This document shows, piece by piece, positions 1-64,000 of a stretch of DNA of 64,000 nucleotides. The position numbers and the translations under genes were made by a program. Below the pieces are notes generated by a model, which had not been told where the DNA came from, searched no databases, and was given only the letters and a program-made list of their open reading frames with translations. The stretch's first letter is position 1. Each line of letters opens with the position of its first letter. This DNA is from a virus. Location: IMG/VR virus record IMGVR_UViG_3300028840_005153, positions 1-64,000 of that record. The stretch is one strand, 5' to 3'.

Positions 1-53
1 CCACTTCACTGATGAGATAGCCATCAGAAACATTTTTCAAAAGGAGGAGAATT
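1..53 (+). promoter_or_regulatory. Partial three-hairpin leader RNA (copy E, cut by the window edge)
   Basis: This is the 3' part of the leader repeated at 484, 1721, 3286 and 4429. CTGATGA lies at 9-15. A 6-bp hairpin pairs 9-14 with 22-27 around the loop AGATAGC, one base shorter than the ATGATAGC loop of the copies at 484, 3286 and 4429. It is followed by AGAAACATTT and an AAAAGGAGGAG ribosome binding site before the ATG at 54. The upstream hairpins are outside the window. Confidence 0.7.
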
Positions 54-260
54 ATGTCACACGCTCAAACTTTTGCGGAACAGCTAATTGAAATTCTCGG
101 TTTTGCTGCGGAAGAGGAGCCGGATTGTTATCAGACTTTCGATCCGGTAGACTTTGGAACCCTTCGTGAAAAGTATTTGACAAATGACGAAGGAGTTTGG
201 GTCAGCTTTGGCAATGGGGATGAATATACTATTGTCGTTAAAAAAGTAAAAGGAGAATAA
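54..260 (+). CDS. Small acidic hypothetical protein (68 aa)
   Basis: I do not recognise this protein. The ATG sits 7 nt after a strong AAAAGGAGGAG site and follows the truncated leader RNA, so the start is secure. The product is acidic in its first half (run EEEPD) and ends in a basic KKVKGE. It is followed after one base by the next gene, with which it probably forms one transcript unit. Confidence 0.7.
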   Translation: MSHAQTFAEQLIEILGFAAEEEPDCYQTFDPVDFGTLREKYLTNDEGVWVSFGNGDEYTIVVKKVKGE

Positions 261-261
261 A

Positions 262-480
262 ATGCTACCGATAATAAAAAATAGCGTTCCGGAAAAAAAG
301 AAAAGCAAAGTCTTCCGTTCCCTTCGCTTTCGTATTCTTTATAAAATAAAGAATATTGAAAGTAAAGTATTGACGGCGGGATTTGCAGTTTATGGCGATG
401 CCCTCCTTTACGCTTCCGCATTGCGTTCCTTGGAGGTAGCAAAACATTCGTGGGAAGAAATTTACATCGAGTTTAAATAA
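262..480 (+). CDS. Small basic hypothetical protein (72 aa)
   Basis: An AAAGGAG site lies just upstream of the ATG, inside the end of the preceding gene. The product has a lysine/arginine-rich N-terminal third and a mixed C-terminal half with no recognisable domain. It ends three bases before the leader RNA that precedes the gene at 585. Function is unknown. Confidence 0.65.
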   Translation: MLPIIKNSVPEKKKSKVFRSLRFRILYKIKNIESKVLTAGFAVYGDALLYASALRSLEVAKHSWEEIYIEFK

Positions 481-483
481 TTC

Positions 484-553
484 GAAACCGGGAAGACTTT
501 ACTTCCCGGTCGTATCAGGGTGGTGCCTGATGCCTGAAGATGATAGCCTTCAG
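484..553 (+). promoter_or_regulatory. Three-hairpin leader RNA, hammerhead-like (copy A)
   Basis: GAA at 484-486 is followed by a 9-bp stem (487-495 with 502-510), then C511, then an 8-bp stem (512-519 with 526-533) capped by GTGGTG, then CTGAAGA at 534-540. The CTGAAG also pairs with CTTCAG at 548-553. The order GAAA, stem, UC, stem, CUGANGA is that of a circularly permuted (type II) hammerhead core. I see no partner strand that would close stem II, so catalysis is uncertain. Conserved AAACATTT and AAAAGGAGGAG follow and lead to the ATG at 585. Confidence 0.8.
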
Positions 554-584
554 AAACATTTATTTTTTTAAAAGGAGGAGTAAA

Positions 585-1685
585 ATGGCGAAAGAATCGA
601 AAGTTGGATTTGCGAAACCTGCTAATGGGAAAGTGGTCCACATTGTTGTCGACGGCCTTCAGGCTTGCGATAAGAAAACCACTTTGACTGCTGATCCTGA
701 ATTGCAAATTACTTCGGTAACTTGTAAGAAATGTCAGCGCTTTGCTTTTTATAAGGAAATCCTTGTTAAAGGGCAAAAGCAGGAAGAGAAATCCACAAAG
801 GGCGATTCGAAGAAAAAATCTTCCAAGCCGAAGAAAAAGGTTGTGGATGCGCCTAAAAAAACGCCGGAAGAAATTGCCGATAAAAAAGCGGCAAAGGAAA
901 AAGATGAAGTAAAATCTCCCGGTCCTGTTAAACATACGAAAGTAAATGTTAACAGGAAAGAAAAGCGCAATCATGCAAAACTTGTCGCCGCTACTCAAGA
1001 GTCGCTTCTTGAGGTTCTTCTTCCCTTCCAAAAAGAAAAAATCCATGAAATTTCAATCATGCGCATATTTGAGGAAGCTCAAACTCATTTGCGCCAAATG
1101 CTTATGGATGCTTGTGAAGGGCAGGAAGAAAAAGATTATTTGAAAAGCCATTGGACGCTTGATTGGCGTATATTTACTCAGGCGTTTGAGAAAATTGGCT
1201 TCGCTAAATTGCGCGGCAAAGATCCTGACAAGGGACGCGTGGTTCTTTTCTATAGCGAAAAAGCAGAAAAGTCAAAGACTAAAATTAGGCGTCGCAATAA
1301 TAGCGGTTCAAAGAAAACGGCTCGCGTTATTAAACGCCGCTCCAAACCTAAAGATAAGGCGGAAGAAGAAAAGAAAACGGGTCGCGTTATTAAACGCCGT
1401 TCAAAGAGTAAAGATAAAGAAAAGACGGTCACCAAAAAGCTCAAAGATAAAAATGCTTACGGTCATCGCGAAGGCTCAATGGCGGCGAAAATTGATGAAA
1501 TGCTTTCGGAAGGTTTTATCCTTAAGGATGCCGTCGGAATTATTTCTAAAGAATTTAATCGATCAGATATAAAAGCGCGAAGAAAAATTTTGGCAGCTAT
1601 TAAATACCTTTCGCGTGAGTTGGGTATTAAAATCGAAGTAATAATGCAGGGAAGTCAAGAAGATGATTTTTATAAAATAGTTTAA
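585..1685 (+). CDS. Basic zinc-ribbon/histone-like protein with VIKRRS repeats
   Basis: The protein has 366 residues starting at ATG 585, chosen over an upstream ATG at 540 because AAAAGGAGGAG lies 5 nt before it and 540 falls inside the leader RNA. It has an N-terminal domain with two CxxC-like cysteines (VTCKKCQR) and a lysine-rich linker (about residues 70-145). A helical domain follows, then three basic segments KIRRRN, RVIKRRSK and RVIKRRSK, the last two inside a near-duplicated block of about 22 residues. It ends in a folded C-terminal region. It probably binds nucleic acid. The repeated motif is the tag seen on many replication proteins in this window. Confidence 0.7.
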   Translation: MAKESKVGFAKPANGKVVHIVVDGLQACDKKTTLTADPELQITSVTCKKCQRFAFYKEILVKGQKQEEKSTKGDSKKKSSKPKKKVVDAPKKTPEEIADKKAAKEKDEVKSPGPVKHTKVNVNRKEKRNHAKLVAATQESLLEVLLPFQKEKIHEISIMRIFEEAQTHLRQMLMDACEGQEEKDYLKSHWTLDWRIFTQAFEKIGFAKLRGKDPDKGRVVLFYSEKAEKSKTKIRRRNNSGSKKTARVIKRRSKPKDKAEEEKKTGRVIKRRSKSKDKEKTVTKKLKDKNAYGHREGSMAAKIDEMLSEGFILKDAVGIISKEFNRSDIKARRKILAAIKYLSRELGIKIEVIMQGSQEDDFYKIV

Positions 1686-1687
1686 TT

Positions 1688-1714
1688 ATACGGGGGAATT
1701 TACTTCCCCCGTAT
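1688..1714 (+). terminator. 11-bp hairpin after the 585 gene
   Basis: Bases 1688-1698 pair perfectly with 1704-1714 (G5/C5 core, loop TTTAC). There is no U-tract; the next bases lead straight into leader copy B. It may be a weak terminator or a 3'-end stabiliser. Similar hairpins precede leader copies C and D. Confidence 0.5.
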
Positions 1715-1720
1715 AAACCC

Positions 1721-1786
1721 GAAACGCGGCTTCGGCCGCGTCGTCGCGAGGTGGTGCTCGTGGCCTGACGATGGGAGCCATCGCAG
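1721..1786 (+). promoter_or_regulatory. Three-hairpin leader RNA, hammerhead-like (copy B)
   Basis: GAA 1721-1723 is followed by a 7-bp stem (1724-1730 with 1735-1741) closed by a TTCG tetraloop, then C1742, then an 8-bp stem (1743-1750 with 1757-1764) with the GTGGTG loop, then CTGACGA at 1765-1771. The third hairpin pairs CTG with CAG and CGATG (1769-1773) with CATCG (1779-1783), bulging A1768. Primary sequence differs widely from the other copies while pairing is kept, which is strong covariation support. It ends before the SD of the AAA+ gene. Confidence 0.8.
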
Positions 1787-1814
1787 AAAAACATCTTTCA
1801 AAAGGAGGAGAATT

Positions 1815-3248
1815 ATGGGCATCGAAGCAAAAAGAATCGTTGATTTTCTTCGGGCAGGCTATGGAGCGTTCTGGATTAAAACGCAGGAGCCTGACAGGGT
1901 TCAGTCGGTATTGATGCCAATGGTCAAAGACTTCCAAAGAAAAGACGGTGGAAAGTACAATCTTTCAAGCTGGGATTGTTCTACTTCGTCTAATCCTTTG
2001 GAACCACTTAATCAATTGAGTGCGGAAGAGGAATTGACAGTTAAATTTCTTTTCAATTTCCATTGGTTCATAGACAAGCCTCAAGTTATCCAGAAGATTC
2101 AAAACGATCTTCCTCTTTGGGCTTCAGAAGGCAAAGCAATCGTGATCGTTGCGCCGGTAGTAAAAGTTCCGGTTGAATTGCAAAATGATTTCACGATTTT
2201 GAATTTTAGCTTGCCTGACGAAAAAGAAATTCTTCACACAATTTCTTATCATATTCCTGAAGGGAAGAGAGGTCCAAGCGAAAACGAAATGGCGCGGCTA
2301 ATTGGTGCGGCCAAAGGGTTAACGCAAAAGGAACTCAATAATGTTTTGAGTCTCTCAATGGTAGTAAAAGGCAAATACGATACCGCGCTAATTAACGAGC
2401 ATAAAGCTACGGTCATTGAGAAGACGGGATTTGTAGAAGTTATCCCACCGAAGATAAACTTCTCAAACGTAGTTGGTTATGAAGTAGTCAAAGATCATGC
2501 TCGTGCTACCATGCACAATCCTAAGGCGAAAGGGTTCATGGTAATTGGCCCTCCAGGTTGTGGTAAAACTACCCTAATGAACGCAATCGTTGGCGAGTCT
2601 GGGAAGATCGGGCTGAAGATCACGCTTGGAAAACTCTTTTCTAAGTTTCAAGGGGAAACGGATGCCAATGTAGATTTCGTAATTAACCTTATTAAATCCA
2701 TTGGTGATTGCGTTGTTTTGATAGATGAGTTTGAAAAGCAATTTGCTGGATCTTCTGGAGATGGAACACTCGATAGCGGAACCACTCGGCGCGCGACTGG
2801 TCGGTGGTTGGAATTTCTTCAAGATCGGCCATCGGGCGTTTTCATTGTAGCTACGGCGAACAGTTTTAATGGTATCCCGCCGGAATATCTTCGGCCAGGA
2901 AGATGGGATACTTCGCCATTTTTTATTGATCTGCCAAATAAGAAAACTCAAGATTCGATCTTCAAATACTATGCTGAAAAATATAGTATTGAAGAAAAGA
3001 AAATCCCTAAAATGGAAGGCTGGTCAGGGGCTGAGATCGAAGCATGTTGCCAAATTGCTGATATGCACGGAATACCGTTTACTTCGGCAATGCGCTTAAT
3101 CAAACCTCAATCGGTAACAATGAAAGAACAAATTGACGCCCTGAGGTCGTGGGCAAAGGACCGCACCATAAATGCGGAAGAAGTCAAAGACATTCCAGTC
3201 AAGGCTGGAGTGGTGGCATTAAACGGTAAACGCAAAATTGATACTTGA
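1815..3248 (+). CDS. Ycf46-like AAA+ ATPase
   Basis: This 477-residue AAA+ ATPase carries Walker A GPPGCGKT (about residues 245-252), Walker B CVVLIDEFE (about 298-306), an RR pair after the TTRRATGR stretch, and the second-region signature YLRPGRWDTSPFFIDLP, typical of FtsH/Ycf46-type ATPases. The N-terminal 200 residues (starting AKRIVDFLRAGYGAFWIKT) resemble the non-ATPase domain of Ycf46 proteins. The following genes at 3389 and 3645 look like DUF2997 and Ycf35/DUF1257, the families that accompany Ycf46-like ATPases in bacteria. ATP-driven remodelling is a family inference; the substrate is unknown. AAAAGGAGGAG sets the start. Confidence 0.88.
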   Translation: MGIEAKRIVDFLRAGYGAFWIKTQEPDRVQSVLMPMVKDFQRKDGGKYNLSSWDCSTSSNPLEPLNQLSAEEELTVKFLFNFHWFIDKPQVIQKIQNDLPLWASEGKAIVIVAPVVKVPVELQNDFTILNFSLPDEKEILHTISYHIPEGKRGPSENEMARLIGAAKGLTQKELNNVLSLSMVVKGKYDTALINEHKATVIEKTGFVEVIPPKINFSNVVGYEVVKDHARATMHNPKAKGFMVIGPPGCGKTTLMNAIVGESGKIGLKITLGKLFSKFQGETDANVDFVINLIKSIGDCVVLIDEFEKQFAGSSGDGTLDSGTTRRATGRWLEFLQDRPSGVFIVATANSFNGIPPEYLRPGRWDTSPFFIDLPNKKTQDSIFKYYAEKYSIEEKKIPKMEGWSGAEIEACCQIADMHGIPFTSAMRLIKPQSVTMKEQIDALRSWAKDRTINAEEVKDIPVKAGVVALNGKRKIDT

Positions 3249-3255
3249 TGAAATC

Positions 3256-3275
3256 GGGGGAGCATTTGCTCCCCC
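3256..3275 (+). terminator. 8-bp G5/C5 hairpin before leader copy C
   Basis: GGGGGAGC (3256-3263) pairs with GCTCCCCC (3268-3275) around ATTT. No T-run follows. It sits between the stop of the AAA+ gene and leader copy C, like the hairpins at 1688 and 4405. Confidence 0.5.
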
Positions 3276-3285
3276 AAATAAATTC

Positions 3286-3357
3286 GAAACGGCCGAAGTA
3301 ATTACTTCGGCTGTCGCTGGCGAGTGGTGTCGCCAGCCTGATGATGATAGCCATCAG
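3286..3357 (+). promoter_or_regulatory. Three-hairpin leader RNA, hammerhead-like (copy C)
   Basis: GAA 3286-3288 leads into a 10-11 bp stem (3289-3298 with 3305-3314), then C3315 (a GUC triplet 3313-3315). A perfect 8-bp stem (3316-3323 with 3330-3337) carries the GTGGTG loop, followed by a textbook CTGATGA at 3338-3344. CTGATG pairs with CATCAG at 3352-3357, leaving the loop ATGATAGC. N7 of the CUGANGA covaries with its hairpin partner between copies (A-T here T-A). It precedes the DUF2997 gene. Confidence 0.82.
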
Positions 3358-3388
3358 AAACATTTATTTTTTTAAAAGGAGGAGTAAA

Positions 3389-3595
3389 ATGGCGAAACAG
3401 GTAAGGATTACTCTCGGCAAGGACGGAAGTGTTAAAGCTGAGGCCCTTGGCTTTAAGGGCGGAGCCTGTGAAGACGCGACAGCTTTCCTTGACAATCTCT
3501 TTGATGGTCCAAAGAAAAGAGATTTGAAAGCAAGCTATCACGAAACCGAAGACATCCAAGTATGCAATGGACTTCCTTCGGGGTGGTGCGGCTAA
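3389..3595 (+). CDS. DUF2997-like protein (68 aa)
   Basis: The start at 3389 follows AAAAGGAGGAG. The N-terminal 45 residues have the DUF2997 pattern: a beta strand RITLGKDG, then EALGFKGGAC, then DATAFLDNLF. This small family is found beside Ycf35/DUF1257 and Ycf46-type ATPases in bacteria. The C-terminal tail contains two further cysteines (CNGLPSGWCG). It is the middle member of a three-family module shared with the genes at 1815 and 3645. Molecular function is not established. Confidence 0.8.
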   Translation: MAKQVRITLGKDGSVKAEALGFKGGACEDATAFLDNLFDGPKKRDLKASYHETEDIQVCNGLPSGWCG

Positions 3596-3644
3596 TTTCG
3601 AAGAGGAAAGTAAACAGTAAAAAAATAAACGAAAGGAAAAAGTC

Positions 3645-4016
3645 ATGTCTCACATTTCTACTTACGCTCAAAAAGTCAAAGACATTTCCAGCTTTAAAGT
3701 TACTCTTCAAAACCTTGGCATTACTTACCGTGAAAATTGCGATGTCCAGCAATTTGGCCGGAATATTGTAGAAAATGCCGCCATCGGATTTCAAATTCCT
3801 GGTTGGAAATATGAAATCGCAGTCAAAGATGATGGCAGCATCCTCTACGACCATTGGGGTAGTGAGCCTAATACAATGGAACGTCTCGGCCTTGTTTTGC
3901 AAAAATACAACGAAGACGTCATTCTTTCCGCAGCTTATGGACAAGAAAATGTCTCCAATGTATGGACAGAAAAAAAGGTCGCAAATGGTGATACGGTAAT
4001 TGTTTTGGAATACTAA
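3645..4016 (+). CDS. Ycf35/DUF1257-like protein
   Basis: The 123-residue product begins MSHISTYAQKVKDISSFKV and continues TLQNLGITYREN, matching the beginning of the Ycf35 (DUF1257) family, which starts MSHFS and contains an L..aL.dLG segment. It follows the DUF2997 gene by 49 nt and has a GAAAGG site before its ATG. It has no leader RNA of its own, so it probably shares the transcript of copy C. A role together with the Ycf46-like ATPase is likely from context; the biochemical activity is unknown. Confidence 0.8.
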   Translation: MSHISTYAQKVKDISSFKVTLQNLGITYRENCDVQQFGRNIVENAAIGFQIPGWKYEIAVKDDGSILYDHWGSEPNTMERLGLVLQKYNEDVILSAAYGQENVSNVWTEKKVANGDTVIVLEY

Positions 4017-4038
4017 AATCCTTGCAAGGAGTAAAAAG

Positions 4039-4398
4039 ATGGAAAAACAAAAAGTGACTGTAGGAACGCTTTTCAATCTTAATACCTACCATTTCGGTTC
4101 GGGCACAAAAAGTGAATGGAAGATAAAAGAGAAAAAGCCTGGACAACATTACAAGCTGACGCGGGGCGAAGATATTATGGTTTTTAAAACTATGCTCGAC
4201 GCTTATCTTCGTGTTATCGTAGAAGTTAGTTTCAATGGTTTGATTGTCCATCATTGTCCAATTGATGCTTATAACCTGGAAGAAAAACACCGGAACTTTT
4301 TTATTGGCTTGCAAGAAAAATGCTTTGAGTTGAGAGCCAATAAAAACGTGAAGAAAAAAGAACACTTTGAAAAGGTTTTTAACATTGTGAAAATTTAA
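4039..4398 (+). CDS. Hypothetical protein (119 aa)
   Basis: I do not recognise the family. The start at ATG 4039 follows a GCAAGGAG site and is preferred to an in-frame upstream ATG lacking one. The product is basic, with a lysine-rich C-terminus (NVKKKEHFEK). It is the last gene in the unit led by copy C and may belong to the Ycf46/Ycf35 module by position. Confidence 0.65.
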   Translation: MEKQKVTVGTLFNLNTYHFGSGTKSEWKIKEKKPGQHYKLTRGEDIMVFKTMLDAYLRVIVEVSFNGLIVHHCPIDAYNLEEKHRNFFIGLQEKCFELRANKNVKKKEHFEKVFNIVKI

Positions 4399-4404
4399 CT
4401 GTGA

Positions 4405-4424
4405 GGGGTCCCTACGGGGACCCC
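4405..4424 (+). terminator. 8-bp GGGGTCCC hairpin before leader copy D
   Basis: GGGGTCCC (4405-4412) pairs with GGGACCCC (4417-4424) around a TACG tetraloop. No T-run follows, and leader copy D starts five bases later. Confidence 0.5.
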
Positions 4425-4428
4425 ATTC

Positions 4429-4502
4429 GAAACGGCGGAAAGACTTTTCTTTCCGCTGTCGTGCTGAGGTGGTGCTCAGTGCCTGAAGATGATAGCCTTC
4501 AG
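4429..4502 (+). promoter_or_regulatory. Three-hairpin leader RNA, hammerhead-like (copy D)
   Basis: GAA 4429-4431 is followed by an 11-bp stem (4432-4442 with 4449-4459), C4460, an 8-bp stem (4461-4468 with 4475-4482) with the GTGGTG loop, and CTGAAGA at 4483-4489. CTGAAG pairs with CTTCAG at 4497-4502. The third hairpin is followed by AGTTAAATAATC rather than AGAAACATTT, so the downstream GAAAC is not universal. AAAAGGAGGAG and the ATG at 4534 follow. Confidence 0.8.
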
Positions 4503-4533
4503 TTAAATAATCTTTTTTAAAAGGAGGAGTAAA

Positions 4534-5445
4534 ATGGCTAAATCCAGAGAAATCCGCAGACGAGTCAAAGAAACCACGACAGTCAATGTTTTCCGTGAGG
4601 GTGTTCTTGTCCATCTCAAAGTGGGTCGCTGGGGAGCAAGGGCGAAGATGAAAGAAGAACATTTGCCGGATGACTTCCCTCGGGAAGTTGCTCGCGCTGT
4701 TCAAGACCTAATCGAAGACAAAACACTTCTTCAAGACATTTCGTCAATTCGAAGAGAATGTAAGCGGTATCTCATCAACCGAAGTCTTCCTTTCCCGGTT
4801 GACGGCCTTTTCTTTGTTCCAAAGAAATTCATCCTTGATATTGATAATTTCTTTGAAAACAAAAAAGAAGAATATAATGAAAAGGTCAATGAATTTTTCT
4901 CTCAATACGGAAGGCTTAAAAGGGATTTCCGTAGAAGGTATCCGGAAATTTATCGGGATGAAAAATATCCGCGTGAAAGTATTCTTCGGAGAAAATTCTA
5001 TTTTCATTGGTCATTCCGGCAATTCGTTGTTCCGGATAAGGAAATGGAAATACTTTCACCTGATGTTTACCGTAAGGAAATGGCGAAGTTCAAGCAAGAC
5101 ATTGAAGAAATGAAAAACATGACAGTCGCGGTTATTGGAAATGCTTTTGTGAAAAAGATCAATACCTTGGCGCGTCAATGCAACAATGAGAAGATCAATG
5201 CTGGAACAATCAAAGGTATCAACCAATTGCTGGAAAAGTTTGATACCCTTTGGGGAGACTTCGTTGGGCAAAAGCAATTGAAGTCAACCATCGAAGAAGT
5301 TCGTCGCCATATGAAAACGGTCAGTGCGGATCGTTTGCGGGAAAACGAAGACTTTCGAGAAAAGATCGGCAGCCAAATGGAAAAGATAGTAGGCAAACTC
5401 GAAAAACTTCCAGATGTTAGATTAAAAAGGAAACTGGATGTTTAG
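4534..5445 (+). CDS. DUF3150-like coiled-coil protein
   Basis: This 303-residue protein has a short basic start MAKSREIRRRVKE, then a segment (GVLVHLKVGRWGARAKM) resembling the beginning of DUF3150 proteins, then long charged helices. DUF3150 proteins are often encoded near MoxR/AAA+ ATPases in phages, which fits the nearby AAA+ gene at 1815. It carries EIRRR near the N-terminus, a form of the recurrent basic tag. The family call rests on the N-terminal pattern only. It is the last gene of the leader-RNA block. Confidence 0.55.
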   Translation: MAKSREIRRRVKETTTVNVFREGVLVHLKVGRWGARAKMKEEHLPDDFPREVARAVQDLIEDKTLLQDISSIRRECKRYLINRSLPFPVDGLFFVPKKFILDIDNFFENKKEEYNEKVNEFFSQYGRLKRDFRRRYPEIYRDEKYPRESILRRKFYFHWSFRQFVVPDKEMEILSPDVYRKEMAKFKQDIEEMKNMTVAVIGNAFVKKINTLARQCNNEKINAGTIKGINQLLEKFDTLWGDFVGQKQLKSTIEEVRRHMKTVSADRLRENEDFREKIGSQMEKIVGKLEKLPDVRLKRKLDV

Positions 5446-5462
5446 TCGGTAGATCACGCAAG

Positions 5463-5495
5463 TGGCGGAGTCCGGTAGAAATACCGGCTCCGCCA
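5463..5495 (+). terminator. 14-bp hairpin with GAAA tetraloop
   Basis: Bases 5463-5470 plus 5472-5477 pair with 5482-5487 plus 5488-5495, with T5471 bulged and a GAAA tetraloop. It lies 18 nt after the stop at 5445. No T-run follows. It probably ends or stabilises the transcript of the leader-RNA block. Confidence 0.55.
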
Positions 5496-5542
5496 TTGGT
5501 GATGGTAGTAAAGAGTAATCAATGGAGTGTAGAAGAAAACGC

Positions 5543-5576
5543 TTTACAATAAAAAGTATTTATGTTAGACGATACA
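5543..5576 (+). promoter_or_regulatory. Possible promoter before the 5611 gene
   Basis: TTTACA at 5543-5548 matches the -35 box of the clear promoter at 10596. No good TATAAT lies 17 bp downstream; TAGACG (5566) or TATGTT (5561) would have to serve. The gap 5446-5610 otherwise holds the hairpin at 5463. Confidence 0.3.
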
Positions 5577-5610
5577 GGTTCCCCCACAACCTACCAAAGA
5601 AAGGAAAGTC

Positions 5611-6054
5611 ATGATCATCTGTCGATATTGCGAGATATTCTACCGAAGTCCAGTAATAAATGAAAAGGGTAATGTTCAAAGACATTGCGAAATTATCGAA
5701 GATAATGTATCGACAAATTCCAAGGCTTGTAGAAAATTTAAACCTTCAAGTGGATATTGGTGCGTCGAATTAAATTTTCGCACCTGTCTCGAAATATGTT
5801 TGAATCGAAGAAGAAATAAAAAAAGTTATGATGCGTGGAATTACTGTTGTAAATGTAGGCAATTTGCGAAAGAGATTCAGCCAATTGTAGATCGCTATAT
5901 GGAACGTAAAATTAAAAGAAAAGATTCTGATAATCCTTTTGGGTGGAAAAGGCGTGAAAGAGTTATTACGCGACGTGACTTGAAAAGTATTGCGCAGGAA
6001 GAAGTTAGAAAAATTCGTAGAAGAAATAAAAAAAGAAAAATAAGGAGGCGTTAA
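5611..6054 (+). CDS. Cysteine-rich zinc-finger-like protein with basic tail
   Basis: The 147-residue product has several cysteine pairs (IICRYCE, WNYCCKCRQF and single cysteines between) that suggest one or two metal sites. It ends in a strongly basic tail VRKIRRRNKKRKIRRR. The last tag is encoded by ATAAGGAGGCGT, so it also supplies the SD for the gene at 6054. The stop overlaps the next ATG by one base. Family unknown; nucleic-acid binding is plausible. Confidence 0.65.
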   Translation: MIICRYCEIFYRSPVINEKGNVQRHCEIIEDNVSTNSKACRKFKPSSGYWCVELNFRTCLEICLNRRRNKKSYDAWNYCCKCRQFAKEIQPIVDRYMERKIKRKDSDNPFGWKRRERVITRRDLKSIAQEEVRKIRRRNKKRKIRRR

Positions 6055-6251
6055 TGAAAAAGCAATGGAGAAATTTTATTACAACTGTTGAAGATTATTT
6101 CGGTCCAAAAGTTGTAATAAAAAAGAAGATCATTATCAATGGTGTAGACATTGATCCTCTTTCAGATGAAGGGAAAAGAATTAATACCGAATTAAATAAA
6201 TTGTTTGAAGAATTAGATGTCAAGATAAAAAAAATATTCAAAGTAATTTAA
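6054..6251 (+). CDS. Small hypothetical protein (65 aa)
   Basis: The ATG overlaps the stop of the preceding gene by one base (TAATG) and uses the AAGGAGG embedded in that gene's tail. The product is lysine-rich with a helical C-terminal half. I recognise no family. Confidence 0.6.
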   Translation: MKKQWRNFITTVEDYFGPKVVIKKKIIINGVDIDPLSDEGKRINTELNKLFEELDVKIKKIFKVI

Positions 6252-6263
6252 CTGGAGGCACTG

Positions 6264-6731
6264 ATGCAGACTTTTCTTCCGTATGTATCCTTTTGGGATA
6301 CCGCTTGTGTTCTTGATAACAAACGGCTCGGGAAGCAAAGGGTCGAAGGGAAACAAATTTTAAATTGTCTTCGCGGCAAATATTCATCGTGGCGATTTCA
6401 TCCTGCTGTAAAAATGTGGGAAGGGTATGAAAACGCTTTGCGATCCTATACCAACATTATGATTTTGGAATGGCAAAAAAGACAATTTAAAAACACGATG
6501 CCGCTATATCCTATTCGTGGTGAAATAATTTATCCTCCGTGGCTTGGAGAACCACGCTTCCATAAATCACATCGAAGTAATTTGCTGCGAAAAGATCCTG
6601 TATGGTATGGACAATTTGGATGGATTGAGCCAAATGATCTTCCATATTTTTGGCCGTATAACCGCAGGAATAAGAAATGGGTTGAGAATGTTTGTTATCG
6701 TTCACTTGTGAAAGAAATTTTGGAGGCGTGA
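6264..6731 (+). CDS. Pyrimidine-dimer DNA glycosylase family protein
   Basis: The 155-residue protein begins MQTFLPYVSFWDTACVLDN and continues KRLGKQRVEGKQIL, then WRFHPAVKMW.GYENAL. This matches the Pyr_excise/MSMEG_6728-type family related to T4 endonuclease V. The conserved K-R-L-G-K-Q-R-V-E core and HPAV..W are intact. It probably excises UV photoproducts or related damage. A GGAGG site precedes the ATG, and it is followed without a gap by the gene at 6732. Confidence 0.85.
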   Translation: MQTFLPYVSFWDTACVLDNKRLGKQRVEGKQILNCLRGKYSSWRFHPAVKMWEGYENALRSYTNIMILEWQKRQFKNTMPLYPIRGEIIYPPWLGEPRFHKSHRSNLLRKDPVWYGQFGWIEPNDLPYFWPYNRRNKKWVENVCYRSLVKEILEA

Positions 6732-7100
6732 ATGAAAAGCACAAACGAATTTGATTATCTATCTGCGATAGGTGTAGCTAATGCCAACAATTATTTCCCT
6801 GTTAGTCCTACTGATGAAACGGATAAGGATAGCCCTGAAGTAGTTTTACAATCGAAGATCACAATCAGTCCAGAAAATGCAGCTATTAAAAATGATGGGT
6901 TTGAAAAATTATCTGAAGAAGCAAAACAAATAATCATGTTGATAGTATGGGGTCCAATTGATTTTTTTGAACAGATTGAGACAAGGCATTTTCGCAAAAT
7001 TACTCTCCGCAAAATACGTTCATATTTTGGAAAGCAATATGGGCGAAGAAAAACTTCTTTAGCCATTAAAGAAATTCAGAAATGGATAAAAGAGATATGA
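6732..7100 (+). CDS. Small protein with C-terminal HTH-like region
   Basis: The start immediately follows the stop at 6731 and uses the TTGGAGGCG inside the previous gene's end. The C-terminal half (LSEEAKQIIMLIVWGP, then KITLRKIRSYFGKQYG, then SLAIKEIQKWI) resembles small phage proteins with a sigma-like helix-turn-helix, but the N-terminal half is unlike anything I know. Possible transcription regulator, low certainty. Confidence 0.55.
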   Translation: MKSTNEFDYLSAIGVANANNYFPVSPTDETDKDSPEVVLQSKITISPENAAIKNDGFEKLSEEAKQIIMLIVWGPIDFFEQIETRHFRKITLRKIRSYFGKQYGRRKTSLAIKEIQKWIKEI

Positions 7101-8488
7101 TAATTAAAATAGAAGATCCTATATGGAGTAAAGCAGATAAGGAAGCGATTCCCCTCATAGCTCCATGCCTCCAATATAAAGATATCCATTGGAGGAGATT
7201 CAAAAAAAGGAGAGTAGCTAAAACAGTTATCAGATACAGGATAGATCGTAGAAGTGGATTATTCCTTACAGGATTAATCCCAAGGGTAAAACAATATCTT
7301 CGCAGGAAAGGTATTAAAATAAAGGTTATAGGAAGAGCCGAAAAGCTTCAGGTAAGTAGTAATTGGCAAATTAAAGGCATTACCTATAGAACCGACCAGG
7401 AGAGAATTTTAAAGGCGATAGCCCGTAAGCAGAGGGGATTTATAAAATCCCCTACCGGAAGTGGAAAGACAGTAATTGCGATGGGCGTGAGTGCTATGTT
7501 TAAAAATACTCGAAGACTTTTCCTATGTCATACGAAAGATTTAATGCGTCAAACGTATGAAGAGTTTTTGGAAAAAGGTTTTGATAAAGGGCAAATTTTA
7601 ATTCATGGAGGCGGCAGTAAAACAACCTTTGAAAAGGTGAAGCAAATAGCAAAGAAGAAAAATGGAGTTATCCTAATCGCCTTAATTCAAAGTTATGTAA
7701 AATTTAATCCAGAAGATTATATTGATTTTTGGGATGTTGTATTAATAGATGAATGTCACCATTGCGTTGAAATAAAGTCTTCTTATAGTACGGTCATGCA
7801 TTATATGCTGACTCCGGTCAGGCTTGGTTTTACTGCTACTCCTCCGCCTGAAATTGAAAAGAGAATGTTGATGGAAGGTTTACTTGGACAGCAAATTGGT
7901 GAATTGACAGTTAGGGAAGGTATTGACCTTGGAATACTTGCAAAGCCGAAATTAAAATTAATTTCAGTTCCCCACAATTCAAAGATCGCACAAATTCATA
8001 AAACTTATCGTTCATTATATCAAGCGGCAGTTGTAGAATCCAGAAGTCGTAATGGTTTAATAGCAGAGCAAATATCCAATTTTATTTCAAATGGCGATAG
8101 TGTCCTTGTTATGATAAGAGAAATCGATCATGGGAAAGAAATTAAAAAGATTTTGGATATGCTTCATATTAAATGCCGTTTTGTGCATGGTAGTTCAGAA
8201 AGGGAAGAGAGAATAAAAGTCGCAAAAAGACTTGAGAAGAAAAAAATCCTTTGTGTTATCTGTTCTACTATTTGGAAAGAAGGAATCAATATCAAAACAC
8301 TAAATGCTATCATTAATGCTGGAGGTGGCAAAGATGAAAAAGGAGTTATTCAAGTAATGGGGCGAGGTTTAAGGATAGCAGAAGGGAAAGAGAATGTGAC
8401 AGTCATAGATTTTCTTGACCCCTATAAATTCCTTGCTGAGCATACCGTCGCTCGAATAAACACATATGTTAGGGAAAACTTGCTATAA
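7097..8488 (+). CDS. SF2 DNA/RNA helicase (UvsW-like)
   Basis: I take ATG 7097 because it overlaps the preceding TGA as ATGA; an in-frame ATG at 7082 is possible. Motif I is SPTGSGKT (about residues 116-123), motif II LIDECHH (about 215-221), motif III LGFTATPP, motif VI QVMGRGLR. This is the SF2 type II-restriction/UvsW-like helicase layout with two RecA folds and an N-terminal extension of about 90 residues. A role in fork rescue or origin transcript removal is inferred from T4 UvsW. The stop overlaps the promoter at 8484. Confidence 0.9.
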   Translation: MIIKIEDPIWSKADKEAIPLIAPCLQYKDIHWRRFKKRRVAKTVIRYRIDRRSGLFLTGLIPRVKQYLRRKGIKIKVIGRAEKLQVSSNWQIKGITYRTDQERILKAIARKQRGFIKSPTGSGKTVIAMGVSAMFKNTRRLFLCHTKDLMRQTYEEFLEKGFDKGQILIHGGGSKTTFEKVKQIAKKKNGVILIALIQSYVKFNPEDYIDFWDVVLIDECHHCVEIKSSYSTVMHYMLTPVRLGFTATPPPEIEKRMLMEGLLGQQIGELTVREGIDLGILAKPKLKLISVPHNSKIAQIHKTYRSLYQAAVVESRSRNGLIAEQISNFISNGDSVLVMIREIDHGKEIKKILDMLHIKCRFVHGSSEREERIKVAKRLEKKKILCVICSTIWKEGINIKTLNAIINAGGGKDEKGVIQVMGRGLRIAEGKENVTVIDFLDPYKFLAEHTVARINTYVRENLL

Positions 8489-8489
8489 T
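8481..8489 (+). promoter_or_regulatory. Extended -10 promoter
   Basis: TGCTATAAT at 8481-8489 inside the context AAACTTGCTATAATA. Nearly the same string recurs at 25561 and 30977 in intergenic positions. No good -35 box. It would drive the small membrane-protein gene and the genes after it. Confidence 0.55.
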
Positions 8490-8523
8490 AGTCAATAACC
8501 ATATACAGCAAAGGAGAAAAAAG

Positions 8524-8673
8524 ATGAAAAGGGAAAATTTTTTGTGGGCTTCAATTCTTATGATCTTCATTTGTGTTTTGCTTATCTTGTCTATCCTTAC
8601 GACTTATCATGTTATTGACAGCCAAAAAAAATATCAATACGAAAGAAATATCAAATATGGATTAATTAATTAA
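8524..8673 (+). CDS. Small single-span membrane protein (49 aa)
   Basis: AAAGGAG precedes the ATG by 8 nt. Residues 7-27 are a continuous hydrophobic stretch (LWASILMIFICVLLILSILT) suited to one membrane helix, followed by a charged tail QKKYQYERN. It is the first gene after the promoter at 8481. It could be a holin-like, anti-holin or exclusion protein; nothing in the sequence decides this. Confidence 0.6.
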   Translation: MKRENFLWASILMIFICVLLILSILTTYHVIDSQKKYQYERNIKYGLIN

Positions 8674-8712
8674 AGCAGTATCCCCCACGAAGTAAAAAAG
8701 AAAGGAGAAATC

Positions 8713-8958
8713 ATGAAAGTAAAACAGGGTAAAATCCACATCCCGAGACCAGGAACAGAATACAAGGCACAACCTGAAACGTATTGCGGATTAATTATTG
8801 AACCGCAAGATGAGCTTGGAAGACTTGGTGAAAATAGAATGACCGTTTATTATGGGCGAAGTAAAAGAGAAGTTCCAAGTGATTTGATATGCTTGGCTTG
8901 TCTTCGAATTGCCAAACCTTGCCTTTATGAAATTGTAAGGGATGGCGATTATGAATAA
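8713..8958 (+). CDS. Small hypothetical protein with CxxC (81 aa)
   Basis: A GAAAGGAG site precedes the ATG. The protein has a single early cysteine (TYCGLI) and LICLACLRIAKPC near the C-terminus, which could bind one metal ion. Family unknown. The end overlaps the next gene by 8 nt if that gene starts at 8951. Confidence 0.6.
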   Translation: MKVKQGKIHIPRPGTEYKAQPETYCGLIIEPQDELGRLGENRMTVYYGRSKREVPSDLICLACLRIAKPCLYEIVRDGDYE

Positions 8959-9316
8959 AAAAATCGGCATAGTTGGCACCCGAAGAAGAAATACTTACAA
9001 TGATTATTTAAAAGTCTTTGAAGCTTTTGAAAAGATTTTTAAAGAGGGTGATATTATTGTTTCAGGTGGTTGTCGAAAGGGTGGTGATAACTTTGCAGAA
9101 AAAATAGCCCATGATAATGGACTTACTATCATTATTCATTATCCAAACTGGAGAAGATATAGGGCACGAGCAGGAATGGTAAGGAATACTTTGATAGCTC
9201 GCGATAGCGATTTTTTAATTGCTTGTGTAGCAAAAGACCGCAAAGGTGGAACGGAAGATACAATCAAAAAATTCAAAGACAAAAAATTACTTCGCAGAAG
9301 ATTGATTATTGTATGA
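8951..9316 (+). CDS. SLOG/DUF2493-family protein
   Basis: Start 8951 is preferred to ATG 8942 because TAAGGG lies 9 nt upstream. The fold signature is GIVGTRRR, IIVSGGCRKGGDNFAEKIA, a PNWRRYRARAGMVRN segment, then SDFLIACV and KGGTEDTIKKF. This is the Rossmann-like SLOG nucleotide-binding family (DUF2493). The ligand is unknown. A second, divergent SLOG gene lies at 40150. The C-terminus KKLLRRRLIIV contains a variant of the basic tag. Confidence 0.78.
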   Translation: MNKKIGIVGTRRRNTYNDYLKVFEAFEKIFKEGDIIVSGGCRKGGDNFAEKIAHDNGLTIIIHYPNWRRYRARAGMVRNTLIARDSDFLIACVAKDRKGGTEDTIKKFKDKKLLRRRLIIV

Positions 9317-9324
9317 GGGGGAAG

Positions 9325-9651
9325 ATGAGAAAAATCCGTAGAAGAAAAGTGAAACCTTCAGGTAAAAGATTTATCAGAAGGCGTGAATCGTGGTGTAGGT
9401 TTGAAAAGGAAAGGCCCGATGCAATAGCTTGCGAATACCGTTGCGCCAATGGGAAATTGCCATGTTGCACAACTTGTCGAAAGAGGACAGTTCGTTTAAT
9501 GTGGGGCCATCCAAAACCATTTAAATGGGGCGAAGCATTTGAATACTATACTGGCGAAGGAAGTTTTTGTTATAAAAAAAGATTTATTCAATGGCGGAAA
9601 AAGCAAATAAAAAGAAGAAAACCCATAAGAGTCATAAGGAGAAGAAGTTAA
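9325..9651 (+). CDS. Tagged zinc-ribbon-like protein
   Basis: The ATG at 9325 is chosen for the GAGGGGGAAG site. The 108-residue product starts MRKIRRRK, has KRFIRRRES at about 15-23 and ends KRRKPIRVIRRRS, so it carries the basic tag at both ends. Between are cysteines (CRFEK, CEYRCANGKLPCCTTCRK) fit for a metal site. The terminal tag overlaps the AAGGAGAAGA site of the primase gene. Function unknown. Confidence 0.65.
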   Translation: MRKIRRRKVKPSGKRFIRRRESWCRFEKERPDAIACEYRCANGKLPCCTTCRKRTVRLMWGHPKPFKWGEAFEYYTGEGSFCYKKRFIQWRKKQIKRRKPIRVIRRRS

Positions 9652-9652
9652 A

Positions 9653-10588
9653 ATGTCTTTCCGTGAATTGATAGAATCTTTTGATGTAAAGTCTTTCCTT
9701 GATGAACGTGGGATAGACTTTACAGAATATGGAAAAAATGTAACTCGAGGTTGGATAAATATTAGGTGCATCTTTTGCTCTGACCATTCAAATCATCTTG
9801 GAATAAATTTAAAGACGAAGCAAATTCATTGTTGGAAATGTGGAAGTCATAAATTAATTAATCTCATTCAGGAATTAGATGATTGCAGTTATGGCGCGGC
9901 AAAAGATACACTTTCAAAGTTTGGGGGGATCCTTGTCTCTGACGTCGAAGACAATTCTCCTCGGTCTGAGACGGCACCACCACTGAGGCGTAGGATCCTC
10001 CCTCCAGAATGTTCAAGAGAATTTCCACGGATGCATTTAAAATATCTTCGCAGTCGTGGCTTTAATCCTCGTAGAATTATTAGTCGTTTCAATTTACGGG
10101 CGACTCATAATATTGGAAAATATAAATTTAGAATAATCGCTCCGTTTTATTATCGTGATAAAATTGTTTCCTTTACCGGCCTGGATGTAACTCGTAAACA
10201 GGAAGTTCCTTATAAAAATTCTCCAATTGCAAATTCTATTATTGATCCAAAAAAGATCATCTATAATCTGCAAAATATTGGATATGGTGGTTCATTAGGT
10301 GTCGTTGAAGGTATCACCGATGCTTGGAGGATCGAAGAAAATGTAACAGCAACGATGGGAATAAAATGGACAAAGGAACAATTTTATCTCTTGACAAGAC
10401 TTAATAAAAAAAGACTTTTCATTATCTTTGATGGAGAGCCGCAAGCACTTACGGAAGCAAAAAAATTAGCTCGCGATGCGAGCGGTTTTATATCTAAAGT
10501 AGAAGTAATTGAACTACCCTATGGTAAGGACCCATGTGATCTACCGGAGAAGGATATAAGCAAAATCAGACGATGGCTTAGAGAGTAA
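9653..10588 (+). CDS. DNA primase (CHC2 zinc finger and Toprim)
   Basis: The 311-residue protein has an N-terminal CHC2-type zinc finger (CIFCSDH about 40-46, then HCWKCG about 61-66). A Toprim domain (about 210-290) shows VVEGITDAWRI with the catalytic Glu and LFIIFDGEPQA with the acidic Asp, followed by LPYGKDPCDLP. It is shorter than bacterial DnaG because the helicase-binding domain is absent. It synthesises primers for the DnaB-like helicase/DnaE replisome encoded downstream. Confidence 0.88.
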   Translation: MSFRELIESFDVKSFLDERGIDFTEYGKNVTRGWINIRCIFCSDHSNHLGINLKTKQIHCWKCGSHKLINLIQELDDCSYGAAKDTLSKFGGILVSDVEDNSPRSETAPPLRRRILPPECSREFPRMHLKYLRSRGFNPRRIISRFNLRATHNIGKYKFRIIAPFYYRDKIVSFTGLDVTRKQEVPYKNSPIANSIIDPKKIIYNLQNIGYGGSLGVVEGITDAWRIEENVTATMGIKWTKEQFYLLTRLNKKRLFIIFDGEPQALTEAKKLARDASGFISKVEVIELPYGKDPCDLPEKDISKIRRWLRE

Positions 10589-10595
10589 ATACCGC

Positions 10596-10624
10596 TTTAC
10601 AAATAAAGTGGCATGGTGTATAAT
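10596..10624 (+). promoter_or_regulatory. Sigma70-type promoter for ncRNA/initiator region
   Basis: TTTACA (10596-10601), 17-bp spacer, TATAAT (10619-10624). This is the best complete -35/-10 promoter in the window. Transcription would start near 10631 and run into the structured RNA. Confidence 0.75.
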
Positions 10625-10630
10625 ACTTTT

Positions 10631-10844
10631 TAGGTTTGCTTAAAGAAGTAAAAGAAAAAAGAAGTAAAAATTACTTCAGAAGTAAATGGCATCCCCCAAA
10701 AAATAAAAATAAAAGAATAGTCTTTCAGCCTGATTAATTCAGGTGGGAAGTGGAACCCTGTCATCTGTGGGGGATGCCTTTGGCCGTTACTCCTTTCGCG
10801 GCCCTTTAGTTCCACTTCCCATCTAAGTTAATCAGGTTTTTTTT
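10631..10844 (+). ncRNA. Structured, pseudoknotted RNA with intrinsic terminator
   Basis: It lies in the 268-nt gap between the primase and initiator genes, directly after a strong promoter, and ends in T8. Helix A pairs 10688-10697 with 10769-10778 (10 bp). Helix B pairs 10729-10737 with 10828-10836 (9 bp). Helix C pairs 10745-10756 with 10809-10820 (12 bp). Helix D pairs 10782-10786 with 10799-10803. Helix A crosses B and C, so the fold is a pseudoknot. Either a roughly 210-nt small RNA or a leader attenuator for the 10857 gene. Confidence 0.75.
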
Positions 10845-10856
10845 GAGGGGCTGAAA

Positions 10857-12152
10857 ATGATATTCTTTATTGAACCTAATTTTGAAAAGAAAACTTTTGC
10901 GGAAGATATTAATTTGTCTATCAAATCAAAGTATATAATGTTTTCCTTATTGCATCATAAATTCAGTAATGGTTATAAACTTTATGATGTAGCAGAAAAA
11001 CTTGGAATGAGTAGAAGTCTTCTGAGAAAAGGACTTAATGAATTAGAAGGAAATGAATATCTTTTTAAAATTGAAATTAAAACTAATGCCGAAGTAAATC
11101 CTCCAAGGCTTTATTTAGTTTCAGTCAATAAGGGTAAATTAACTTCAGGCGATATGGCTTCCTTAATTCCAAAAGAAGAAGAATTTTCAAAGCATGGAAT
11201 TAATCGTGTCGCTTTTTATGTAAGGAAGAAAGTCTTTCGAATTTGGTTTGACTTTCGTTCTCGCGCGCGCTCGCGCGACAAATTATATAATAATATATTA
11301 TTCTTTTTCTCTCACTCGTTCAATAATAACCTTCGGTTATTATCTCACTCGTTCAAGAAAAAAGGGAAAACCGCTGCGCGAATTTCCGAGTCTCCTTCTT
11401 TGAATTTTGCTAAGGTTAGAAAATCTGCGAAAGTTAAAGTGGTTTGGGATTGCTGGATAGAATTTGCTTCGAAGAAAAATTCACCATTACCTAATCATAG
11501 GGTCGGCACCAAAAAAGAAAAGCAAATAGTTTCAGCCGTAAGAAATGCCTTAGGAAATTATAGCGAATTAGAAATTTGTGAAGCAATCGAAGTATTTTAT
11601 ATTTTCCTAAATGAGAAATGTCCTCCCACCTATAAAAAACTTCCTGGCTTTAAAAAGGTTCCCTTAAATGAATTTATAAGATTCTCTCCTTATTACCTTG
11701 AACGTATCAGTTCAAATAAAATATCTTCGAAGATAATAAATCATCAATCGTGGTTACGCCTTTGTATGGGTGGATTGGATATTGTCGAAGATAAATTTAT
11801 AGCGAAGAGGAAAGCTGATGGTATCGACCCGAAGATAATAAAGCAATTTGAAAAATCATGGGTTAAATTTTCTGGAAACACTTGCACTCAAAGGGATAAA
11901 AATAATTTTACAACTGCGGCCGAATTGTTGCTACAATATGTTAAGCAAAACAAACGCCATTTAAACCACAAGGAAGAGGATAGATTTTGGATTTATGATT
12001 TTGTTCGAGGTATAGTTTTCGGTTGCCTTAACAAAATGCGTGAAGAGAAAATTGGAAGAAAAAAAATTCATTCAGGTTTTTTAACGCAGGATTTCTTTTT
12101 CAACGACGAATTAACTGAATACATTAAATTCATTGGGGCCTGGAAGAGATGA
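10857..12152 (+). CDS. Winged-helix replication initiator/helicase-loader-like protein
   Basis: The 431-residue protein has an N-terminal winged-helix region (YKLYDVAEKLGMSRSLLRKG about 41-60) and a C-terminal helical region of about 250 residues. They are joined by a low-complexity linker at about 130-170 (RSRARSRD, then SHSF repeated). The gene sits between primase and DnaB, where phage initiators or loaders are placed. The DNA coding the linker contains inverted and direct repeats (11261-11356) resembling an origin. Exact function is inferred from domain layout and position. TTTTGAGGGG precedes the ATG. Confidence 0.65.
   Translation: MIFFIEPNFEKKTFAEDINLSIKSKYIMFSLLHHKFSNGYKLYDVAEKLGMSRSLLRKGLNELEGNEYLFKIEIKTNAEVNPPRLYLVSVNKGKLTSGDMASLIPKEEEFSKHGINRVAFYVRKKVFRIWFDFRSRARSRDKLYNNILFFFSHSFNNNLRLLSHSFKKKGKTAARISESPSLNFAKVRKSAKVKVVWDCWIEFASKKNSPLPNHRVGTKKEKQIVSAVRNALGNYSELEICEAIEVFYIFLNEKCPPTYKKLPGFKKVPLNEFIRFSPYYLERISSNKISSKIINHQSWLRLCMGGLDIVEDKFIAKRKADGIDPKIIKQFEKSWVKFSGNTCTQRDKNNFTTAAELLLQYVKQNKRHLNHKEEDRFWIYDFVRGIVFGCLNKMREEKIGRKKIHSGFLTQDFFFNDELTEYIKFIGAWKR
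11261..11356 (+). repeat. Origin-like repeat cluster inside the initiator gene
   Basis: In order: a GC-alternating palindrome TCGCGCG...CGCGCGA (11261-11278), an AT-only stretch (11281-11302), then direct repeats TCTCACTCGTTCAA at 11310-11323 and 11343-11356. These flank a 9-bp perfect hairpin (TAATAACC arm, TTC loop). The base composition is sharply different from the surrounding gene. The position, in the linker-coding part of an initiator-type gene, parallels the lambda origin inside gene O. Confidence 0.6.
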
Positions 12153-13717
12153 TTCGAAGACGCAAGGTTGATACTGATATTGAAAGAAAATTAATAATCG
12201 GATTAATTACTTCGACTGCTTTTTGTCAAGAGATAATTCCAAAGTTAAAAATTCTTGGAATGGATACTTTTCAAATTTCTTTTGCTCGTAAGGTAGCTCA
12301 ATGGGTTATTGATTACTACGAAGATATTGGTGAGGCACCTCAAAAACATATTCAAGATATTTTTAATACTGAAAAAGAAAAACTATCTGAAGAAGAAAAA
12401 GAACTCGTTTCTGATTTTTTAGATTTACTTTCTAAAGAGTATGAAAATGAAAGTCAATTTAATGTAGCTTATCTACGAAAGAAAACGCTTGAATATTTGA
12501 AAACAAGAACATTTGAAATTTTCTTTGAACGTGGATTGTCCTACGTTGAACAGGGAAAACTAAAACACGCCGAAAGACTTTATTTAGATTTCACAAAGGT
12601 TCCAGAAGAAACAATTGAAACCTTTGACCCATTTAGTGAAAAGGAAGTAAGGCTGTATGAGTTGGATGGTGAAGTCAATAGGCTTGTAGAAATGCCCGGA
12701 GATTTAGGAAAAGTAATTGGCGGACCACTTGAACGTAGTTGGCTTGTAAGTTTGGCAGGTCCAGAAAAAAGAGGAAAGAGTTTTTTCTTGGAAGAGTTTG
12801 TTTTTCAGTGTTTGTTTGATGGGCTGAAAGTATTTTGGGTTTCGCTTGAAATGAATAAGTATGTTTTAAAAGGAAGAATTTATACTCGAATTACTGCTGC
12901 CATTAAGGAACCTGGAAATATAATAATTCCAATTCCAGATTGTAAGAATAATCAGCAGGGAATATGTAATAAAAAGAAAAGAATTAATAACATTAAACTC
13001 GTAGATGAATTTGGTGCATTGCCAGAATTTGATCCGCGATCGAAGTATTCTCCTTGTACTGTTTGTCGCACTATCCCTCGCCGCAAAGGGATTCCACCAA
13101 ATAGGACATTTACTCCAGACTATTGGTTTGAAGAAATAAGAGTCGAAGAAATCACAACGAAGATAATAGAAAAAAGAACAAAGCAGTTTCGTCAAATGTT
13201 TGGTAGTAATTTGCGCTGCCGAGCATATCCAGCTTTCAGTGCTAATTTTGATGATATTCAACATGAATTGGATCTTCTGGAAATGGAAGGTTTTGTGCCT
13301 GATATTATTGCGATAGATTACTTTGATATTTTAGCAGAAGAAAAAGGAGTCAGATCAGATCGTGGCAGTATAGATAAAACTTGGAAGCGTGGAAAGAATT
13401 TGGCAGCCGAACGTGATTGCCTTGTGATAACTCCTGATCAGACAAATAAGACATCAAGAGAGCGCGAGACAATTCGTTCTACCGATACAACCGAAGACAA
13501 AAGAAAGGATGCTCATGTAGATTTGAAACTCGCTATAAATCAAACCATGCAGGAAAACGACGATGGTGTCGCCAGGATTGGAGTTCTTTTTCATAGACAT
13601 AGGAAAACTACTTCCAAACAGGCGATGGTTTTTCAATCACTGGAATTGGCTAATCCATTTATGGATTCAGTAATGTTGCTAAATCCGGGCGCTTTAAAGC
13701 GTGAAAAGATGGATTAA
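12149..13717 (+). CDS. DnaB-like replicative helicase
   Basis: The gene starts at an ATGA overlap with the initiator-like gene. It has an N-terminal DnaB-N-like helical domain, then an SF4 core with Walker A GPEKRGKS (about 204-211), Walker B IIAIDYFDIL and a C-terminal VLFHRHRKTT segment like DnaB motif H4. Residues about 260-310 are an insertion holding four cysteines (DCKNNQQGIC and SPCTVCR), a probable zinc site not usual in DnaB. The N-terminus is the basic tag MIRRRK. It unwinds DNA at the fork with the primase at 9653. Confidence 0.88.
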   Translation: MIRRRKVDTDIERKLIIGLITSTAFCQEIIPKLKILGMDTFQISFARKVAQWVIDYYEDIGEAPQKHIQDIFNTEKEKLSEEEKELVSDFLDLLSKEYENESQFNVAYLRKKTLEYLKTRTFEIFFERGLSYVEQGKLKHAERLYLDFTKVPEETIETFDPFSEKEVRLYELDGEVNRLVEMPGDLGKVIGGPLERSWLVSLAGPEKRGKSFFLEEFVFQCLFDGLKVFWVSLEMNKYVLKGRIYTRITAAIKEPGNIIIPIPDCKNNQQGICNKKKRINNIKLVDEFGALPEFDPRSKYSPCTVCRTIPRRKGIPPNRTFTPDYWFEEIRVEEITTKIIEKRTKQFRQMFGSNLRCRAYPAFSANFDDIQHELDLLEMEGFVPDIIAIDYFDILAEEKGVRSDRGSIDKTWKRGKNLAAERDCLVITPDQTNKTSRERETIRSTDTTEDKRKDAHVDLKLAINQTMQENDDGVARIGVLFHRHRKTTSKQAMVFQSLELANPFMDSVMLLNPGALKREKMD

Positions 13718-13745
13718 AAAAAATCACATTTGCTTTTAAAAAATT

Positions 13746-13753
13746 GGTATAAT
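13746..13753 (+). promoter_or_regulatory. Extended -10 promoter
   Basis: The context ATTGGTATAATTA places TG and a one-base spacer before TATAAT (13748-13753), with no clear -35 box. It lies in the gap between the helicase and the histone-like gene; the SD AAAAGGAGG follows at 13790. Confidence 0.55.
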
Positions 13754-13805
13754 TAGTTAGTTTAAGGCCACTCATTATTAACTAAATCCAAAAGGAGGAA
13801 TCAAA

Positions 13806-14558
13806 ATGGCCGATCTTAAAACTTTGAAGAAAATGGTTAAGGCGCTCAACAAACTGGATCTTCTCGAAGACGAAATTGAAATTCGTAAAGTCGAAGAAGA
13901 TGAACTTCGAGAATCTTTCATTCAGGCCATCGAAGAAATTGATGACAATGGTCAGACTAAAGAAGTAGATGATGAAATTCTCGATTTTTACGAAGACCTC
14001 CTCGATGAAGAAGAATCCGGCAAGAAGGAAGAGGAAGAGCCTAAAAAGGGCAAGAAAGGAAAGAAGGGAAAGAAAGCCAAAAAAGGAAAGAAAGGAAAGA
14101 AGGAAAAGAAGGAACCTGATTTTGACGAAGACGCTTTACGCGAAGAGCTCGAAGATATGGATATGGATGAGCTTGAAGAATATATCGAAGACAATGACAT
14201 CAAAGTTAAGGTAAAGAAAAAAGATGAAGAGGATGATGTCATTGAAAAAATTATCGAGGCTTGCCGTCCTGCTGAAGAAGAGGAAGAAGAGGAAGAAGAG
14301 GAAAAGCCTAAAACCAAAAAGGGAAAGAAAGCCAAAAAGGAAAAGAAAGCCAAAAAAGGCAAAAAGGGCAAGAAAGGAAAGAAGAAAAAGAAATCGGCAA
14401 GTATTGATGAAGCTATTGAAAGCCTTGTCGAAGATGGGATCGCTATTAGCGAATTGGTTTCCGGTGTTGCCGAAGAACTCAATATTGATGAGAAAAAAGC
14501 ACAACGGCAAGTGTTGAAAGCAATTGTTGAAATGGATGTTACTGTAACAGTTGATTAA
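13806..14558 (+). CDS. Charge-block histone-H1-like protein
   Basis: The 250-residue protein alternates acidic helices (EDEIEIRKVEEDEL, a run of ten E) with lysine-glycine tails of KKGKKGKKAKKGKK type. It ends in a small helical domain with AVEELNIDEKKAQRQV-like heptads. The lysine blocks resemble bacterial histone-H1-like tails. It lies alone between its own promoter (13748) and terminator (14608), suggesting high, separate expression. It probably binds or condenses DNA, or scaffolds charged partners. Confidence 0.6.
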   Translation: MADLKTLKKMVKALNKLDLLEDEIEIRKVEEDELRESFIQAIEEIDDNGQTKEVDDEILDFYEDLLDEEESGKKEEEEPKKGKKGKKGKKAKKGKKGKKEKKEPDFDEDALREELEDMDMDELEEYIEDNDIKVKVKKKDEEDDVIEKIIEACRPAEEEEEEEEEEKPKTKKGKKAKKEKKAKKGKKGKKGKKKKKSASIDEAIESLVEDGIAISELVSGVAEELNIDEKKAQRQVLKAIVEMDVTVTVD

Positions 14559-14607
14559 ATTGTAAAACTTCGGCCGAAAGTAATATATGAATTATTAATT
14601 CAACAAG

Positions 14608-14638
14608 AGGGAGTGGTTTCGGCCACTCCCTTTTTTTT
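14608..14638 (+). terminator. Intrinsic terminator
   Basis: GGGAGTGG (14609-14616) pairs with CCACTCCC (14623-14630), loop TTTCGG, followed by eight T. It closes the histone-like gene and separates it from the clamp operon. Confidence 0.88.
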
Positions 14639-14658
14639 GAATTGAGGGGAGAATAATA

Positions 14659-15441
14659 ATGGCTAAAAAAGAAAAAGGTTTTTCGGTAGAAACTGAGTCT
14701 TTGAAAGATTTTCTTAGGAGAGTTTTCCTTAATGGTGCGGTTGATTCTTGCGTTTTAGAAATTGATGATGAAGGGTTTGCCGAAGTTTATGCAGTAGATG
14801 TTTCAAATGTTCTTTTCCTCTATGTTAGCGAAGACCTTGGTATCGAAGATGAAATGGAAATTGGCCTTGGCAATCTTGATCTTTTGAATAAATTTGTTTC
14901 TACAATAAAGGAAGATAAAGTTTCAGTTAGTATAGATAAGAATCGCCTTGTAATTGCGAGAGATAAATTTGGCCGTTTGGATTATCTTCTTACTTCTGCT
15001 GAGCTTGTGCCTACAGCATTGGAAGAGAAAGAAGACACGATAGAAAAGTTAATGGACGCTTGTACTATTGAGGTTATATTGAATGCTGATTTTGCTGCTA
15101 CACTCGCCAGTTATTACAGCATGGTGAAAGCGAAAGAAATAACTTTAAAATATATTGATGGGAATTTTTATGTTGTTGGAGGAACAGATACGGGTCACAA
15201 ATATGAAATACCAATTGATGGAGAAGTAAATGCCGTTGAGGGTGAAAACGAAGAGGATGATTTTACTGTTAGTGTTTATGGTGATTTCTTCCTGTCTATT
15301 CTTGGAGTTCTTGATTTTGATGAAGAGCCGAAACTTATGCTTGCACCAAATTCCCCGGCAGTAATTGTGCAAGGAGAAGATAATGAAAATGTATGGGGGA
15401 TAGCGCCAATTTCTATTGAAGGGGGAGGCGATGAAGATTAG
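14659..15441 (+). CDS. Sliding clamp (T4 gp45-like)
   Basis: The 260-residue acidic protein consists of two copies of a beta-rich pattern and ends NVWGIAPI followed by an acidic tail. The length and the position immediately before two clamp-loader genes match phage gp45-type clamps (T4 about 228 aa). Sequence similarity is weak by eye, as usual for this family. It would tether the DnaE polymerase to DNA. GAGGGGAG precedes the ATG. The end overlaps the loader gene by about 11 nt. Confidence 0.72.
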   Translation: MAKKEKGFSVETESLKDFLRRVFLNGAVDSCVLEIDDEGFAEVYAVDVSNVLFLYVSEDLGIEDEMEIGLGNLDLLNKFVSTIKEDKVSVSIDKNRLVIARDKFGRLDYLLTSAELVPTALEEKEDTIEKLMDACTIEVILNADFAATLASYYSMVKAKEITLKYIDGNFYVVGGTDTGHKYEIPIDGEVNAVEGENEEDDFTVSVYGDFFLSILGVLDFDEEPKLMLAPNSPAVIVQGEDNENVWGIAPISIEGGGDED

Positions 15442-16357
15442 GAATTATATATGGTATGAAAAGTATCGGCCAACTTCATTAGCTAATCTGTCGCTTCCGG
15501 TAAAGGTAAAAAAGCAATTTAAAAAATATATCAAAGATAAACAAATTCCACACCTACTTTTCCATGGACCTCCTGGTTCTGGAAAGACAACTATTGCAAA
15601 TATCCTTATTAAAAATATTCCTTGCCGTTCATTGGTTTTAAATGCTTCTTCAGTGGATCGTGGCATTAGCACCATCAAGGGCAAGGTGAAAGAGTTTGCT
15701 TCCAGTCAGGCTTTGAAAGATGAAATAAAAATTGTTTTCTTTGATGAAGCCGATGGTTTAACACCTGATGCACAAATGGGTTTGAAGAATACGATAGAAA
15801 CTTATTCTGGAAATTGCCGTTTTATTTTTACTGCGAACAGATTGCATAAAGTTATTGATGCCATCCGTAGCCGTCCAATAATCTTTGAATTTAATCAGGT
15901 TGATAGAAAAGATTTACTCAAACAAATGACGCATATATTAGAGGAAGAAGATGTTGAATTTGAAGTAGAAGATATTGAAGAAATTATAGATCGTTTTTTT
16001 CCTGATGTAAGAACAATCGTAAATAATTTGCAAGCTGCTTCGTATTCTGGTAGTTTGGATATAGAAAATTTATCTTCCTTTGGTATTGAACCACATGAAA
16101 TAACTCAGCTTATTACCGAAGGTAATCTCAAAGAGATAAGGGTGAAAGTAAATGGCTTGAGTGATTTTTCTTTTATCTATCGTTATTTGTTTGATGAGTA
16201 TTTGCCTGAGCTTGATACGGAAAGTGGAATTGAATTTTCCTCTTCGATAGTTAAACATTTAAGCCAGGATACTTTTGTTGCAGATCGTACTTTGAATTTC
16301 CTTGGCTTTTGTGTAGATGTTATGGATATCCTGGAAGTTTCGGAGATAAAATTTTAA
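15431..16357 (+). CDS. Clamp loader large subunit (gp44/RFC-like AAA+)
   Basis: The product begins MKIRNYIWYEKYRPTSLANL, the classical RFC start. It carries Walker A GPPGSGKTT, Walker B VFFDEADGL, and TANRLHKVIDAIRSRP, where an SRC motif is replaced by SRP. ATG 15431 lies very close to GGGGGAGG; a TTG at 15416 is the alternative. The protein opens and loads the sliding clamp together with the small subunit that follows by a one-base overlap. Confidence 0.9.
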   Translation: MKIRNYIWYEKYRPTSLANLSLPVKVKKQFKKYIKDKQIPHLLFHGPPGSGKTTIANILIKNIPCRSLVLNASSVDRGISTIKGKVKEFASSQALKDEIKIVFFDEADGLTPDAQMGLKNTIETYSGNCRFIFTANRLHKVIDAIRSRPIIFEFNQVDRKDLLKQMTHILEEEDVEFEVEDIEEIIDRFFPDVRTIVNNLQAASYSGSLDIENLSSFGIEPHEITQLITEGNLKEIRVKVNGLSDFSFIYRYLFDEYLPELDTESGIEFSSSIVKHLSQDTFVADRTLNFLGFCVDVMDILEVSEIKF

Positions 16358-16809
16358 TGGAATTTTTTGATTATATAAAAAACCTTTTCACCAAAGGAGA
16401 GGAGATTACTTCCACTTCAGAGTATCCAAATATGTGGATGGTAAATCGTTTTATTAGTGGAAGCCCTATCTCTTTTGAAATCGCACAGGAACTTAATCTT
16501 TATCTTTCACGCTTGCCTGATTGGGCTGCCGCGATGTTCTTATACCGTACCATACCGAAGACTGAGAGGGCTCCTTGGCTTGTTTATAGTAAAAAGCAGG
16601 TGTTACCATACCCTGAAGAATTAATAGCTAAAATAAGCGGATGCCTTAATTGTAGCACCATTTCGGCAATTCAATATATTTCTCTTTTGGAAAATAGCGG
16701 CGTTGATACGTATCAACTTTTTGGATTAAAGAGGAAACCAAATGGGAAGAAAACTTCGAAGAAGAAAAACACCTCAAAGAGTAAGCGTAAAAAGAAAAAA
16801 AATGAGTGA
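16357..16809 (+). CDS. Clamp loader small subunit (gp62-like)
   Basis: It starts in TAATG overlap with the large subunit. The segment MWMVNRFISGSPISFEIAQ, then LSRLPDWAAAMFLYRTIPK and LVYSKK, follows the pattern of T4-type gp62 (NRF/W, IPK, Y-KK). The gene order clamp-gp44-gp62 is the T4 one. The last 24 residues are almost all lysine/serine and overlap the next gene in another frame. Confidence 0.78.
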   Translation: MEFFDYIKNLFTKGEEITSTSEYPNMWMVNRFISGSPISFEIAQELNLYLSRLPDWAAAMFLYRTIPKTERAPWLVYSKKQVLPYPEELIAKISGCLNCSTISAIQYISLLENSGVDTYQLFGLKRKPNGKKTSKKKNTSKSKRKKKKNE

Positions 16810-17185
16810 ATTTCTCGGCATGAAAAACCGAGAAGGAAATCTTATAAAAAAATATGAGAATATAATTGAAGGTAGGACTAACGAAGAGAGGAGAGAGATT
16901 GAACGTAAATTAATGAAGCCTGATGTTCTGCCGCCCTATGTTGGGCCGAAAGTAAATCGTGGCCCTTTAGCAAAAAGGACTGTTAAATTTTTCTTTCCTT
17001 CTTCAGATGATGTTGAAATACTTTCGCATCATGTTAAAATTAATAATTATGTTGAACTTAATTCTTATGATGTAGACTTAATCATGCGCTTTGTGGAATT
17101 GTTGGAAGAAGGAACTCTTCGTTATGATAAAGATTCTAAGAGAATTATTTTCGTCAGCGACCGTGGAGAAGAGTATCCGCTCTGA
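16742..17185 (+). CDS. Tagged hypothetical protein overlapping the loader gene
   Basis: ATG 16742 follows AAAGAGGAAA and gives an N-terminus MGRKLRRRKTPQRVSVKRKK. This lies out of frame with, and overlaps for 68 nt, the lysine tail of the gp62-like gene. ATG 16802 is the other candidate start. The body (147 aa) is mixed, with no family I know. It carries the basic tag at its N-terminus. Confidence 0.6.
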   Translation: MGRKLRRRKTPQRVSVKRKKMSEFLGMKNREGNLIKKYENIIEGRTNEERREIERKLMKPDVLPPYVGPKVNRGPLAKRTVKFFFPSSDDVEILSHHVKINNYVELNSYDVDLIMRFVELLEEGTLRYDKDSKRIIFVSDRGEEYPL

Positions 17186-17201
17186 TGGTGTCAATATTTA
17201 T

Positions 17202-17672
17202 ATGATTAAAAATAGATTTATAAAGCGAAGAGTTTTTTGTTTTTGGTGCGGGAATGCTAATGTAATTGATGGTACTGAAGCAAATTTTCTTCATAATTTT
17301 AACACATATTATCAGAAGATGAACAGCGGTCATGCGACAATTTGTAAGCATTGCGGGAAAATTATTTATACCGCTTTATATAAAAATAAAATCATAAGTG
17401 GAAGAAGTGTTAAACATTTAAGGAGAAGAAAAATGATCCTTGAATCGAAGCAAAGTCATGAAGTTATTGATGCACAAAAATTCGTAGAATTTATTGTTTT
17501 GAAAAAAGCTGAATTGGAATTGCCTTTAAAAAAGACTTTTACTGATACGGATACTTGTCCGTTGTGCGGAGGGCTTTTAGTTATTCATTTTGTGCCTATC
17601 AATTCTGAAGGAAATAAAGTAATTACGATGGGCGGATGTCAAAGTAAAGAATGTTTTTCCTGGAGGGAATAA
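17202..17672 (+). CDS. Protein with two zinc ribbons and an internal basic tag
   Basis: The likely start is ATG 17202, with a poor SD. The first half has CFWCG and CKHCG, the second CPLCGG and a later C...C pair. They are joined by SVKHLRRRK followed by M at 17433. The bases coding RRRK read AGGAGAAGAAAA, a good SD, so 17433 may be a separate start producing the second ribbon alone. Function unknown; nucleic-acid binding likely. Confidence 0.5.
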   Translation: MIKNRFIKRRVFCFWCGNANVIDGTEANFLHNFNTYYQKMNSGHATICKHCGKIIYTALYKNKIISGRSVKHLRRRKMILESKQSHEVIDAQKFVEFIVLKKAELELPLKKTFTDTDTCPLCGGLLVIHFVPINSEGNKVITMGGCQSKECFSWRE

Positions 17673-17674
17673 TC

Positions 17675-19099
17675 ATGAAAAAGAAATCAACAAGGGAAGA
17701 GATTATCCATGAATCGAAGAAGTTTGTGGAAAGCAATAAAGGCTTGAAACTCGATATGAATGCGAAAGTAAAACAGTATATTTCTCCTCGTATCAGTAGT
17801 GAATATATGGATTGCAGTATGCCAATGACTTTCGATAGTTATTCCCATTGTAGCTTAGGATGCCTTTATTGTTTCGCTTATTTTTTCAAAAGTAATAATA
17901 CTTCATTTAATGAAAATCTTCATGTTTCCGCAATGGAAAAAATGATTCCAGCAATTGAAGGTAAACCAAAATCATATAGAGAAAAGATTTTTCATAGACA
18001 TTTTTATTCGAAGAAATTTCTTCTTCATTGGGGCGGCATGGCTGATCCTTTTTGTAACTTTGAAAGATCAAACAGGAGAGCATTTAATTTCCTGGAAGCT
18101 CTTGGAGCAAATAATTATCCAACTCTTTTTTCTTTCAAGGGTGCAACAATTTTTCATCCAAGATATCGTAGACTTTTTGAAAAGTATTCGTCTCAACAAA
18201 ATTTTGCTTTTCAAGTTTCTATTGTTACTGGCGATGATAAACTTTCAAGGGAAGTAGAAATAGGTGTTCCTTCTCCCACAAGAAGATTAGAAGCAATCAA
18301 AATGTTAAGTGAGATGGGATATTATACTATACTTCGTCTTCGCCCTTTTATTATTGGCGTCACAGATCGTAGTCTTGATGAATTACTTGGAAAGGCTTTG
18401 GAAGCTGGAATCAAAGGCGTCAGTATGGAATTTTTTGCGGTAGATGTTAGATGTAGTTCGGGAATGAGGACTCGCTATAAATGGCTTGCACAAGTAATGG
18501 GAGTCAAAGATTTACTTTCATATTTCAAAGATTTATCTCCATCAGAACGTGGTGGATATATGCGATTAAATCGTTTAGTGAAAGAAATTTATGTCCGTAA
18601 AGTCTTTGAATTTTGCATGACACATGGATTAACTTTTGGTGTAAGCGATCCGGATTTCAAAGAATTAAATTCTTCGGGTAGTTGTTGCGGTATGCCTGAT
18701 GATTTTCCCGATAACCGTTTGCTTGAAAATTGGACACGTGGTCAATTAACATATGCTTTGAAAGAAGCAAGAAGAAAATATCATTTGGAAAATAAGGATC
18801 AATATCTTCGGTTTAATGATGTCTTTCATAAGGAAGACACTTACCTTGACGATATAGAATTAACAAATGATCACGTTGCTTGTGCTGAACTTACTGCCGC
18901 TGAAAGGAAGAGTTATACTTATCGAAGTTTAGCACAAAAGACTTGGAATAATTTGCGCAGTCCTGGGAATCCAAGAAATTACTTTCATGGTAAAATACTT
19001 CCTGTCGGAATAGATCAAGATGGAAATCTCGAATTTAAATATGTTGAACATGACTACGAAAAAAGATGGGCAAAAGACGGTCTTGATCTTTCGTATTGA
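17675..19099 (+). CDS. Radical SAM protein, SPL-like
   Basis: The start follows TGGAGGGA. The CxxxCxxC cluster is CSLGCLYC (about residues 59-66), preceded by FDSYSHC as in spore-photoproduct-lyase-like (COG1533) enzymes. Later features are WGGMADPF, a long mid domain and GSCCGMP near residue 345. The length of 474 is in the family range. These enzymes reduce SAM to a radical and act on DNA photoproducts or other substrates; the substrate here cannot be read. The phage also has a dimer glycosylase at 6264. Confidence 0.78.
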   Translation: MKKKSTREEIIHESKKFVESNKGLKLDMNAKVKQYISPRISSEYMDCSMPMTFDSYSHCSLGCLYCFAYFFKSNNTSFNENLHVSAMEKMIPAIEGKPKSYREKIFHRHFYSKKFLLHWGGMADPFCNFERSNRRAFNFLEALGANNYPTLFSFKGATIFHPRYRRLFEKYSSQQNFAFQVSIVTGDDKLSREVEIGVPSPTRRLEAIKMLSEMGYYTILRLRPFIIGVTDRSLDELLGKALEAGIKGVSMEFFAVDVRCSSGMRTRYKWLAQVMGVKDLLSYFKDLSPSERGGYMRLNRLVKEIYVRKVFEFCMTHGLTFGVSDPDFKELNSSGSCCGMPDDFPDNRLLENWTRGQLTYALKEARRKYHLENKDQYLRFNDVFHKEDTYLDDIELTNDHVACAELTAAERKSYTYRSLAQKTWNNLRSPGNPRNYFHGKILPVGIDQDGNLEFKYVEHDYEKRWAKDGLDLSY

Positions 19100-19110
19100 A
19101 AGTTAAAAAC

Positions 19111-19818
19111 ATGCGAAGAAGAAAAACGGTTTTAATAACTGGCCCTGCCGATATGAGGACTTGGCGAAAGGGTTGGATATGCCAATCAGGTCCAACTTGT
19201 TATGTTGGGAATCCACCGGAATATTGTATTCCGGAAAAGTATCGATGTTCTTTGAAAGAAGTATGGGCCATTATTCGTTGGGTAAAAGAGAGAATTGGAA
19301 AATTTAAAATCGAGAGGGGAAGAATAGTGCCTGAACAAAGAAGGATTCGCCGACGAAAGAAAAGCAAAACAAATTATCTTCCTAAGGATAATTGGAGTGC
19401 TATTTTTATTGAACCTTATGGGAGAAGATTTTATGATGGCTATATTGCTTTATTAGTTGGAGCAGAATATGTGGGTGATTATCCAAATGGGAATTACAAT
19501 ATCTTGGAAGAGCCGAGAATAAAACTTGATGATTTAAATGTTGTTTTGAATTATGTTAACAAGCAATTCCCTGATGGGTGGCGCGTCAATGGAAAAGAAG
19601 TCATTGCAGGTAAACCCGATCCTATTCGATTGCCTGAGAGGAAAATACCTGAGTGGGAAAGGAAAGCAAAAGAGAGAAAGAAGGAAGAGGAAAGTAAAAA
19701 TTATCAGAAACCTTTTTCAAAACCAAAAGGGATACGTGAAGCTTTAATAGTAAAGGAAGAAAAGCCACGTCAAATTAAAAGAAGAAAGTCATTCAGAAAA
19801 ATACGGAGAAGAAAATGA
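19111..19818 (+). CDS. Multiply tagged hypothetical protein
   Basis: ATG 19111 gives MRRRKTVLITGPADMRTW; a TTG at 19096 is possible. The protein carries the basic tag at the N-terminus, at about residue 75 (RRIRRRKK) and twice at the C-terminus (QIKRRKSFRKIRRRK). The last copy overlaps the CGGAGAAG site of the next gene. The middle has PTCYVGNPPEYCIPEKYRC and a DNWSAIFIEPYGRRFYDGY segment. I recognise no family. Confidence 0.6.
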   Translation: MRRRKTVLITGPADMRTWRKGWICQSGPTCYVGNPPEYCIPEKYRCSLKEVWAIIRWVKERIGKFKIERGRIVPEQRRIRRRKKSKTNYLPKDNWSAIFIEPYGRRFYDGYIALLVGAEYVGDYPNGNYNILEEPRIKLDDLNVVLNYVNKQFPDGWRVNGKEVIAGKPDPIRLPERKIPEWERKAKERKKEEESKNYQKPFSKPKGIREALIVKEEKPRQIKRRKSFRKIRRRK

Positions 19819-21215
19819 AAATCGCAGTTACTATTTACCCTCTTGATGGTATGGGTGGCATTATTCCCAATGTGGAAAATCAATTGTGGGGATTGAAAGA
19901 ACTTGGACACGAAGTGGATTTTTATCTTCTCGGTTGGCAGAATAAATTTATGAAAGGAAAGTATTCAGATAATGAATTACTTTCGACAAAAAATAATGGA
20001 TGGCGTAAAGGCTGTTTATATCCTGTTCATGGAACTAAGGGTTGGAATTTTCCTCTGGAAAGAAAAATTCCATATAAGGGAAAAGAAAATATCAAAAGGG
20101 CAAAGCGAATACTTTCAAAGTATGATTTTATCATTTGGCAAATTCCTGTCCCCACAAGGCAAAAAGCAAACAGGGGAAATGTTGATTGGATAGAATTATA
20201 TAAGGCAAACGAAGTAAATGTTCTTTATTGCCATGACTGTCATCTTATTGAGAGATATCCTTATATCTACGAAATCAAAGATAATATTGTCGGTGTTGCG
20301 ACTACTCATACTGCCGGATATGGTGTTATGAAACTTGGAGGGATTCAAAAAGCATTGATATTTAGTAGCCATAATATAAATAGCACTCAAAGATCGTACT
20401 CATATTATAGGAGAGAAAAAGGATTTCTTTCGTTACAGAATTTTAAAAATACTAAAAATACTGATTTGCTTTTACGTTCAATACCATATATTTCAAAAGA
20501 TATTTCAAAACATATGGCGGGAGGTGGCCGGGAACAGTTATATATGACAAGCGAAGAAAAGTGCAAGCCTGAGTATTACTGCTCTCGAATTTATGATCCC
20601 GACCTTCCATTAAAAATACAGAAGAAGAAAATGAAAATATGGGATTATGCGATAGAAAATAATTTGATTTGGCATGGGTGGGTTTCACCTGCCGAAAGAG
20701 ATAAATTGCTGAGAAGTATTAGGACACTTGTTGATTTGAGTTGGGGAAAATATATCGAAGAGTATGGTGGAACTTTTAATCGTGTCTTTGTGGATGCTTG
20801 TATAAATGGAGCTATTCCAATCAGAGTAAAATATAATACCAATAAGGAAAGAAGTATAAATTCAATACTCAAAGAGAATGAACATTATATACCATTTCCT
20901 ATCCCACCTAATGCTACTCCAAAAGAAATTGCTGAAGTTATAAATGAGGCTAACAATCTTGAAAGAAAAAAGTGGAAAGAGATATTGAGCAGTAATTATA
21001 AACTATTACTTAATTTTGATAGGAAGCATTGTGCTCAACAATTTATTAATCTCGCAAAGAATAAACCGGCAGGATTTTTTAATGATGTAAAAATACTTTC
21101 ACAAACTGATCCGAAGATAATTATAAAATCTAATAAGATGATGAAAGAGTTTTTTGGTCAGGAAAAAGTAACGATAAAAAAGAATAGCGGTATGAGGAAA
21201 ATTTTGAGGAGCTGA
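19815..21215 (+). CDS. GT-B type glycosyltransferase
   Basis: The start overlaps the previous stop as ATGA. The N-terminus MKIAVTIYPLDGMGGII, then ENQLWGLKELGHEVDFY, is a GT4-like donor-independent fold start. The C-terminal half has WHGWVSPAERDKLLRS and YGGTFNRVFVDACINGAIPI, the E/A.A.G.P region of GT-B enzymes. Donor and acceptor are unknown. It is flanked by radical SAM genes. The C-terminus GMRKILRS resembles a degenerate basic tag. Confidence 0.75.
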   Translation: MKIAVTIYPLDGMGGIIPNVENQLWGLKELGHEVDFYLLGWQNKFMKGKYSDNELLSTKNNGWRKGCLYPVHGTKGWNFPLERKIPYKGKENIKRAKRILSKYDFIIWQIPVPTRQKANRGNVDWIELYKANEVNVLYCHDCHLIERYPYIYEIKDNIVGVATTHTAGYGVMKLGGIQKALIFSSHNINSTQRSYSYYRREKGFLSLQNFKNTKNTDLLLRSIPYISKDISKHMAGGGREQLYMTSEEKCKPEYYCSRIYDPDLPLKIQKKKMKIWDYAIENNLIWHGWVSPAERDKLLRSIRTLVDLSWGKYIEEYGGTFNRVFVDACINGAIPIRVKYNTNKERSINSILKENEHYIPFPIPPNATPKEIAEVINEANNLERKKWKEILSSNYKLLLNFDRKHCAQQFINLAKNKPAGFFNDVKILSQTDPKIIIKSNKMMKEFFGQEKVTIKKNSGMRKILRS

Positions 21216-21216
21216 A

Positions 21217-22215
21217 ATGTCTTTGAATAGTTTATACTGTTTAAAAATTTGTCCAGTTGAAGGATGTAATCGTTTTTGTAAATTCTGTGGAGGTTATTCT
21301 ATATGGAAAACAAAGGAAGACAGGAAGTATAAATTTATGGATTTGGAGTTAGCAGAAAAAATGGCGTTTTCTTTTGGTAATGAATACGAAAGTAAAAGGA
21401 TAAGTATTGGGCAATTTGGCGAGCCTTTACTTCACCCAAATATCTTTGATATAATTCAAGCCTTTAGAAGTTATGGCCCTTCGCATATGCAAACGATTTT
21501 CAGTAATGGTTTATGTTTGATAGAAAATGGAGCAGATTTTATCTGTGAAATTTTTGCGAAAGGTATAGATTTTCTTATCATAGATACCTATACGAAGGGT
21601 GAAGAGATTCGTAAGGTTGTTAAAAAATCAAAGATAAAGATGATAGATTTTTACAAGGATAAACCAAAAAGTTTTCCAGGATTTATGTATCAAAAGCCTG
21701 GAAAGGAAAAAGTAATAGTTATCGTAGATGATCTTGGAAGTAAAGCTGGAATAGATAGGCGGAGAGGGATAGTCAATTCTGCTGGAAATTCTAATCCTAA
21801 AATTTTAAAAAAGTATGGGATATTTCCTATTGTTAATCCTATCGAAAGTAAATGCGTTCGGCCTTTTAGGGAGATGATTGTTTGCCATGATGGGGCTGTT
21901 CCTATTTGCTGTATTGATTGGAAGAGGGATTGCCTATTGGGAGTTTTTACAAATTCTATCAGTAAAATTTGGAATTCAAAATCTTTTCAAGCCGTAAGAT
22001 ATTTGCTGTATAATAAAAAGAGAATTTTTAATCCTTGTTACAAGTGTGATTTTAGCGGAGGTAACCGAAGAGGATTTTTAAAATGCCCTGAAGAAGTTGA
22101 TTATGGTTATCTTGAAAGGATGCAAAAGCGTTCAAAGTATAAAAGCAAATATTCAGTTGATCCTTTTTGGTATGATAAAGGGCTAAATGGAATTACTTCT
22201 TTTCTTAGGAGATGA
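21217..22215 (+). CDS. Radical SAM/SPASM protein
   Basis: The CxxxCxxC cluster is CNRFCKFC near residues 16-23. The C-terminal part has CVRPFREMIVCHDGAVPICC, then SISKIWNS, then PCYKCDF, the SPASM/twitch pattern for one or two auxiliary clusters. Such enzymes modify peptides, sugars or nucleotides. GAGGAG precedes the ATG. Its position between a glycosyltransferase and DnaE suggests a modification step, but no substrate is visible. Confidence 0.82.
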   Translation: MSLNSLYCLKICPVEGCNRFCKFCGGYSIWKTKEDRKYKFMDLELAEKMAFSFGNEYESKRISIGQFGEPLLHPNIFDIIQAFRSYGPSHMQTIFSNGLCLIENGADFICEIFAKGIDFLIIDTYTKGEEIRKVVKKSKIKMIDFYKDKPKSFPGFMYQKPGKEKVIVIVDDLGSKAGIDRRRGIVNSAGNSNPKILKKYGIFPIVNPIESKCVRPFREMIVCHDGAVPICCIDWKRDCLLGVFTNSISKIWNSKSFQAVRYLLYNKKRIFNPCYKCDFSGGNRRGFLKCPEEVDYGYLERMQKRSKYKSKYSVDPFWYDKGLNGITSFLRR

Positions 22216-22217
22216 CA

Positions 22218-25200
22218 ATGGTAGATTTTTGCCACTTGCACAACCATGATGAATATTCGGCATTGGATGGCTTTGGAACTGCGAAGCAATACTGTGAACA
22301 AGCGGAAAAAATTGGTTATGAATATCTTGGATCGACAAACCATGCAAACATTGATGGGCTGATAAAATTTCAAAAGGAATGCAGGGAAAGAGATATTATT
22401 CCAGTCCTTGGTTGCGAAGGCTATATTGTTCCAGACCCATCGAAGAAAAATAAAGGTGATCGTCGTGGTCACATTTGTTTTTGGGTGAAGAATCAAATAG
22501 GATTTAAAAATCTTTGCAAACTTTTAACTCATGCAAATATGGAAGGCTTTTATTACAGGCCCCGAATGGGTTTCGAAGAAGTGTTGGATTTATGTGAAGG
22601 GCTTGTGATTTCTACCGCTTGCTCTCAGTCTTTTCTGAATCTTGAAGGTGGTAATGACTTCTTTTTAGATTTATATGAAAGAATTGAAGACGATCTTTAT
22701 TTGGAAGTAATGCCACATGATTACAAAGGACAGTATAGGATTAATAAAATTTGCAGAAGACTTTCGAAGAAATATGAAATACCTTTGGTGGCAACAAATG
22801 ATTGTCACTATGTAAAGAAAAGTCAATGGAAAGGGCATGAAGTATTGTTAGCAATACAAAGGAGAGCAAAATGGGATGATCCTAACCGTTGGAAATTTGG
22901 TATAACAGGATTACACTTACGAACACCCGAAGAAATGTTTGACGCCTTTATAGAACAGGGGATTTTTACCAAAAGAGAAATTCGCAAGGCAATGGAATTC
23001 AGTTTGGAAATAGCAGAAAAATGTGAAGATTATACAATTCCAAAACTCGATATAAAACTTCCAAGAATTTCAGAAGCGGAGGGTAGAATTGAAAGCCGAA
23101 TGCTGCGTCAAATTTGCGAAAGCAATTTTGAAAATATGTTTGGTGAAGACATGCAAAATTATAAAGATGAAAGATATTGGAAAAGATACCGCGAAGAATT
23201 TAGAATTATCAGACATAAAAAATTCGTAAGATATTTTTTAATTGTATGGGAACTTGTTAATTGGTGCAAGATAAACGATGTCATGGTAGGGCCTGGACGC
23301 GGTAGTGTTGGTGGATCTTTGATAGCATATCTTATGGGTATAACAACTGTCGATCCTTTAAAATTTGGTCTCCTGTTTAGCCGTTTTATTAGCGAAGATA
23401 GAATTGATTATCCTGATATAGATTTAGACTTCGAGGATTCAAAAAGACATTTGGTCAGAGAACACATTGAAGATTTATATGGGGAGAAAAAAGTTGCAGG
23501 AATTTCTACTTTCATGCGTATGAAAAGCCGCGCCATCATTAAGGATGTTGGAAGAGTATTTGATGTACCAGATAAGGAAGCAAATGAATTAACTAAGCTA
23601 ATTGATCCAAGCGAAGAAAATGCCATTCAAGATGCAATGCGTGAAACGGAAGAGGGAAGAGCATTTAAGAAAAAATATCCACTCGTAGTAAAATATGCTT
23701 TACAACTTGAAGGCCAAATAAAGGGCGGCGGACAACATGCTGCCGGAGTAATTGTAAGTGATGATGAAATAGAAAATGCGGGAAGAGGAAATATCGCAAT
23801 AAGAAATAACGTTCCGGTTATAAATTGGGAAATGAGTGATACGGAATATATAGGCTTAATGAAACTTGATATACTTGGCCTGAATACTCTTTCAGTTTTA
23901 AATGAAGCGCGTCGGCTAATAAAAGAAAATCATGAAAAGGATATTTTCTTTCCATCTATATCTTTGAAAGATAAGAGAATTTTTAAAGAGATAAGGAATG
24001 GAAATGTTGTTGGAGTTTTTCAATTAGGAACGTGGGCTATGACGCGCCTGATAGAGGAATTACAACCTACATGCTTCGAAGATATTGTTGCTTCAGTTGC
24101 TTTAGTACGTCCAGGCCCTAATGATTCAGGAATGACTGCTGATTATATTAAAAGAAAAAATGGTTCAAAGTGGCACCATTTACATCCTGCATACGAAGAG
24201 ATCACAAAAGAAACCTATGGAATAATTGTTTATCAGGAACAGGTAATGAGAGTAATTAGTGAAGTTGCTGGACTGCCAATAACAACTGCCGATAAGATTA
24301 GAAAAATTATTGGGAAGAAAAGGGATGTCAAAGAGTTTGCACCTTTCAAAAAGATGTTCATAGAAGGATGCTTGAATGAGAAAACTTTATCAAAGACTGA
24401 AGCGGAAAACTTCTGGGAAGCCTTGCAAAACCACGCTCGTTATTCTTTTAATAAAAGCCACTCTGTAGAATATGCTATGATTTCTTATTGGTGTATGTGG
24501 GTGAAGACTTATTATCCAACTGAATTTATTTGTGCTGTTTTAACTTATGGCGCGGATTCAAAAAAGGAAGAAATTGTAGAGGAAGCATATCGTCTTGGAT
24601 TAAATCTTATTTTGCCCAAAGTAAACAGTGAAACGCATCCTGTTAGATGGAAAGCAAAAGGTAGGAAATTATATATACCATTTGTTGAAGTAAAAGGAAT
24701 TGGTGAAAAAACCTGTTGGCAAATTAACACCGGAAAGCGTAATGGGATGCTTCAGTTCTTTAATAAAAAGCAGTCAGCAAATAATACTGAACAACATAAG
24801 GGTTCGCTTGGTAAAGTATTGAAAGCAATTGGAGCCTATGGAAACAAGCCTGAAGATGATATTTCAAAATACTTTGATTTTAGAACTGAAGCAAACCCTC
24901 GCAAACAATATCCAAACCTTTACCGTTTATTTCGTGGGAATTTGGCAATCGAAGATTTAGATGATGCGCTATTGGCAAGGAAAGTAAAGAAGAATTTCAT
25001 TTTTAAATCAGAAGAAAAAAGTCGTGGTTATGTTCAATGTTCAAAGTGTGGATTAAGAAAAAATGGGACACCTTCGCCGATGATTGCCGGTCGCTATAAT
25101 ATTATGATTGTTGAATTATATAAACCCGAAAGTAAAAAAAATGTGAAGAAGAATATCAAAATATTGGAAGATGAATTTTCTAAAGTAGATTTAAAAATTG

Positions 25201-25541
25201 AAGACTTTTACAGAACTCATTTAATTAAATGTCCAATTGAAAAGAGTGAAGAGAAATATGTTGAAAAATGTTCACATCTTTTACTTGAAGAGATAAGAGA
25301 TATTCGCCCGAAAGTTATATTATCTTTCGGTAAAATAACTATGAAATATTTTCTTGGAAGGGATGATAGCATAACGAAGTTAAGCGGTAAAACAGAATGG
25401 AGTGAAGACTTCAATGCTTGGATTGTGCCATGTGTAGCGCCTTCGGCAGTAATACAAAATAAAGAAAATAAAATTCATTTCAAAAATGGGATAAGAAATT
25501 TTGCGAGAACACTTCGCATAATTGGTTCGAAATATTTTTGA
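22218..25541 (+). CDS. dnaE: DNA polymerase III alpha (DnaE) with C-terminal UDG-like domain
   Basis: ATG 22218 is 6 nt after AGGAG; ATG 22212 is too close to it. The 1107-residue protein has a PHP domain (HLHNHDEYS near residue 6). The palm carries GPGRGSVGG (about 359) and the catalytic PDIDLDF (about 398). After the fingers region it lacks the usual tau-binding part and ends in a domain from about residue 930. Cys941, Cys944, Cys1005 and Cys1018 there match the iron-sulfur ligands of family 4 uracil-DNA glycosylases. The glycosylase active-site motifs look degenerate (VELYKP, VAPSAV), so it may only sense uracil or bind DNA. Confidence 0.92.
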   Translation: MVDFCHLHNHDEYSALDGFGTAKQYCEQAEKIGYEYLGSTNHANIDGLIKFQKECRERDIIPVLGCEGYIVPDPSKKNKGDRRGHICFWVKNQIGFKNLCKLLTHANMEGFYYRPRMGFEEVLDLCEGLVISTACSQSFLNLEGGNDFFLDLYERIEDDLYLEVMPHDYKGQYRINKICRRLSKKYEIPLVATNDCHYVKKSQWKGHEVLLAIQRRAKWDDPNRWKFGITGLHLRTPEEMFDAFIEQGIFTKREIRKAMEFSLEIAEKCEDYTIPKLDIKLPRISEAEGRIESRMLRQICESNFENMFGEDMQNYKDERYWKRYREEFRIIRHKKFVRYFLIVWELVNWCKINDVMVGPGRGSVGGSLIAYLMGITTVDPLKFGLLFSRFISEDRIDYPDIDLDFEDSKRHLVREHIEDLYGEKKVAGISTFMRMKSRAIIKDVGRVFDVPDKEANELTKLIDPSEENAIQDAMRETEEGRAFKKKYPLVVKYALQLEGQIKGGGQHAAGVIVSDDEIENAGRGNIAIRNNVPVINWEMSDTEYIGLMKLDILGLNTLSVLNEARRLIKENHEKDIFFPSISLKDKRIFKEIRNGNVVGVFQLGTWAMTRLIEELQPTCFEDIVASVALVRPGPNDSGMTADYIKRKNGSKWHHLHPAYEEITKETYGIIVYQEQVMRVISEVAGLPITTADKIRKIIGKKRDVKEFAPFKKMFIEGCLNEKTLSKTEAENFWEALQNHARYSFNKSHSVEYAMISYWCMWVKTYYPTEFICAVLTYGADSKKEEIVEEAYRLGLNLILPKVNSETHPVRWKAKGRKLYIPFVEVKGIGEKTCWQINTGKRNGMLQFFNKKQSANNTEQHKGSLGKVLKAIGAYGNKPEDDISKYFDFRTEANPRKQYPNLYRLFRGNLAIEDLDDALLARKVKKNFIFKSEEKSRGYVQCSKCGLRKNGTPSPMIAGRYNIMIVELYKPESKKNVKKNIKILEDEFSKVDLKIEDFYRTHLIKCPIEKSEEKYVEKCSHLLLEEIRDIRPKVILSFGKITMKYFLGRDDSITKLSGKTEWSEDFNAWIVPCVAPSAVIQNKENKIHFKNGIRNFARTLRIIGSKYF

Positions 25542-25560
25542 TTAATTCTCTCCATAAACT

Positions 25561-25569
25561 TGTTATAAT
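25561..25569 (+). promoter_or_regulatory. Extended -10 promoter
   Basis: TGTTATAAT in the context AAACTTGTTATAATA. The 50-nt gap after dnaE contains it and a weak SD (AAAGGAAG). TTGATT lies 20 bp upstream, too far for a good -35 box. Confidence 0.6.
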
Positions 25570-25591
25570 AGAAGTAAAAGGAAGATGAAAG

Positions 25592-26080
25592 ATGAATAAA
25601 TATCGTCAAGATTTAAAAATTAACAAGCATGAATTGGATGAGGAGTTAATCGAGCAACCTCAGAGATATATGGAATACATCGAATTAGCTGCGGAAGCTG
25701 CTGCTGAAAAAGATGATGCGGCAGATGCACTTGAAATAACGAAAGCGATTGTAGAAGATTTAATTCGGACTGACCCTGAAAAATTTGGCTTAGAAGAAAA
25801 ACCAAAGGAAGGAGCAATTAAAGCGGCAATAATAAAACACCCTCGCGTTCAAAGAGCTAACAAGCGCTTAAGGAAAGCAAGGAAGACATTGAGAATACTT
25901 GAAGGCGCAAAGTCAAGTTTTGAACAGAGGAAGACAATGCTTTCCAAACTTGTTGATTATAGGATTGCAGGATTTTATTCCGAACCAAGGATAAAAAGAA
26001 CAACTCAGAATAAGATGGAAAAAGATACTGCAAAAGGCATAAGAGAAACAATGAAGAAAAGAAAAATCAGGAGAAGATAA
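25592..26080 (+). CDS. Helical protein, possible recombination mediator
   Basis: The 162-residue product is all-helical and charged. It has LDEELIEQPQRYMEYIELAA at the start, a middle KHPRVQRANKRLRKARKTL and a conserved-looking LSKLVDYRIAGFYSEP. Its place before SSB and RecA and this general pattern suggest a UvsY-like loader, but sequence evidence is thin. The C-terminal tag KKRKIRRR is coded by ATCAGGAGAAGA, the SD for the next ORF. Confidence 0.5.
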   Translation: MNKYRQDLKINKHELDEELIEQPQRYMEYIELAAEAAAEKDDAADALEITKAIVEDLIRTDPEKFGLEEKPKEGAIKAAIIKHPRVQRANKRLRKARKTLRILEGAKSSFEQRKTMLSKLVDYRIAGFYSEPRIKRTTQNKMEKDTAKGIRETMKKRKIRRR

Positions 26081-26268
26081 TGAACCTCATTATCCAATTA
26101 CTCCTATATGCTTTGGGAAGTGTAATTGGCTTTTTTCTCCTGTGCATATTGGGATATATTTTTACGAGAATAATTATGGTAGCAATTATCACATCCATTC
26201 ATGAACACCAAAACAAAAGGAGAGAAGAAAATGGCGCGAAGATTGAAGAGAGAAAAAGGAAAGGGTAA
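26080..26268 (+). CDS. Small membrane protein (62 aa)
   Basis: The ATG overlaps the previous stop (TAATG) and follows AGGAGAAG. Residues about 3-38 are hydrophobic and could form one or two membrane spans; the tail is basic. It overlaps the start of the SSB gene by 38 nt in another frame. The overlap is unusual but both starts have good SD sites. Confidence 0.5.
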   Translation: MNLIIQLLLYALGSVIGFFLLCILGYIFTRIIMVAIITSIHEHQNKRREENGAKIEERKRKG

Positions 26269-27436
26269 AGCTTCAGACCGGAGAAGTAAATTCAAGAAGC
26301 TCCAAAACCGCGTCAAGAAAGGATATGACCGTAAAGATGGAGGTGGGAAGTCATATCTTAAAATGCCGGATAAAGTTAGTGAATGGCGTCCTGGCAATGG
26401 TTCTCATATTATAGATATTATTCCCTATGATGCCGGTAAGTTGGATAAACTTGTTAATGAAGGGGATCCAACTTATACTCTCGAAGTTCATATTCATAGA
26501 GGAGTAGGCCCTTCCGAGGAATGGTATGTTTGCCCACAAGAAATGACTGGAAAGCCTTGCCCTATTTGTGAGCATAGGAAAAAGTTGCGCGATCAGGGCG
26601 CTGATAAGGATAAATGGAAAGAGTTATTCCCGAAGAAAAGGAATCTATATAATATTGTTTGTTATGATAGCCGTGAAGAAATAAAGAAAGGAGTTCAAAT
26701 TTGGAACGTTCCTTATTTTTACTTTGAAAAAAGTCTTCTGGCAATTGCTAAAAAGCCACAGCGAGCAGGGTCGAAATCAAAGGTTGAACCGTTTGTTCCC
26801 TTTAGTGATCCTGATGAAGGGAAGTCAATTAATTTCACAATTGAAAAACCAAAAAGCAAAGATGATTTTCCTTCATATGTTGGTCATTCCTTTGAAGATA
26901 GAGATTACGAAATAGAAGATAAGATTTTGGATGCGGCAGTTTGCCTTGATGATCTTATCGTTATTGAAGATTACGATACTATTTCAGAAGCCTATTGGGG
27001 AAGTGAAGGGGAAAAGTCTTCGCGTCGTAGTAAACGTGGTAAAAAATCTGATGCTGCAAATGTTGATGAATTGCGGGATCTCCTGGATGAGGTAGAAGAT
27101 ATTGACGATTGGGATGACCTCGAAGAATTCATAGATGAAAATAATATTGAGGTTGGTGATGACGAAGATGAATTAGAAGATCAGTTTGATGACGAAGATG
27201 AATTGAAAGAAGCAATTATTGAAAGCCTTGAAGAAGCAATTGAAAATGCAGAAGAAGATGAAAAACCTACCCGTTCAAAAAAACGTTCAGGCAGTCGTAG
27301 TAAGGATAATGAATGCCCTGAAGGTGGTACGTTTGGGGAAGACATAAATGAGTTTGATGAATGCGAAGATTGCAAATTGTGGAACGCTTGTTTAAAGGCA
27401 AGCAAGAAGGGACGTTCGCGTCGGCCTCGTAGATAA
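26231..27436 (+). CDS. Single-stranded DNA-binding protein (gp32-like)
   Basis: Start 26231 (MARRLKREKG) follows AAAGGAGAGAAG. The core has YLKMPDKVSEWRPGNG, then VCPQEMTGKPCPICEHRKKL, the zinc-containing OB fold of gp32-type proteins. A highly acidic region follows (about 265-350), then a second cysteine group (ECPEGG, CEDCKLWNAC) and a basic end KKGRSRRPRR. In T4 the acidic tail recruits replication proteins. Here the acidic part is internal and flanked by a basic terminus. The gene precedes recA, as SSB genes often do. Confidence 0.82.
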   Translation: MARRLKREKGKGKASDRRSKFKKLQNRVKKGYDRKDGGGKSYLKMPDKVSEWRPGNGSHIIDIIPYDAGKLDKLVNEGDPTYTLEVHIHRGVGPSEEWYVCPQEMTGKPCPICEHRKKLRDQGADKDKWKELFPKKRNLYNIVCYDSREEIKKGVQIWNVPYFYFEKSLLAIAKKPQRAGSKSKVEPFVPFSDPDEGKSINFTIEKPKSKDDFPSYVGHSFEDRDYEIEDKILDAAVCLDDLIVIEDYDTISEAYWGSEGEKSSRRSKRGKKSDAANVDELRDLLDEVEDIDDWDDLEEFIDENNIEVGDDEDELEDQFDDEDELKEAIIESLEEAIENAEEDEKPTRSKKRSGSRSKDNECPEGGTFGEDINEFDECEDCKLWNACLKASKKGRSRRPRR

Positions 27437-27450
27437 TCTTTGAAGAGGAA

Positions 27451-27482
27451 AGGGGGAGTAAAAACTCCCCCCTGATTTTTTA
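27451..27482 (+). terminator. Intrinsic terminator after SSB
   Basis: GGGGGAGT (27452-27459) pairs with ACTCCCCC (27464-27471), loop AAAA, followed by CTGATTTTTTATTT. It separates the SSB gene from recA. Confidence 0.8.
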
Positions 27483-27502
27483 TTTCTACAAGAGGAATAA
27501 TA

Positions 27503-28624
27503 ATGGCGAGAGTAATAAAGAGAAGGAAAAGAGTAATAAAGAGAAGGAAACTCGATTCTGTAAGTCGTGATATTTCAGGTAGAAAAATTAGCAGAAGAAA
27601 AGAACGAGTGGATTTTATTTCTTCGGGTTGTGCAACTTTAAACTTAGCTTTATCTGGCCGTATCGATGGTGGATGGGCGAGAGCGCGAGTTGTTAATGTT
27701 GTTGGTGATGGCAGTAGTGGGAAGACATTACTTGCGCTTGAGGCAGCTTTTTGGTTTTTCAATAATATGATTGGAAGAAAAACAAAAGTATTTCCAAAGC
27801 CTGTTAAGAAGATCCATATCGTTTTTGATAATATTGAAGGCGTTATGGATTTTCCTATCGAAGAAATGTATGGCGAAGATTTTGTTAAGGCTGTTGAATG
27901 GAAGCGCTCCAGAACGATAGAAGCAATGGGTTCAAACACAAAAAAATATTTGAAGTTAAGTCGCAAAAAAGGCGTTGCTGTTCTTTATATTGTAGATAGT
28001 TGGGATGCCTTAGAAGCAAGGGCAGGACTTGAACGTATAGAAGATGCAATGGAAAAGGAAGATGGAGCAGTGAAAGGCTCTATGAATACTGAAAAGCAAA
28101 GATATGCTTCGCAGTATTTTGGACATATGTCAGGAGAAATGGAAGGTTGTGATTTTACTCTTTTCATTGTAAGTCAAGTTCGAACCAAAATAGGTGTCAC
28201 CTTTGGAAAGAAAACATACCGAGCCGGCGGAAAGGCTTTGGATTTTTATACTCATCAAGTGGCATGGCTGCGTGAGGTAGAAAAATTAAGCAAGGTGCGA
28301 AAGGGAAGAAAAATTGTTTTTGGAATCCGCAGTGAAGCTAAGGTTGAACGAAGTAAAGTTGCTAAACCATTTAGGGATGCAGAATTTACTATCCTCTACG
28401 ATTATGGCTTAGATGATATCGGTGCTTGTTTGAGATTCCTTTATGGTCCAAAAGAAAAAACAATCAAGTGGGACGGGGAGAAGTTTAAAACTCGAAAGCA
28501 GCTTATTAAATATATCGAAGATAATGATAAAGAAGATATACTGCGACAAGAAGTTCAGAATGAATGGGATAGCGTTGAAGATCATTTTATTGCAGAAATA
28601 AGGAAGAGAAAACCGAGGTATTAA
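27503..28624 (+). CDS. RecA/UvsX-like recombinase
   Basis: The 373-residue protein has Walker A GDGSSGKT (about 68-75), Walker B VLYIVDSWDAL and a SQVRTKIG loop region as in RecA-family recombinases. An N-terminal extension of about 40 residues contains RVIKRRK twice in tandem and GRKISRRKE, so the basic tag is present three times. It drives strand exchange with SSB and the helical protein at 25592. Confidence 0.9.
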   Translation: MARVIKRRKRVIKRRKLDSVSRDISGRKISRRKERVDFISSGCATLNLALSGRIDGGWARARVVNVVGDGSSGKTLLALEAAFWFFNNMIGRKTKVFPKPVKKIHIVFDNIEGVMDFPIEEMYGEDFVKAVEWKRSRTIEAMGSNTKKYLKLSRKKGVAVLYIVDSWDALEARAGLERIEDAMEKEDGAVKGSMNTEKQRYASQYFGHMSGEMEGCDFTLFIVSQVRTKIGVTFGKKTYRAGGKALDFYTHQVAWLREVEKLSKVRKGRKIVFGIRSEAKVERSKVAKPFRDAEFTILYDYGLDDIGACLRFLYGPKEKTIKWDGEKFKTRKQLIKYIEDNDKEDILRQEVQNEWDSVEDHFIAEIRKRKPRY

Positions 28625-28625
28625 A

Positions 28626-28841
28626 ATGGAAAGAAAATCCATTGAAATAAAAGCCGGAAAGAAATATAGGATTTTCTGGAGAGAAAAACACCATGAAAAT
28701 AAAATAATTCATATTCTTGGGATCTTCGACAATGATTGGGTGGCTTTTAAATATTATTACGGTTCGAATTGGCGTTACGAATTTAATAACAAAAGTTATT
28801 TAAAATTGCTTTTTGAAGATGGGATTTTAAAAAAGATATGA
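28626..28841 (+). CDS. Small hypothetical protein (71 aa)
   Basis: It starts one base after the recA stop and overlaps the exonuclease start by four bases. It is aromatic-rich with a probable beta fold (KYRIFWREK, DNDWVAFKYYYGSNW). Unknown family. Confidence 0.6.
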   Translation: MERKSIEIKAGKKYRIFWREKHHENKIIHILGIFDNDWVAFKYYYGSNWRYEFNNKSYLKLLFEDGILKKI

Positions 28842-29794
28842 GAAAAATACGCCGAAGAAAAAAGAATATTGAAAGTGAGACACGCCTTATTTTTGATGGG
28901 AATGCTTTGGGCTATGCTGCGTTTCACGCTTATGGTGATCTCGAAGATGATCTTGGAAATCCAACTGCTGTCATCTTCGGCTTTATACGTTTAATACTTG
29001 CCATACAAGAAAAATTAAATGGAGATGAGTGGATTTTTTGCTGGGATTCTCGAAAGAGTTTCCGTAAAGATATTTATCCACAATACAAGGCAAGCCGTGA
29101 AGAAAATAAAACTGAAGATGAATTGGCAAAAAGAAGATCGGCACATGAACAATTTACAAAACTTCGAAAGGAAGTAATTCCTGCTCTCGGTTTTGCGAAT
29201 AATTTTATTTCCCCTGGATACGAAGGGGATGATCTTATGGCGGCAATTCTTGACGATGTTGATCCATATAAAAATATTCTTTGCACTTCTGATAATGATA
29301 TGTTTCAATGCTTAGATGATTGTGATATTTATCATTTAGCAACGAAGAAAATGTTTACAAGAAATGATTTTATGAAGAAGTTTAAAATTTGGCCTGAGCA
29401 ATGGGCTGAAGCGAAAGCAATTGGTGGATGCAATGGTGATGGCGTATTTGGGATAGAAGGAGTTGCTGATCCCAAAAAGAATACAAGCAAAGCATTGAAG
29501 TATTTGAATGACGACCTTAACAAAGGCATCATTTTAAACCGTATAGAAAGCACTGAGGGGCAAGAAATTATCAGAAGAAATTTAAGACTCGTAAAGTTAC
29601 CCTTTGAAGGTAAAACACCTATAAAATTTAAATTAGGGCCAAATGAACTTTCAAAAGAAAAGTTCGAAGAAGTTTTTGAAAAGTATAGATTCATATCGTT
29701 ATTAGAAAAAAAGATGTTTCAGCGTTATATCAAAGCCTTTAAAATTAAGGATGGAGGAGAAAATGGCAGGACTATACGAAGAAGGAAGAAGTGA
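28838..29794 (+). CDS. 5'-3' exonuclease / RNase H-like (FEN family)
   Basis: ATGA overlap start. The acidic metal-site motifs are LIFDGNALGY, FCWDSRKSFR, YKASREENK, GYEGDDLMA, CTSDNDMFQ and GDGVFGIEGV, in the order of T5/T4-type flap exonucleases. The basic tag occurs at both ends, MRKIRRRKK and GRTIRRRKK. It would remove RNA primers and flaps. The C-terminal tag region overlaps the start of the next gene. Confidence 0.9.
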   Translation: MRKIRRRKKNIESETRLIFDGNALGYAAFHAYGDLEDDLGNPTAVIFGFIRLILAIQEKLNGDEWIFCWDSRKSFRKDIYPQYKASREENKTEDELAKRRSAHEQFTKLRKEVIPALGFANNFISPGYEGDDLMAAILDDVDPYKNILCTSDNDMFQCLDDCDIYHLATKKMFTRNDFMKKFKIWPEQWAEAKAIGGCNGDGVFGIEGVADPKKNTSKALKYLNDDLNKGIILNRIESTEGQEIIRRNLRLVKLPFEGKTPIKFKLGPNELSKEKFEEVFEKYRFISLLEKKMFQRYIKAFKIKDGGENGRTIRRRKK

Positions 29795-29984
29795 GCCGGT
29801 AGAAATTGATTTGAAAATTGTTCACCTAACTGATTCTGCTGTTTTACTTTCAGATGATTCATTAGAGGAATGGTGTCCATTATCTCTCATAGAAGATGGA
29901 GATCAAATAACAAGGAAAGATATTGGCAGAACGAAATCTTTGACTATTGAATCGTGGGTGCTTATAGATAAAGGATGGATATAA
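29763..29984 (+). CDS. Small hypothetical protein (73 aa)
   Basis: ATG 29763 follows GGAGGAGAAA and overlaps the exonuclease by 32 nt; 29751 is an alternative ATG. The product is acidic with VHLTDSAVLLSDDS and EEWCPLSLIED. No family recognised. Confidence 0.6.
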   Translation: MAGLYEEGRSEPVEIDLKIVHLTDSAVLLSDDSLEEWCPLSLIEDGDQITRKDIGRTKSLTIESWVLIDKGWI

Positions 29985-30163
29985 TGAAATCGCAATTTGA
30001 ATCTGAATTTTTTCTTGATGATTATTTTAGCATTCGAAGACAAATTGCTCCGGCAGTTCATTGGGAAAGAATAAAATCCGAGTTAAATTATCTACGAAAT
30101 GAATTGGAAGACTTAAAGGAAATTTATTGTATTAATAGTGACTGCGAAGATGAGGAGCAATAA
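29984..30163 (+). CDS. Small acidic hypothetical protein (59 aa)
   Basis: TAATG overlap at both ends with its neighbours indicates translational coupling. The product is a helical acidic peptide ending CEDEEQ. Unknown function. Confidence 0.55.
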   Translation: MKSQFESEFFLDDYFSIRRQIAPAVHWERIKSELNYLRNELEDLKEIYCINSDCEDEEQ

Positions 30164-30951
30164 TGGCAAAGGGTTCAGGATTTGAAAGGGATCAGTGTAA
30201 GGAATGGAGTAGGTGGTTTTCTTCTGGTGAATCTGCTGATATTTTTTGGCGTACTGAAGGGTCAGGTGGTCGTGCTAAAAACAGATCAAAGTCATTAAAG
30301 AAAAAAGATCCAGAACGAGCCAAGGCATTGTTGAAATATAGTTATGGAGACATGACTTTTATTTTACCCGAAGGTGAAGACTTGATTGCTTCAATACTCT
30401 TCGAATTTAAGCGTGGTTATTCTGCCGGAAGAAAACTCAGCAATGAAATTTTGGATCAGCTTGTCTATCAGATTGCGAAAGATTCTCGTAAGTCATCATT
30501 GACTTCTGAATGGCGTAAAAAATATGCGAATAAAATTCGGGCGATTTTTAAAAAGACAAGGGTGACAAGTAATCTCATAAGCATACTTGATTTTGTTGAT
30601 GGGAAAGAAAAGAAAAGACCGCCGAAACTTTTGGAATGGTGGATAAATGCCGAAGAAGAAAAGAAGGAAGCTCAAAGAAATCAGGTTGTCCTTGTTTTAC
30701 GAAGGGATGGAAAACAGCCTGTAATTTTCGTAGATGAAGTATTTGGAAAAAATCTTTTCAATTATTGTGATGGCTTCAATAAATTCTGCTATGGAATTAT
30801 CAAATGTGGTCCATACAATTTGATGTATTTTAGGCAAGAAGATTTTTTTAAATCCATACCTCCAAAAGTATTTTTAAAGGTCGCAGAAAAACGAGCCATG
30901 TTCGAAAGATTAAATAATCCAAGAAAAATCAAAAGAAGAAAATCTTCATAA
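30163..30951 (+). CDS. PD-(D/E)XK nuclease
   Basis: The N-terminus GFERDQCKEWSRWFSSGESA, then FWRTEGSGGRA, and the pair SYGDMTF ... ILFEFKRG give the D ... ExK nuclease core seen in phage resolvase/RecB-like nucleases (262 aa). A Holliday-junction or repair role is plausible from the adjacent recombination genes. It ends in the tag PRKIKRRKSS. Confidence 0.75.
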   Translation: MAKGSGFERDQCKEWSRWFSSGESADIFWRTEGSGGRAKNRSKSLKKKDPERAKALLKYSYGDMTFILPEGEDLIASILFEFKRGYSAGRKLSNEILDQLVYQIAKDSRKSSLTSEWRKKYANKIRAIFKKTRVTSNLISILDFVDGKEKKRPPKLLEWWINAEEEKKEAQRNQVVLVLRRDGKQPVIFVDEVFGKNLFNYCDGFNKFCYGIIKCGPYNLMYFRQEDFFKSIPPKVFLKVAEKRAMFERLNNPRKIKRRKSS

Positions 30952-30976
30952 AATTACTTTGATTTTGAAATAAACT

Positions 30977-30985
30977 TGTTATAAT
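30977..30985 (+). promoter_or_regulatory. Extended -10 promoter
   Basis: TGTTATAAT in the context AAACTTGTTATAATA, nearly identical over 15 bases to the site at 25561. It lies in the 67-nt gap before the deacetylase gene. Confidence 0.6.
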
Positions 30986-31018
30986 ATTAAAAACAAACGC
31001 CAATAAAAGGTTTTAAAA

Positions 31019-31663
31019 ATGTTTAATGATTTTCAGAAAATCCTTATTATCGCACCTCATGCTGATGATTGTGAAATCGGTTGTGGTGGAACAATTGCAA
31101 AACTCGTATCAGAGGGGAAAGACGTTTTATGTGGAGTTTTTTGTACTGTTCCAAAAGTGCTTCCTAATAGTGAATTAAATCAAACGTCCTGGTATCAAGA
31201 GCAAATAAAGGCTTCAGAAATTCTTGGAACTAAAGTTTACTTTTTTCAAAAAGCAATTTACGAAATGCGAATGTTGCCAAGTTATAGGCAAATAATTCTG
31301 GAAGACCTTGTTTTATTGAGAAAAAGATTTGAACCTGATGTTGTTATTATACCTTCAACGTTTGATCTTCATCAGGACCATCAGACAGTTTGCCATGAAA
31401 GTATTAGAGCATTTAAAAAATATAGTATCCTTGGCTATGAAATGGATTGGAATCAAATAGGTTTACATCAATCTCAATTGTATGTAGAATTATCAGAAGA
31501 AAATATTCAGAAGAAAAAGGAAGCAATAGCAATCTTTGAGTCACAGACTTGGAGAACATTTTGCGATCCAGAAATAGTGGAAGCAAATGCGCGATGCGCT
31601 GGATTACATATTGGCTCTAAATATGCAGAAAAATATGAGGTGATCAGATGGATAAGTCGATAG
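31019..31663 (+). CDS. PIG-L/LmbE-family deacetylase
   Basis: The 214-residue protein has the zinc motif APHADDCEIGCGG near residue 13 and the second ligand segment FDLHQDHQTVCHE, typical of N-acetylglucosaminyl deacetylases. It likely removes an acetyl group from a GlcNAc-type sugar. It overlaps the next gene, a hexapeptide acyltransferase, by 16 nt, so the two may act in sequence on one sugar. Confidence 0.88.
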   Translation: MFNDFQKILIIAPHADDCEIGCGGTIAKLVSEGKDVLCGVFCTVPKVLPNSELNQTSWYQEQIKASEILGTKVYFFQKAIYEMRMLPSYRQIILEDLVLLRKRFEPDVVIIPSTFDLHQDHQTVCHESIRAFKKYSILGYEMDWNQIGLHQSQLYVELSEENIQKKKEAIAIFESQTWRTFCDPEIVEANARCAGLHIGSKYAEKYEVIRWISR

Positions 31664-32304
31664 CAATTTGGCAAAAGTATCCGAAAGAAATTATGGATCA
31701 AAGACTGGAATTTACGAAGCAAAGACTTCGCCCTTTGAAGGAAGGAATTGGAAGGAATTGTACTATTGGACCTGAAGTAAAGATAGGTAAAGGGTGTGAA
31801 ATTCGTAATAATGTTGTCATCCTTGGTCGAGTTACTATTGGTGATCATTGCTTAATAAGAACAGGAGCGGTAATTGGTGAAGATGGATTTTCTGTAGAAC
31901 GTGATGGCGAAAGAATTTTAAGGGTCGTGCATACAGGGGAAGTAGTAATTGGAAACCATGTTGATATTGGATGTTATACTGTTATCAATAGAGCTACCGT
32001 AAATCGAACAACCATAGGTGATTATACGAAGATAAGTCATCGGGTAACAATAGGACACAATAATCATATAGGAAAAAGAGTAATAATAAATTTAGGAACA
32101 TTACTTGCCGGAAGTGTTATTGTGAAAGATGATGTTTTTATTGGCTATCAAGCTACTGTTAAAGGTAAGTTGACAATCCATGAAGGCGCATTAGTCGGAA
32201 TGTGTTCATGGGTTACGAAAGATGTTCCACCTGAAGTAATTGTAGTCGGGCGTCCAGCTAAATTTTTAAGGAGAGTAGAAGACGGATACCATGAAAGGAG
32301 GTAG
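31648..32304 (+). CDS. Left-handed beta-helix acyltransferase (LpxD/NeuD-like)
   Basis: The product (218 aa) is built of hexapeptide repeats (IGPEVKIGKGCEI, VTIGDHCLIRTGAVIG, VTIGHNNHIGKR) and ends with MCSWVTKDVPPEV and VVGRPAKFLRR, as in sugar O/N-acyltransferases. The catalytic His is probably in VTIGHNNHIG. It is translated in overlap with the deacetylase. Confidence 0.85.
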   Translation: MDKSIAIWQKYPKEIMDQRLEFTKQRLRPLKEGIGRNCTIGPEVKIGKGCEIRNNVVILGRVTIGDHCLIRTGAVIGEDGFSVERDGERILRVVHTGEVVIGNHVDIGCYTVINRATVNRTTIGDYTKISHRVTIGHNNHIGKRVIINLGTLLAGSVIVKDDVFIGYQATVKGKLTIHEGALVGMCSWVTKDVPPEVIVVGRPAKFLRRVEDGYHERR

Positions 32305-32363
32305 TTAACGGTATTTAATGGGCGAATTTTGTTTACTCACTAACACTAAAGGAGAAAAAGAAA

Positions 32364-32723
32364 ATGGCAAAAGCTACCACCAAGGCGAAAGCTACCAAAG
32401 GAAAGAAGACTAAGGAAAAGAAAGAAAAGAAAGTTGAACCTGTTTTTGAAAATGCTTCTACCGCAGAAGAAATGCTCGAAGAAATGCAGGATGTCATTGA
32501 TGAGATGGAAGAAGCAATTGAGGAATGGGATGAACATGAAGGGACTAAAAAGCGTTCATCTGAAATTCGGAAGTATGCTCAGCATGTTACCAAAATGGCG
32601 AAGGGCATTCGCGTTCATGTTCAAAGTGTGAAGAACGCAGCGAAAGCTGATAAGATGAAGAAAGCCACGAAAGATAAAGGCAAGAAAGGAAAGAAAAGTA
32701 GCAAGGGCAAAAAGAAGAAGTAG
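32364..32723 (+). CDS. Histone-H1-like (Hc1-like) DNA-binding protein
   Basis: The 119-residue protein has lysine/alanine tails at both ends (MAKATTKAKATKGKKTKEKK and KKGKKSSKGKKKK). Between is a helical middle with SSEIRKYAQHVTKMAKGIRVH, resembling bacterial/chlamydial Hc1. It follows AAAGGAGAAAAAG and is followed at once by a strong terminator. It probably coats or condenses phage or host DNA. Confidence 0.7.
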   Translation: MAKATTKAKATKGKKTKEKKEKKVEPVFENASTAEEMLEEMQDVIDEMEEAIEEWDEHEGTKKRSSEIRKYAQHVTKMAKGIRVHVQSVKNAAKADKMKKATKDKGKKGKKSSKGKKKK

Positions 32724-32807
32724 GGGGATAACTTCACGCTTGCTCTAAGACGAGCCTGTGAGTCATCCCTGTAAGGGAAGAGATACTTTAGACTCACAGG
32801 CTTTTTT
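32722..32807 (+). terminator. Terminator hairpin with possible pseudoknot
   Basis: AGCCTGTGAGTC (32753-32764) pairs with GACTCACAGGCT (32791-32802) over 12 bp and is followed by T6. GGGAT at 32725-32729, just after the stop, can pair with ATCCC at 32765-32769 inside the loop, giving a crossing helix like that in the 10631 RNA. A small CCCT/AGGG hairpin in the loop competes. Confidence 0.8.
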
Positions 32808-32839
32808 ATTTTCCCCACCCACTCAAGGCTTTCCATGTC

Positions 32840-33793
32840 ATGTTTAAAAGACTCACTATAAAATTCTTCCAATCCCATCGTAATTCTATTTTAAATTTTT
32901 CTCCTTTTTTCAATTGTATTTATGGAGAGAATTGTCATGGGAAAACTGCTATCTTTCGCGCAATCATTTGGCTTAAAGAGAATAAACCTATTGGATTAAA
33001 AAATTCATGGTTTTCAAAAGGCGAACCTACCGAAATTAGTATTCTAACTGGCGAAGATATTCTTATTGAATTTCATAAACAGAAGAAAACAACCTATAAT
33101 ATCACTGGTTATCCTACACCTTTTAATCCTGGTCGTGGTTCGCTGAAAGAAGTCGAAGAGATTTTAAATCTTGGAGAGATGAATATTCAGCGCCAATTAC
33201 AACCAACTTTCGTAATAACAGAAACGCCTGGAAAGATAGCTCAACGTTTAAATAAAGTTATCCAAGCAGAAGATGTTGATTCATGGGTTTCGGAAATTTC
33301 AAAGCAAATAAGGGACAATGATAAAAAGATAAAATTTTTAAAAAACGATAGGGCTGAATTGAGAGAACAATTACGTTCGATACCTGATTTGAAATTGGTG
33401 AAAGATAAGATAGAGAAAATCCATAGGTTGGAAGATTTACTTAACAAGAAGGAAGAAAAACTTGGCTCCCTAAAGAAAGCTCGCAAGGAATACAAAGGCA
33501 TTATAAAAGATATAGGCCAAATGCCTTTGGCAAAAATAAAACGCAAATATGAGGCAATGGTAAAGGATGCAGCTATACTTGAAAGATATGAAGAGTTATC
33601 AAATTGCCTTGCAGAATATAAAAAAATAGGAAATCAGTTAATTAGTCTTGAAGAAGAAAAATCTATGACAAGGAGGGATTATAATAAATTTTATCGAATG
33701 CTTGATGTCTGTCCTACTTGCGGAAGTAAGCTCGATGAAAAGAAAAGAAAACATTTAATCAAGGAGAGAGGAAATGGAAAGGACGAGAAGTAA
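32840..33793 (+). CDS. SbcC/Rad50 (gp46-like) N-terminal half
   Basis: The product begins MFKRLTIKFFQSHRN, with Walker A YGENCHGKT (about 28-36), a long coiled coil (about 155-280) and a single CPTCG zinc hook at about 291-295. It stops about 20 residues after the hook. The returning coil and the Walker B head are missing and are supplied by genes at 35833 and 36077. It lacks a strong SD. It acts with the Mre11-like nuclease at 34932 in end resection. Confidence 0.88.
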   Translation: MFKRLTIKFFQSHRNSILNFSPFFNCIYGENCHGKTAIFRAIIWLKENKPIGLKNSWFSKGEPTEISILTGEDILIEFHKQKKTTYNITGYPTPFNPGRGSLKEVEEILNLGEMNIQRQLQPTFVITETPGKIAQRLNKVIQAEDVDSWVSEISKQIRDNDKKIKFLKNDRAELREQLRSIPDLKLVKDKIEKIHRLEDLLNKKEEKLGSLKKARKEYKGIIKDIGQMPLAKIKRKYEAMVKDAAILERYEELSNCLAEYKKIGNQLISLEEEKSMTRRDYNKFYRMLDVCPTCGSKLDEKKRKHLIKERGNGKDEK

Positions 33794-34793
33794 AGTCAAT
33801 TGGATTGCTCCTTCAACCCCTCATTATAAACATTTGGAAAGATGTGGGAGGGCCTGTTACCAGACACATGATACGACTACGGAATATAGTCATCTACGTT
33901 TTGTTCGTAACATTGTTTCCAGGAAACATTGGAGCGTTTTAGAGCATGGAGTTTTTGTTTTTAAAATTTCTCCTGTCTTTTTTTGTTACCTTAAAGATAT
34001 CGAAGATCGACGTTTTATCAATATTACTTCGAATGATAAAAAAACTCGTTTTCTTGCTTCTGGTTCTTTTCGTGCTTGGATGGAATTGGCAGATCGAACG
34101 GGCAATATGGCAGATCGAACGGGCAATATTGCTGCACTCAAGGCTTGTCAAGTCATTAGTCGTTATGCTCCAGATATTTTTGGTCGTTTTGCTACGATTG
34201 AAAATAAATTTTCAAAAGATGATTGCGATATTAATATTCCATTTTTAAAAACAGGTATTAGTTTTCATGAATATGTAACTCATAAACATTATACGGTTTC
34301 AGTGAATACAAACCGTGGCGTCACACATGAGTTCGTAAGGCATCGGCCATGTGCTTTTTCTCAGGAAAGCACTCGTTATGTTCGGTGTGATGAAAATAGC
34401 GAAAATTTTATTGAACCTGTTTTTTGGAAAAAATGGGATGGCAAAACTCGAGAAGTTTGGGAAGACCATATGCTTGAAACACAGGAAAGATATCGATTCC
34501 TGAATGGTGAACTTGGCTTGCCATATCAAGAAGCGAGAGAGATTTTACCAAATGCTTTGAAAGCGGAATTGGTAATTACAGCAAGCCTTGCGGAGTGGCT
34601 TCATATTCTTATTTTGCGATCTGGAAATACTGCTCATCCTGAATTTAGAAAACTCGCAACTGAAATCTGGGAACTTTTTCTTGAAGAAGAGGATAACATT
34701 TTTAATGAGTGTTTTTGGAAAATGAGAAAAAAATATGATAATGTATTTTATTCTAATCAATATGAATGGGAAGATGTAATAGAGCCAATTTAA
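33774..34793 (+). CDS. thyX: Flavin-dependent thymidylate synthase ThyX
   Basis: The 339-residue protein carries the ThyX signature RHR-x7-S (RHRPCAFSQES, about 188-198), and SVLEHGVFVF supplies the usual E-H pair. It makes dTMP from dUMP using FADH2. It begins 20 nt inside the end of the Rad50 N-half after AAGGAGAGAGG. It contains an in-frame 21-nt tandem duplication coding ADRTGNM/ADRTGNI at about residues 106-119. Confidence 0.92.
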   Translation: MERTRSKVNWIAPSTPHYKHLERCGRACYQTHDTTTEYSHLRFVRNIVSRKHWSVLEHGVFVFKISPVFFCYLKDIEDRRFINITSNDKKTRFLASGSFRAWMELADRTGNMADRTGNIAALKACQVISRYAPDIFGRFATIENKFSKDDCDINIPFLKTGISFHEYVTHKHYTVSVNTNRGVTHEFVRHRPCAFSQESTRYVRCDENSENFIEPVFWKKWDGKTREVWEDHMLETQERYRFLNGELGLPYQEAREILPNALKAELVITASLAEWLHILILRSGNTAHPEFRKLATEIWELFLEEEDNIFNECFWKMRKKYDNVFYSNQYEWEDVIEPI

Positions 34794-34806
34794 CAAATTT
34801 AAATTT

Positions 34807-34896
34807 CGGGGATAGATTTACTTTGATCCTCAATGCCTATGGTGCCGCCTCAAAGTAAATTGAAAAGGGATAGTCCTGCTTCTATCCTCTTCCCCG
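34807..34896 (+). ncRNA. Three-way-junction RNA candidate between thyX and the nuclease gene
   Basis: CGGGG (34807-34811) pairs with CCCCG (34892-34896) and encloses two hairpins: 34816-34826 with 34850-34860 (11 bp) and 34868-34873 with 34882-34887 (6 bp). GATAG at 34811-34815 could instead pair with CTATC at 34882, so two folds compete. No promoter or T-run is evident. It may be a leader of the Mre11-like gene. Confidence 0.55.
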
Positions 34897-34931
34897 ATCC
34901 CCATTTTGAAAAATAAATAAGAAAGTAAAAA

Positions 34932-35840
34932 ATGGATTTGATAATTCTTGGCGATATTCATCTTCTTGAGAAAAACCCAATTGCTCGTAAAGATGATTTG
35001 ACTTCAACACAATGGGTAAAATTAAAACAAGTCTTTGAACGAGCGTGGCTTCAACATCAAAGTAATGGTGCAATCGTTTGTATTCCAGGTGATTTTACAG
35101 ATAAGCCACGATCTTGGAATTTACTTCGAGAGATAATACGCTTTTTGAAATTCTACCAATTGCCAGTCCTTGCCGTATTTGGACAGCATGATACTTATAT
35201 GAACAGTAGTAAATTGAGGCCTTATACAAACTTAGGAATGTTAGCTGAATTTGATTTGGTAAAAATTCTTGGAAGTAAACCTTTATCATTAGGTGAATAT
35301 GATTTTTATGGTGCTTCATGGGGAGAAGATATTCCAGAAATAGAAAATCCAAATAAAGTAAATGTATTATTGACACATCGTTCTATAGCAGAAAATCCAT
35401 TATATCCCGGCCACAACTATATCGATGCAGAAGACTTTTCAGAAGAACATGACTTTGACATTATTATTTGTGGAGATATTCATCGCGAATTTATTATACA
35501 AAATTGTTGGAGTAATTGGATAGTAAATGCTGGACCATTATTAAGAAAAGAAGCAACGAAATATAATTTCTCTCATCTTCCTTGTTTCTATATTTATTCA
35601 AAAAATAAATTTTTCAGGACGAGTGTATCCTCTCAAAGAGGATTGAAAGTTTTAAGTCGAAAGCATATGGTTAAAGAAAATGAGATGCTTGTAGAACATT
35701 TTGATATTGAAATAAATGAAGATGAAGAATTAACTTTCAAACAGGAATTGCTTTTGGTTATGCAAGAGTTCGAAGATGAATTTGAAACGGAATTTGTCAT
35801 AGATATATTGGGCAATATAATGGAGGTGAAGGATGGTTGA
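34932..35840 (+). CDS. Mre11/SbcD (gp47)-like nuclease
   Basis: The 302-residue metallophosphoesterase has GDIHL (about 7-11), PGDFTD, GQHD in place of GNHD, LTHRSI and GDIHRE. These are the five phosphoesterase motifs in order. It forms the nuclease of the Mre11-Rad50 pair with the split Rad50 genes around it. The C-terminal 60 residues are acidic. It overlaps the small coiled-coil gene by 8 nt. Confidence 0.88.
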   Translation: MDLIILGDIHLLEKNPIARKDDLTSTQWVKLKQVFERAWLQHQSNGAIVCIPGDFTDKPRSWNLLREIIRFLKFYQLPVLAVFGQHDTYMNSSKLRPYTNLGMLAEFDLVKILGSKPLSLGEYDFYGASWGEDIPEIENPNKVNVLLTHRSIAENPLYPGHNYIDAEDFSEEHDFDIIICGDIHREFIIQNCWSNWIVNAGPLLRKEATKYNFSHLPCFYIYSKNKFFRTSVSSQRGLKVLSRKHMVKENEMLVEHFDIEINEDEELTFKQELLLVMQEFEDEFETEFVIDILGNIMEVKDG

Positions 35841-36090
35841 TATATTAAGGAAGATAAAAAGAATAAAAAATGAATTGGAAGATATTTCTGCTGAACATAA
35901 ATCGGCAGAAAAAGAAAAAGAGAAAATTGAAAGAATACTTATTTCACTTGGAGTAGATAATCCGGATTTGGATTCGATAGATGAAGAGATTGAAAGGGTT
36001 GAGAGAAAAATTAAAAGTATAATTTCCAAGATTGAAAATACCATTGAAGATGTTGAAAAAATCTTGAGGGGTAGAAATGTTACAGATTGA
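35833..36090 (+). CDS. Small coiled-coil protein (possible Rad50 coil segment)
   Basis: The 85-residue protein is continuous heptads (ILRKIKRIKNELEDISAEHK onward) with a short break GVDNPDLDS. Between the nuclease and the Rad50 C-terminal half, it is a candidate for part of the returning coiled coil of a split Rad50. GGAGGTGAAGG precedes the ATG, and the end overlaps the next gene by 14 nt. Confidence 0.6.
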   Translation: MVDILRKIKRIKNELEDISAEHKSAEKEKEKIERILISLGVDNPDLDSIDEEIERVERKIKSIISKIENTIEDVEKILRGRNVTD

Positions 36091-36703
36091 AAAAGATTAT
36101 GAACGCTTAATTGGTAGGCGTGATAGAATCTTTGAAGATATGAAAAAGGTTAGTCTTCAAATTCATCAAGCAAAAAAGAAAAGTGTTCATTTATTTTGGG
36201 CGAAAAAGTTTTTACTCCTCACAGTAGAAAGACGCCAAAAAAGGATCAGCAATGCCGTTGAAAATTTAATAACTGAAACTTTAAGGAAGATATTTCCTGA
36301 TAGGAATTTTACTTTCAAACTTATCTTTGAACAGAAACGCGGGAAGATTGAATGCCGTCCTGTAATTATGGATGGCAGGAAAGAACATAATCCCGAAGAT
36401 GATTTGGGCGGTTCAATTCTTGATATTATAAGTATGGCCTTTCGAATTATTTTATGGAAGATGGATAGACCAAAAAAGAGAAATGTCATAATCCTCGATG
36501 AACCATTCAAATGGCTCGGCAAAGGAGAGAAAAGAGAAATGGCAGGTCGAATGCTTTATGAATTGAGTCATACTTTGAATGTTCAAATAATTCTTATAAC
36601 GCATGAACCTGAGCTTATGCGTTTCGCAGATAAGAGTTTTCAAGTTGTGCATAATGGGATAGAGTCTCAAGTTTTCTCTGAAAGAAAAATCAAAAGAAGA
36701 TAA
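36077..36703 (+). CDS. SbcC/Rad50 (gp46-like) C-terminal half
   Basis: The 208-residue protein has a short coil, then the ABC signature region DDLGGSILDIISMAFR, Walker B NVIILDEPFKWL (about 136-147) and the H-loop ITHEPELM. It completes the ATPase head of the N-half at 32840. It ends in the basic tag ERKIKRR. Three separate polypeptides thus replace one gp46. Confidence 0.85.
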   Translation: MLQIEKDYERLIGRRDRIFEDMKKVSLQIHQAKKKSVHLFWAKKFLLLTVERRQKRISNAVENLITETLRKIFPDRNFTFKLIFEQKRGKIECRPVIMDGRKEHNPEDDLGGSILDIISMAFRIILWKMDRPKKRNVIILDEPFKWLGKGEKREMAGRMLYELSHTLNVQIILITHEPELMRFADKSFQVVHNGIESQVFSERKIKRR

Positions 36704-36738
36704 CATATAATTTTTAATTTCAAATGGTGGAGAAGATA

Positions 36739-36984
36739 ATGAATGTTGCTGAAGAATTATGCAAAATGGGGAAAGATGGATGGCGATGGAAAGCAAACAA
36801 TGATCCTCATACGCCTGGATGTGAATTTTGTATTCTTGCTTATATTCCGCATATTCATAGGGTTTATGGGTACGGCTCAACACCGGAAGCGGCATTTACT
36901 ATGTTGAAAGAGCAAATAGGAAAAAGAGAAAAAGTAATTCAACAGGTCAAAGATGAAAACGAAGCACATGAAAGAGGAGGGTGA
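36739..36984 (+). CDS. Small hypothetical protein (81 aa)
   Basis: ATG 36739 follows TGGAGAAGATA. The first half has DGWRWKANNDPHTPGCEFC, then HRVYGYGSTPEAAFTMLKEQI, like small phage domains with one alpha-beta unit. No function known. It overlaps the next frame by its tail only. Confidence 0.6.
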   Translation: MNVAEELCKMGKDGWRWKANNDPHTPGCEFCILAYIPHIHRVYGYGSTPEAAFTMLKEQIGKREKVIQQVKDENEAHERGG

Positions 36985-36985
36985 A

Positions 36986-37837
36986 ATGTTGAATTTTGTT
37001 ATGCTTGGAGTTGCCGGATTTGTTGCTCCAAGACATTTAAAGGCAATCAAAGCAGTTGGTGGAAATCTATTGGCAGCAATGGATCCACATGATTCGGTTG
37101 GAGTTCTTGATAGTTATTTTCCTAATTGCGCTTTTTTTACCGAGTTTGAACGCTTTGATAGATATTGCGATAAACTAATAAGAGAGGGTATTCCTATTGA
37201 CTTCGTTACAATATGCTCTCCAAATTATCTACACGATGCCCATTGTCGTTTTGCTTTGAGAAATAACGCTGAAGCAATTTGTGAAAAACCTTTGGTAATT
37301 AATACCCGAAATATTGATAGCCTTATTGATTTGGAAAAAGAATTTGATAGGAGAATAAATTGCATAATGCAATTGAGACTTCATCCTGATTCTCTTCGGG
37401 TAAAAACGAAGTATCGAAATCGCTCATCTGTTTTTGTGAATGTAGAATATAACGCTCCGCGAGGATTATGGTATAACTATTCATGGAAAGGTATCGAAGA
37501 AAAATCGGGTGGCCTTGCTACTAATATAGGAATTCATATCTTTGATTTACTTGCATGGTTTTTTGGTAAGTGTGAAAAAGTTTCAGTTCTCGTAAAGCAG
37601 GAAAATACTTTGATGTGCAATCTTCGTTTTGAAAGATCAAATTGTGAAATTCTGCTTTCTACTGAAGGGGATAAACCTGTAAGAATTTTTCAAGTTGGAG
37701 AGGATCTTCTGGATTTCACTCAGGCAATTACGAATTTACATACTCTTTCGTATGAAGAGATATTGAATGGAAATTCTTTTAGACCACAGGATGCAAGGGA
37801 GGGTATAAGGATAACAGAATTAATTAGGGAGTTTTAA
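36986..37837 (+). CDS. WlbA/WbpB-like sugar-nucleotide dehydrogenase
   Basis: The 283-residue Gfo/Idh/MocA oxidoreductase has [19 protein letters not shown], then [16 protein letters not shown], then [18 protein letters not shown] and CEKPLV. This run is characteristic of UDP-N-acetyl-glucosaminuronate 3-dehydrogenases (WlbA/WbpB). It would oxidise C3 of UDP-GlcNAcA. ATG 36986 follows GAGGAGGG. The partner acetyltransferase follows after one base. Confidence 0.87.
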
Positions 37838-37838
37838 A

Positions 37839-38282
37839 ATGTGGAATCCAAGTATTTGCGGCAAAGATGTTAAATATTATGAACCTTTAAATGTTTATGG
37901 AGGAGAAATTGGAAATAGATGTATGATTGGTGCTTTCGTAGAAATTGGACCCGAGGTAGTAATTGGAGATGATTGTAGGATTCAATCAGGTGCTTTTATT
38001 CCACAAGGTGTAGTAATTGGTGATTCCGTCTTCATTGGTCCAAATGTGGTTTTCACCAATGTTAAAAAGCCAAAAGCAAAAGTAAAACAATTCTTTCAGA
38101 AGACAATTGTTGGAAATGGAACTGTGATTGGTGCTAATGCTACGATATTGCCAGGAATTATTATTGGAAATTTTTCTACCATAGGCGCTGGAGCAATTGT
38201 TACAAAAAACGTTCCACCTCATTCTATAGTTATTTCACCTGAGGCGAAGATAATCAAAAGTGCTTTACAGAATAAATCATGA
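37839..38282 (+). CDS. WbpD/WlbB-like N-acetyltransferase
   Basis: The 147-residue hexapeptide-repeat protein has [20 protein letters not shown], then [20 protein letters not shown], then [19 protein letters not shown]. It closely follows the UDP-3-amino sugar N-acetyltransferase pattern of WbpD/WlbB. In the known pathway it acts after WlbA and an aminotransferase (WbpE/WlbC). No aminotransferase is visible in this window, so it must come from the host or lie elsewhere. Confidence 0.85.
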
Positions 38283-38298
38283 AAGGAGAATTAAAAAA

Positions 38299-38967
38299 AT
38301 GGAAAGAACAAATAACTTTGATCGAATGGGGGATTGGTGCAAATTTTCTGCTCATATGGTTGATAATTATTTAGCTCCGGTAGTGAAGAAATATGGGGCT
38401 GGAGGTATGTTTAATGATTTACTTCATTATACCGGCCTTCGTGTTATATGTTGGAATATTCTCAAATATGCTCTTCGGTTGTGGACTGGAACAGGTAAAC
38501 CGAAAGACTTTGAAAAAATTGCGCACTATTCCCAAATGGGATGGACACTTAAAAATGAATTGGATTTGCAAGCTCCATTTTTTAAATCAGAAGATCCAGA
38601 TCATGAATTTTTTATTTTGCGTGGATCCGAAAAAGATGAAGAAAAAGATGAAGCAGAAAAAGCCATTATGGAATTGATGAATGAATTTCTTAAAAAGGAA
38701 GAAATGATAAATGAAATTAATGAAGCTCTCAAACTTCCGGTTAAGATTAAAAAGGAAGTAAAAGGACCAAAAGATGAAGCATGGTATCGAAGATCATCTA
38801 TGAATAAAATTCATAAGATAAATTCTATTTCTATGAGAAACCATCAGAAGGAAGTAAATCGCTTTTGGGAATATTATTGTAATTTCATCTTTAATGAAAG
38901 ACGTTCTACTGAATTTAAAAATTTGCGTGGTTATTTTTTTGAAAAATTTCTTTCAAAGATGGAGTAA
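38299..38967 (+). CDS. Hypothetical protein (222 aa)
   Basis: ATG 38299 follows AAAGGAG. The N-terminal 90 residues (DWCKFSAHMVDNYLAPVV, later MGWTLKNELDLQAPFF) look like a compact helical domain. The C-terminal part has EKDEEKDEAEKAIMEL and a basic end. I do not recognise the family. Confidence 0.6.
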   Translation: MERTNNFDRMGDWCKFSAHMVDNYLAPVVKKYGAGGMFNDLLHYTGLRVICWNILKYALRLWTGTGKPKDFEKIAHYSQMGWTLKNELDLQAPFFKSEDPDHEFFILRGSEKDEEKDEAEKAIMELMNEFLKKEEMINEINEALKLPVKIKKEVKGPKDEAWYRRSSMNKIHKINSISMRNHQKEVNRFWEYYCNFIFNERRSTEFKNLRGYFFEKFLSKME

Positions 38968-38973
38968 TTTTTT

Positions 38974-39420
38974 ATGTCTTTCCAGGAGAGAGTTTGTCGG
39001 GCAGCAAAGATTGAAGGCTTCAAAGATGATTATGATTTCTTTCGCTTTTATATTTTGCAAGGTTATCGTCTTGATACGATCTTAAAACATCTTCAATGGG
39101 TTCATTCTATCTATCTTTCATATGCAGGAGCTTATAAAGCATATGGACACGTTTATTCTGCTTTCATAGCGGAAAGAAAAAAGATGGAGAAGAAAATAAA
39201 AAAACCCACTTCAAGTTATCGTAAAAAATATGATAGTAAAAGAAATAGGATAACAAATTGTAAATGTCCTTTAGGGTATAGTAGCGTATCCAATGCCATT
39301 AGGTATTTACGCGGTCATGGACTTACGGAAGAAGAAATAGCAAGGACTTTCGGAGTATCTGTTAAGACGTTTTCCAGATTAAAGCGGCAGTATAATATTT
39401 CCCCACCTGTTAAGAATTAA
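38974..39420 (+). CDS. HTH protein (148 aa)
   Basis: The C-terminal 45 residues (IRYLRGHGLTEEEIARTFGVSVKTFSRLKRQ, given in two parts: GLTEEEIARTFGVS and VKTFSRLKRQ) form a clear helix-turn-helix like those of resolvases and small phage regulators. The N-terminal part is helical and basic. It may regulate transcription or assist terminase-like DNA recognition. A TCCAGGAG-like sequence lies inside the gene, so the start at 38974 is tentative. Confidence 0.6.
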   Translation: MSFQERVCRAAKIEGFKDDYDFFRFYILQGYRLDTILKHLQWVHSIYLSYAGAYKAYGHVYSAFIAERKKMEKKIKKPTSSYRKKYDSKRNRITNCKCPLGYSSVSNAIRYLRGHGLTEEEIARTFGVSVKTFSRLKRQYNISPPVKN

Positions 39421-39608
39421 CAAAAAGTATTTTCTTATTTAAAAGCAGTAATTTACAGGTAAAGTGATAGTCAAATTTACTTTTACTTTTTTTGCATCTG
39501 GATGCTATCCCTTTATCAATTTAATTTAATAATGTAAGAAAAGATAAAAATCACCTGTATTTACAAATTGTTAATTGCTTCTTTTGTTTGGGCGGAAACG
39601 GAGCAGTA
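39421..39608 (+). other. 188-nt AT-rich gap with pairing segments
   Basis: No ORF. TACAGGT (39454-39460) can pair with ACCTGTA (39553-39559), and GATAG (39466-39470) with CTATC (39505-39509), enclosing a GCATC/GATGC hairpin at 39494-39505. GATAG followed by AAATTTACTTT resembles GATAGATTTACTTT in the 34807 element. I see no convincing promoter or terminator. Confidence 0.4.
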
Positions 39609-40160
39609 ATGAAAAAGATCATCTCGGTTATTCCACAACTCAAGCGCTCAAAACATTTTGCGGGAAGAAAAAGTTGGGTCGATTATTTTATGGCTCAAGC
39701 GTTTTTGGCAGCAGAACAATCCACTTGTCTTCGTAGAAAAGTCGGTGCTGTAGCGGTAAAAGAAAAAAGAATTATCGCAACGGGATTCAATGGTCAAGTA
39801 AGTGGAACTGTTCATTGTAAAAAATGTTTACGCGAAGAATTAGGAATCCCTTCAGGTCAGCGGCAAGAAATATGTCGCGCCCTCCATGCCGAACAAAATG
39901 TTCTTATCCAATGCGCAAAGTATGGCCCTCCTATCAAAGGCGCAATTATCTATCAAACAACTAAACCTTGCATCACCTGTTTTAAAATGCTTTTAAACGC
40001 TGGAGTTGAAAGCATTATTTATGAACATGATTACCCTGATGAATTTACAAATATTGAAATGTCAACCTGTGGATGGATGAAGATAAAAAGGGAAGATAAT
40101 TTTTTCTGTTTACAACCGAGACCTGAATTTAAATTTACGGTGATGTGTGATGCTCAGTAA
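39609..40160 (+). CDS. dCMP deaminase
   Basis: The 183-residue protein has ALHAEQNVL (HAE zinc/catalytic site) and TKPCITCFKMLLNAG (PCxxC), with an extra zinc-like HCKKC pair. This is the phage-type deoxycytidylate deaminase. It makes dUMP, the substrate of ThyX encoded at 33774. ATG 39609 follows GGAGCAG. Confidence 0.92.
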   Translation: MKKIISVIPQLKRSKHFAGRKSWVDYFMAQAFLAAEQSTCLRRKVGAVAVKEKRIIATGFNGQVSGTVHCKKCLREELGIPSGQRQEICRALHAEQNVLIQCAKYGPPIKGAIIYQTTKPCITCFKMLLNAGVESIIYEHDYPDEFTNIEMSTCGWMKIKREDNFFCLQPRPEFKFTVMCDAQ

Positions 40161-40572
40161 GAAAAAAGTATTAATAGGTGGAAGTCGTTCTATTTATGAT
40201 CCGCGTGAATTGATTATAGCATTCAAAATAGTTTATCATGATGGGACATTTTTAAAAGATAGAAAAGAAATTGGAACAGTTATTTCGGGCGGAGCAAGGG
40301 GAGTCGATAAGATGGGAGAGACTTTTGCTTCGCGTAATGCGATTAGTCTTATTATATGTCCTGCAAATTGGCAGCGAGAATCCAGTAGAAATTCGGTCAG
40401 TGAGGCGGATTGCGGTGTTTTACTTTGGGACGGTATTAGTCATGGAACACTAATGTTGATCGAAGAATTTACTTTGCAGAATAAACCATTTTACGTTCAT
40501 TACGCGGTTCCAACGGCTTCATATAAAAATAAAGACATTGAAGATTTTTTGAAGGAGAATAAAAATGCCTGA
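40150..40572 (+). CDS. Second SLOG/DUF2493-family protein
   Basis: ATG 40150 (GTG 40147 possible). The signature is VLIGGSRSIYDP, TVISGGARGVDKMGETFA, PANWQ, then VSEADCGVLLWDGISHGTLMLIE. It is a second member of the SLOG fold beside the one at 8951, with a clearly different ligand region. It overlaps the deaminase by 11 nt. Confidence 0.78.
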   Translation: MLSKKKVLIGGSRSIYDPRELIIAFKIVYHDGTFLKDRKEIGTVISGGARGVDKMGETFASRNAISLIICPANWQRESSRNSVSEADCGVLLWDGISHGTLMLIEEFTLQNKPFYVHYAVPTASYKNKDIEDFLKENKNA

Positions 40573-40870
40573 GGAGAAAGTGAAGCCGCAGAATTGTGAA
40601 ACGTGTCACTTTGATAAAGATGATTGTGGAATGCCCGTACCATGTTGTGAGGTTGAAGATTACTTCGGAAAAACGGTTGACAGTTTAAGGGCTGTTGCGA
40701 AAACTTTTCTTGTAGCACAAACTCAGCTTATGAGAACGATAGAAAAATCAAATAATGATCTTGAAAGGGCGATGCGTACAATTACTTTGAAAGAGGAAGC
40801 GTTCAAAGATTCAGTTGGGCAACTGAAAGACGCTTGCAATAATTGCATAGGAAAGAAAGAAAAGGAATAG
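40565..40870 (+). CDS. Small cysteine-rich coiled-coil protein (101 aa)
   Basis: GAAGGAG precedes the ATG. The N-terminus CETCHFDKDDCGMPVPCCE suggests a metal site; a coiled coil follows and the end is CNNCIGKK. Unknown family. It is the last gene before the packaging block. Confidence 0.6.
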   Translation: MPEEKVKPQNCETCHFDKDDCGMPVPCCEVEDYFGKTVDSLRAVAKTFLVAQTQLMRTIEKSNNDLERAMRTITLKEEAFKDSVGQLKDACNNCIGKKEKE

Positions 40871-40901
40871 CGATAAAATTTTAATTATAAGGAGGATGAA
40901 A

Positions 40902-41114
40902 ATGTTTCGCCGCAAATTAGATATTCCAGGTCAACTAAAAACAGAAAAAAAGAAAAACCCAATTGAAGAGGAAAAAGAAATCGTAAGGGAGGCTTACCAA
41001 TTTCAGAGAGAATTAGCACGAGAACAAATAGAAAGTCTTTCAGTTAATTCTTTCACATCGCTCACAACGGCATCAATTGGTTATATTCCAACGGGCAATA
41101 TTGGTACGAGATAA
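40902..41114 (+). CDS. Small charged protein (70 aa)
   Basis: ATG 40902 lies 6 nt after AAGGAGG. The first half is highly charged (TEKKKNPIEEEKEIVREAY), the second is serine/threonine-rich. It precedes the small terminase-like gene. Unknown function. Confidence 0.6.
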   Translation: MFRRKLDIPGQLKTEKKKNPIEEEKEIVREAYQFQRELAREQIESLSVNSFTSLTTASIGYIPTGNIGTR

Positions 41115-41188
41115 AAGTATTAAATAATTTCGGGAAGTATATTTCGGGCATATGTAATGTATAGAAATTCCAGTTGAAGGCTTTCAAA

Positions 41189-42061
41189 ATGAGTATTCGT
41201 AGAGAAAAGAAAATAGCTAAGGAGAGAGTGAAAAAGGGTATAGGAGAAAAGAAAACCCCTGCCCATGCACCACTCGGCTCGGGAAGGATCAAAAGAAGAA
41301 ATAAAGCAGAACGAAAGAAGGGAATCAAATTCCTAAAGGAAAGAAGAAAGCAAAAGAGATTTGAGCGCAATATGGAAGCATATGAAATGCGTTTGAAAGG
41401 ATATAAGTATAAAGATATCGCTGAACGCTTTGGGAAGACTTTGCCGCAGGAGGCTTATCAATGGGTTCAGCAAGCGATGGTAACTATACAGCAGGATACA
41501 AAGGAAGACGAAGAAAAAGTAAAGCAATTGGAAATTGATCGTATGGATTGTCTTCTACATGGAATGTGGGATAGCGCAATACATGGACATGTCGGGTATG
41601 ATAAAAAAGGCAACCGAGTAAAATTTCCTCCAAACCCAAAAGCAGCTGATGCAGTATTAAAGATAATGAAACGCCGAAGCGATCTTCTCGGTCTTGATAA
41701 ACCGAAAACTACTTTCCTTGGAAACGATGAAAATCACCCACTGATAGAAAACACTGAAGCGAAATTAATTTCTACTTTAACTAATCTTGCGAAGACTTGT
41801 CAAAAGGGAAAAGATGAACAGTTGCCTGAAAGTGAAATTACGGCAATGGAAGAAATGGTTCCAATTAAATCTACCAACATTAAAAAGGCAAGCTATAACG
41901 AAGAAACGGAAGTACTCACGGTCCAATTTAAAACAGGGAAGAGATATGAATATCTCGATGTTCCACCTAACTTATGGGACAAGTTTATGGCAGCTAAATC
42001 CCAAGGAAGTTTCTTCCATAAAGAGATAAGAAGAAAATTTGAATATATCAAAGTAGATTAA
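41189..42061 (+). CDS. Small-terminase-like protein with C-terminal KTSC domain
   Basis: ATG 41189 is tentative (TTG 41174 possible). The N-terminal half is basic with GRIKRRNKAERKK, then an HTH-like MRLKGYKYKDIAERFGKTL and helices as in phage small terminase subunits. The last 65 residues (NIKKASYNEETEVLTVQF, then GKRYEYLDVPPNLWDKF and GSFFHKEIRRKFEY) are a KTSC domain. The fusion and the position upstream of the large terminase suggest DNA recognition for packaging plus an extra nucleic-acid-binding unit. Confidence 0.68.
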   Translation: MSIRREKKIAKERVKKGIGEKKTPAHAPLGSGRIKRRNKAERKKGIKFLKERRKQKRFERNMEAYEMRLKGYKYKDIAERFGKTLPQEAYQWVQQAMVTIQQDTKEDEEKVKQLEIDRMDCLLHGMWDSAIHGHVGYDKKGNRVKFPPNPKAADAVLKIMKRRSDLLGLDKPKTTFLGNDENHPLIENTEAKLISTLTNLAKTCQKGKDEQLPESEITAMEEMVPIKSTNIKKASYNEETEVLTVQFKTGKRYEYLDVPPNLWDKFMAAKSQGSFFHKEIRRKFEYIKVD

Positions 42062-42091
42062 GTTTCATCTATTATATAAGGGCCAAACTAA

Positions 42092-42247
42092 ATGAAGAAA
42101 AGTATTTTGAAGAATCAAAATGGTTGTTTCAATTTTGATTTCGCAATTATCTTTTGGCTTGGAGCAGCGCTTGGAGCGGCAGTTTCAATTTTCATTTGGG
42201 AAATTCTTTGTTGGCTTTTTGAAAGTATGGCAATCATTTTGAAGTAA
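42092..42247 (+). CDS. Small membrane protein (51 aa)
   Basis: The ORF codes MKKSILKNQNGCFNF followed by about 25 hydrophobic residues including AIIFWLGAALGAAVSIF, a single membrane span. The SD is weak (AAGGGCC). It lies between terminase genes; a holin-like role is possible but not shown. Confidence 0.5.
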   Translation: MKKSILKNQNGCFNFDFAIIFWLGAALGAAVSIFIWEILCWLFESMAIILK

Positions 42248-42266
42248 ATAAAAAAGAGGAGGGGAA

Positions 42267-42473
42267 ATGGAAGAGAAAAAGTATCATATCCTTTATGAAG
42301 AATTTAACACGATCGATTCACCACCCTTGAGATTAGTTGTTCGAGCGGAAAATAAAAATGAAGCAGAAATGAAAGCAAACAATTACGGCGTTCCAAGTAA
42401 ACTTATTCAAGAGATAATTCAGGTCTGGCCGGAACCTGAAAAGAAAACCCAAAAAGAAGAAGATGAGGTTTGA
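42267..42473 (+). CDS. Small hypothetical protein (68 aa)
   Basis: GAGGAGGGG precedes the ATG. The product has one beta-alpha unit (YHILYEEFNTIDSPPLRLVV, then AENKNEAEMKANNYG), like small phage domains of the DUF4177 size class. Unknown function. Confidence 0.6.
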   Translation: MEEKKYHILYEEFNTIDSPPLRLVVRAENKNEAEMKANNYGVPSKLIQEIIQVWPEPEKKTQKEEDEV

Positions 42474-42476
42474 CAA

Positions 42477-42905
42477 ATGCGCAGTAATTTTTACAGCGTA
42501 GGAAGTGGAGCTCAATTTGATAAAACCTCTCAAAGTAAAGTATATGAAAGAAAAAAGATTGAAGATCATCTGGAGGAAAAATTCGGGCTGACAGAAAAAG
42601 AGAAAACCGAAATTCAAATAGGTAAACGGCTCGAAAAAATATATCAAGAAGAAAAGATTTTGATTTATTCAGATAACCCAAACGAGGCGCAATTGGGTCG
42701 AACAGTTTGTCTTCGCCGTATGCTTAAAGAAATGAGGGAGGGGAATAATGGGCAACGAAGAAAAGATAAATTTTCCTTTGGAGGGGAAAGCAATAATCGA
42801 AACGCAGAAAATCTTCGAGAAATTATTTCTTTCGAAATTGCTAAAGGAAGGCTTGATAAAAAACAAAAAAGGGGAAATACGGCAAAGTATAAAAACACCT
42901 TATAG
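42477..42905 (+). CDS. Hypothetical protein (142 aa), overlaps next gene
   Basis: GATGAGG precedes the ATG weakly. The product is charged and mostly helical. Its last 50 residues overlap the gene at 42748, which has the better SD, so the C-terminal part may be an incidental open frame. Unknown family. Confidence 0.5.
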   Translation: MRSNFYSVGSGAQFDKTSQSKVYERKKIEDHLEEKFGLTEKEKTEIQIGKRLEKIYQEEKILIYSDNPNEAQLGRTVCLRRMLKEMREGNNGQRRKDKFSFGGESNNRNAENLREIISFEIAKGRLDKKQKRGNTAKYKNTL

Positions 42906-42981
42906 AGATAATCTCGGAGATGAATTGGCTCCTTTCCCTCCCGTAGTTTTAGAAAGGAAAGAAAATGCCAATTCCAAATAA
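42748..42981 (+). CDS. Small hypothetical protein (77 aa)
   Basis: A strong GGGAGGGG site precedes the ATG. The helical first half is EGKAIIETQKIFEKLFLSKL; a proline-containing tail follows. It overlaps its upstream neighbour by 158 nt in another frame. Unknown function. Confidence 0.55.
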   Translation: MGNEEKINFPLEGKAIIETQKIFEKLFLSKLLKEGLIKNKKGEIRQSIKTPYRDNLGDELAPFPPVVLERKENANSK

Positions 42982-43315
42982 AACACCGAAGAAGATAAGA
43001 CATTTCAGCAAGGAGAAATTTAACAAAACTCAAATGGAAGTATTCAGCATTGCTTTTATGCTGCAAGGATTAGAAATAGAAACATTCAATGACTGTTTAA
43101 ATTTCCTAATTGAAAATGGAGAGAAATACACTCAGGGCAAGTTTGAAAAAAGAAAAGAATATTTGGAAATCCTAAAACAATTGGGAGAGAATTTCGCACA
43201 ACTAAAAAACGCATCAAAGCAATTTTATTCCGAAGCTGCTAAACTATACGCCAATGAAGATGAACGTAAGCAAGCATTTTTAAACCTACAGGAAGACCTC
43301 AGTGCTTTAAAATAA
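42965..43315 (+). CDS. Hypothetical helical protein (116 aa)
   Basis: GAAAGGAAAG precedes the ATG. The product starts MPIPNKTPKKIRHFSKEKF, contains the run EILKQLGENFAQLKN and is all-helical. Unknown function; part of the packaging operon. Confidence 0.6.
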   Translation: MPIPNKTPKKIRHFSKEKFNKTQMEVFSIAFMLQGLEIETFNDCLNFLIENGEKYTQGKFEKRKEYLEILKQLGENFAQLKNASKQFYSEAAKLYANEDERKQAFLNLQEDLSALK

Positions 43316-43339
43316 AGAGTAAAAGAGGGAGAGCAGTAA

Positions 43340-43798
43340 ATGGCAGCAAAAAATAAAACATACAAAGGAACGCTTGTTACGCTCTCAGCAATGGTAGATA
43401 AAACAAAACTTTCATACAATGCAATATGTTCCATTTTGAAAACAGTAAATGGAAAACCAATTTATGATCAAAGCCTTGAAAGAGTAATTGGCTTCATAAA
43501 AAATGCTACTTTAAAAATCAAAGAAAAAAGAATCGATGCGGAGTTTATTTTAAACGAAGAAGGAATGGAAGAAATAGAAAACAGCCTTCACTATAATTAT
43601 GTTTCCGCCGGTTATTTGGTAAAAAAATCAGAGTATAATGTAAAAAGTAATTTAAGAATCATTCATGATTGCGAATTGGTTTTCTCTTCATTTCTTTCGT
43701 ATCCAATAACTTTTGACCAATTAGAAGTTTTACCAAAAGAAAAATTCAATTTAAAATACGAAGAAAAAGTAAATGACAAAAATTATAATCTTTCGTAA
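43340..43798 (+). CDS. Hypothetical protein (152 aa)
   Basis: GAGGGAGAGC precedes the ATG. The N-terminal part (TLSAMVDKTKLSYNAICSIL) could be an HTH; the rest is unrecognised. It overlaps the next gene by 26 nt. Confidence 0.55.
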   Translation: MAAKNKTYKGTLVTLSAMVDKTKLSYNAICSILKTVNGKPIYDQSLERVIGFIKNATLKIKEKRIDAEFILNEEGMEEIENSLHYNYVSAGYLVKKSEYNVKSNLRIIHDCELVFSSFLSYPITFDQLEVLPKEKFNLKYEEKVNDKNYNLS

Positions 43799-44048
43799 TA
43801 AACAAAGGCAAAGGCAAGCTGAAGCTATAACAGAACACAAACAGAAAAACGAAATGATTATTTCTACAATAGAAAAGCGTTTGACTGGTATGGTTTCAGC
43901 TTTAACATTTGAAAGCGAAGATGAACTCAAAAGGTATAAGGAGGCCAAAAGAGAAAAACCTAATGAAGTGCATATAGTAAAGAAGAATATTGAGAGGGGG
44001 AAAATAATCAAATATGGATACCGGGAGGATAAGAAAATATTTAAGTGA
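43773..44048 (+). CDS. Hypothetical helical protein (91 aa)
   Basis: ATGAC start within the previous gene. Glutamine/lysine-rich N-terminus (NKQRQRQAEAITEHKQKN) and charged helices. Unknown family. Confidence 0.55.
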   Translation: MTKIIIFRNKQRQRQAEAITEHKQKNEMIISTIEKRLTGMVSALTFESEDELKRYKEAKREKPNEVHIVKKNIERGKIIKYGYREDKKIFK

Positions 44049-44382
44049 CAGCGGATACTCTTCCTATCAAATAAATAAATATCTCTTCACTCAGGAAAGT
44101 GAAAATGCTCTTCGTACGGTAGCAAAAGCGGCATACAGGGATGGCGCAAAACACATGATAGCTTTTATGTTGCGTAAAATTTTTGGTTTCAGTGAGAAGA
44201 TAATGCATCCAAAAGAAAAACCAACAAACAATCCAGAAGAACAACCTGAAAGAAAAGATTTTAAACAACCATGCGATAAACCTGAAGAACAACCAAAGGG
44301 AGAAATTCCTTGCACCTGTGAAGAACATGATATCGTTCATTGGTACACCTCAAAGATAATGCAGGAAGCAAAAATTAAATGA
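44014..44382 (+). CDS. Hypothetical protein with EQPE repeats (122 aa)
   Basis: It overlaps its neighbours at both ends; the stop overlaps the terminase ATG as ATGA. The second half has the repeats NPEEQPERKDFK and KPEEQPKGE followed by CTCEEHD. Unknown. Coupling to the large terminase suggests a packaging accessory. Confidence 0.55.
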   Translation: MDTGRIRKYLSDSGYSSYQINKYLFTQESENALRTVAKAAYRDGAKHMIAFMLRKIFGFSEKIMHPKEKPTNNPEEQPERKDFKQPCDKPEEQPKGEIPCTCEEHDIVHWYTSKIMQEAKIK

Positions 44383-45761
44383 CAGCTATACCCAAAAATA
44401 CGGCTCCAGATTATCAGAAGTATTACAAGGGAAATCCGTTCACCAAAAAGAGTGTGATGCAAATTCTTGTAGAAGAATATGGAGTCGAACAAATTTTAAA
44501 AATGTTAACCGAAGAGGAAAGACAACTCCTCTTTTATTGTTGGCGAGTATGGGGTCGCCCGGAGCAATTGTCTCCAACTTGGGAATGGATTGTCTGGATT
44601 TACCTTGCCGGACGTGGTAGTGGCAAAACAAGAAGTGGAGCTGAATGGGTCAGAGAACAAGTAAAACGCGGTCATAAAAGAATTGCTTTCGTTGCTGCTA
44701 CTGCCGCTGATTACCGTGATACTATGGTGGAAGGTGATAGTGGAATACTTGCTATTTCTCCACCGTGGGACATGCCTGATTGGGAGCCTTCAAAGAGGAA
44801 AGTCACTTTTAAAAATGGTGCCAAATGTTATTGCTTTTCGGCAGAAAAACCTGATCGTCTTCGAGGTCCTCAGTTTGAAAAAGCATGGTGTGATGAATTG
44901 GCCGCATGGGGTCGTTTGCAGGAGACATGGGATAACCTCATGTTTGGCCTGCGTTTAGGAAGTAATCCACAAGCTATGGTGACAACGACCCCTCGGCCTC
45001 TTTCATTAATCAAAGAACTCGTAAATGATAGTCGCAATGCAGTTTCACGCGGTAGCACTTACGATAACATCGCAAACTTGGCAGAGAATTTCTTTCGCTA
45101 TATTATAAAGAAGTATCAAGGAACACGCCTTGGAAGACAAGAAATTGAAGCGGTTATTTTAGAAGATAATCCAAATGCACTTTTCAAAAGAGAACTCATA
45201 GATCAGCATAGAATTACTTCAGATCAATTACCTGATCTCGAAGATGTTGTCATTCCTTTGGACCCTGCTGTAACGGACGGAGATAAAAGTGATGATACTG
45301 GAATCATACCTTGTGGAATGGCAACAATAGATGATATGGAACATTACTACATTTTAGGAGACTATACTATCCACGGTAAACCTCATGAATGGGGTGAAAT
45401 GGCTTTGAAGTGTTATAGTCTTTTTCATGCGAATAAAATTGTGGGCGAAGTAAATAATGGCGGAGACATGATAGAGCATGTTATCCGCACTATTAAAAAG
45501 AATAAGAAAAAAGGTATTCATGTTTCCGGTTATAACGTACCATATGAAAGTGTTCGGGCAACGAGGGGCAAATGGTTACGAGCCGAACCAATTTCTGCTT
45601 TAAGCGAACAAGGAAGATTACATATTGTGGGAAGTCTTCCTAAGCTCGAAGATGAAATGTGTGAATGGCAGCCAGGAGAGAAAAGTCCTGATCGCTTGGA
45701 TAGTATGGTTTGGGGAATTACTGCTTTGAGCGAAGGCGGAGATAAAATTTTCGTAGCATAA
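44379..45761 (+). CDS. Terminase large subunit
   Basis: The 460-residue protein has Walker A AGRGSGKT (about 77-84), Walker B KAWCDELAAW, the coupling motif VTTTPRP, and an RNase H-like nuclease with PLDPAVTDGDKSDDTG, GEVNNGGDM and DRLDSMVWG. It powers DNA packaging and cuts the concatemer. The shortened nuclease spacing is normal for Terminase_6 types. Confidence 0.93.
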   Translation: MTAIPKNTAPDYQKYYKGNPFTKKSVMQILVEEYGVEQILKMLTEEERQLLFYCWRVWGRPEQLSPTWEWIVWIYLAGRGSGKTRSGAEWVREQVKRGHKRIAFVAATAADYRDTMVEGDSGILAISPPWDMPDWEPSKRKVTFKNGAKCYCFSAEKPDRLRGPQFEKAWCDELAAWGRLQETWDNLMFGLRLGSNPQAMVTTTPRPLSLIKELVNDSRNAVSRGSTYDNIANLAENFFRYIIKKYQGTRLGRQEIEAVILEDNPNALFKRELIDQHRITSDQLPDLEDVVIPLDPAVTDGDKSDDTGIIPCGMATIDDMEHYYILGDYTIHGKPHEWGEMALKCYSLFHANKIVGEVNNGGDMIEHVIRTIKKNKKKGIHVSGYNVPYESVRATRGKWLRAEPISALSEQGRLHIVGSLPKLEDEMCEWQPGEKSPDRLDSMVWGITALSEGGDKIFVA

Positions 45762-45769
45762 AAAAAATA

Positions 45770-45944
45770 GCGCCGGATAGGTAATAGCGACATTGGGTTT
45801 GACTTCTTTCTGCGGCTGTCAAATCCTGGCTTGCGGTGTCGCAACCTCCTCTAAAAAATCCTGATTCGAAGCATTCCGCCCAAATGTCTTTGACAGGTGA
45901 TCCGCCTATTCCGGAGGGTGGGATGGCGCGCAGTTCGTAACTGC
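45770..45944 (+). ncRNA. Highly structured RNA candidate after the terminase gene
   Basis: It occupies the 225-nt non-coding gap 45762-45986 and is GC-richer than its surroundings. GCGCC (45770-45774) pairs with GGCGC (45925-45929). It encloses an arm of 45787-45792 with 45837-45842 continued by 45795-45803 with 45818-45826 (9 bp), and an arm of 45873-45881 with 45916-45924 (9 bp, two wobbles) carrying two small hairpins. A further 6-bp hairpin follows at 45930-45944. No promoter or terminator is obvious. Confidence 0.68.
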
Positions 45945-45986
45945 CGCTGGGAACTAATTTTAAACGGGTCATTTAGGAAAGAAAAA

Positions 45987-46313
45987 ATGTGGAAGAAAAT
46001 AGTTACAGGAATAGGAACAATAATTCTCATGGGAAGTATTGTTTCTGGATGGGTTTGGGTTGATAGTTATTTTGCCAAAGCAAATATCGTAGAAATCATA
46101 GAAGCAAACGCTATCGATATTCGTATCAATACTTTGAAAGACGGCATCCGGTGGTATCAAGATCAAATGGCATATATAATGTCTCGATGCGGAAAAAGAA
46201 ATCCAGAAGAATTACCGGAACATGCTTATAAAACCTACAAGGATTACGAAGAAAAGAAAAAAGAAATGGAGAGGGAATTAGAAGTTTTAATGCGAAAGAG
46301 GAATGGTATTTAA
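45987..46313 (+). CDS. Membrane-anchored coiled-coil protein (108 aa)
   Basis: ATG 45987 follows TAGGAAAG; upstream in-frame ATGs fall in the structured RNA. Residues 4-24 form a membrane span (IVTGIGTIILMGSIVSGWVW), then a helical charged domain with EEKKKEMERELEVLM. Could be a spanin- or holin-like protein; not decidable. Confidence 0.6.
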   Translation: MWKKIVTGIGTIILMGSIVSGWVWVDSYFAKANIVEIIEANAIDIRINTLKDGIRWYQDQMAYIMSRCGKRNPEELPEHAYKTYKDYEEKKKEMERELEVLMRKRNGI

Positions 46314-46328
46314 AAAGGAAGGGGAAAG

Positions 46329-46643
46329 ATGAAAATTGAAATTGAGATACCAGATTGGGCAGCTGAAAGGCAATTAACACTTTTGGCAGGAGTAGAATTG
46401 GTAGCGCGAAAAAGTCCAAGGGAAGATTACTGGGAAATCAAAGATCAAAGATGTAATTTTTGCGGCATGTGCTGTCATGATTTTCCAACCTCACCATACG
46501 GAAATGATGACGAAGGAAGATGTAAAAAAGTTTTCAATGATAATGGCAAATGGAAATGTATGGCTGGAACAAAAAGACCTTATAACTGCTTAATGGACCC
46601 ATCAGAAGAAGACTTTTGTTGTATCACTTATATCAAAGGGTAA
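46329..46643 (+). CDS. Cysteine-cluster protein (YkgJ-like)
   Basis: The 104-residue protein has nine cysteines including CNFCGMCCHDF, then GRCKK, WKCMAG, YNCLMD and FCC. This resembles YkgJ-type zinc/iron-sulfur cluster proteins. Why it lies in the head region is unclear. AAGGGGAAAG precedes the ATG. Confidence 0.6.
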   Translation: MKIEIEIPDWAAERQLTLLAGVELVARKSPREDYWEIKDQRCNFCGMCCHDFPTSPYGNDDEGRCKKVFNDNGKWKCMAGTKRPYNCLMDPSEEDFCCITYIKG

Positions 46644-46654
46644 AGTGAAAAAGT

Positions 46655-49600
46655 ATGGGCACATATAACATAGAGTATTTTGAAAATTCCCGGATATTAG
46701 ATGCCAATGAAGGCGATCTTGGAGCTGGAAATGATAATGAAACTATTGGTTATGTGGATCCCGGAACGCAGTTAATCCTTGCCGTAGCTGTAAGGGAGGG
46801 AGCTTGCCGCAAGGCAACAGGAAGCCAACAACTTCGATTGTATTTTGATTGTGATCATACTGGTGATTGGGTAGCAGTCGCTACAGGTCAACATATTATT
46901 CCGGGAAGTAATACTTCGCTTGTAGATGGCGCTTCAGTTTCTCAGCATGTAAATACAGGTCCCACAGGGGATTGTACTTCCGGCTTTGAAGCTACAGGAA
47001 AAGAAGTTGAAGGCGTAAATACTTCGGATGCTTTCGCAATATCTGCGGATTATTATACAGAAGTTCATTTCGCAATCGACACTACAAATTGCCCACTCAG
47101 TGATGATATTACTTTCTGCATTTATAATGTTGATTCCGGTGTAACACTCACCAATTCAGCTGAAACCAGTCTTACTCTCGGAGCAAGCATTTCAATTCGC
47201 AATGCCCTAAGTGGTGTTCACATAAATGCTCCAACTGGAAACATAGAGAAAATTCCCACTGACACTTTCAGCTTTACTATTCAAGCCGAAGAAGATGGTG
47301 GAACTGCTCCGGCTAATTATATGCTGATCTGGGAATGGGATCAAGGGACTGGTAATTGGCAACAGATTCCAACAAGTGGTTCCGCTTTAACTGCAAACGA
47401 TACTTGGGAACAGGTCACTGTTACAGGACTACCTGAGAAGACAAGAACAATCACTTGTAATACTCTCGGCACTTATCAAATACGCGGAAGAGTTTCGTAT
47501 GGTGGTTTAACAAATGGTTTCGTTTCATCTGCTTTAACTGTTTCCGTTGTGGAATCCACTGGAACCACATATCAGGGCGCTTGCGCGGATGGCGTAGATA
47601 TGTCAGATGTTTCATCTTTACTTCTTACGCTTGGTGCTTTATCTTCTGATGGTATTGATCTTTCTGATATTCCATCTTCCCTTATGAAACTTTATGGAAC
47701 GGCAGAGGATGGGTTTGATCTTTCTGAATTAATATCCGGTTCCATCCTTCTTCTTGCTTCCTCTTCTGATGGGGTTGTGCTATCAGAAGAAAGATCAATA
47801 TCCCTTATGTTAAATGTTGATGCCGCAGATGGGATAAGTTTTTCGGAAGCAATCGATGTTATAAAAACTCTTGGCGGCTTTGCGGAAGATGGCGTGGATG
47901 TTTCGGATGCAAATTCCGTGATTGCTGCTATCATTGCTTCTGCCGAAGATGGGTTGAGTCTGTCTGAAGATTTGGCAAGGGCATTAATCACCGCCGCAAT
48001 ATCTGAAGATATTGTAGATATTTCAGATATACCATCAAGCATCGCTTCTCTCTTTGCTTCGGTAGAAGATGGAGCGGATCTCAGTGAAGATGTTTCTGGA
48101 TTTTTAAATCTTTTATCTTCAGTTCAAGATGGGGTATCATTCAGTGAATTAATAGGAAGAGTAGCGACGTATCGTGGTGTTTCTTCTGACGGGATAAGTA
48201 CGGCTGATGGGGATTCCAATATTGCAAATTTTGTATCGAATGTATTGGACGGTGCAAATATTGGTGAGATTGTATCTTCAATAGCGAAGTTTTTCGTTCA
48301 GTCAAACGATGGGGTAAATCTTTCGGATGATTCCAACATTACTCTCAGTCTTCAGGTCGATGCGGCTGATGGAATTACTTTGATTGAGAGCGTTGATCCA
48401 ATTCAACATTTCGGGGGGATTGCAGAAGATACGATGCGATTTTCTGAAACCCTTCAGGGCCTTGGTTCTTTCTTTGGATCTTCTTCCGAATCCATGAATA
48501 TATCTGACTATCCCCAAGCGATAGCGGATCTGCTCGTTCAGACGCAAGACGGTTTTACTTCTTCTGATGTTGCTTCTGCGGTTTTGAATTTGGCGGCATT
48601 GATAGAAGATGGAGTTGTGATATCTGAAACAATAACTGCTGCAATTATCTTGGGGACAATATCAGCAGCTATTTCTGATGGGATTGATTTTTCTGATCAA
48701 CCAATAGTGGATGCCTTTTATAGAAGATTAGTTCAAGATGGAACGAAGATATCAGACATCGACAGCATCCTTAAAACATTAAATGGATTGGCAGAAGATG
48801 AATCGATTTTTTCAGAAATATCAAGCGCTATTCAAAATATTCTGGCATCATTAGGGGAACAGATTGTTCTTTCAGAAATATCAAATGCTATTCAAAGTAT
48901 TTTGGTGGCGTCGGAGGAACAGATTGTTCTTTCAGAAATATCAAGTACTATTCAAAATATTTTGGGATCTTCAGAAGAAGAAATTGTCCTTTCAGAAATA
49001 TCAAGCGCCATTCAAAATATTTTAGGATCTTCAGAAGATCATGCAATTCTTTCAGACATAACGAGTGCTATTCAAAATATTTTGGGATTGGCAGAAGATC
49101 ACACAATCCTTTCAGACATATCAAACGCAATTATAAGCATCCTTGGTTTGTCGGAAGATGGAACAATAATATCTGATTCCGGATTAATTCATGTTATACG
49201 GCATGGAATTTCTTCTGATTCTGCTGATCTTTCCGATGTTTCCTTGGTCCTTGCGGCATTTTCTTCGCTGATATCAAACGGGATTTCTGTTGGAGATATT
49301 CCTTCAGCCTTGGCGAAAATCTATGCTTCTTTGGCGGATCAAGTAGCACTTTCAGAGACAATAATATCTGATGTACTCGCTGGAGGAATAATATATGGGT
49401 GGTTAGTGGATTCTATCCGAATCTCAGATCAATCAACAAATTGGGCTTCCTTTATTGCGCAGTCAGAAGAAAATGCCGTTATTTCTGAAACGATAAATGG
49501 AATTGCTTCTCTGATATCGGAAACTATTGATGGGATTGAATTATCAGAAGCAAATTCTATTATCAAGATGATACTGGCGGAAGCTGAAGATGGTTCTTCG

Positions 49601-50155
49601 ATCTCTGAAGTCATTCAAGGATTGGTGAAAAAGTTCGGTTCTTTGGATGATGGACTTTTGCTTTCGGATATATCTTCCAGATTTGCTTCTCTGATTGTGC
49701 AAGCAAATGATTATGCTTTGGTTTCGGATATATCTTCTTCCATTGCTTCATTGATATCCAGCTTGGCTGATGGGGCTTCCTTTTCGGATATCACAGATGG
49801 GGTTCGAAGGTATCTTGTCGGGGTTCTGGATGGTGTAGAAATTTCTGAATCTATTATTGGGAGCTTAATTCTTCCTGTCATTTATGGAGTGGTGGCAGAT
49901 GCTCTCGATCTTGGAGATTCATCTATTCCGACAATTAACTTTCAAGTTCAGTGTTCTGATTCAGCGAGTGTTTCTGATACAACGGCATCAATTATTCAGA
50001 AGATTGGAACGGTTTCGGAGATATTCAAGTTAAGTGATATTGTAGTTCATTATCTTCCAAATGGAATCGTGAAGGTATCTGTTAGTTCAAAAAGAGCAAA
50101 CATAATCATCACGGTCAGTAGGCCGGATGTAAATATAACGGCCAGAACGGAATAA
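46655..50155 (+). CDS. Large repeat-rich structural/adhesin-like protein
   Basis: The 1166-residue protein has a beta-rich N-terminal part (about 1-310) followed by about forty 20-residue repeats of the form DGxxLSDxxSxIxxxLxxxx and a short C-terminal end. Six copies at 48811-49170 are nearly identical at the DNA level with a 60-bp period. It resembles phage or bacterial surface proteins built of stacked repeats, possibly a beta-solenoid. It may form a fibre or decorate the virion. The SD is weak. Confidence 0.7.
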   Translation: MGTYNIEYFENSRILDANEGDLGAGNDNETIGYVDPGTQLILAVAVREGACRKATGSQQLRLYFDCDHTGDWVAVATGQHIIPGSNTSLVDGASVSQHVNTGPTGDCTSGFEATGKEVEGVNTSDAFAISADYYTEVHFAIDTTNCPLSDDITFCIYNVDSGVTLTNSAETSLTLGASISIRNALSGVHINAPTGNIEKIPTDTFSFTIQAEEDGGTAPANYMLIWEWDQGTGNWQQIPTSGSALTANDTWEQVTVTGLPEKTRTITCNTLGTYQIRGRVSYGGLTNGFVSSALTVSVVESTGTTYQGACADGVDMSDVSSLLLTLGALSSDGIDLSDIPSSLMKLYGTAEDGFDLSELISGSILLLASSSDGVVLSEERSISLMLNVDAADGISFSEAIDVIKTLGGFAEDGVDVSDANSVIAAIIASAEDGLSLSEDLARALITAAISEDIVDISDIPSSIASLFASVEDGADLSEDVSGFLNLLSSVQDGVSFSELIGRVATYRGVSSDGISTADGDSNIANFVSNVLDGANIGEIVSSIAKFFVQSNDGVNLSDDSNITLSLQVDAADGITLIESVDPIQHFGGIAEDTMRFSETLQGLGSFFGSSSESMNISDYPQAIADLLVQTQDGFTSSDVASAVLNLAALIEDGVVISETITAAIILGTISAAISDGIDFSDQPIVDAFYRRLVQDGTKISDIDSILKTLNGLAEDESIFSEISSAIQNILASLGEQIVLSEISNAIQSILVASEEQIVLSEISSTIQNILGSSEEEIVLSEISSAIQNILGSSEDHAILSDITSAIQNILGLAEDHTILSDISNAIISILGLSEDGTIISDSGLIHVIRHGISSDSADLSDVSLVLAAFSSLISNGISVGDIPSALAKIYASLADQVALSETIISDVLAGGIIYGWLVDSIRISDQSTNWASFIAQSEENAVISETINGIASLISETIDGIELSEANSIIKMILAEAEDGSSISEVIQGLVKKFGSLDDGLLLSDISSRFASLIVQANDYALVSDISSSIASLISSLADGASFSDITDGVRRYLVGVLDGVEISESIIGSLILPVIYGVVADALDLGDSSIPTINFQVQCSDSASVSDTTASIIQKIGTVSEIFKLSDIVVHYLPNGIVKVSVSSKRANIIITVSRPDVNITARTE
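48811..49170 (+). repeat. 60-bp tandem repeats within the 46655 gene
   Basis: Six consecutive 60-bp units start with TTCAGAAATATCAA or close variants. They code LSEISSAIQNILGSSEEEIV-type units. Units are clearly more alike than the rest of the array, indicating recent expansion. The period is a whole number of codons, so copy number can change without a frameshift. Confidence 0.85.
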
Positions 50156-50218
50156 CAAAAAGTTGATTCCGGCATGTGTATTAAACCAATGAAGTAAATA
50201 AGAAAAAGGAGAAGAAGA

Positions 50219-50722
50219 ATGAAACAAGGAATGAGAGTCGGCGGTGTTTTTACGGTTAAATGTTTTGGCCCGGATGGGAAATTGAAGTGGGAAGATATTG
50301 CGAAGAATTTGATCACTAACGAAGGCTTGGATCACATTCTTGATGTTCTTCTCACTGGATCCGGGGAAAGCCAAGTTGATCCGTGGTATGTCGGTTTGAA
50401 AAATACCGGCACTCCGGCGGCTGGAGATACATTGGCTGCCCATGCAACGTGGACGGAAAATGCCAACTACACCGGTGACCGGAAAGAATATGTTGATGTT
50501 GCTTCTTCCGGTCAAAGTATTACCAACGCGGCCAGCAAAGCTTCATTTTCTATCGACACCAACTCCCAGACGATTGCTGGAGCTTTTCTTTGCTCCGCCC
50601 AGACCGGCACATCAGGTATTCTTCTTTGCGTGGCAGATTTCACCGGCGGTGATAAATCGGCGGATAGCGGAGATACTCTGGAAGTGACCTATGTTATCTC
50701 AGCTGCGGATGATGGATCCTAA
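50219..50722 (+). CDS. Virion structural protein (167 aa)
   Basis: The segment NLITNEGLDHILDVLLTG, then WYVGLKNTGTPAAGDTLAAH and WTE, recurs in phage tail or capsid-associated proteins. It is GC-richer than the neighbours. AAAGGAGAAG precedes the ATG. Exact virion location unknown. Confidence 0.65.
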   Translation: MKQGMRVGGVFTVKCFGPDGKLKWEDIAKNLITNEGLDHILDVLLTGSGESQVDPWYVGLKNTGTPAAGDTLAAHATWTENANYTGDRKEYVDVASSGQSITNAASKASFSIDTNSQTIAGAFLCSAQTGTSGILLCVADFTGGDKSADSGDTLEVTYVISAADDGS

Positions 50723-50776
50723 TTAACTTCAGAAGAAAATTCTTTCGTTAATTGATAAAAATAAGGAGCAGGGGAA

Positions 50777-51106
50777 ATGGCAATAAAACTTGAAACGTCT
50801 GCACGAGAAGAGGGAACTTACGTCATCACTTGTTCTTTTACAGATGAAGAAGGACAGGATGTCGTTCCAAATAATAATCTTGTTTGGACTTTGAAAAATC
50901 GTGCAGGAGAAGTAATCAATGAAAGAGAAAATATATCCATTTCCCCTGCTACTTCTATCACAGTAGTATTGTATGGAAACGACCTTTTACTTCCAGATGA
51001 AAAAGATTTCTTTCGTATATTTTTAATAGAAGGAACTTATAATTCTTCACTTGGAAATGACTTGCCAATTAGGGAAGCAGCAGAATTTCCAATATCCAAT
51101 ATTTAA
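50777..51106 (+). CDS. Ig-like structural protein (109 aa)
   Basis: The product has a beta-sandwich pattern (GTYVITCSFTDEEGQDVVPN, then LVWTLKNRAGEVIN, then FFRIFLIEGTYN). It is likely a small virion protein. AAGGAGCAGGGG precedes the ATG. Confidence 0.6.
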   Translation: MAIKLETSAREEGTYVITCSFTDEEGQDVVPNNNLVWTLKNRAGEVINERENISISPATSITVVLYGNDLLLPDEKDFFRIFLIEGTYNSSLGNDLPIREAAEFPISNI

Positions 51107-51202
51107 ATTGACTTCCATTGTTTCCACTTAAATTTTGGAATGGGAACAAATAACTTTTAAAGAAAATAAAAGAACGAGTGGGAACATTAAAGGAGAGAAA
51201 CA

Positions 51203-53290
51203 ATGGGAATCATTTCTACCGTTCGTGATTTATTTACACGAAATATGGCATTCAGTGATGCTTATGTTGCAAAAATGGGACAGCCTAAATTTAAAAGCTG
51301 GAGCGTTCAAAAAGCAGTCAAAGACGGCTATATCGCTTCAGGATGGGTTTATCGTGCTGTCCGCCTTATTACTGATGCTGCCAGTTCCGTTCCATGGAAA
51401 GTAATGGGCGAAGATGGAGAGTATATCTCTGACCATCCTCTTCGAAGACTTTTTAAATATCCTAATCCGCATATGTCTTCGCGCCAATTGATGCGGTTAA
51501 TAATTTCATGGCTTGAACTGAGCGGGAATTCTTATCTTTATAAAAACAAAATAGGAATGTCTACGAAAGAGCTTTGGCCTATTTCTCCCGACCGGATTGC
51601 TCCAATGCCTTCAAAGACAATAGATGAATGGCTCAAAGGCTATGCCTTGGATGGGAAAAATGCTATCGCATATGAGCCAGAACAAATTATTCATCTAAAA
51701 TTTATGGATCCTGGAGATCCTCTTCTTGGAATCTCTCCTCTGGAAGCGGCACGTCGCGCGGTAGATGTTGATGTGGATCAACAAGGATGGACGAAATCTG
51801 CGATGCAAAATCGCGGTGTTATGGATGGCATTTTTTCTTTTGAGAAAACTTTCAAGAATATGAAAGAAGCGGATGAGGTAAGTGAACGATTAAATGAACG
51901 TTATGCAGGAAAGAAAAACGCAAGGAAGATCGGAGTAATTGGCGGAAAAGCAAGTTATAACAGGATAGGCATGACGGCTATTGAAATGGATTATATGAAT
52001 AGTCGTAAATTTAACAGGGAAGAAATTCTTATCATCTTCGGCGTTCCGCCTATTTACGCTGGAGCAATGGAAAGATCAACATATAATAACTACACAACAA
52101 GTGAACTCGTTTTTTGGTTTTCTACTGTCATTCCTCTTCTGGATGACATATCAGACATGCTTAGTTTTTCTCTTCAAGATGAATTGGCAGATGGAGAGAA
52201 AATAGCGGCAGATATTTCCCAGGTTCCTGCTATCCGTATGGCTATGGAAAAGAAAGCACAAACGGCAAAAGTCCTACATGATATGGGTGTTCCTTTCGAA
52301 CAAATAAATCGCGTTTTCGAATTTGGTTTCGAAGAATTTGAAGGTTGGGATAAATCTCTTATTAATACTTCGACTAAAAATAAAAAGGAAGAAGTTAAAG
52401 AACTCATAGATACAAAGGAAGGTCGTGCAGCATTAGTGCAAATTATAAATGCGGATGGTAATTTTATCAAAGCAAGTGAAAATGGAGTGCGCTCATTGCC
52501 GCTTGATTTAACTAATTCAATGCGTTCAATAAAAAAAATTAATAAGTTTACTCTCGTAGAAAAAAGAAATTTCGAAGATGAAACAATTGAAAGAGAAAGA
52601 ATTATCAAAGAGGAGATAGCTCCTAAAATTATTAATATCTTCGAAGACACTCGTGATGAAATTGCAGAAAGCATGGCAAGGACGGGGACAGATAAAGTAA
52701 AAACGGCTCAAGCTATTATCTTCGACCATTCAAAAGATTTCGAAGATGTTTTGCGCGAAATCTATATGGATTTTGGTTTGAAATTTGGGAAAGATATTGT
52801 AGTTCAAAGACAAGAAATTTCGGATGAACTTGAAGCAATGCTTAATCAATATTTAGATGAAGAAGCGGTTTTGTTCGAAGAAGTTTCTGCAATCAATAAA
52901 ACTTCTTCGAGCCTCATTACGGATTTAATAGAAGATAGCCTTGAAAATGGAATGTCCACAACGCAATTACAGCAAGCCATTATGGACGTTGGAGTTTTCT
53001 CTCCCGGTCGAGCTTTAACTATCGGTAGAACCTCACTTGGAACTGCTCAATCAATTGGGCAATGGCATTCCGCTTATCTTACTGGAGCAACTCATAAAAC
53101 ATGGATAACGGCAGTATTTGATGTCCGAGAAGAACATACCGAAAGAAGTGGAGAGAAAGTTAGGATCAGTGATACATTTTCTCCGAAATTTGGTATGTCT
53201 ATCGGCCCTCGCTGGCCTTTAGATAATCGCTTGGTCGCGGCGGACAGGGTTAATTGCCGCTGTTCGATGAGCTTTAGCATAGAGGATTAA
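51203..53290 (+). CDS. Portal protein fused to MuF-like head morphogenesis domain
   Basis: The 695-residue protein has an HK97-type portal (about 1-400: ASGWVYRAVRLITDAASSVP, PISPDRIAPMP, FGVPPIYAGAMERSTYNN). A helical region follows, and the C-terminal MuF domain (about 570-693: TGATHKTWITAVFDVREEHT, later ADRVNCRC). Portal and MuF are usually separate neighbours; here one polypeptide carries both. AAAGGAGAG precedes the ATG. Confidence 0.9.
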   Translation: MGIISTVRDLFTRNMAFSDAYVAKMGQPKFKSWSVQKAVKDGYIASGWVYRAVRLITDAASSVPWKVMGEDGEYISDHPLRRLFKYPNPHMSSRQLMRLIISWLELSGNSYLYKNKIGMSTKELWPISPDRIAPMPSKTIDEWLKGYALDGKNAIAYEPEQIIHLKFMDPGDPLLGISPLEAARRAVDVDVDQQGWTKSAMQNRGVMDGIFSFEKTFKNMKEADEVSERLNERYAGKKNARKIGVIGGKASYNRIGMTAIEMDYMNSRKFNREEILIIFGVPPIYAGAMERSTYNNYTTSELVFWFSTVIPLLDDISDMLSFSLQDELADGEKIAADISQVPAIRMAMEKKAQTAKVLHDMGVPFEQINRVFEFGFEEFEGWDKSLINTSTKNKKEEVKELIDTKEGRAALVQIINADGNFIKASENGVRSLPLDLTNSMRSIKKINKFTLVEKRNFEDETIERERIIKEEIAPKIINIFEDTRDEIAESMARTGTDKVKTAQAIIFDHSKDFEDVLREIYMDFGLKFGKDIVVQRQEISDELEAMLNQYLDEEAVLFEEVSAINKTSSSLITDLIEDSLENGMSTTQLQQAIMDVGVFSPGRALTIGRTSLGTAQSIGQWHSAYLTGATHKTWITAVFDVREEHTERSGEKVRISDTFSPKFGMSIGPRWPLDNRLVAADRVNCRCSMSFSIED

Positions 53291-53320
53291 AAAAATCTTT
53301 TTAAAAGGAGAAGAAAAAAA

Positions 53321-54529
53321 ATGAAAAACAAAAAAGTATTGAATCGAAGTAAAGTTGTTGGAATTCGCGGTATGGAATTCCGCCCTATTGGGGAAGTGCG
53401 TTCAGTTATTGAAGAGGAAGGCATTGTTGAAGCTTACCTTACGAAATGGAATACTGTCGATTCATATAATTCTACTTTCAAGCGTGGTGCTTTCAAAAAG
53501 ACTTTTAAGGAACGGCAAGGAAAGATCCGTCTTCTTTTTAATCATCAAACACTTTGCGGGAAAGTCCTCGAAGCAAAAGAAGATTCAGTTGGTCCTTTTG
53601 TTCGTTGTCAATTCAATATGGATACTACTGCCGGGAAAGATGCTTTTGCTCATGTTCGCGCCGGAGATGTTGATGCTTTTTCTTTCGGTTTTAATGTTAC
53701 CAAATCAGGAAAGCGTGAAGGTATAAGAGAAATTCAAGAAGTAATTTGTATGGAATGCGGTCCTGTTATCTTTCCGGCAAATGAAGAGGCTTCCATCGTT
53801 GCTTTCCGCACTTCACTGGAAGAAGCTGGACGCATTGTTATTGACCCTGATGAAGAGGAGGGAGGTGAAGAAGAAAGAGCAGAAGACTTTGATGATACAC
53901 TCGAAGATAATCTTCTTATGGGAATGGGATGGCGTTTGATTACTGCGCTTGATGAAACGCTTGATTCGTGTTGGTGGAATAGCTCTGATTCTGATGAAGT
54001 AATTTCAAAGTTGGATGAAGCAATTGCAAAGTTTCAATCTTCTTATCTTCAGTGGGCGAGAGATTTTACTTCTCGTTTCTGGGATGGTGAATCGCGCAGT
54101 TTTCCTTCGACAAACATGCTTATCAGCATGATGAGTAAATATGGCGGCGATCTGGAAGATATTGCCAAACGTACAAGTTTTAAAATCGAAGAACTCGAAG
54201 AATTGCGTCATGGCAATATTCTACCCATTGAAAGCCGAAGTAAACTGGCAGAATTGCCTCAACCTGTATCCGACGCGCACCATCAGCGTCGCTGTGAAAA
54301 GATCGAAGAATTGTGCACTGAATTTCGTGCACGAGGTTTCAGCAAAGTAGAAAAAATGCGATTCGGCGCTTTGCTTGGCTTAACCACAATCGAAGATGTT
54401 CGTTCTAACCCGGAAGAGATCGATGATGAAGCTGCTTCAGAATTGCGCAATCTTTGCGAAACCCTGGAAAACTTTTCTTTTACCACTCACAAAAAAGAAA
54501 AAGAAAACACTCCTGATCCGGAGAAGTAA
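53321..54529 (+). CDS. HK97-type prohead protease with C-terminal extension
   Basis: The N-terminal 170 residues have EAYLTKWNTVDSYNSTFKRGAF (in parts), LLFNHQTLCGK (catalytic His) and DVDAFSFGF (catalytic Ser), the U35 prohead protease. About 230 additional residues follow (acidic EEEGGEEERAEDFDD, then helical), perhaps a fused scaffold. It processes the capsid protein encoded next. Confidence 0.88.
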   Translation: MKNKKVLNRSKVVGIRGMEFRPIGEVRSVIEEEGIVEAYLTKWNTVDSYNSTFKRGAFKKTFKERQGKIRLLFNHQTLCGKVLEAKEDSVGPFVRCQFNMDTTAGKDAFAHVRAGDVDAFSFGFNVTKSGKREGIREIQEVICMECGPVIFPANEEASIVAFRTSLEEAGRIVIDPDEEEGGEEERAEDFDDTLEDNLLMGMGWRLITALDETLDSCWWNSSDSDEVISKLDEAIAKFQSSYLQWARDFTSRFWDGESRSFPSTNMLISMMSKYGGDLEDIAKRTSFKIEELEELRHGNILPIESRSKLAELPQPVSDAHHQRRCEKIEELCTEFRARGFSKVEKMRFGALLGLTTIEDVRSNPEEIDDEAASELRNLCETLENFSFTTHKKEKENTPDPEK

Positions 54530-54640
54530 TTACTTCCACCAATCGGAGCCGTTTCATTTTCAATTTTGCTGAGCCGGCAGGAAAGTTTTTACAACAACCA
54601 AACCAAACTAAATCATTTTTTTTAAAAGGAGAAGTAAAAC

Positions 54641-55843
54641 ATGAAAGAAGAAATTCGCAAACTTACCGATTCCATCAATAAGCAGTTCACCGAGTACCGT
54701 GAAGTAAACGATCAGCGGCTCGAAGAACTCGAAACCCGAACTCAGGCAACTGCCGAAACCACCGAAAAATTGACAAAGATTGAATCTGATCTTACCGAGA
54801 CGCGTGAGCAGCTTACTGAGGCTCTGAAGAAAATGAATCGGCCGAAAGTTGAAACGCGTGAAGGCAAGGTAGAAGAAGTTACCGAAGAGGAATTGGAGCG
54901 TCGTAGTGCTTTCATTTCTTATCTTCGTCATGGTCTCGAAGACATGCAGGTCGAAGAAAAACGCGCTTTGTCTTCGGCTTCCGATGCGGATGGTGGCTTC
55001 CTGGTGCCTCCTTCTTTCGAATCCGGCATCATCATGAACGCTTACGATCTGGCGGAATTCCGGCCCCTCGCGCAAGTTGGCACCACCGGAAGGGATATGG
55101 TTTACCTTGGTGCTTTGAGTAAACCTTCCGTTGCATGGGGTCGCGCAAATTTGGCCGTTTCGGCAGGGGATCTTACTGCCGGAGCGCGTCGCTTGGCGAT
55201 TCATGATCTTCGAGCGCTCGTTCTTATTCATAATAATACTCTGGATGATTCCGATGCAAATATTATCGGAGAAATTCAAGACGCTTTCGGTCGTGCATGT
55301 GCGGAAGCAGAAGATGATGCGTTCCTGGTTGGAGCAGGTGATGACAACCCGATGGGTGTCATGCAGAATACTACCGTTCAGGCCAACTATGCCGCTTCCG
55401 GTGTTGCTGCTGCCCTTTACGATTCCAGCAATAATGGCATTGATGCTTTGATTACTTGCTATTACAAAATCAAGAAGACTTACCGAAAAAATGGTACTTT
55501 CTTCTTCAATAGCAATACGGAAGCAGTTATTCGAAAGCTGAAAGATAGCGATGGTCGTTATCTGTGGCAGCCTCCTGTCCTTGCAGGTGATCCGCCTACT
55601 CTCCTTGGAAAACCTGTTATTAATCCAGAAGGCATGGCTGATATTGCTGCTGGAGCTTTCCCCATTGGTTTCGGAGATATTCGTGCAGGATACAAAATCC
55701 GTGACCGGCAAGGCCTCGTGGTTACTCGTCTTCCGGAGCGTTATGCGGAATACGATCAGACAGGCTTCATTGTGAAGAAACGTGTCGGTGGCATGGTTAC
55801 TTTGGCCGAAGCCTTTGCTTGTGTGAAGATCGCCGCGAGCTAA
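54641..55843 (+). CDS. Major capsid protein (HK97 fold)
   Basis: The 400-residue protein has a coiled-coil delta domain (about 1-100), then ASDADGGFLVPPSFESGI at the start of the mature subunit and YKIRDRQGLVVTRLPERYAE near the end, as in HK97-family capsids. Cleavage by the upstream protease before the GGFLVPP segment is expected. TTTTAAAAGGAG precedes the ATG. Confidence 0.92.
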   Translation: MKEEIRKLTDSINKQFTEYREVNDQRLEELETRTQATAETTEKLTKIESDLTETREQLTEALKKMNRPKVETREGKVEEVTEEELERRSAFISYLRHGLEDMQVEEKRALSSASDADGGFLVPPSFESGIIMNAYDLAEFRPLAQVGTTGRDMVYLGALSKPSVAWGRANLAVSAGDLTAGARRLAIHDLRALVLIHNNTLDDSDANIIGEIQDAFGRACAEAEDDAFLVGAGDDNPMGVMQNTTVQANYAASGVAAALYDSSNNGIDALITCYYKIKKTYRKNGTFFFNSNTEAVIRKLKDSDGRYLWQPPVLAGDPPTLLGKPVINPEGMADIAAGAFPIGFGDIRAGYKIRDRQGLVVTRLPERYAEYDQTGFIVKKRVGGMVTLAEAFACVKIAAS

Positions 55844-55863
55844 ATCCAGTATTGGTAATGGTT

Positions 55864-55900
55864 AACGGGAAGACTTTGGTTTTACTTTCCTCTTCCCGTT
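55864..55900 (+). terminator. 9-bp hairpin after the capsid gene
   Basis: AACGGGAAG (55864-55872) pairs with CTTCCCGTT (55892-55900). The following GTTTAAAATAATC is only weakly T-rich, so this may be a processing or stability hairpin rather than a full terminator. Confidence 0.45.
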
Positions 55901-55959
55901 GTTTAAAATAATCTTTCAAATAATCTTCTATCAAACATTTTAAAAAGGAGAAGTAAATC

Positions 55960-56331
55960 ATGAAAATGGATCTTGCGAATTATACTTTCGCCGAAGCGAT
56001 CGCTGCTGCTTCCAAAACTGCTGCTGCTTATAATGGTACGACCGTTGATCATAAAAATGGTCCGGCGGCAGCTTTTATTCTCAACGTTGGAACGTTTGCT
56101 ACTTCCTGCGTTATGAAATTGCAATACTCTGAAAACGACAGTGATTGGACTGATGAACCGGACACTACTGCCGGGAATACTGTCAGCGTTACTTTGACAA
56201 CTGCCGGAACGGGCATTGTCTACGTTCCAAATCCGCGCGCTCGTTATTCCCGCGTGGTTCTTACTCTTGGAGGCACTTCGGTTGTTTCGGTTGTTTCTGC
56301 TGTTGGACCGAAACCTTCGGTTGGCCCGTAA
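55960..56331 (+). CDS. Small virion protein, possible decoration protein (123 aa)
   Basis: Downstream of the capsid gene, with AAAAAGGAGAAG before the ATG. It is alanine/valine-rich and beta-structured (YARYSRVVLTLGGT-like segment ARYSRVVLTLGGTSVVSVVS). Position and composition suggest a capsid decoration or stabilising protein; the family is not recognised. Confidence 0.6.
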   Translation: MKMDLANYTFAEAIAAASKTAAAYNGTTVDHKNGPAAAFILNVGTFATSCVMKLQYSENDSDWTDEPDTTAGNTVSVTLTTAGTGIVYVPNPRARYSRVVLTLGGTSVVSVVSAVGPKPSVGP

Positions 56332-56435
56332 GAAGTAAATTGAGTTTCCCGTGTCCAAGTGTTTAACCCTTCCTCCTTGGGAACACGGGACGGCGTCCGA
56401 GCGTTTGCCTCGGCGCTCGGACGCCATTTACTTCT
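56331..56435 (+). ncRNA. Perfect three-way-junction element between structural genes
   Basis: AGAAGTAAAT (56331-56340) pairs with ATTTACTTCT (56426-56435). Inside are two arms: 56347-56359 with 56376-56390 (8 + 5 bp with a bulge) and GGCGTCCGAGCG (56392-56403) with 56414-56425 (12 bp). GC content is far above the flanks. The element could attenuate transcription between the capsid and connector genes or be a stable RNA. Confidence 0.65.
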
Positions 56436-56460
56436 TCAGAGGTAGATAAGGGAGAAAATC

Positions 56461-56889
56461 ATGCCAGAAGATTTCGGGCCTCAAAAGATTAGTGTTAAGA
56501 TGTTGAAAACTATGCCTGGAAGTGAAGACGGTTGCGAAGTAAAAATCTATGAAGAGGGACAGTATTACTTCATGGATAGAAGTTTGGCAAATGTCTTTAT
56601 TGAAAATGAATGGGCTCAACGTCGAGTGCGTAAACTTGAAAGGGTTGAAAAGGAAAAAGCAGAAGCAATAATCGAAGTAAAAGAAGAAAAGCCGAAAGAA
56701 GAAAACCTTTCAAAACCACCTTCAATTCAGGATTCAAAACCTCGCGAATGGATTGGACGCACTTTGAGAGCCGTTGAAACAGGCGAATTAAAAATGGTTG
56801 AATCGGCAAGGGGAAACCAAATTTTCTTCGAAGGCGAAGATGAAGGGGTTGACTATCGAACGGTTCGGAAAACAATGGAGGCAATTTAA
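56461..56889 (+). CDS. Hypothetical structural-region protein (142 aa)
   Basis: The N-terminal part EVKIYEEGQYYFMDRSLANV resembles small head-region proteins of siphophages. A charged linker follows (EKEKAEAIIEVKEEKPKEE), then a C-terminal unit. GGGAGAAAATC precedes the ATG. Function unknown. Confidence 0.6.
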   Translation: MPEDFGPQKISVKMLKTMPGSEDGCEVKIYEEGQYYFMDRSLANVFIENEWAQRRVRKLERVEKEKAEAIIEVKEEKPKEENLSKPPSIQDSKPREWIGRTLRAVETGELKMVESARGNQIFFEGEDEGVDYRTVRKTMEAI

Positions 56890-56892
56890 AAA

Positions 56893-57453
56893 ATGACTCT
56901 CGAACTCGTTACTTTCAATAAAGTTAAAGATTTCCTTCAACTTGAGAGAGAGGAGAGTAGTTATCCAGAATTAGCTATCATTGCGCCTTCGGTTGTTTCA
57001 GCGATAGAAAATTTTATTGGAAGATTTTTAGAACAAAAGGAAAGAACCGAAGAGTTTTTAATTGGAAGTATTGCTACCCGTTTCATTGATTTAAAAGGCA
57101 TTCCAATTGTTTCCGTTTCTTCTGCTTCAGTTACTGAATTGGGAGATAGTGATACGCTTACTGAAAATGAAGACTTTATAATTTCAAACGGTGGCATTGA
57201 ATTACTTTATACTTCCTTTAAAAGATGCAAAGTTTCCGTTACTTATACTGGAGGTTATGCTGCCGATAATGTTCCAGAAGATATTCAAAGGGCGGCATTA
57301 CTTCAGACAGTTTATGAGTATCAATCAAAAGATTATGTTGGGGCAAGTTCAGTTACAACTGAAGGTGGTTCAATTCAACGCCCTCCAATTGGTTTGTTGA
57401 AAGAGGTTCGAAGACTTTTGGATAACTACAAGCATCCGGCGCAAATAGTATGA
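56893..57453 (+). CDS. Head-tail connector (gp6-like)
   Basis: The 186-residue protein has VKDFLQLEREESSYPELAI, then VVSAIENFIGRFLEQ, then VTYTGGYAADNVPEDIQRAAL and a C-terminal LLDNYK. This is the classical gp6/YqbG-type head-tail adaptor. It overlaps the next gene by four bases (ATGA). Confidence 0.87.
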   Translation: MTLELVTFNKVKDFLQLEREESSYPELAIIAPSVVSAIENFIGRFLEQKERTEEFLIGSIATRFIDLKGIPIVSVSSASVTELGDSDTLTENEDFIISNGGIELLYTSFKRCKVSVTYTGGYAADNVPEDIQRAALLQTVYEYQSKDYVGASSVTTEGGSIQRPPIGLLKEVRRLLDNYKHPAQIV

Positions 57454-58043
57454 TACAAGCGGAAATTAAAAATCTTCGAGAGATCGATGAGTATTTGGAT
57501 ACACTTCCAGAGGAAACCCTTGGAGATGTTAAAAGGGTTTTTGGAAAGTATATTCTAAAGGCTCACGCTATTGTTCAAAGAAATACTAAATGGAGGTTAA
57601 CGAAAAGAACAGGTGCCTTATCAAGAAGTATTCAAACTCAAGTTAGTGGCACAAGCCTAAAAGATGTCAATGCTTCTATTTTTTCAAAATTCAAAGTAGG
57701 TGGTGCGGAAGTAATTTATGCGCCAATTCATGAATATGGCGGAACAATCAATGCGATAAATAAATACGTGAGAGTTCCTGGTGGCCCATATTTAAATATT
57801 CCAACCGCTTCAAATAAAACTCCGGCTGGAGTTATGATTCTTTCGGCAAGGGAAGTATTTATGGCGACCGGTTATGTTCGAAGAACAAGCACAGGAAAGT
57901 ATGGAGTTTTCATTATGAATACAATGATGTTTGTTCTTGTAAAAAGAGTTCATATCCCACCTCGTCTTGGAATGCGAACGGCAGTAGATCGGCAAATTTC
58001 TCCGATGCTTAGGGAATTGGTCGACACAATAGGAGAAGAGTAA
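57450..58043 (+). CDS. HK97 gp10-like tail-completion protein
   Basis: The 197-residue protein has KRTGALSRSIQTQV and VIYAPIHEYGGTINA, the HK97-gp10 signature (TG.L..SI ... YA.i.EyG). A longer insertion follows. Minor tail or neck completion role. Confidence 0.85.
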   Translation: MIQAEIKNLREIDEYLDTLPEETLGDVKRVFGKYILKAHAIVQRNTKWRLTKRTGALSRSIQTQVSGTSLKDVNASIFSKFKVGGAEVIYAPIHEYGGTINAINKYVRVPGGPYLNIPTASNKTPAGVMILSAREVFMATGYVRRTSTGKYGVFIMNTMMFVLVKRVHIPPRLGMRTAVDRQISPMLRELVDTIGEE

Positions 58044-58540
58044 TGGGCGATACACTTGTTACAACAATCCTTGACGAAATAGAAAATCGCCTTGGAAACA
58101 TTACTACTGCAAATGGTTATTTTTCTTCCGTTGATGGCGTTATCGATCGTGGGAAATTAACGCCTTGGGATGGGAAAGACCTTCCAGCGATAAACCTTTG
58201 GTCGACTGGTTTTGATAACGGAAGATCAGAGTATGGAGATGAATTAAGACAGATCAAAGTATATATTGAAATTCATGATAAAACTCGTGATGAAAATTTT
58301 GTAGATGTTGCCAATAAACTCGCGGCCGATGTAGTCACGGCAATATGCCGTTCAACTGCCGCTCCAAAAGTTTCAGATGATCCTTCTCATGATCTTGGAA
58401 GTATAGTCGAAGATATACTTCTTGATGCTGTAGATATGATAATTGGAGAAGGGCAAGCACCCTTTTGTGGAGCACTCTGCCGCTTTACAGTAACAGTTCG
58501 CGCAAGTCTTATGGACATGTTTAACATAGTAAACATATGA
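58043..58540 (+). CDS. Tail terminator-like protein
   Basis: The gene starts in overlap (TAATG) with the gp10-like gene. The 165-residue product has an N-terminal DEIENRLGNI, a beta core (LPAINLWSTG, QIKVYIEIHD) and C-terminal CRFTVTVRA, similar in layout to gpU/DUF-type tail terminators. Position supports the call. Confidence 0.7.
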   Translation: MGDTLVTTILDEIENRLGNITTANGYFSSVDGVIDRGKLTPWDGKDLPAINLWSTGFDNGRSEYGDELRQIKVYIEIHDKTRDENFVDVANKLAADVVTAICRSTAAPKVSDDPSHDLGSIVEDILLDAVDMIIGEGQAPFCGALCRFTVTVRASLMDMFNIVNI

Positions 58541-58791
58541 TAAAATACGGCACGATGCTTACTTACCCTCCTCTTCAAAAGGAAAGACTTTATCGAATTT
58601 TAAAGGGACAGTATTGCGGAGGAGTAATTACGAATAGGGAAGATATTGTTGTTCGAACTGCGCCATGCTTTTTTTATATGGTAGGAATAAAAATTAAATT
58701 TATCGAGGCCTATAAAATAACCCGAGTAATAAAAAGGAGGAAGGGATGGGAAAGAAAAAAGCGAAACAAATTAAACTTTCGGTGTGCATGA
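58537..58791 (+). CDS. Small protein with basic tag (84 aa)
   Basis: ATGA overlap with the tail terminator gene. The product ends ITRVIKRRKGWERKKRNK plus eight residues, overlapping the next gene by 46 nt. The tag is coded by ATAAAAAGGAGGAAG, the SD of the glycosyltransferase gene, so the resemblance may be partly forced. It is the only tag copy in the structural half. Confidence 0.5.
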   Translation: MIKYGTMLTYPPLQKERLYRILKGQYCGGVITNREDIVVRTAPCFFYMVGIKIKFIEAYKITRVIKRRKGWERKKRNKLNFRCA

Positions 58792-59948
58792 TTGTCAAAG
58801 ATGAAGAAAAGAATTTACCTCGTTGCCTTCAAAGTTTTATGCCCATCAATAGTTTTTGTGATCAATTGATAGTGGTTGATACTGGAAGTAAAGATTCAAC
58901 AATCGATATTGCTAAAAGCTATGGAGCAGAGATTCATCATCTTCATTTGGAAGAATGGAATTTTTCAAAAGCAAGAAATCATTCAATATCTTTCGCAAAA
59001 AATGACTGGATTCTTATTATTGATGCAGATGAAGAAGTTATTGGTGAAGTACATGAATTTCGTAAATTGAAAAAAGAATTGGCGAGCCTTAAAAATATTC
59101 ATGCTGTAAGTCTTCGTTTAGTAGATATGATAAGTGGTAAACCACCTATGAATGCAAATTCTCTTCGATTGTTTCGAAGAAATTATATTCATTATGAAGA
59201 TATTGTTCATAACCGTCCGGTTGTTAGTGGCGGCAATCGGGCGATTGCATATTCTGGAAATTTACATATAAAACATTATGGCTACGATTTATCTCCAGAA
59301 GAAATGAAAGGAAAATACAATCGTACTGTAAGTCTTCTGAAGAGGAGATTGGAAAAAGATCCAGAAGATATTCAAGCATATTTTTACCTAAGTCAAGTTT
59401 ATGGTTTTTACAATGATGAAGAAAATTGCCTCAAATGCAGTCGGCTTTATTTGGAAGGCGTTAAACGGCAAAAGTTGGAAAGGAAAGATATTAATGAATC
59501 TGTATATGCTTTGATAATAAATATGCTAATCAAGAAAGGAGAGATGAGAGAAGCATTTCAATATTTAATTCAGGCAATAACTTTGATGCCGCTTGATTTA
59601 GACATCGCCTACGCTCAAATACTTTATGGAGTTAGAGCAGATGACCATTTCCAAATACTCACTGGAGTTTATAGATTTATTCAAAATTACGAAAACTTTA
59701 ATAGTGAAGAAAATGTTGTTGATAGAGGAAGCCGTTTTGTTTTTAATTATACTAACCATCATCTTGGAATGGTGCTTTACTACGGAAGTCATTTCTTCAT
59801 GCATTATGGTATGAATTGCCTTCAGGCATTTGATAATATTTTAACGCAAACCAACTCCCTTAAAGAGGAAGAAAAGTCTTTGAAGGAGAGTTTGCTTGAA
59901 ATAGGAATTAACTGGACACGTAAACAACATCAAACAAAGGAGAAGTAA
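58746..59948 (+). CDS. Family 2 glycosyltransferase
   Basis: The 400-residue protein begins LSVCMIVKDEEKNLPRCL and has VVDTGSKDST, then WNFSKARNHSI and LIIDADEE (the DxD-type site), a GT-A fold. The C-terminal 200 residues are helical and TPR-like (AYFYLSQVYGFYNDEE). It sits between tail terminator and tail tube genes, so glycosylation of a tail protein is the simplest guess. A strong AAAAAGGAGGAAGG site precedes it. Confidence 0.87.
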   Translation: MGKKKAKQIKLSVCMIVKDEEKNLPRCLQSFMPINSFCDQLIVVDTGSKDSTIDIAKSYGAEIHHLHLEEWNFSKARNHSISFAKNDWILIIDADEEVIGEVHEFRKLKKELASLKNIHAVSLRLVDMISGKPPMNANSLRLFRRNYIHYEDIVHNRPVVSGGNRAIAYSGNLHIKHYGYDLSPEEMKGKYNRTVSLLKRRLEKDPEDIQAYFYLSQVYGFYNDEENCLKCSRLYLEGVKRQKLERKDINESVYALIINMLIKKGEMREAFQYLIQAITLMPLDLDIAYAQILYGVRADDHFQILTGVYRFIQNYENFNSEENVVDRGSRFVFNYTNHHLGMVLYYGSHFFMHYGMNCLQAFDNILTQTNSLKEEEKSLKESLLEIGINWTRKQHQTKEK

Positions 59949-59950
59949 AA

Positions 59951-60976
59951 ATGGCTCAATCTAAAAATGCTTTGATTCAGATTGAAACCGGTCAAAACCT
60001 TGTAGCTTCCCAGGCGATGTCCGATTCCGGAGATCAAACAGTATTTAATGTTTCCGGCGGAACTATCTTTTCTGGGAAATCCGGTTATTCTGCTTCGGTT
60101 AAACCGAACGGCATTGTTACCGGATCAAATCTTCTTTCAACTCATGCCAGTAACGATACCGTTACTATCGCCGCTTTTACTGCTTATTCGAAAGGAGTAT
60201 TGCAATCTGTAAGCGCGACCACTGGAACCATTACGAGGCCTACAACTGATAATCTTTCACAAGTTTTTTCTGTGACAATGGCTTCTGATGGTTCTATTGA
60301 AACGGTTGAAGGCACTATCGGTACGGATACCAATTTCTCTGAAACTCGTGGTGTCGCCGGTGGACCACCTCTTATCCCTGTCAATTCGGTAGAAATTGGT
60401 CAGGTGCGAATTATTTCCAATACGGCAGCTACTATTACTACAGATGAAATCAAACAGGTTCCTTCTGTTCATACTGAAATTTCTACTTATCCAAATTGGA
60501 CTGTCAATAATATCGGCGAAGGAAGTAATGCTTCTGCTTCCGCGAAGAAAAATGCTTTTGTAGAATTTGATTCAGCTCTTCCTAATGACCATGTTGGTAG
60601 CATTCCTAAAAGTGTTTACATTGAATATTATTCGCCGATTTTTTCTTCTTTGCAATTGTCGAAAGAATTTGTTCCGGTTGAAAATTCTCATTCTGTCTCT
60701 TCAGAAGAGTTTTATGGGAATAAATCAATTGCTTCGGTTTCGTCTTCTATCGGGCAGGGTTCTTTTCAGGTTGTTGCCAGTGATGGTATCACTGATACGC
60801 TTGTCAGAGAAAAAGATGAAATCCTTACTGTCAAATTCTTTCAGGATCGTAACAAGGCTCCTTACCTTCTCACTCAGGGAACCGTTGGCTTGTCTCGTTC
60901 TTTCCCTGTTGACGGTCAGGCAATGATTAATGCGACAATTTCTTCGGAAGTAATTTCTGCTGAATTTTCCAGCTAA
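59951..60976 (+). CDS. Probable major tail tube protein
   Basis: The 341-residue, serine/threonine-rich beta protein follows CAAAGGAGAAG and precedes the chaperone pair and tape measure, the standard place for the tail tube subunit. It is longer than the usual 150-250 residues and may include an Ig-like or fibre domain. Sequence family is not certain. Confidence 0.68.
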   Translation: MAQSKNALIQIETGQNLVASQAMSDSGDQTVFNVSGGTIFSGKSGYSASVKPNGIVTGSNLLSTHASNDTVTIAAFTAYSKGVLQSVSATTGTITRPTTDNLSQVFSVTMASDGSIETVEGTIGTDTNFSETRGVAGGPPLIPVNSVEIGQVRIISNTAATITTDEIKQVPSVHTEISTYPNWTVNNIGEGSNASASAKKNAFVEFDSALPNDHVGSIPKSVYIEYYSPIFSSLQLSKEFVPVENSHSVSSEEFYGNKSIASVSSSIGQGSFQVVASDGITDTLVREKDEILTVKFFQDRNKAPYLLTQGTVGLSRSFPVDGQAMINATISSEVISAEFSS

Positions 60977-61004
60977 TAATTAAATTCCCAAGGAGGGACG
61001 AGGC

Positions 61005-61502
61005 ATGAAGTTTAACGAAGAAGTTTTCAATCAGAAGATTGAAGGTGTAAAACTCAGGGAAGATACTATCGAAGTAATCAATCCTTCTCTTAAAAAATTG
61101 TTTACTCCAGAGGAAGGGGAAGATGAAAATTCCCCTCCCTTCTGGAGGTGCCGTCAATTAACCGCGATAGAAATTGCCCTTGTCAATCAACAAGTAGAAA
61201 ATTCAAAGAATACAGATCAACTAATCGAAAGGCTTTGGAGTAATTATTCGAAAGAAAAGATAAACGCAATCAAAAATATTATAGGTTTTGGAGAGCCTGA
61301 AATAGATGCTTCTGGAGAACCGGAAGTACTTCCAGAAGATTATATTCGAAGAATGTATGTTGCGCTTTATGGACTGATTGATCCAAAGCCTACTGATATT
61401 CAATGGGTTAGAAAATTCGCAAGAAATTGGCCTCAAGAATTCATGATGATTTCTACGAAGATTTTAAGTTTGACAGGGTTTGGTGCAAGTTTGGGGGAGT
61501 AG
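61005..61502 (+). CDS. Tail assembly chaperone (G-like, zero frame)
   Basis: The 165-residue product ends LTGFGASLGE. Its position between tube and tape measure and a slippery T_TTG_GGG at 61490-61496 five codons before the stop mark it as the G protein of a G/GT pair. AAGGAGGG precedes the ATG. Confidence 0.8.
   Translation: MKFNEEVFNQKIEGVKLREDTIEVINPSLKKLFTPEEGEDENSPPFWRCRQLTAIEIALVNQQVENSKNTDQLIERLWSNYSKEKINAIKNIIGFGEPEIDASGEPEVLPEDYIRRMYVALYGLIDPKPTDIQWVRKFARNWPQEFMMISTKILSLTGFGASLGE
61490..61496 (+). other. -1 ribosomal frameshift site
   Basis: TTTGGGG is read in zero frame as T_TTG_GGG, fitting X_XXY_YYZ. Slipping back one base enters the frame coding GGVARLWAMPRVQAAM. A GT fusion is expected from the gene order. 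Confidence 0.8.
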
Positions 61503-61687
61503 CAAGGCTCTGGGCGATGCCGCGAGTTCAGGCTGCAATGGAGTATTGCCAAAGAGCCATTTATGGAGGGGGAATAAGATTCCTCTACGAAGTAATTCCA
61601 GACTTGCTTCCTTATAATTTTTTAACTCCAATAGAAATTCAATTGTGGATTAAATTCGATAAAAAACGGGGAGAGAAAAATGGCTGA
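61490..61687 (+). CDS. Tail assembly chaperone T extension (-1 frame)
   Basis: After frameshifting at 61490, the frame continues for 66 codons (GGVARLWAMPRVQ to KRGEKNG). It lacks a good independent start and has the composition of a T domain. The product is the GT fusion with the protein at 61005. It ends in overlap with the tape-measure ATG. Confidence 0.75.
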   Translation, partial: FGGVARLWAMPRVQAAMEYCQRAIYGGGIRFLYEVIPDLLPYNFLTPIEIQLWIKFDKKRGEKNG

Positions 61688-64000
61688 CGTTAGGAAGACA
61701 ATTGAAATTCTCTTTCGTGGTGTAGATCAAACTTCAAATGTCGTCCAAGATATTTCTGGAAACATTGATAGTTTTGCTTCCAATGTTGGTAAACTCTCCG
61801 GTCCATTGGCTGACCTCGCCAACAAAGCACTCCTGACTGAAGGAGCAGTATTAGGCCTCGCGGGTGCTTTTGTTGGCGTGGCTTACCATGCCACCGAACA
61901 GTTTGAATCTGCTCAGCTTGATCTTCAAAAAGTAATGACTGATACCGAAGGTAATGTAGATGATTATAATGAAGAGATTTTTCGTTTATCTTCTACATAT
62001 GGTCGTTTAGCAGGGGAAGTACTCGGCGGCGTTACGAATTTCAAATTGGCAGGTTTTACAATGGAAGAATCTGTTGGCTTGATGGAGGAGTCAACAAAAC
62101 TTCTGATAGCAGGTGATATTGATGCCGCTCAGGCTACGGAAATATTGGTCGCAACGCTGAAAGGTTTTAAGGCTCCTGCTTCTGAAGCCGCAAGAATAAC
62201 CGATATTTTAAATGAAGTATCAAATAGATATGCTACCAATGTTCAAGAACTCGGCATTGGTATGGCTCATCTTTCCCCTATTGCTTCCCTCATGGGTTTC
62301 TCTTTCGAAGAAACTGCCGGTATCCTAACTCCAGTTATTGAAATTTTTCGTTCAGGTAGTGAAGCATCAAATGCTTTGAAAGTTGGTTTGTTAAAACTCC
62401 TTGATGATGCTAAACCCGTTAGGGATGCGCTTGCCAATTTGGGTGTCGCACAATATGATGCCAATGGTCATCTTCGATCGGGTAGGGATATTCTCTTTGA
62501 TGTTGGAAACGCATTTCAGTATGCGAATGAAAATGATAAGTTATTTCTTGCAAGCCAATTAGTCGGCGTAAGACAGGCCGGTCGTATGATCGAAGTATTC
62601 AATGGCCTTTCAAAATCTACCGAAATCACTGCTGTAGCTTTGGGCGCTGCCGGTTCGGCAATGAAAGAAGTAAATATCAGATTATCTTCGATAGAAGTAG
62701 CAGGTGATCGTGCCGCTGTAGCTTTCAATAATTTACTCATTGCAGTTGGCGAGTCAATGAAAGAAGATTTAACTTCGATGATAAATTCTTTCACTGAACT
62801 TGGCATTGCAATTACAGGCGCAATTAATGAAGGGAAATTTGATAATCTTATTGGAATAATTATTCCAATAGTAAATGATATTGAAAATCTCTTTTTAAAT
62901 ATGGCGGAAAATATTGGGGATGTACTTTCCAATATTGATTATGACAATTTGGCGGCAGCTATTGGAAATCTTCGAAACGAAGTAATAGAAGCATTTCAAG
63001 CAATTTTTGGAGATATTGATTTAAATACTGCTCAAGGCTTAGAAGATTTTATTCAGAAGTTAATTGATGGCTTTACAGCTTTGACCAGAATAACAACTGA
63101 AATCATAGATATTTGGCAACCACTTTTGGAAATGCTTGGAAGAGGGATAGATACTTTTGTTGAAAGCGATAAAGAGGTTCAAGACTTCGCTGGAACAATT
63201 CTCGGGCTTGGTCAGATCGTAGATAAAATTGTTAAAAATATTGACATCTTTACAGGCTCGCTTAATCTTCTTGGGATAAGTCTTTCGGTTATTGCGACAG
63301 GGAAAATTAGTTCAGCAGTGATAAATAATTTTTCTTCCATTGCTACTGCTGCAACGAAAGCAGGAACGGCAACTACTCTCCTTGCTGGAGCTGGAGCTTC
63401 TTTTGGAACAGGTTGGATGGTTGGTTCTACTCTTCGCCTTGCTTTTCCGGTCATAGATGAATGGACTCAGAAGATGTGGGCGGGAATAGATTCAGTTGTG
63501 AATTTCACAGGAACACAAGGTGAACAACAAGAATCACTTGAAGAAACGAAGGCAAGACTTCAAGAGAATTTAGAAAAAGTTGAAGAGTACCGAAAGAAAA
63601 TAGAAGAAGCGGATGGTGGAAAGATTGAAACAATCATAGAAGTAGTAGCGACTGGAGCGGATGCAGAAATAGTAAAAGGAATGTTGGATGGCAGTATTGA
63701 TCGCGAAACTGGTTTGCCAAGTTGGGCTGCCGGTCTTGAAGTTCCTTGGGTTTTTAAACCCGAAGTAAAAGATGAAGATATTGAACAGTTTAAGAAAAAA
63801 GTTGGAACGGACATACTTGAGTGGTGGGATGAAAAAGGTGAATACCATACGATGGTTGTTGATGCGGATACAAGTAAAGCAAAAGAGGAACTTGAAAGTA
63901 TTCCAACTGAAAAGGAAGTATTGCTTAGAATCGATAGGGAATACGATCTTGCTCTTGAAAAGATAAAACAGGATTCTGAAATTATTCAAGCGCAAATGGA
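61680..64000 (+). CDS. Tail tape measure protein (5' part, runs off the window)
   Basis: ATG 61680 overlaps the T-extension stop and has GGGGAGAG upstream. The start MADVRKTIEILFRGVDQTSN is followed by hydrophobic alanine-rich helices. A TP901-type core follows (EVLGGVTNFKLAGFTMEE, then STKLLIAGDIDAAQATEIL, then MGFSFEETAGIL). At least 773 residues are visible, and the frame is open at the right edge. It sets tail length and may enter the host envelope. Confidence 0.9.
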   Translation, partial: MADVRKTIEILFRGVDQTSNVVQDISGNIDSFASNVGKLSGPLADLANKALLTEGAVLGLAGAFVGVAYHATEQFESAQLDLQKVMTDTEGNVDDYNEEIFRLSSTYGRLAGEVLGGVTNFKLAGFTMEESVGLMEESTKLLIAGDIDAAQATEILVATLKGFKAPASEAARITDILNEVSNRYATNVQELGIGMAHLSPIASLMGFSFEETAGILTPVIEIFRSGSEASNALKVGLLKLLDDAKPVRDALANLGVAQYDANGHLRSGRDILFDVGNAFQYANENDKLFLASQLVGVRQAGRMIEVFNGLSKSTEITAVALGAAGSAMKEVNIRLSSIEVAGDRAAVAFNNLLIAVGESMKEDLTSMINSFTELGIAITGAINEGKFDNLIGIIIPIVNDIENLFLNMAENIGDVLSNIDYDNLAAAIGNLRNEVIEAFQAIFGDIDLNTAQGLEDFIQKLIDGFTALTRITTEIIDIWQPLLEMLGRGIDTFVESDKEVQDFAGTILGLGQIVDKIVKNIDIFTGSLNLLGISLSVIATGKISSAVINNFSSIATAATKAGTATTLLAGAGASFGTGWMVGSTLRLAFPVIDEWTQKMWAGIDSVVNFTGTQGEQQESLEETKARLQENLEKVEEYRKKIEEADGGKIETIIEVVATGADAEIVKGMLDGSIDRETGLPSWAAGLEVPWVFKPEVKDEDIEQFKKKVGTDILEWWDEKGEYHTMVVDADTSKAKEELESIPTEKEVLLRIDREYDLALEKIKQDSEIIQAQM

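What the first reader, a model, noticed from the sequence alone, without database searches (positions are those of the whole stretch)
1..4502. Repeated early leaders carry hammerhead core nucleotides plus a competing covarying hairpin
Four complete copies (484, 1721, 3286, 4429) read GAAA - stem - UC - exactly 8-bp stem with GTGGTG loop - CUGANGA, and a fifth partial copy lies at 1. All hammerhead invariant positions (C3 U4 G5 A6 N7 G8 A9, G12 A13 A14, A15.1-U16.1, C17) are present in all four, in permuted type II order. Both stems are kept by different sequences, including wobble and compensatory changes. However, I find no strand that closes stem II. CUGANG itself pairs downstream with CNUCAG, and N7 covaries with that partner (A-U, U-A, C-G). 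So this is either a hammerhead held in an off state, a derived element, or a new fold that resembles one.
Basis: partly seen in the sequence, partly recalled or inferred. Interest (0 to 1): 0.92.

Follow-up and report, generated by a model that had tools for sequence, protein, structure and literature searches.

The report
Phage gene leaders with self-cutting RNAs
Nearly every early gene of this uncultured phage is preceded by a self-cutting RNA (a type II hammerhead ribozyme), which is a known kind of element, but here each copy is wired so that its spent catalytic core can fold into a new hairpin just ahead of the gene, an arrangement I found only sporadically in other hammerheads.

Summary
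The phage record (76 kb; window = bases 1-64,000) carries 11 complete type II hammerheads and one cut off by the record's start, all on + and just upstream of AGGAGG...ATG. Rfam Hammerhead_II accepts nine; a model from ten copies recovers window 479-559, held out, at 81 bits. The 'missing' stem II exists: 2-4 bp (CC/GG, UC/GA, GAUC/GAUC), covarying, with the published loop I/tail pseudoknot. So this is a hammerhead, not a new fold. Six related records (five phages besides this one) carry the same arrays, 59-77 nt from cleavage site to start codon, including one directly before the orthologous AAA ATPase gene in every phage. The array kind was described in 2011. What is unusual is the competing hairpin: all 12 copies can pair the core CUGAN(G) with a downstream strand, N7 covarying with its partner; other hammerheads show this only at chance level, except two unrelated cases. 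Best reading: intergenic self-cleavage of early mRNA, after which the spent core refolds into a 5' hairpin; an off-state is the main rival. Relatives without hammerheads carry other structured leaders with analogous refolding hairpins. No activity was tested.

The parts
1..27 (+). Partial copy A (record begins inside it): 3' strand of stem I 1-8, CUGAUGA 9-15, stem II strand GAU 16-18, AGCC 19-22; competing hairpin CUGAUG(9-14)/CAUCAG(22-27). RBS 39-49, ATG 54
   Evidence: sequence, hairpin fold -6.4 kcal/mol, z -4.7
479..553 (+). Copy B, type II hammerhead: stem II strand UUC 481-483, GAAA 484-487, stem III to U510, cleavage after C511, stem I 512-533 (loop GUGGUG 520-525), CUGAAGA 534-540, stem II strand GAU 542-544, tail AGCC 545-548
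   Evidence: not reported by Rfam but 81.1 bits, E 1.5e-17 with model R1 that did not include it
534..553 (+). Competing hairpin of copy B: CUGAAG(534-539)/CUUCAG(548-553), N7=A with U; uses the core, stem II strand and pseudoknot strand
   Evidence: 9.5 kcal/mol better than the ribozyme fold without pseudoknot
573..587 (+). Shine-Dalgarno AGGAGG 573-578 and ATG 585 of the gene after copy B (585-1685), 73 nt after the cleavage site
1716..1783 (+). Copy C, type II hammerhead: stem II strand CCC 1718-1720, GAAA 1721-1724, cleavage after C1742, stem I 1743-1764, CUGACGA 1765-1771, extra U1772, stem II strand GGG 1773-1775, AGCC 1776-1779
   Evidence: Rfam RF02276 52.6 bits, gathering 37
1765..1786 (+). 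Competing hairpin of copy C: CUG-(A6 bulged)-CGAUGG / CCAUCG-CAG, 9 bp, N7=C with G
1815..3248 (+). AAA ATPase gene (477 aa) behind copy C; its orthologue is directly behind a hammerhead in all related records that carry hammerheads
   Evidence: Pfam PF00004 E 5.8e-19
3281..3357 (+). Copy D, type II hammerhead: stem II strand UUC 3283-3285, GAAA 3286-3289, cleavage after C3315, stem I 3316-3337, CUGAUGA 3338-3344; competing hairpin CUGAUG(3338-3343)/CAUCAG(3352-3357)
   Evidence: Rfam 43.8 bits; hairpin
4424..4502 (+). Copy E, type II hammerhead: stem II strand UUC 4426-4428, GAAA 4429-4432, cleavage after C4460, stem I 4461-4482, CUGAAGA 4483-4489; competing hairpin CUGAAG(4483-4488)/CUUCAG(4497-4502)
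   Evidence: Rfam 33.3 bits, below gathering; R1 model 81.4 bits, training copy; hairpin
1687..1715 (+). Extra hairpin between the upstream stop codon and copy C (UAUACGGGGGAAUUUACUUCCCCCGUAUA); similar hairpins before copies D (3256-3275) and E (4405-4424)
   Evidence: sequence

Best explanation
The early genes of this phage are read as long polycistronic RNAs. Between most genes, a few nucleotides after a stop codon, sits a type II hammerhead ribozyme that cuts the RNA after C17. The upstream mRNA then ends in the stem III hairpin. The downstream mRNA begins with a 5'-OH on the 8-bp stem I hairpin, about 65-77 nt before its start codon. Cleavage frees the catalytic strand CUGANGA, which in this phage then pairs with CNUCAG or CAUCNCAG just downstream. 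This gives two adjacent 5' hairpins before an A/U-rich spacer and an open Shine-Dalgarno site: a stabilising and insulating cap built from the spent ribozyme, which would also prevent the core from reassembling. Because the two folds are mutually exclusive, the same pairing should slow cleavage before it happens. Shown here by sequence: hammerhead identity, both folds, covariation, position. Inferred: that it cleaves in infected cells, the order of events, and the effect on mRNA stability or translation.
For: Hammerhead: RF02276 over cut-off for nine of eleven complete copies, held-out copy at E 1.5e-17; stems I, II and III covary, 97% of cells paired against 74% shuffled and 35-61% slid. mRNA processing: 56 hammerheads in this record and six related records (three of them shared by two near-identical records), all with cleavage-to-ATG 59-77 nt, median 67; GAAA lies a median 4 nt after a stop codon; one lies directly before the orthologous ATPase gene in every one of these records. 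Refolding hairpin: 12 of 12 copies, 5-9 bp; N7/partner pair in 12 of 12, permutation p 2.7e-4; core paired probability 0.77 against 0.43 with shuffled tails here, 0.38 against 0.36 in 149 other type II hammerheads, 0.43 against 0.42 in relatives. In copies with N7=A the partner is U, although the pseudoknot would prefer A there (GCCU instead of GCCA), which suggests selection on the hairpin itself. Analogous leaders in relatives without hammerheads: the hairpin before the RBS re-uses the 3' strand of the upstream element's outer helix, so it should form once that helix is opened. A 5' terminal hairpin is a known mRNA stabiliser (PMC3997798), and the synthetic insulator RiboJ is exactly a hammerhead followed by a hairpin (PMC6206723).
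Against: No cleavage or transcript data. Eight of twelve copies carry an extra U, and one an extra A, between A9 and stem II, and stem II is only 2-4 bp, so rates could be low; unrelated phages carry the same insertion. Nearest-neighbour energies put the hairpin fold 5-10 kcal/mol below the ribozyme fold without its pseudoknot, and the pseudoknot recovers only about 2.4-2.8, tertiary contacts not counted, so the RNA might mostly be trapped uncut. The hairpin is absent from the hammerheads of the relatives. The twelve copies are paralogues, so covariation events are few (at least two).
Confidence: 0.55

Rival explanations
1. Regulated or timed off-state: the hairpin forms first or dominates at equilibrium and holds the ribozyme uncut, so that full-length polycistronic mRNA persists until a protein, helicase, ribosome or ion change releases the core.
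For: The hairpin consumes C3-G8, the stem II strand and the pseudoknot strand; it is predicted 5-10 kcal/mol more stable than the ribozyme without pseudoknot. Downstream competing helices can block a ribozyme in vivo when helices are of moderate stability (PMC2817708).
Against: The ribozyme core is strictly kept in all copies and stems covary, as expected for active ribozymes. No ligand-binding domain or extra conserved sequence is visible. Relatives use the same ribozyme array without the hairpin.
Confidence: 0.25
2. The downstream pairing is a by-product: the sequence spread with the copies, or is kept because CAUCNC can extend the loop I pseudoknot (GUGGUG/CAUCNC), and the hairpin has no role of its own.
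For: Copies are paralogous; GUGGUG can pair with CAUCGC or CAUCAC (-4.8 to -5.2 kcal/mol as a free duplex).
Against: Stems I and III diverged freely while the hairpin stayed in 12 of 12; N7 follows its partner although the pseudoknot pairs equally well with A or G there; copies with N7=A give up a pseudoknot pair; the same core pairing exists in two of three hammerheads of L181 and three of three of a Streptomyces prophage.
Confidence: 0.15
3. Cleaved ends are rejoined (spliced or circular RNAs) by a 2',3'-cyclic phosphate/5'-OH ligase rather than left as separate mRNAs.
For: Hammerhead ends are substrates of such ligases (general knowledge).
Against: No such ligase appeared among the proteins scanned (not every gene was scanned); Perreault et al. 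looked for spliced or circular products of phage hammerheads and found none (PMC3088659).
Confidence: 0.04
4. Not a ribozyme: a new fold that merely resembles a hammerhead, or a decayed one.
For: One complete copy falls below Rfam's cut-off and one was not reported by Rfam at all.
Against: All core nucleotides and the pseudoknot are kept; held-out copy E 1.5e-17; the relatives' pseudoknots covary visibly (UGAC/GUCA, UGAUU/AAUCA, AUGAGC/GCUCAU).
Confidence: 0.02

Closest known systems
Hammerhead ribozyme type II (Rfam RF02276; Perreault et al. 2011, PMC3088659)
   Same: Permuted order GAAA - stem III - UC - stem I - CUGANGA; very short open stem II; pseudoknot between loop I and the tail after stem II
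   Different: Tail contains a strand that re-pairs with CUGAN(G); often one extra nucleotide between A9 and stem II
Clustered hammerheads in prophages (same paper)
   Same: Several hammerheads flanking single genes or short blocks, proposed there to cut long phage RNAs into gene-length mRNAs, shown to cleave in vitro and, for Agrobacterium, in E. coli
   Different: Here a coherent lineage of tailed phages with up to about a dozen copies each, fixed distance to the start codon and a conserved position before an orthologous gene
RiboJ synthetic insulator (PMC6206723)
   Same: Hammerhead followed by a hairpin just upstream of the RBS, left as the 5' end after cleavage
   Different: RiboJ's hairpin is a separate appended element; here the hairpin's 5' strand is the ribozyme's own core
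Engineered ribozymes with competing helices (Mahen et al. 2010, PMC2817708)
   Same: Mutually exclusive active and inactive folds within one mRNA
   Different: Those are hairpin ribozymes with designed inserts; here the competition is natural, conserved and covarying
RNase III processing sites between phage T7 early genes (from memory, not retrieved)
   Same: Intergenic cutting of an early polycistronic mRNA
   Different: Needs a host enzyme and a long duplex; possibly the mode of the hammerhead-free relatives, not of this phage

Membership tests
Hammerhead ribozyme type II (RF02276) | Core C3 U4 G5 A6 N7 G8 A9, G12 A13 A14, A15.1-U16.1, H17 | tested here: met
   All 11 complete copies
Hammerhead ribozyme type II (RF02276) | Stems I and III closed by loops, stem II open | tested here: met
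   Stem I 8 bp and stem III in all copies; stem II 2-4 bp, covarying U-A/C-G
Hammerhead ribozyme type II (RF02276) | Covariance model score over the gathering cut-off | tested here: met
   9 of 11 complete copies over 37 bits; window 4425-4501 scores 33.3; window 479-559 not reported but 81.1 bits with model R1
Hammerhead ribozyme type II (RF02276) | Loop I / tail pseudoknot | tested here: met
   UGGU with GCCA: 95% of cells paired over ten copies, nearly invariant there; variable and matching in relatives (read by eye: the permissive shuffle control in that call does not separate it)
Hammerhead ribozyme type II (RF02276) | Self-cleavage 3' of C17 | not testable with these tools
   Needs in vitro transcription or 5'-end mapping
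Clustered phage hammerheads (Perreault 2011) | Several hammerheads flank individual phage genes on the coding strand | tested here: met
   12 copies, all + strand, each before a gene with a Shine-Dalgarno site
RiboJ-like insulator | Separate hairpin downstream of an intact hammerhead | tested here: not met
   Hairpin shares C3-G8 with the ribozyme core; it may still work alike after cleavage
Allosteric (ligand-gated) ribozyme | Ligand-binding domain coupled to the core | tested here: inconclusive

The most novel reading that the evidence does not exclude
A natural self-recycling leader: after cutting, the ribozyme core is converted into a 5' hairpin cap, under selection separate from catalysis. 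The early genes of one phage family use interchangeable intergenic processing elements (hammerheads in some members, long imperfect hairpins, possibly RNase III sites, in others), several of them built around the same refolding logic.
Probability: 0.35. Interest if true: 0.75.

Novelty: new variant of a known kind. Interest (0 to 1): 0.56.

Why it matters
The role of phage and bacterial hammerheads is described as an open question (PMC6155905). A lineage in which dozens of hammerheads sit at a near-constant distance before genes, keep the same position before an orthologous gene while their stems change completely, and are replaced in sister phages by other structured leaders makes the mRNA-processing hypothesis directly testable. 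The refolding hairpin is a simple natural design for an mRNA insulator, comparable with RiboJ.

Tried and rejected
Chance: rejected. New fold or decayed hammerhead: rejected. Competing hairpin as a general feature of type II hammerheads: rejected; 6-mer core complements are at chance in 175 others and the core is no more paired than with shuffled tails. Close relatives with the same hairpin in IMG/VR: none found with patterns for both hairpin classes; the DNA polymerase search gave only a 32% relative and a looser pattern returned only non-hammerhead sequences. Intrinsic terminator: a promoter/terminator scan gave no excess over shuffles, and the U-run lies several nt away from the hairpin. 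Known ribozymes in the hammerhead-free relatives: no Rfam match to a ribozyme even at lax threshold. My first pseudoknot shuffle test was too permissive (wobbles and free register) to be informative. A search of 296 genomes of the Streptomyces-prophage genus gave only two further genomes with hits, one with four hammerheads.
Full report
WHAT IS THERE. The window is bases 1-64,000 of a 76,048-base virus record. Each reads GAAA, a stem III hairpin, UC, an 8-bp stem I hairpin with loop GUGGUG, then CUGANGA. Rfam's Hammerhead_II model (RF02276) scores two of the four over its gathering threshold and one just below. Searching the whole record adds seven more over threshold at 73,000-75,507 (read in L011). 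With the copy at 479-559 and the partial copy at 1-27 that makes twelve, all on the + strand, each followed by (A)AAAGGAGG and ATG. If the record's two ends adjoin, which I did not show, this is one array of about 7.5 kb over early-type genes: an HNH endonuclease, an AAA ATPase, DUF2997 and DUF3150 proteins and unknowns. There are none in the rest of the record. Replication and structural genes of a tailed phage make up much of the rest.

IT IS A HAMMERHEAD. It is the three or four nucleotides just before GAAA pairing with those just after CUGANGA, often past one extra U: CCC/GGG, UUC/GAU (two pairs), UUC/GAA, GAUC/GAUC. Rfam's consensus shows the same 2-bp stem. On an alignment of ten copies, the second pair is U-A in five, C-G in four and U-G in one; stem I varies on both sides at all eight pairs; 97% of cells pair against 74% in shuffles and 35-61% in slid controls. 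Loop I UGGU faces GCCA in the tail, the pseudoknot described for type II hammerheads by Perreault et al. 2011 (PMC3088659). A covariance model built from the ten copies, without copy 479-559, finds that copy at 81.1 bits, E=1.5e-17.

RELATIVES. The ATPase gene behind copy C finds six IMG/VR records (50-55% identity), two of them near-identical. All six carry arrays of type II hammerheads (3-14 Rfam matches each). In 56 elements of these and of the window's record (three are shared by the two near-identical records), the distance from cleavage site to ATG is 59-77 nt, median 67, and GAAA begins a median of 4 nt after a stop codon. A hammerhead stands directly before the ATPase gene in every one. 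Stem sequences differ completely between phages, while pseudoknot partners match within each element (UGAC/GUCA, UGAUU/AAUCA, AUGAGC/GCUCAU). This is strong comparative support for cutting between genes, the use that Perreault et al. proposed for clustered prophage hammerheads. Type II hammerheads before genes are also abundant in unrelated phages, one record holding 24.

THE COMPETING HAIRPIN. In all twelve copies the core strand can pair downstream: straight CUGANG/CNUCAG (six copies), CUG-bulged A-NGA(UGG)/(CCA)UCN'CAG (five copies) or CUGAU/AUCAG (one copy, 73053). It uses C3-G8, the stem II strand and, except in 73053, the pseudoknot strand, so it excludes the ribozyme. N7 and its partner are A-U in three copies, U-A in five, C-G in three and U-G in one; random re-pairing reaches 12 of 12 compatible with p=2.7e-4. 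That value ignores the kinship of the copies, and I count at least two independent compensations. Copies with N7=A have U where the pseudoknot would want A, so the hairpin overrides a pseudoknot pair. Mean pairing of the seven core positions is 0.77 against 0.43 with shuffled tails here, but 0.38 against 0.36 in 149 other elements and 0.43 against 0.42 in relatives, so the hairpin is not a general trait of the family. Similar pairing recurs in L181 (two of three hammerheads, nearly identical copies) and in a Streptomyces diastatochromogenes prophage (three of three, with different intervening sequences). Nearest-neighbour energies favour the hairpin by 5-10 kcal/mol over the ribozyme without pseudoknot (copy 73053 was not compared in that script). 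The pseudoknot would give back about 2.5, plus tertiary contacts that cannot be computed here.

HOW IT PROBABLY WORKS. I take the array as an mRNA processing system with a 5' hairpin formed from the spent core. Support comes from related phages that lack hammerheads (L182-L185). Before nearly every early gene, including the ATPase gene, L183-L185 have another repeated leader: outer helix, small internal loop, long hairpin, then a hairpin before the RBS whose 5' strand overlaps the 3' strand of the outer helix. In L183 the last hairpin is predicted for 13 of 13 tails, in L184 for 16 of 16, in L185 clearly for 10 of 12. That hairpin can fully form only when the outer helix is opened, for instance by cutting. 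The internal loops are not conserved between these phages, which fits a duplex-specific enzyme such as RNase III better than a ribozyme; this is inference. L182 instead has near-perfect hairpins of roughly 20 bp. A hairpin near the 5' end stabilises bacterial mRNA (PMC3997798), and RiboJ, a hammerhead followed by a hairpin, raises expression and is thought to expose the RBS (PMC6206723). The rival, that the hairpin keeps the ribozyme off until needed, cannot be excluded: downstream competing helices do inhibit ribozymes in vivo when helices are moderately stable (PMC2817708).

NOVELTY AND LIMITS. Type II hammerheads, their pseudoknot and their clustering in phages are known. New here are the regularity across one phage lineage and the conserved, covarying reuse of the core in a second hairpin. 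I found no description of either in the open papers searched; subscription papers were not covered. Nothing about activity was tested. The host is unknown.

Noticed in passing
L182, L183, L184, L185 (e.g. L183:3731-3814, L184:4767-4857, L185:12636-12736): Related phages without hammerheads carry another repeated structured leader before nearly every early gene: outer helix, internal loop, long hairpin, then (L183-L185) a mutually exclusive hairpin re-using the outer helix's 3' strand. No Rfam match; possibly RNase III sites or an undescribed element.
   Followed up: partly
L193/L195 (Streptomyces prophage, three hammerheads) and L181:6686-7150: Independent type II hammerheads whose core can pair with a downstream strand, as in this phage.
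   Followed up: partly
L200, L202, L203 (another Streptomyces-group genome): Three hammerheads with GAUGC/GCAUC, a different competing hairpin that takes G8, A9 and part of the stem II strand.
   Followed up: no
L011:11110-12000 (record 72,110-73,000): About 0.9 kb without a convincing gene just upstream of the first hammerhead; a possible early promoter and leader region.
   Followed up: no
window 541, 1772, 3345, 4490: One extra nucleotide (U) between A9 and stem II in eight of twelve copies, and an A in copy 73053; also in relative L141 and in unrelated phages. Its effect on cleavage is unknown.
   Followed up: partly
window 560-580 and equivalents: The U-run before the Shine-Dalgarno site can weakly pair with AAAAGGA (third hairpin in predicted folds), possibly lowering RBS access.
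   Followed up: no
window 1: The record starts inside a hammerhead copy, probably an assembly break at the repeats.
   Followed up: no
L142:9986-11397: ATPase open reading frame ends early (stop at 11131) although similarity continues to 11397; frameshift or sequencing error.
   Followed up: no
window 41174-42061: Protein with a PHROG match labelled RNase E (E 3e-17) over residues 55-184; identity not examined.
   Followed up: no
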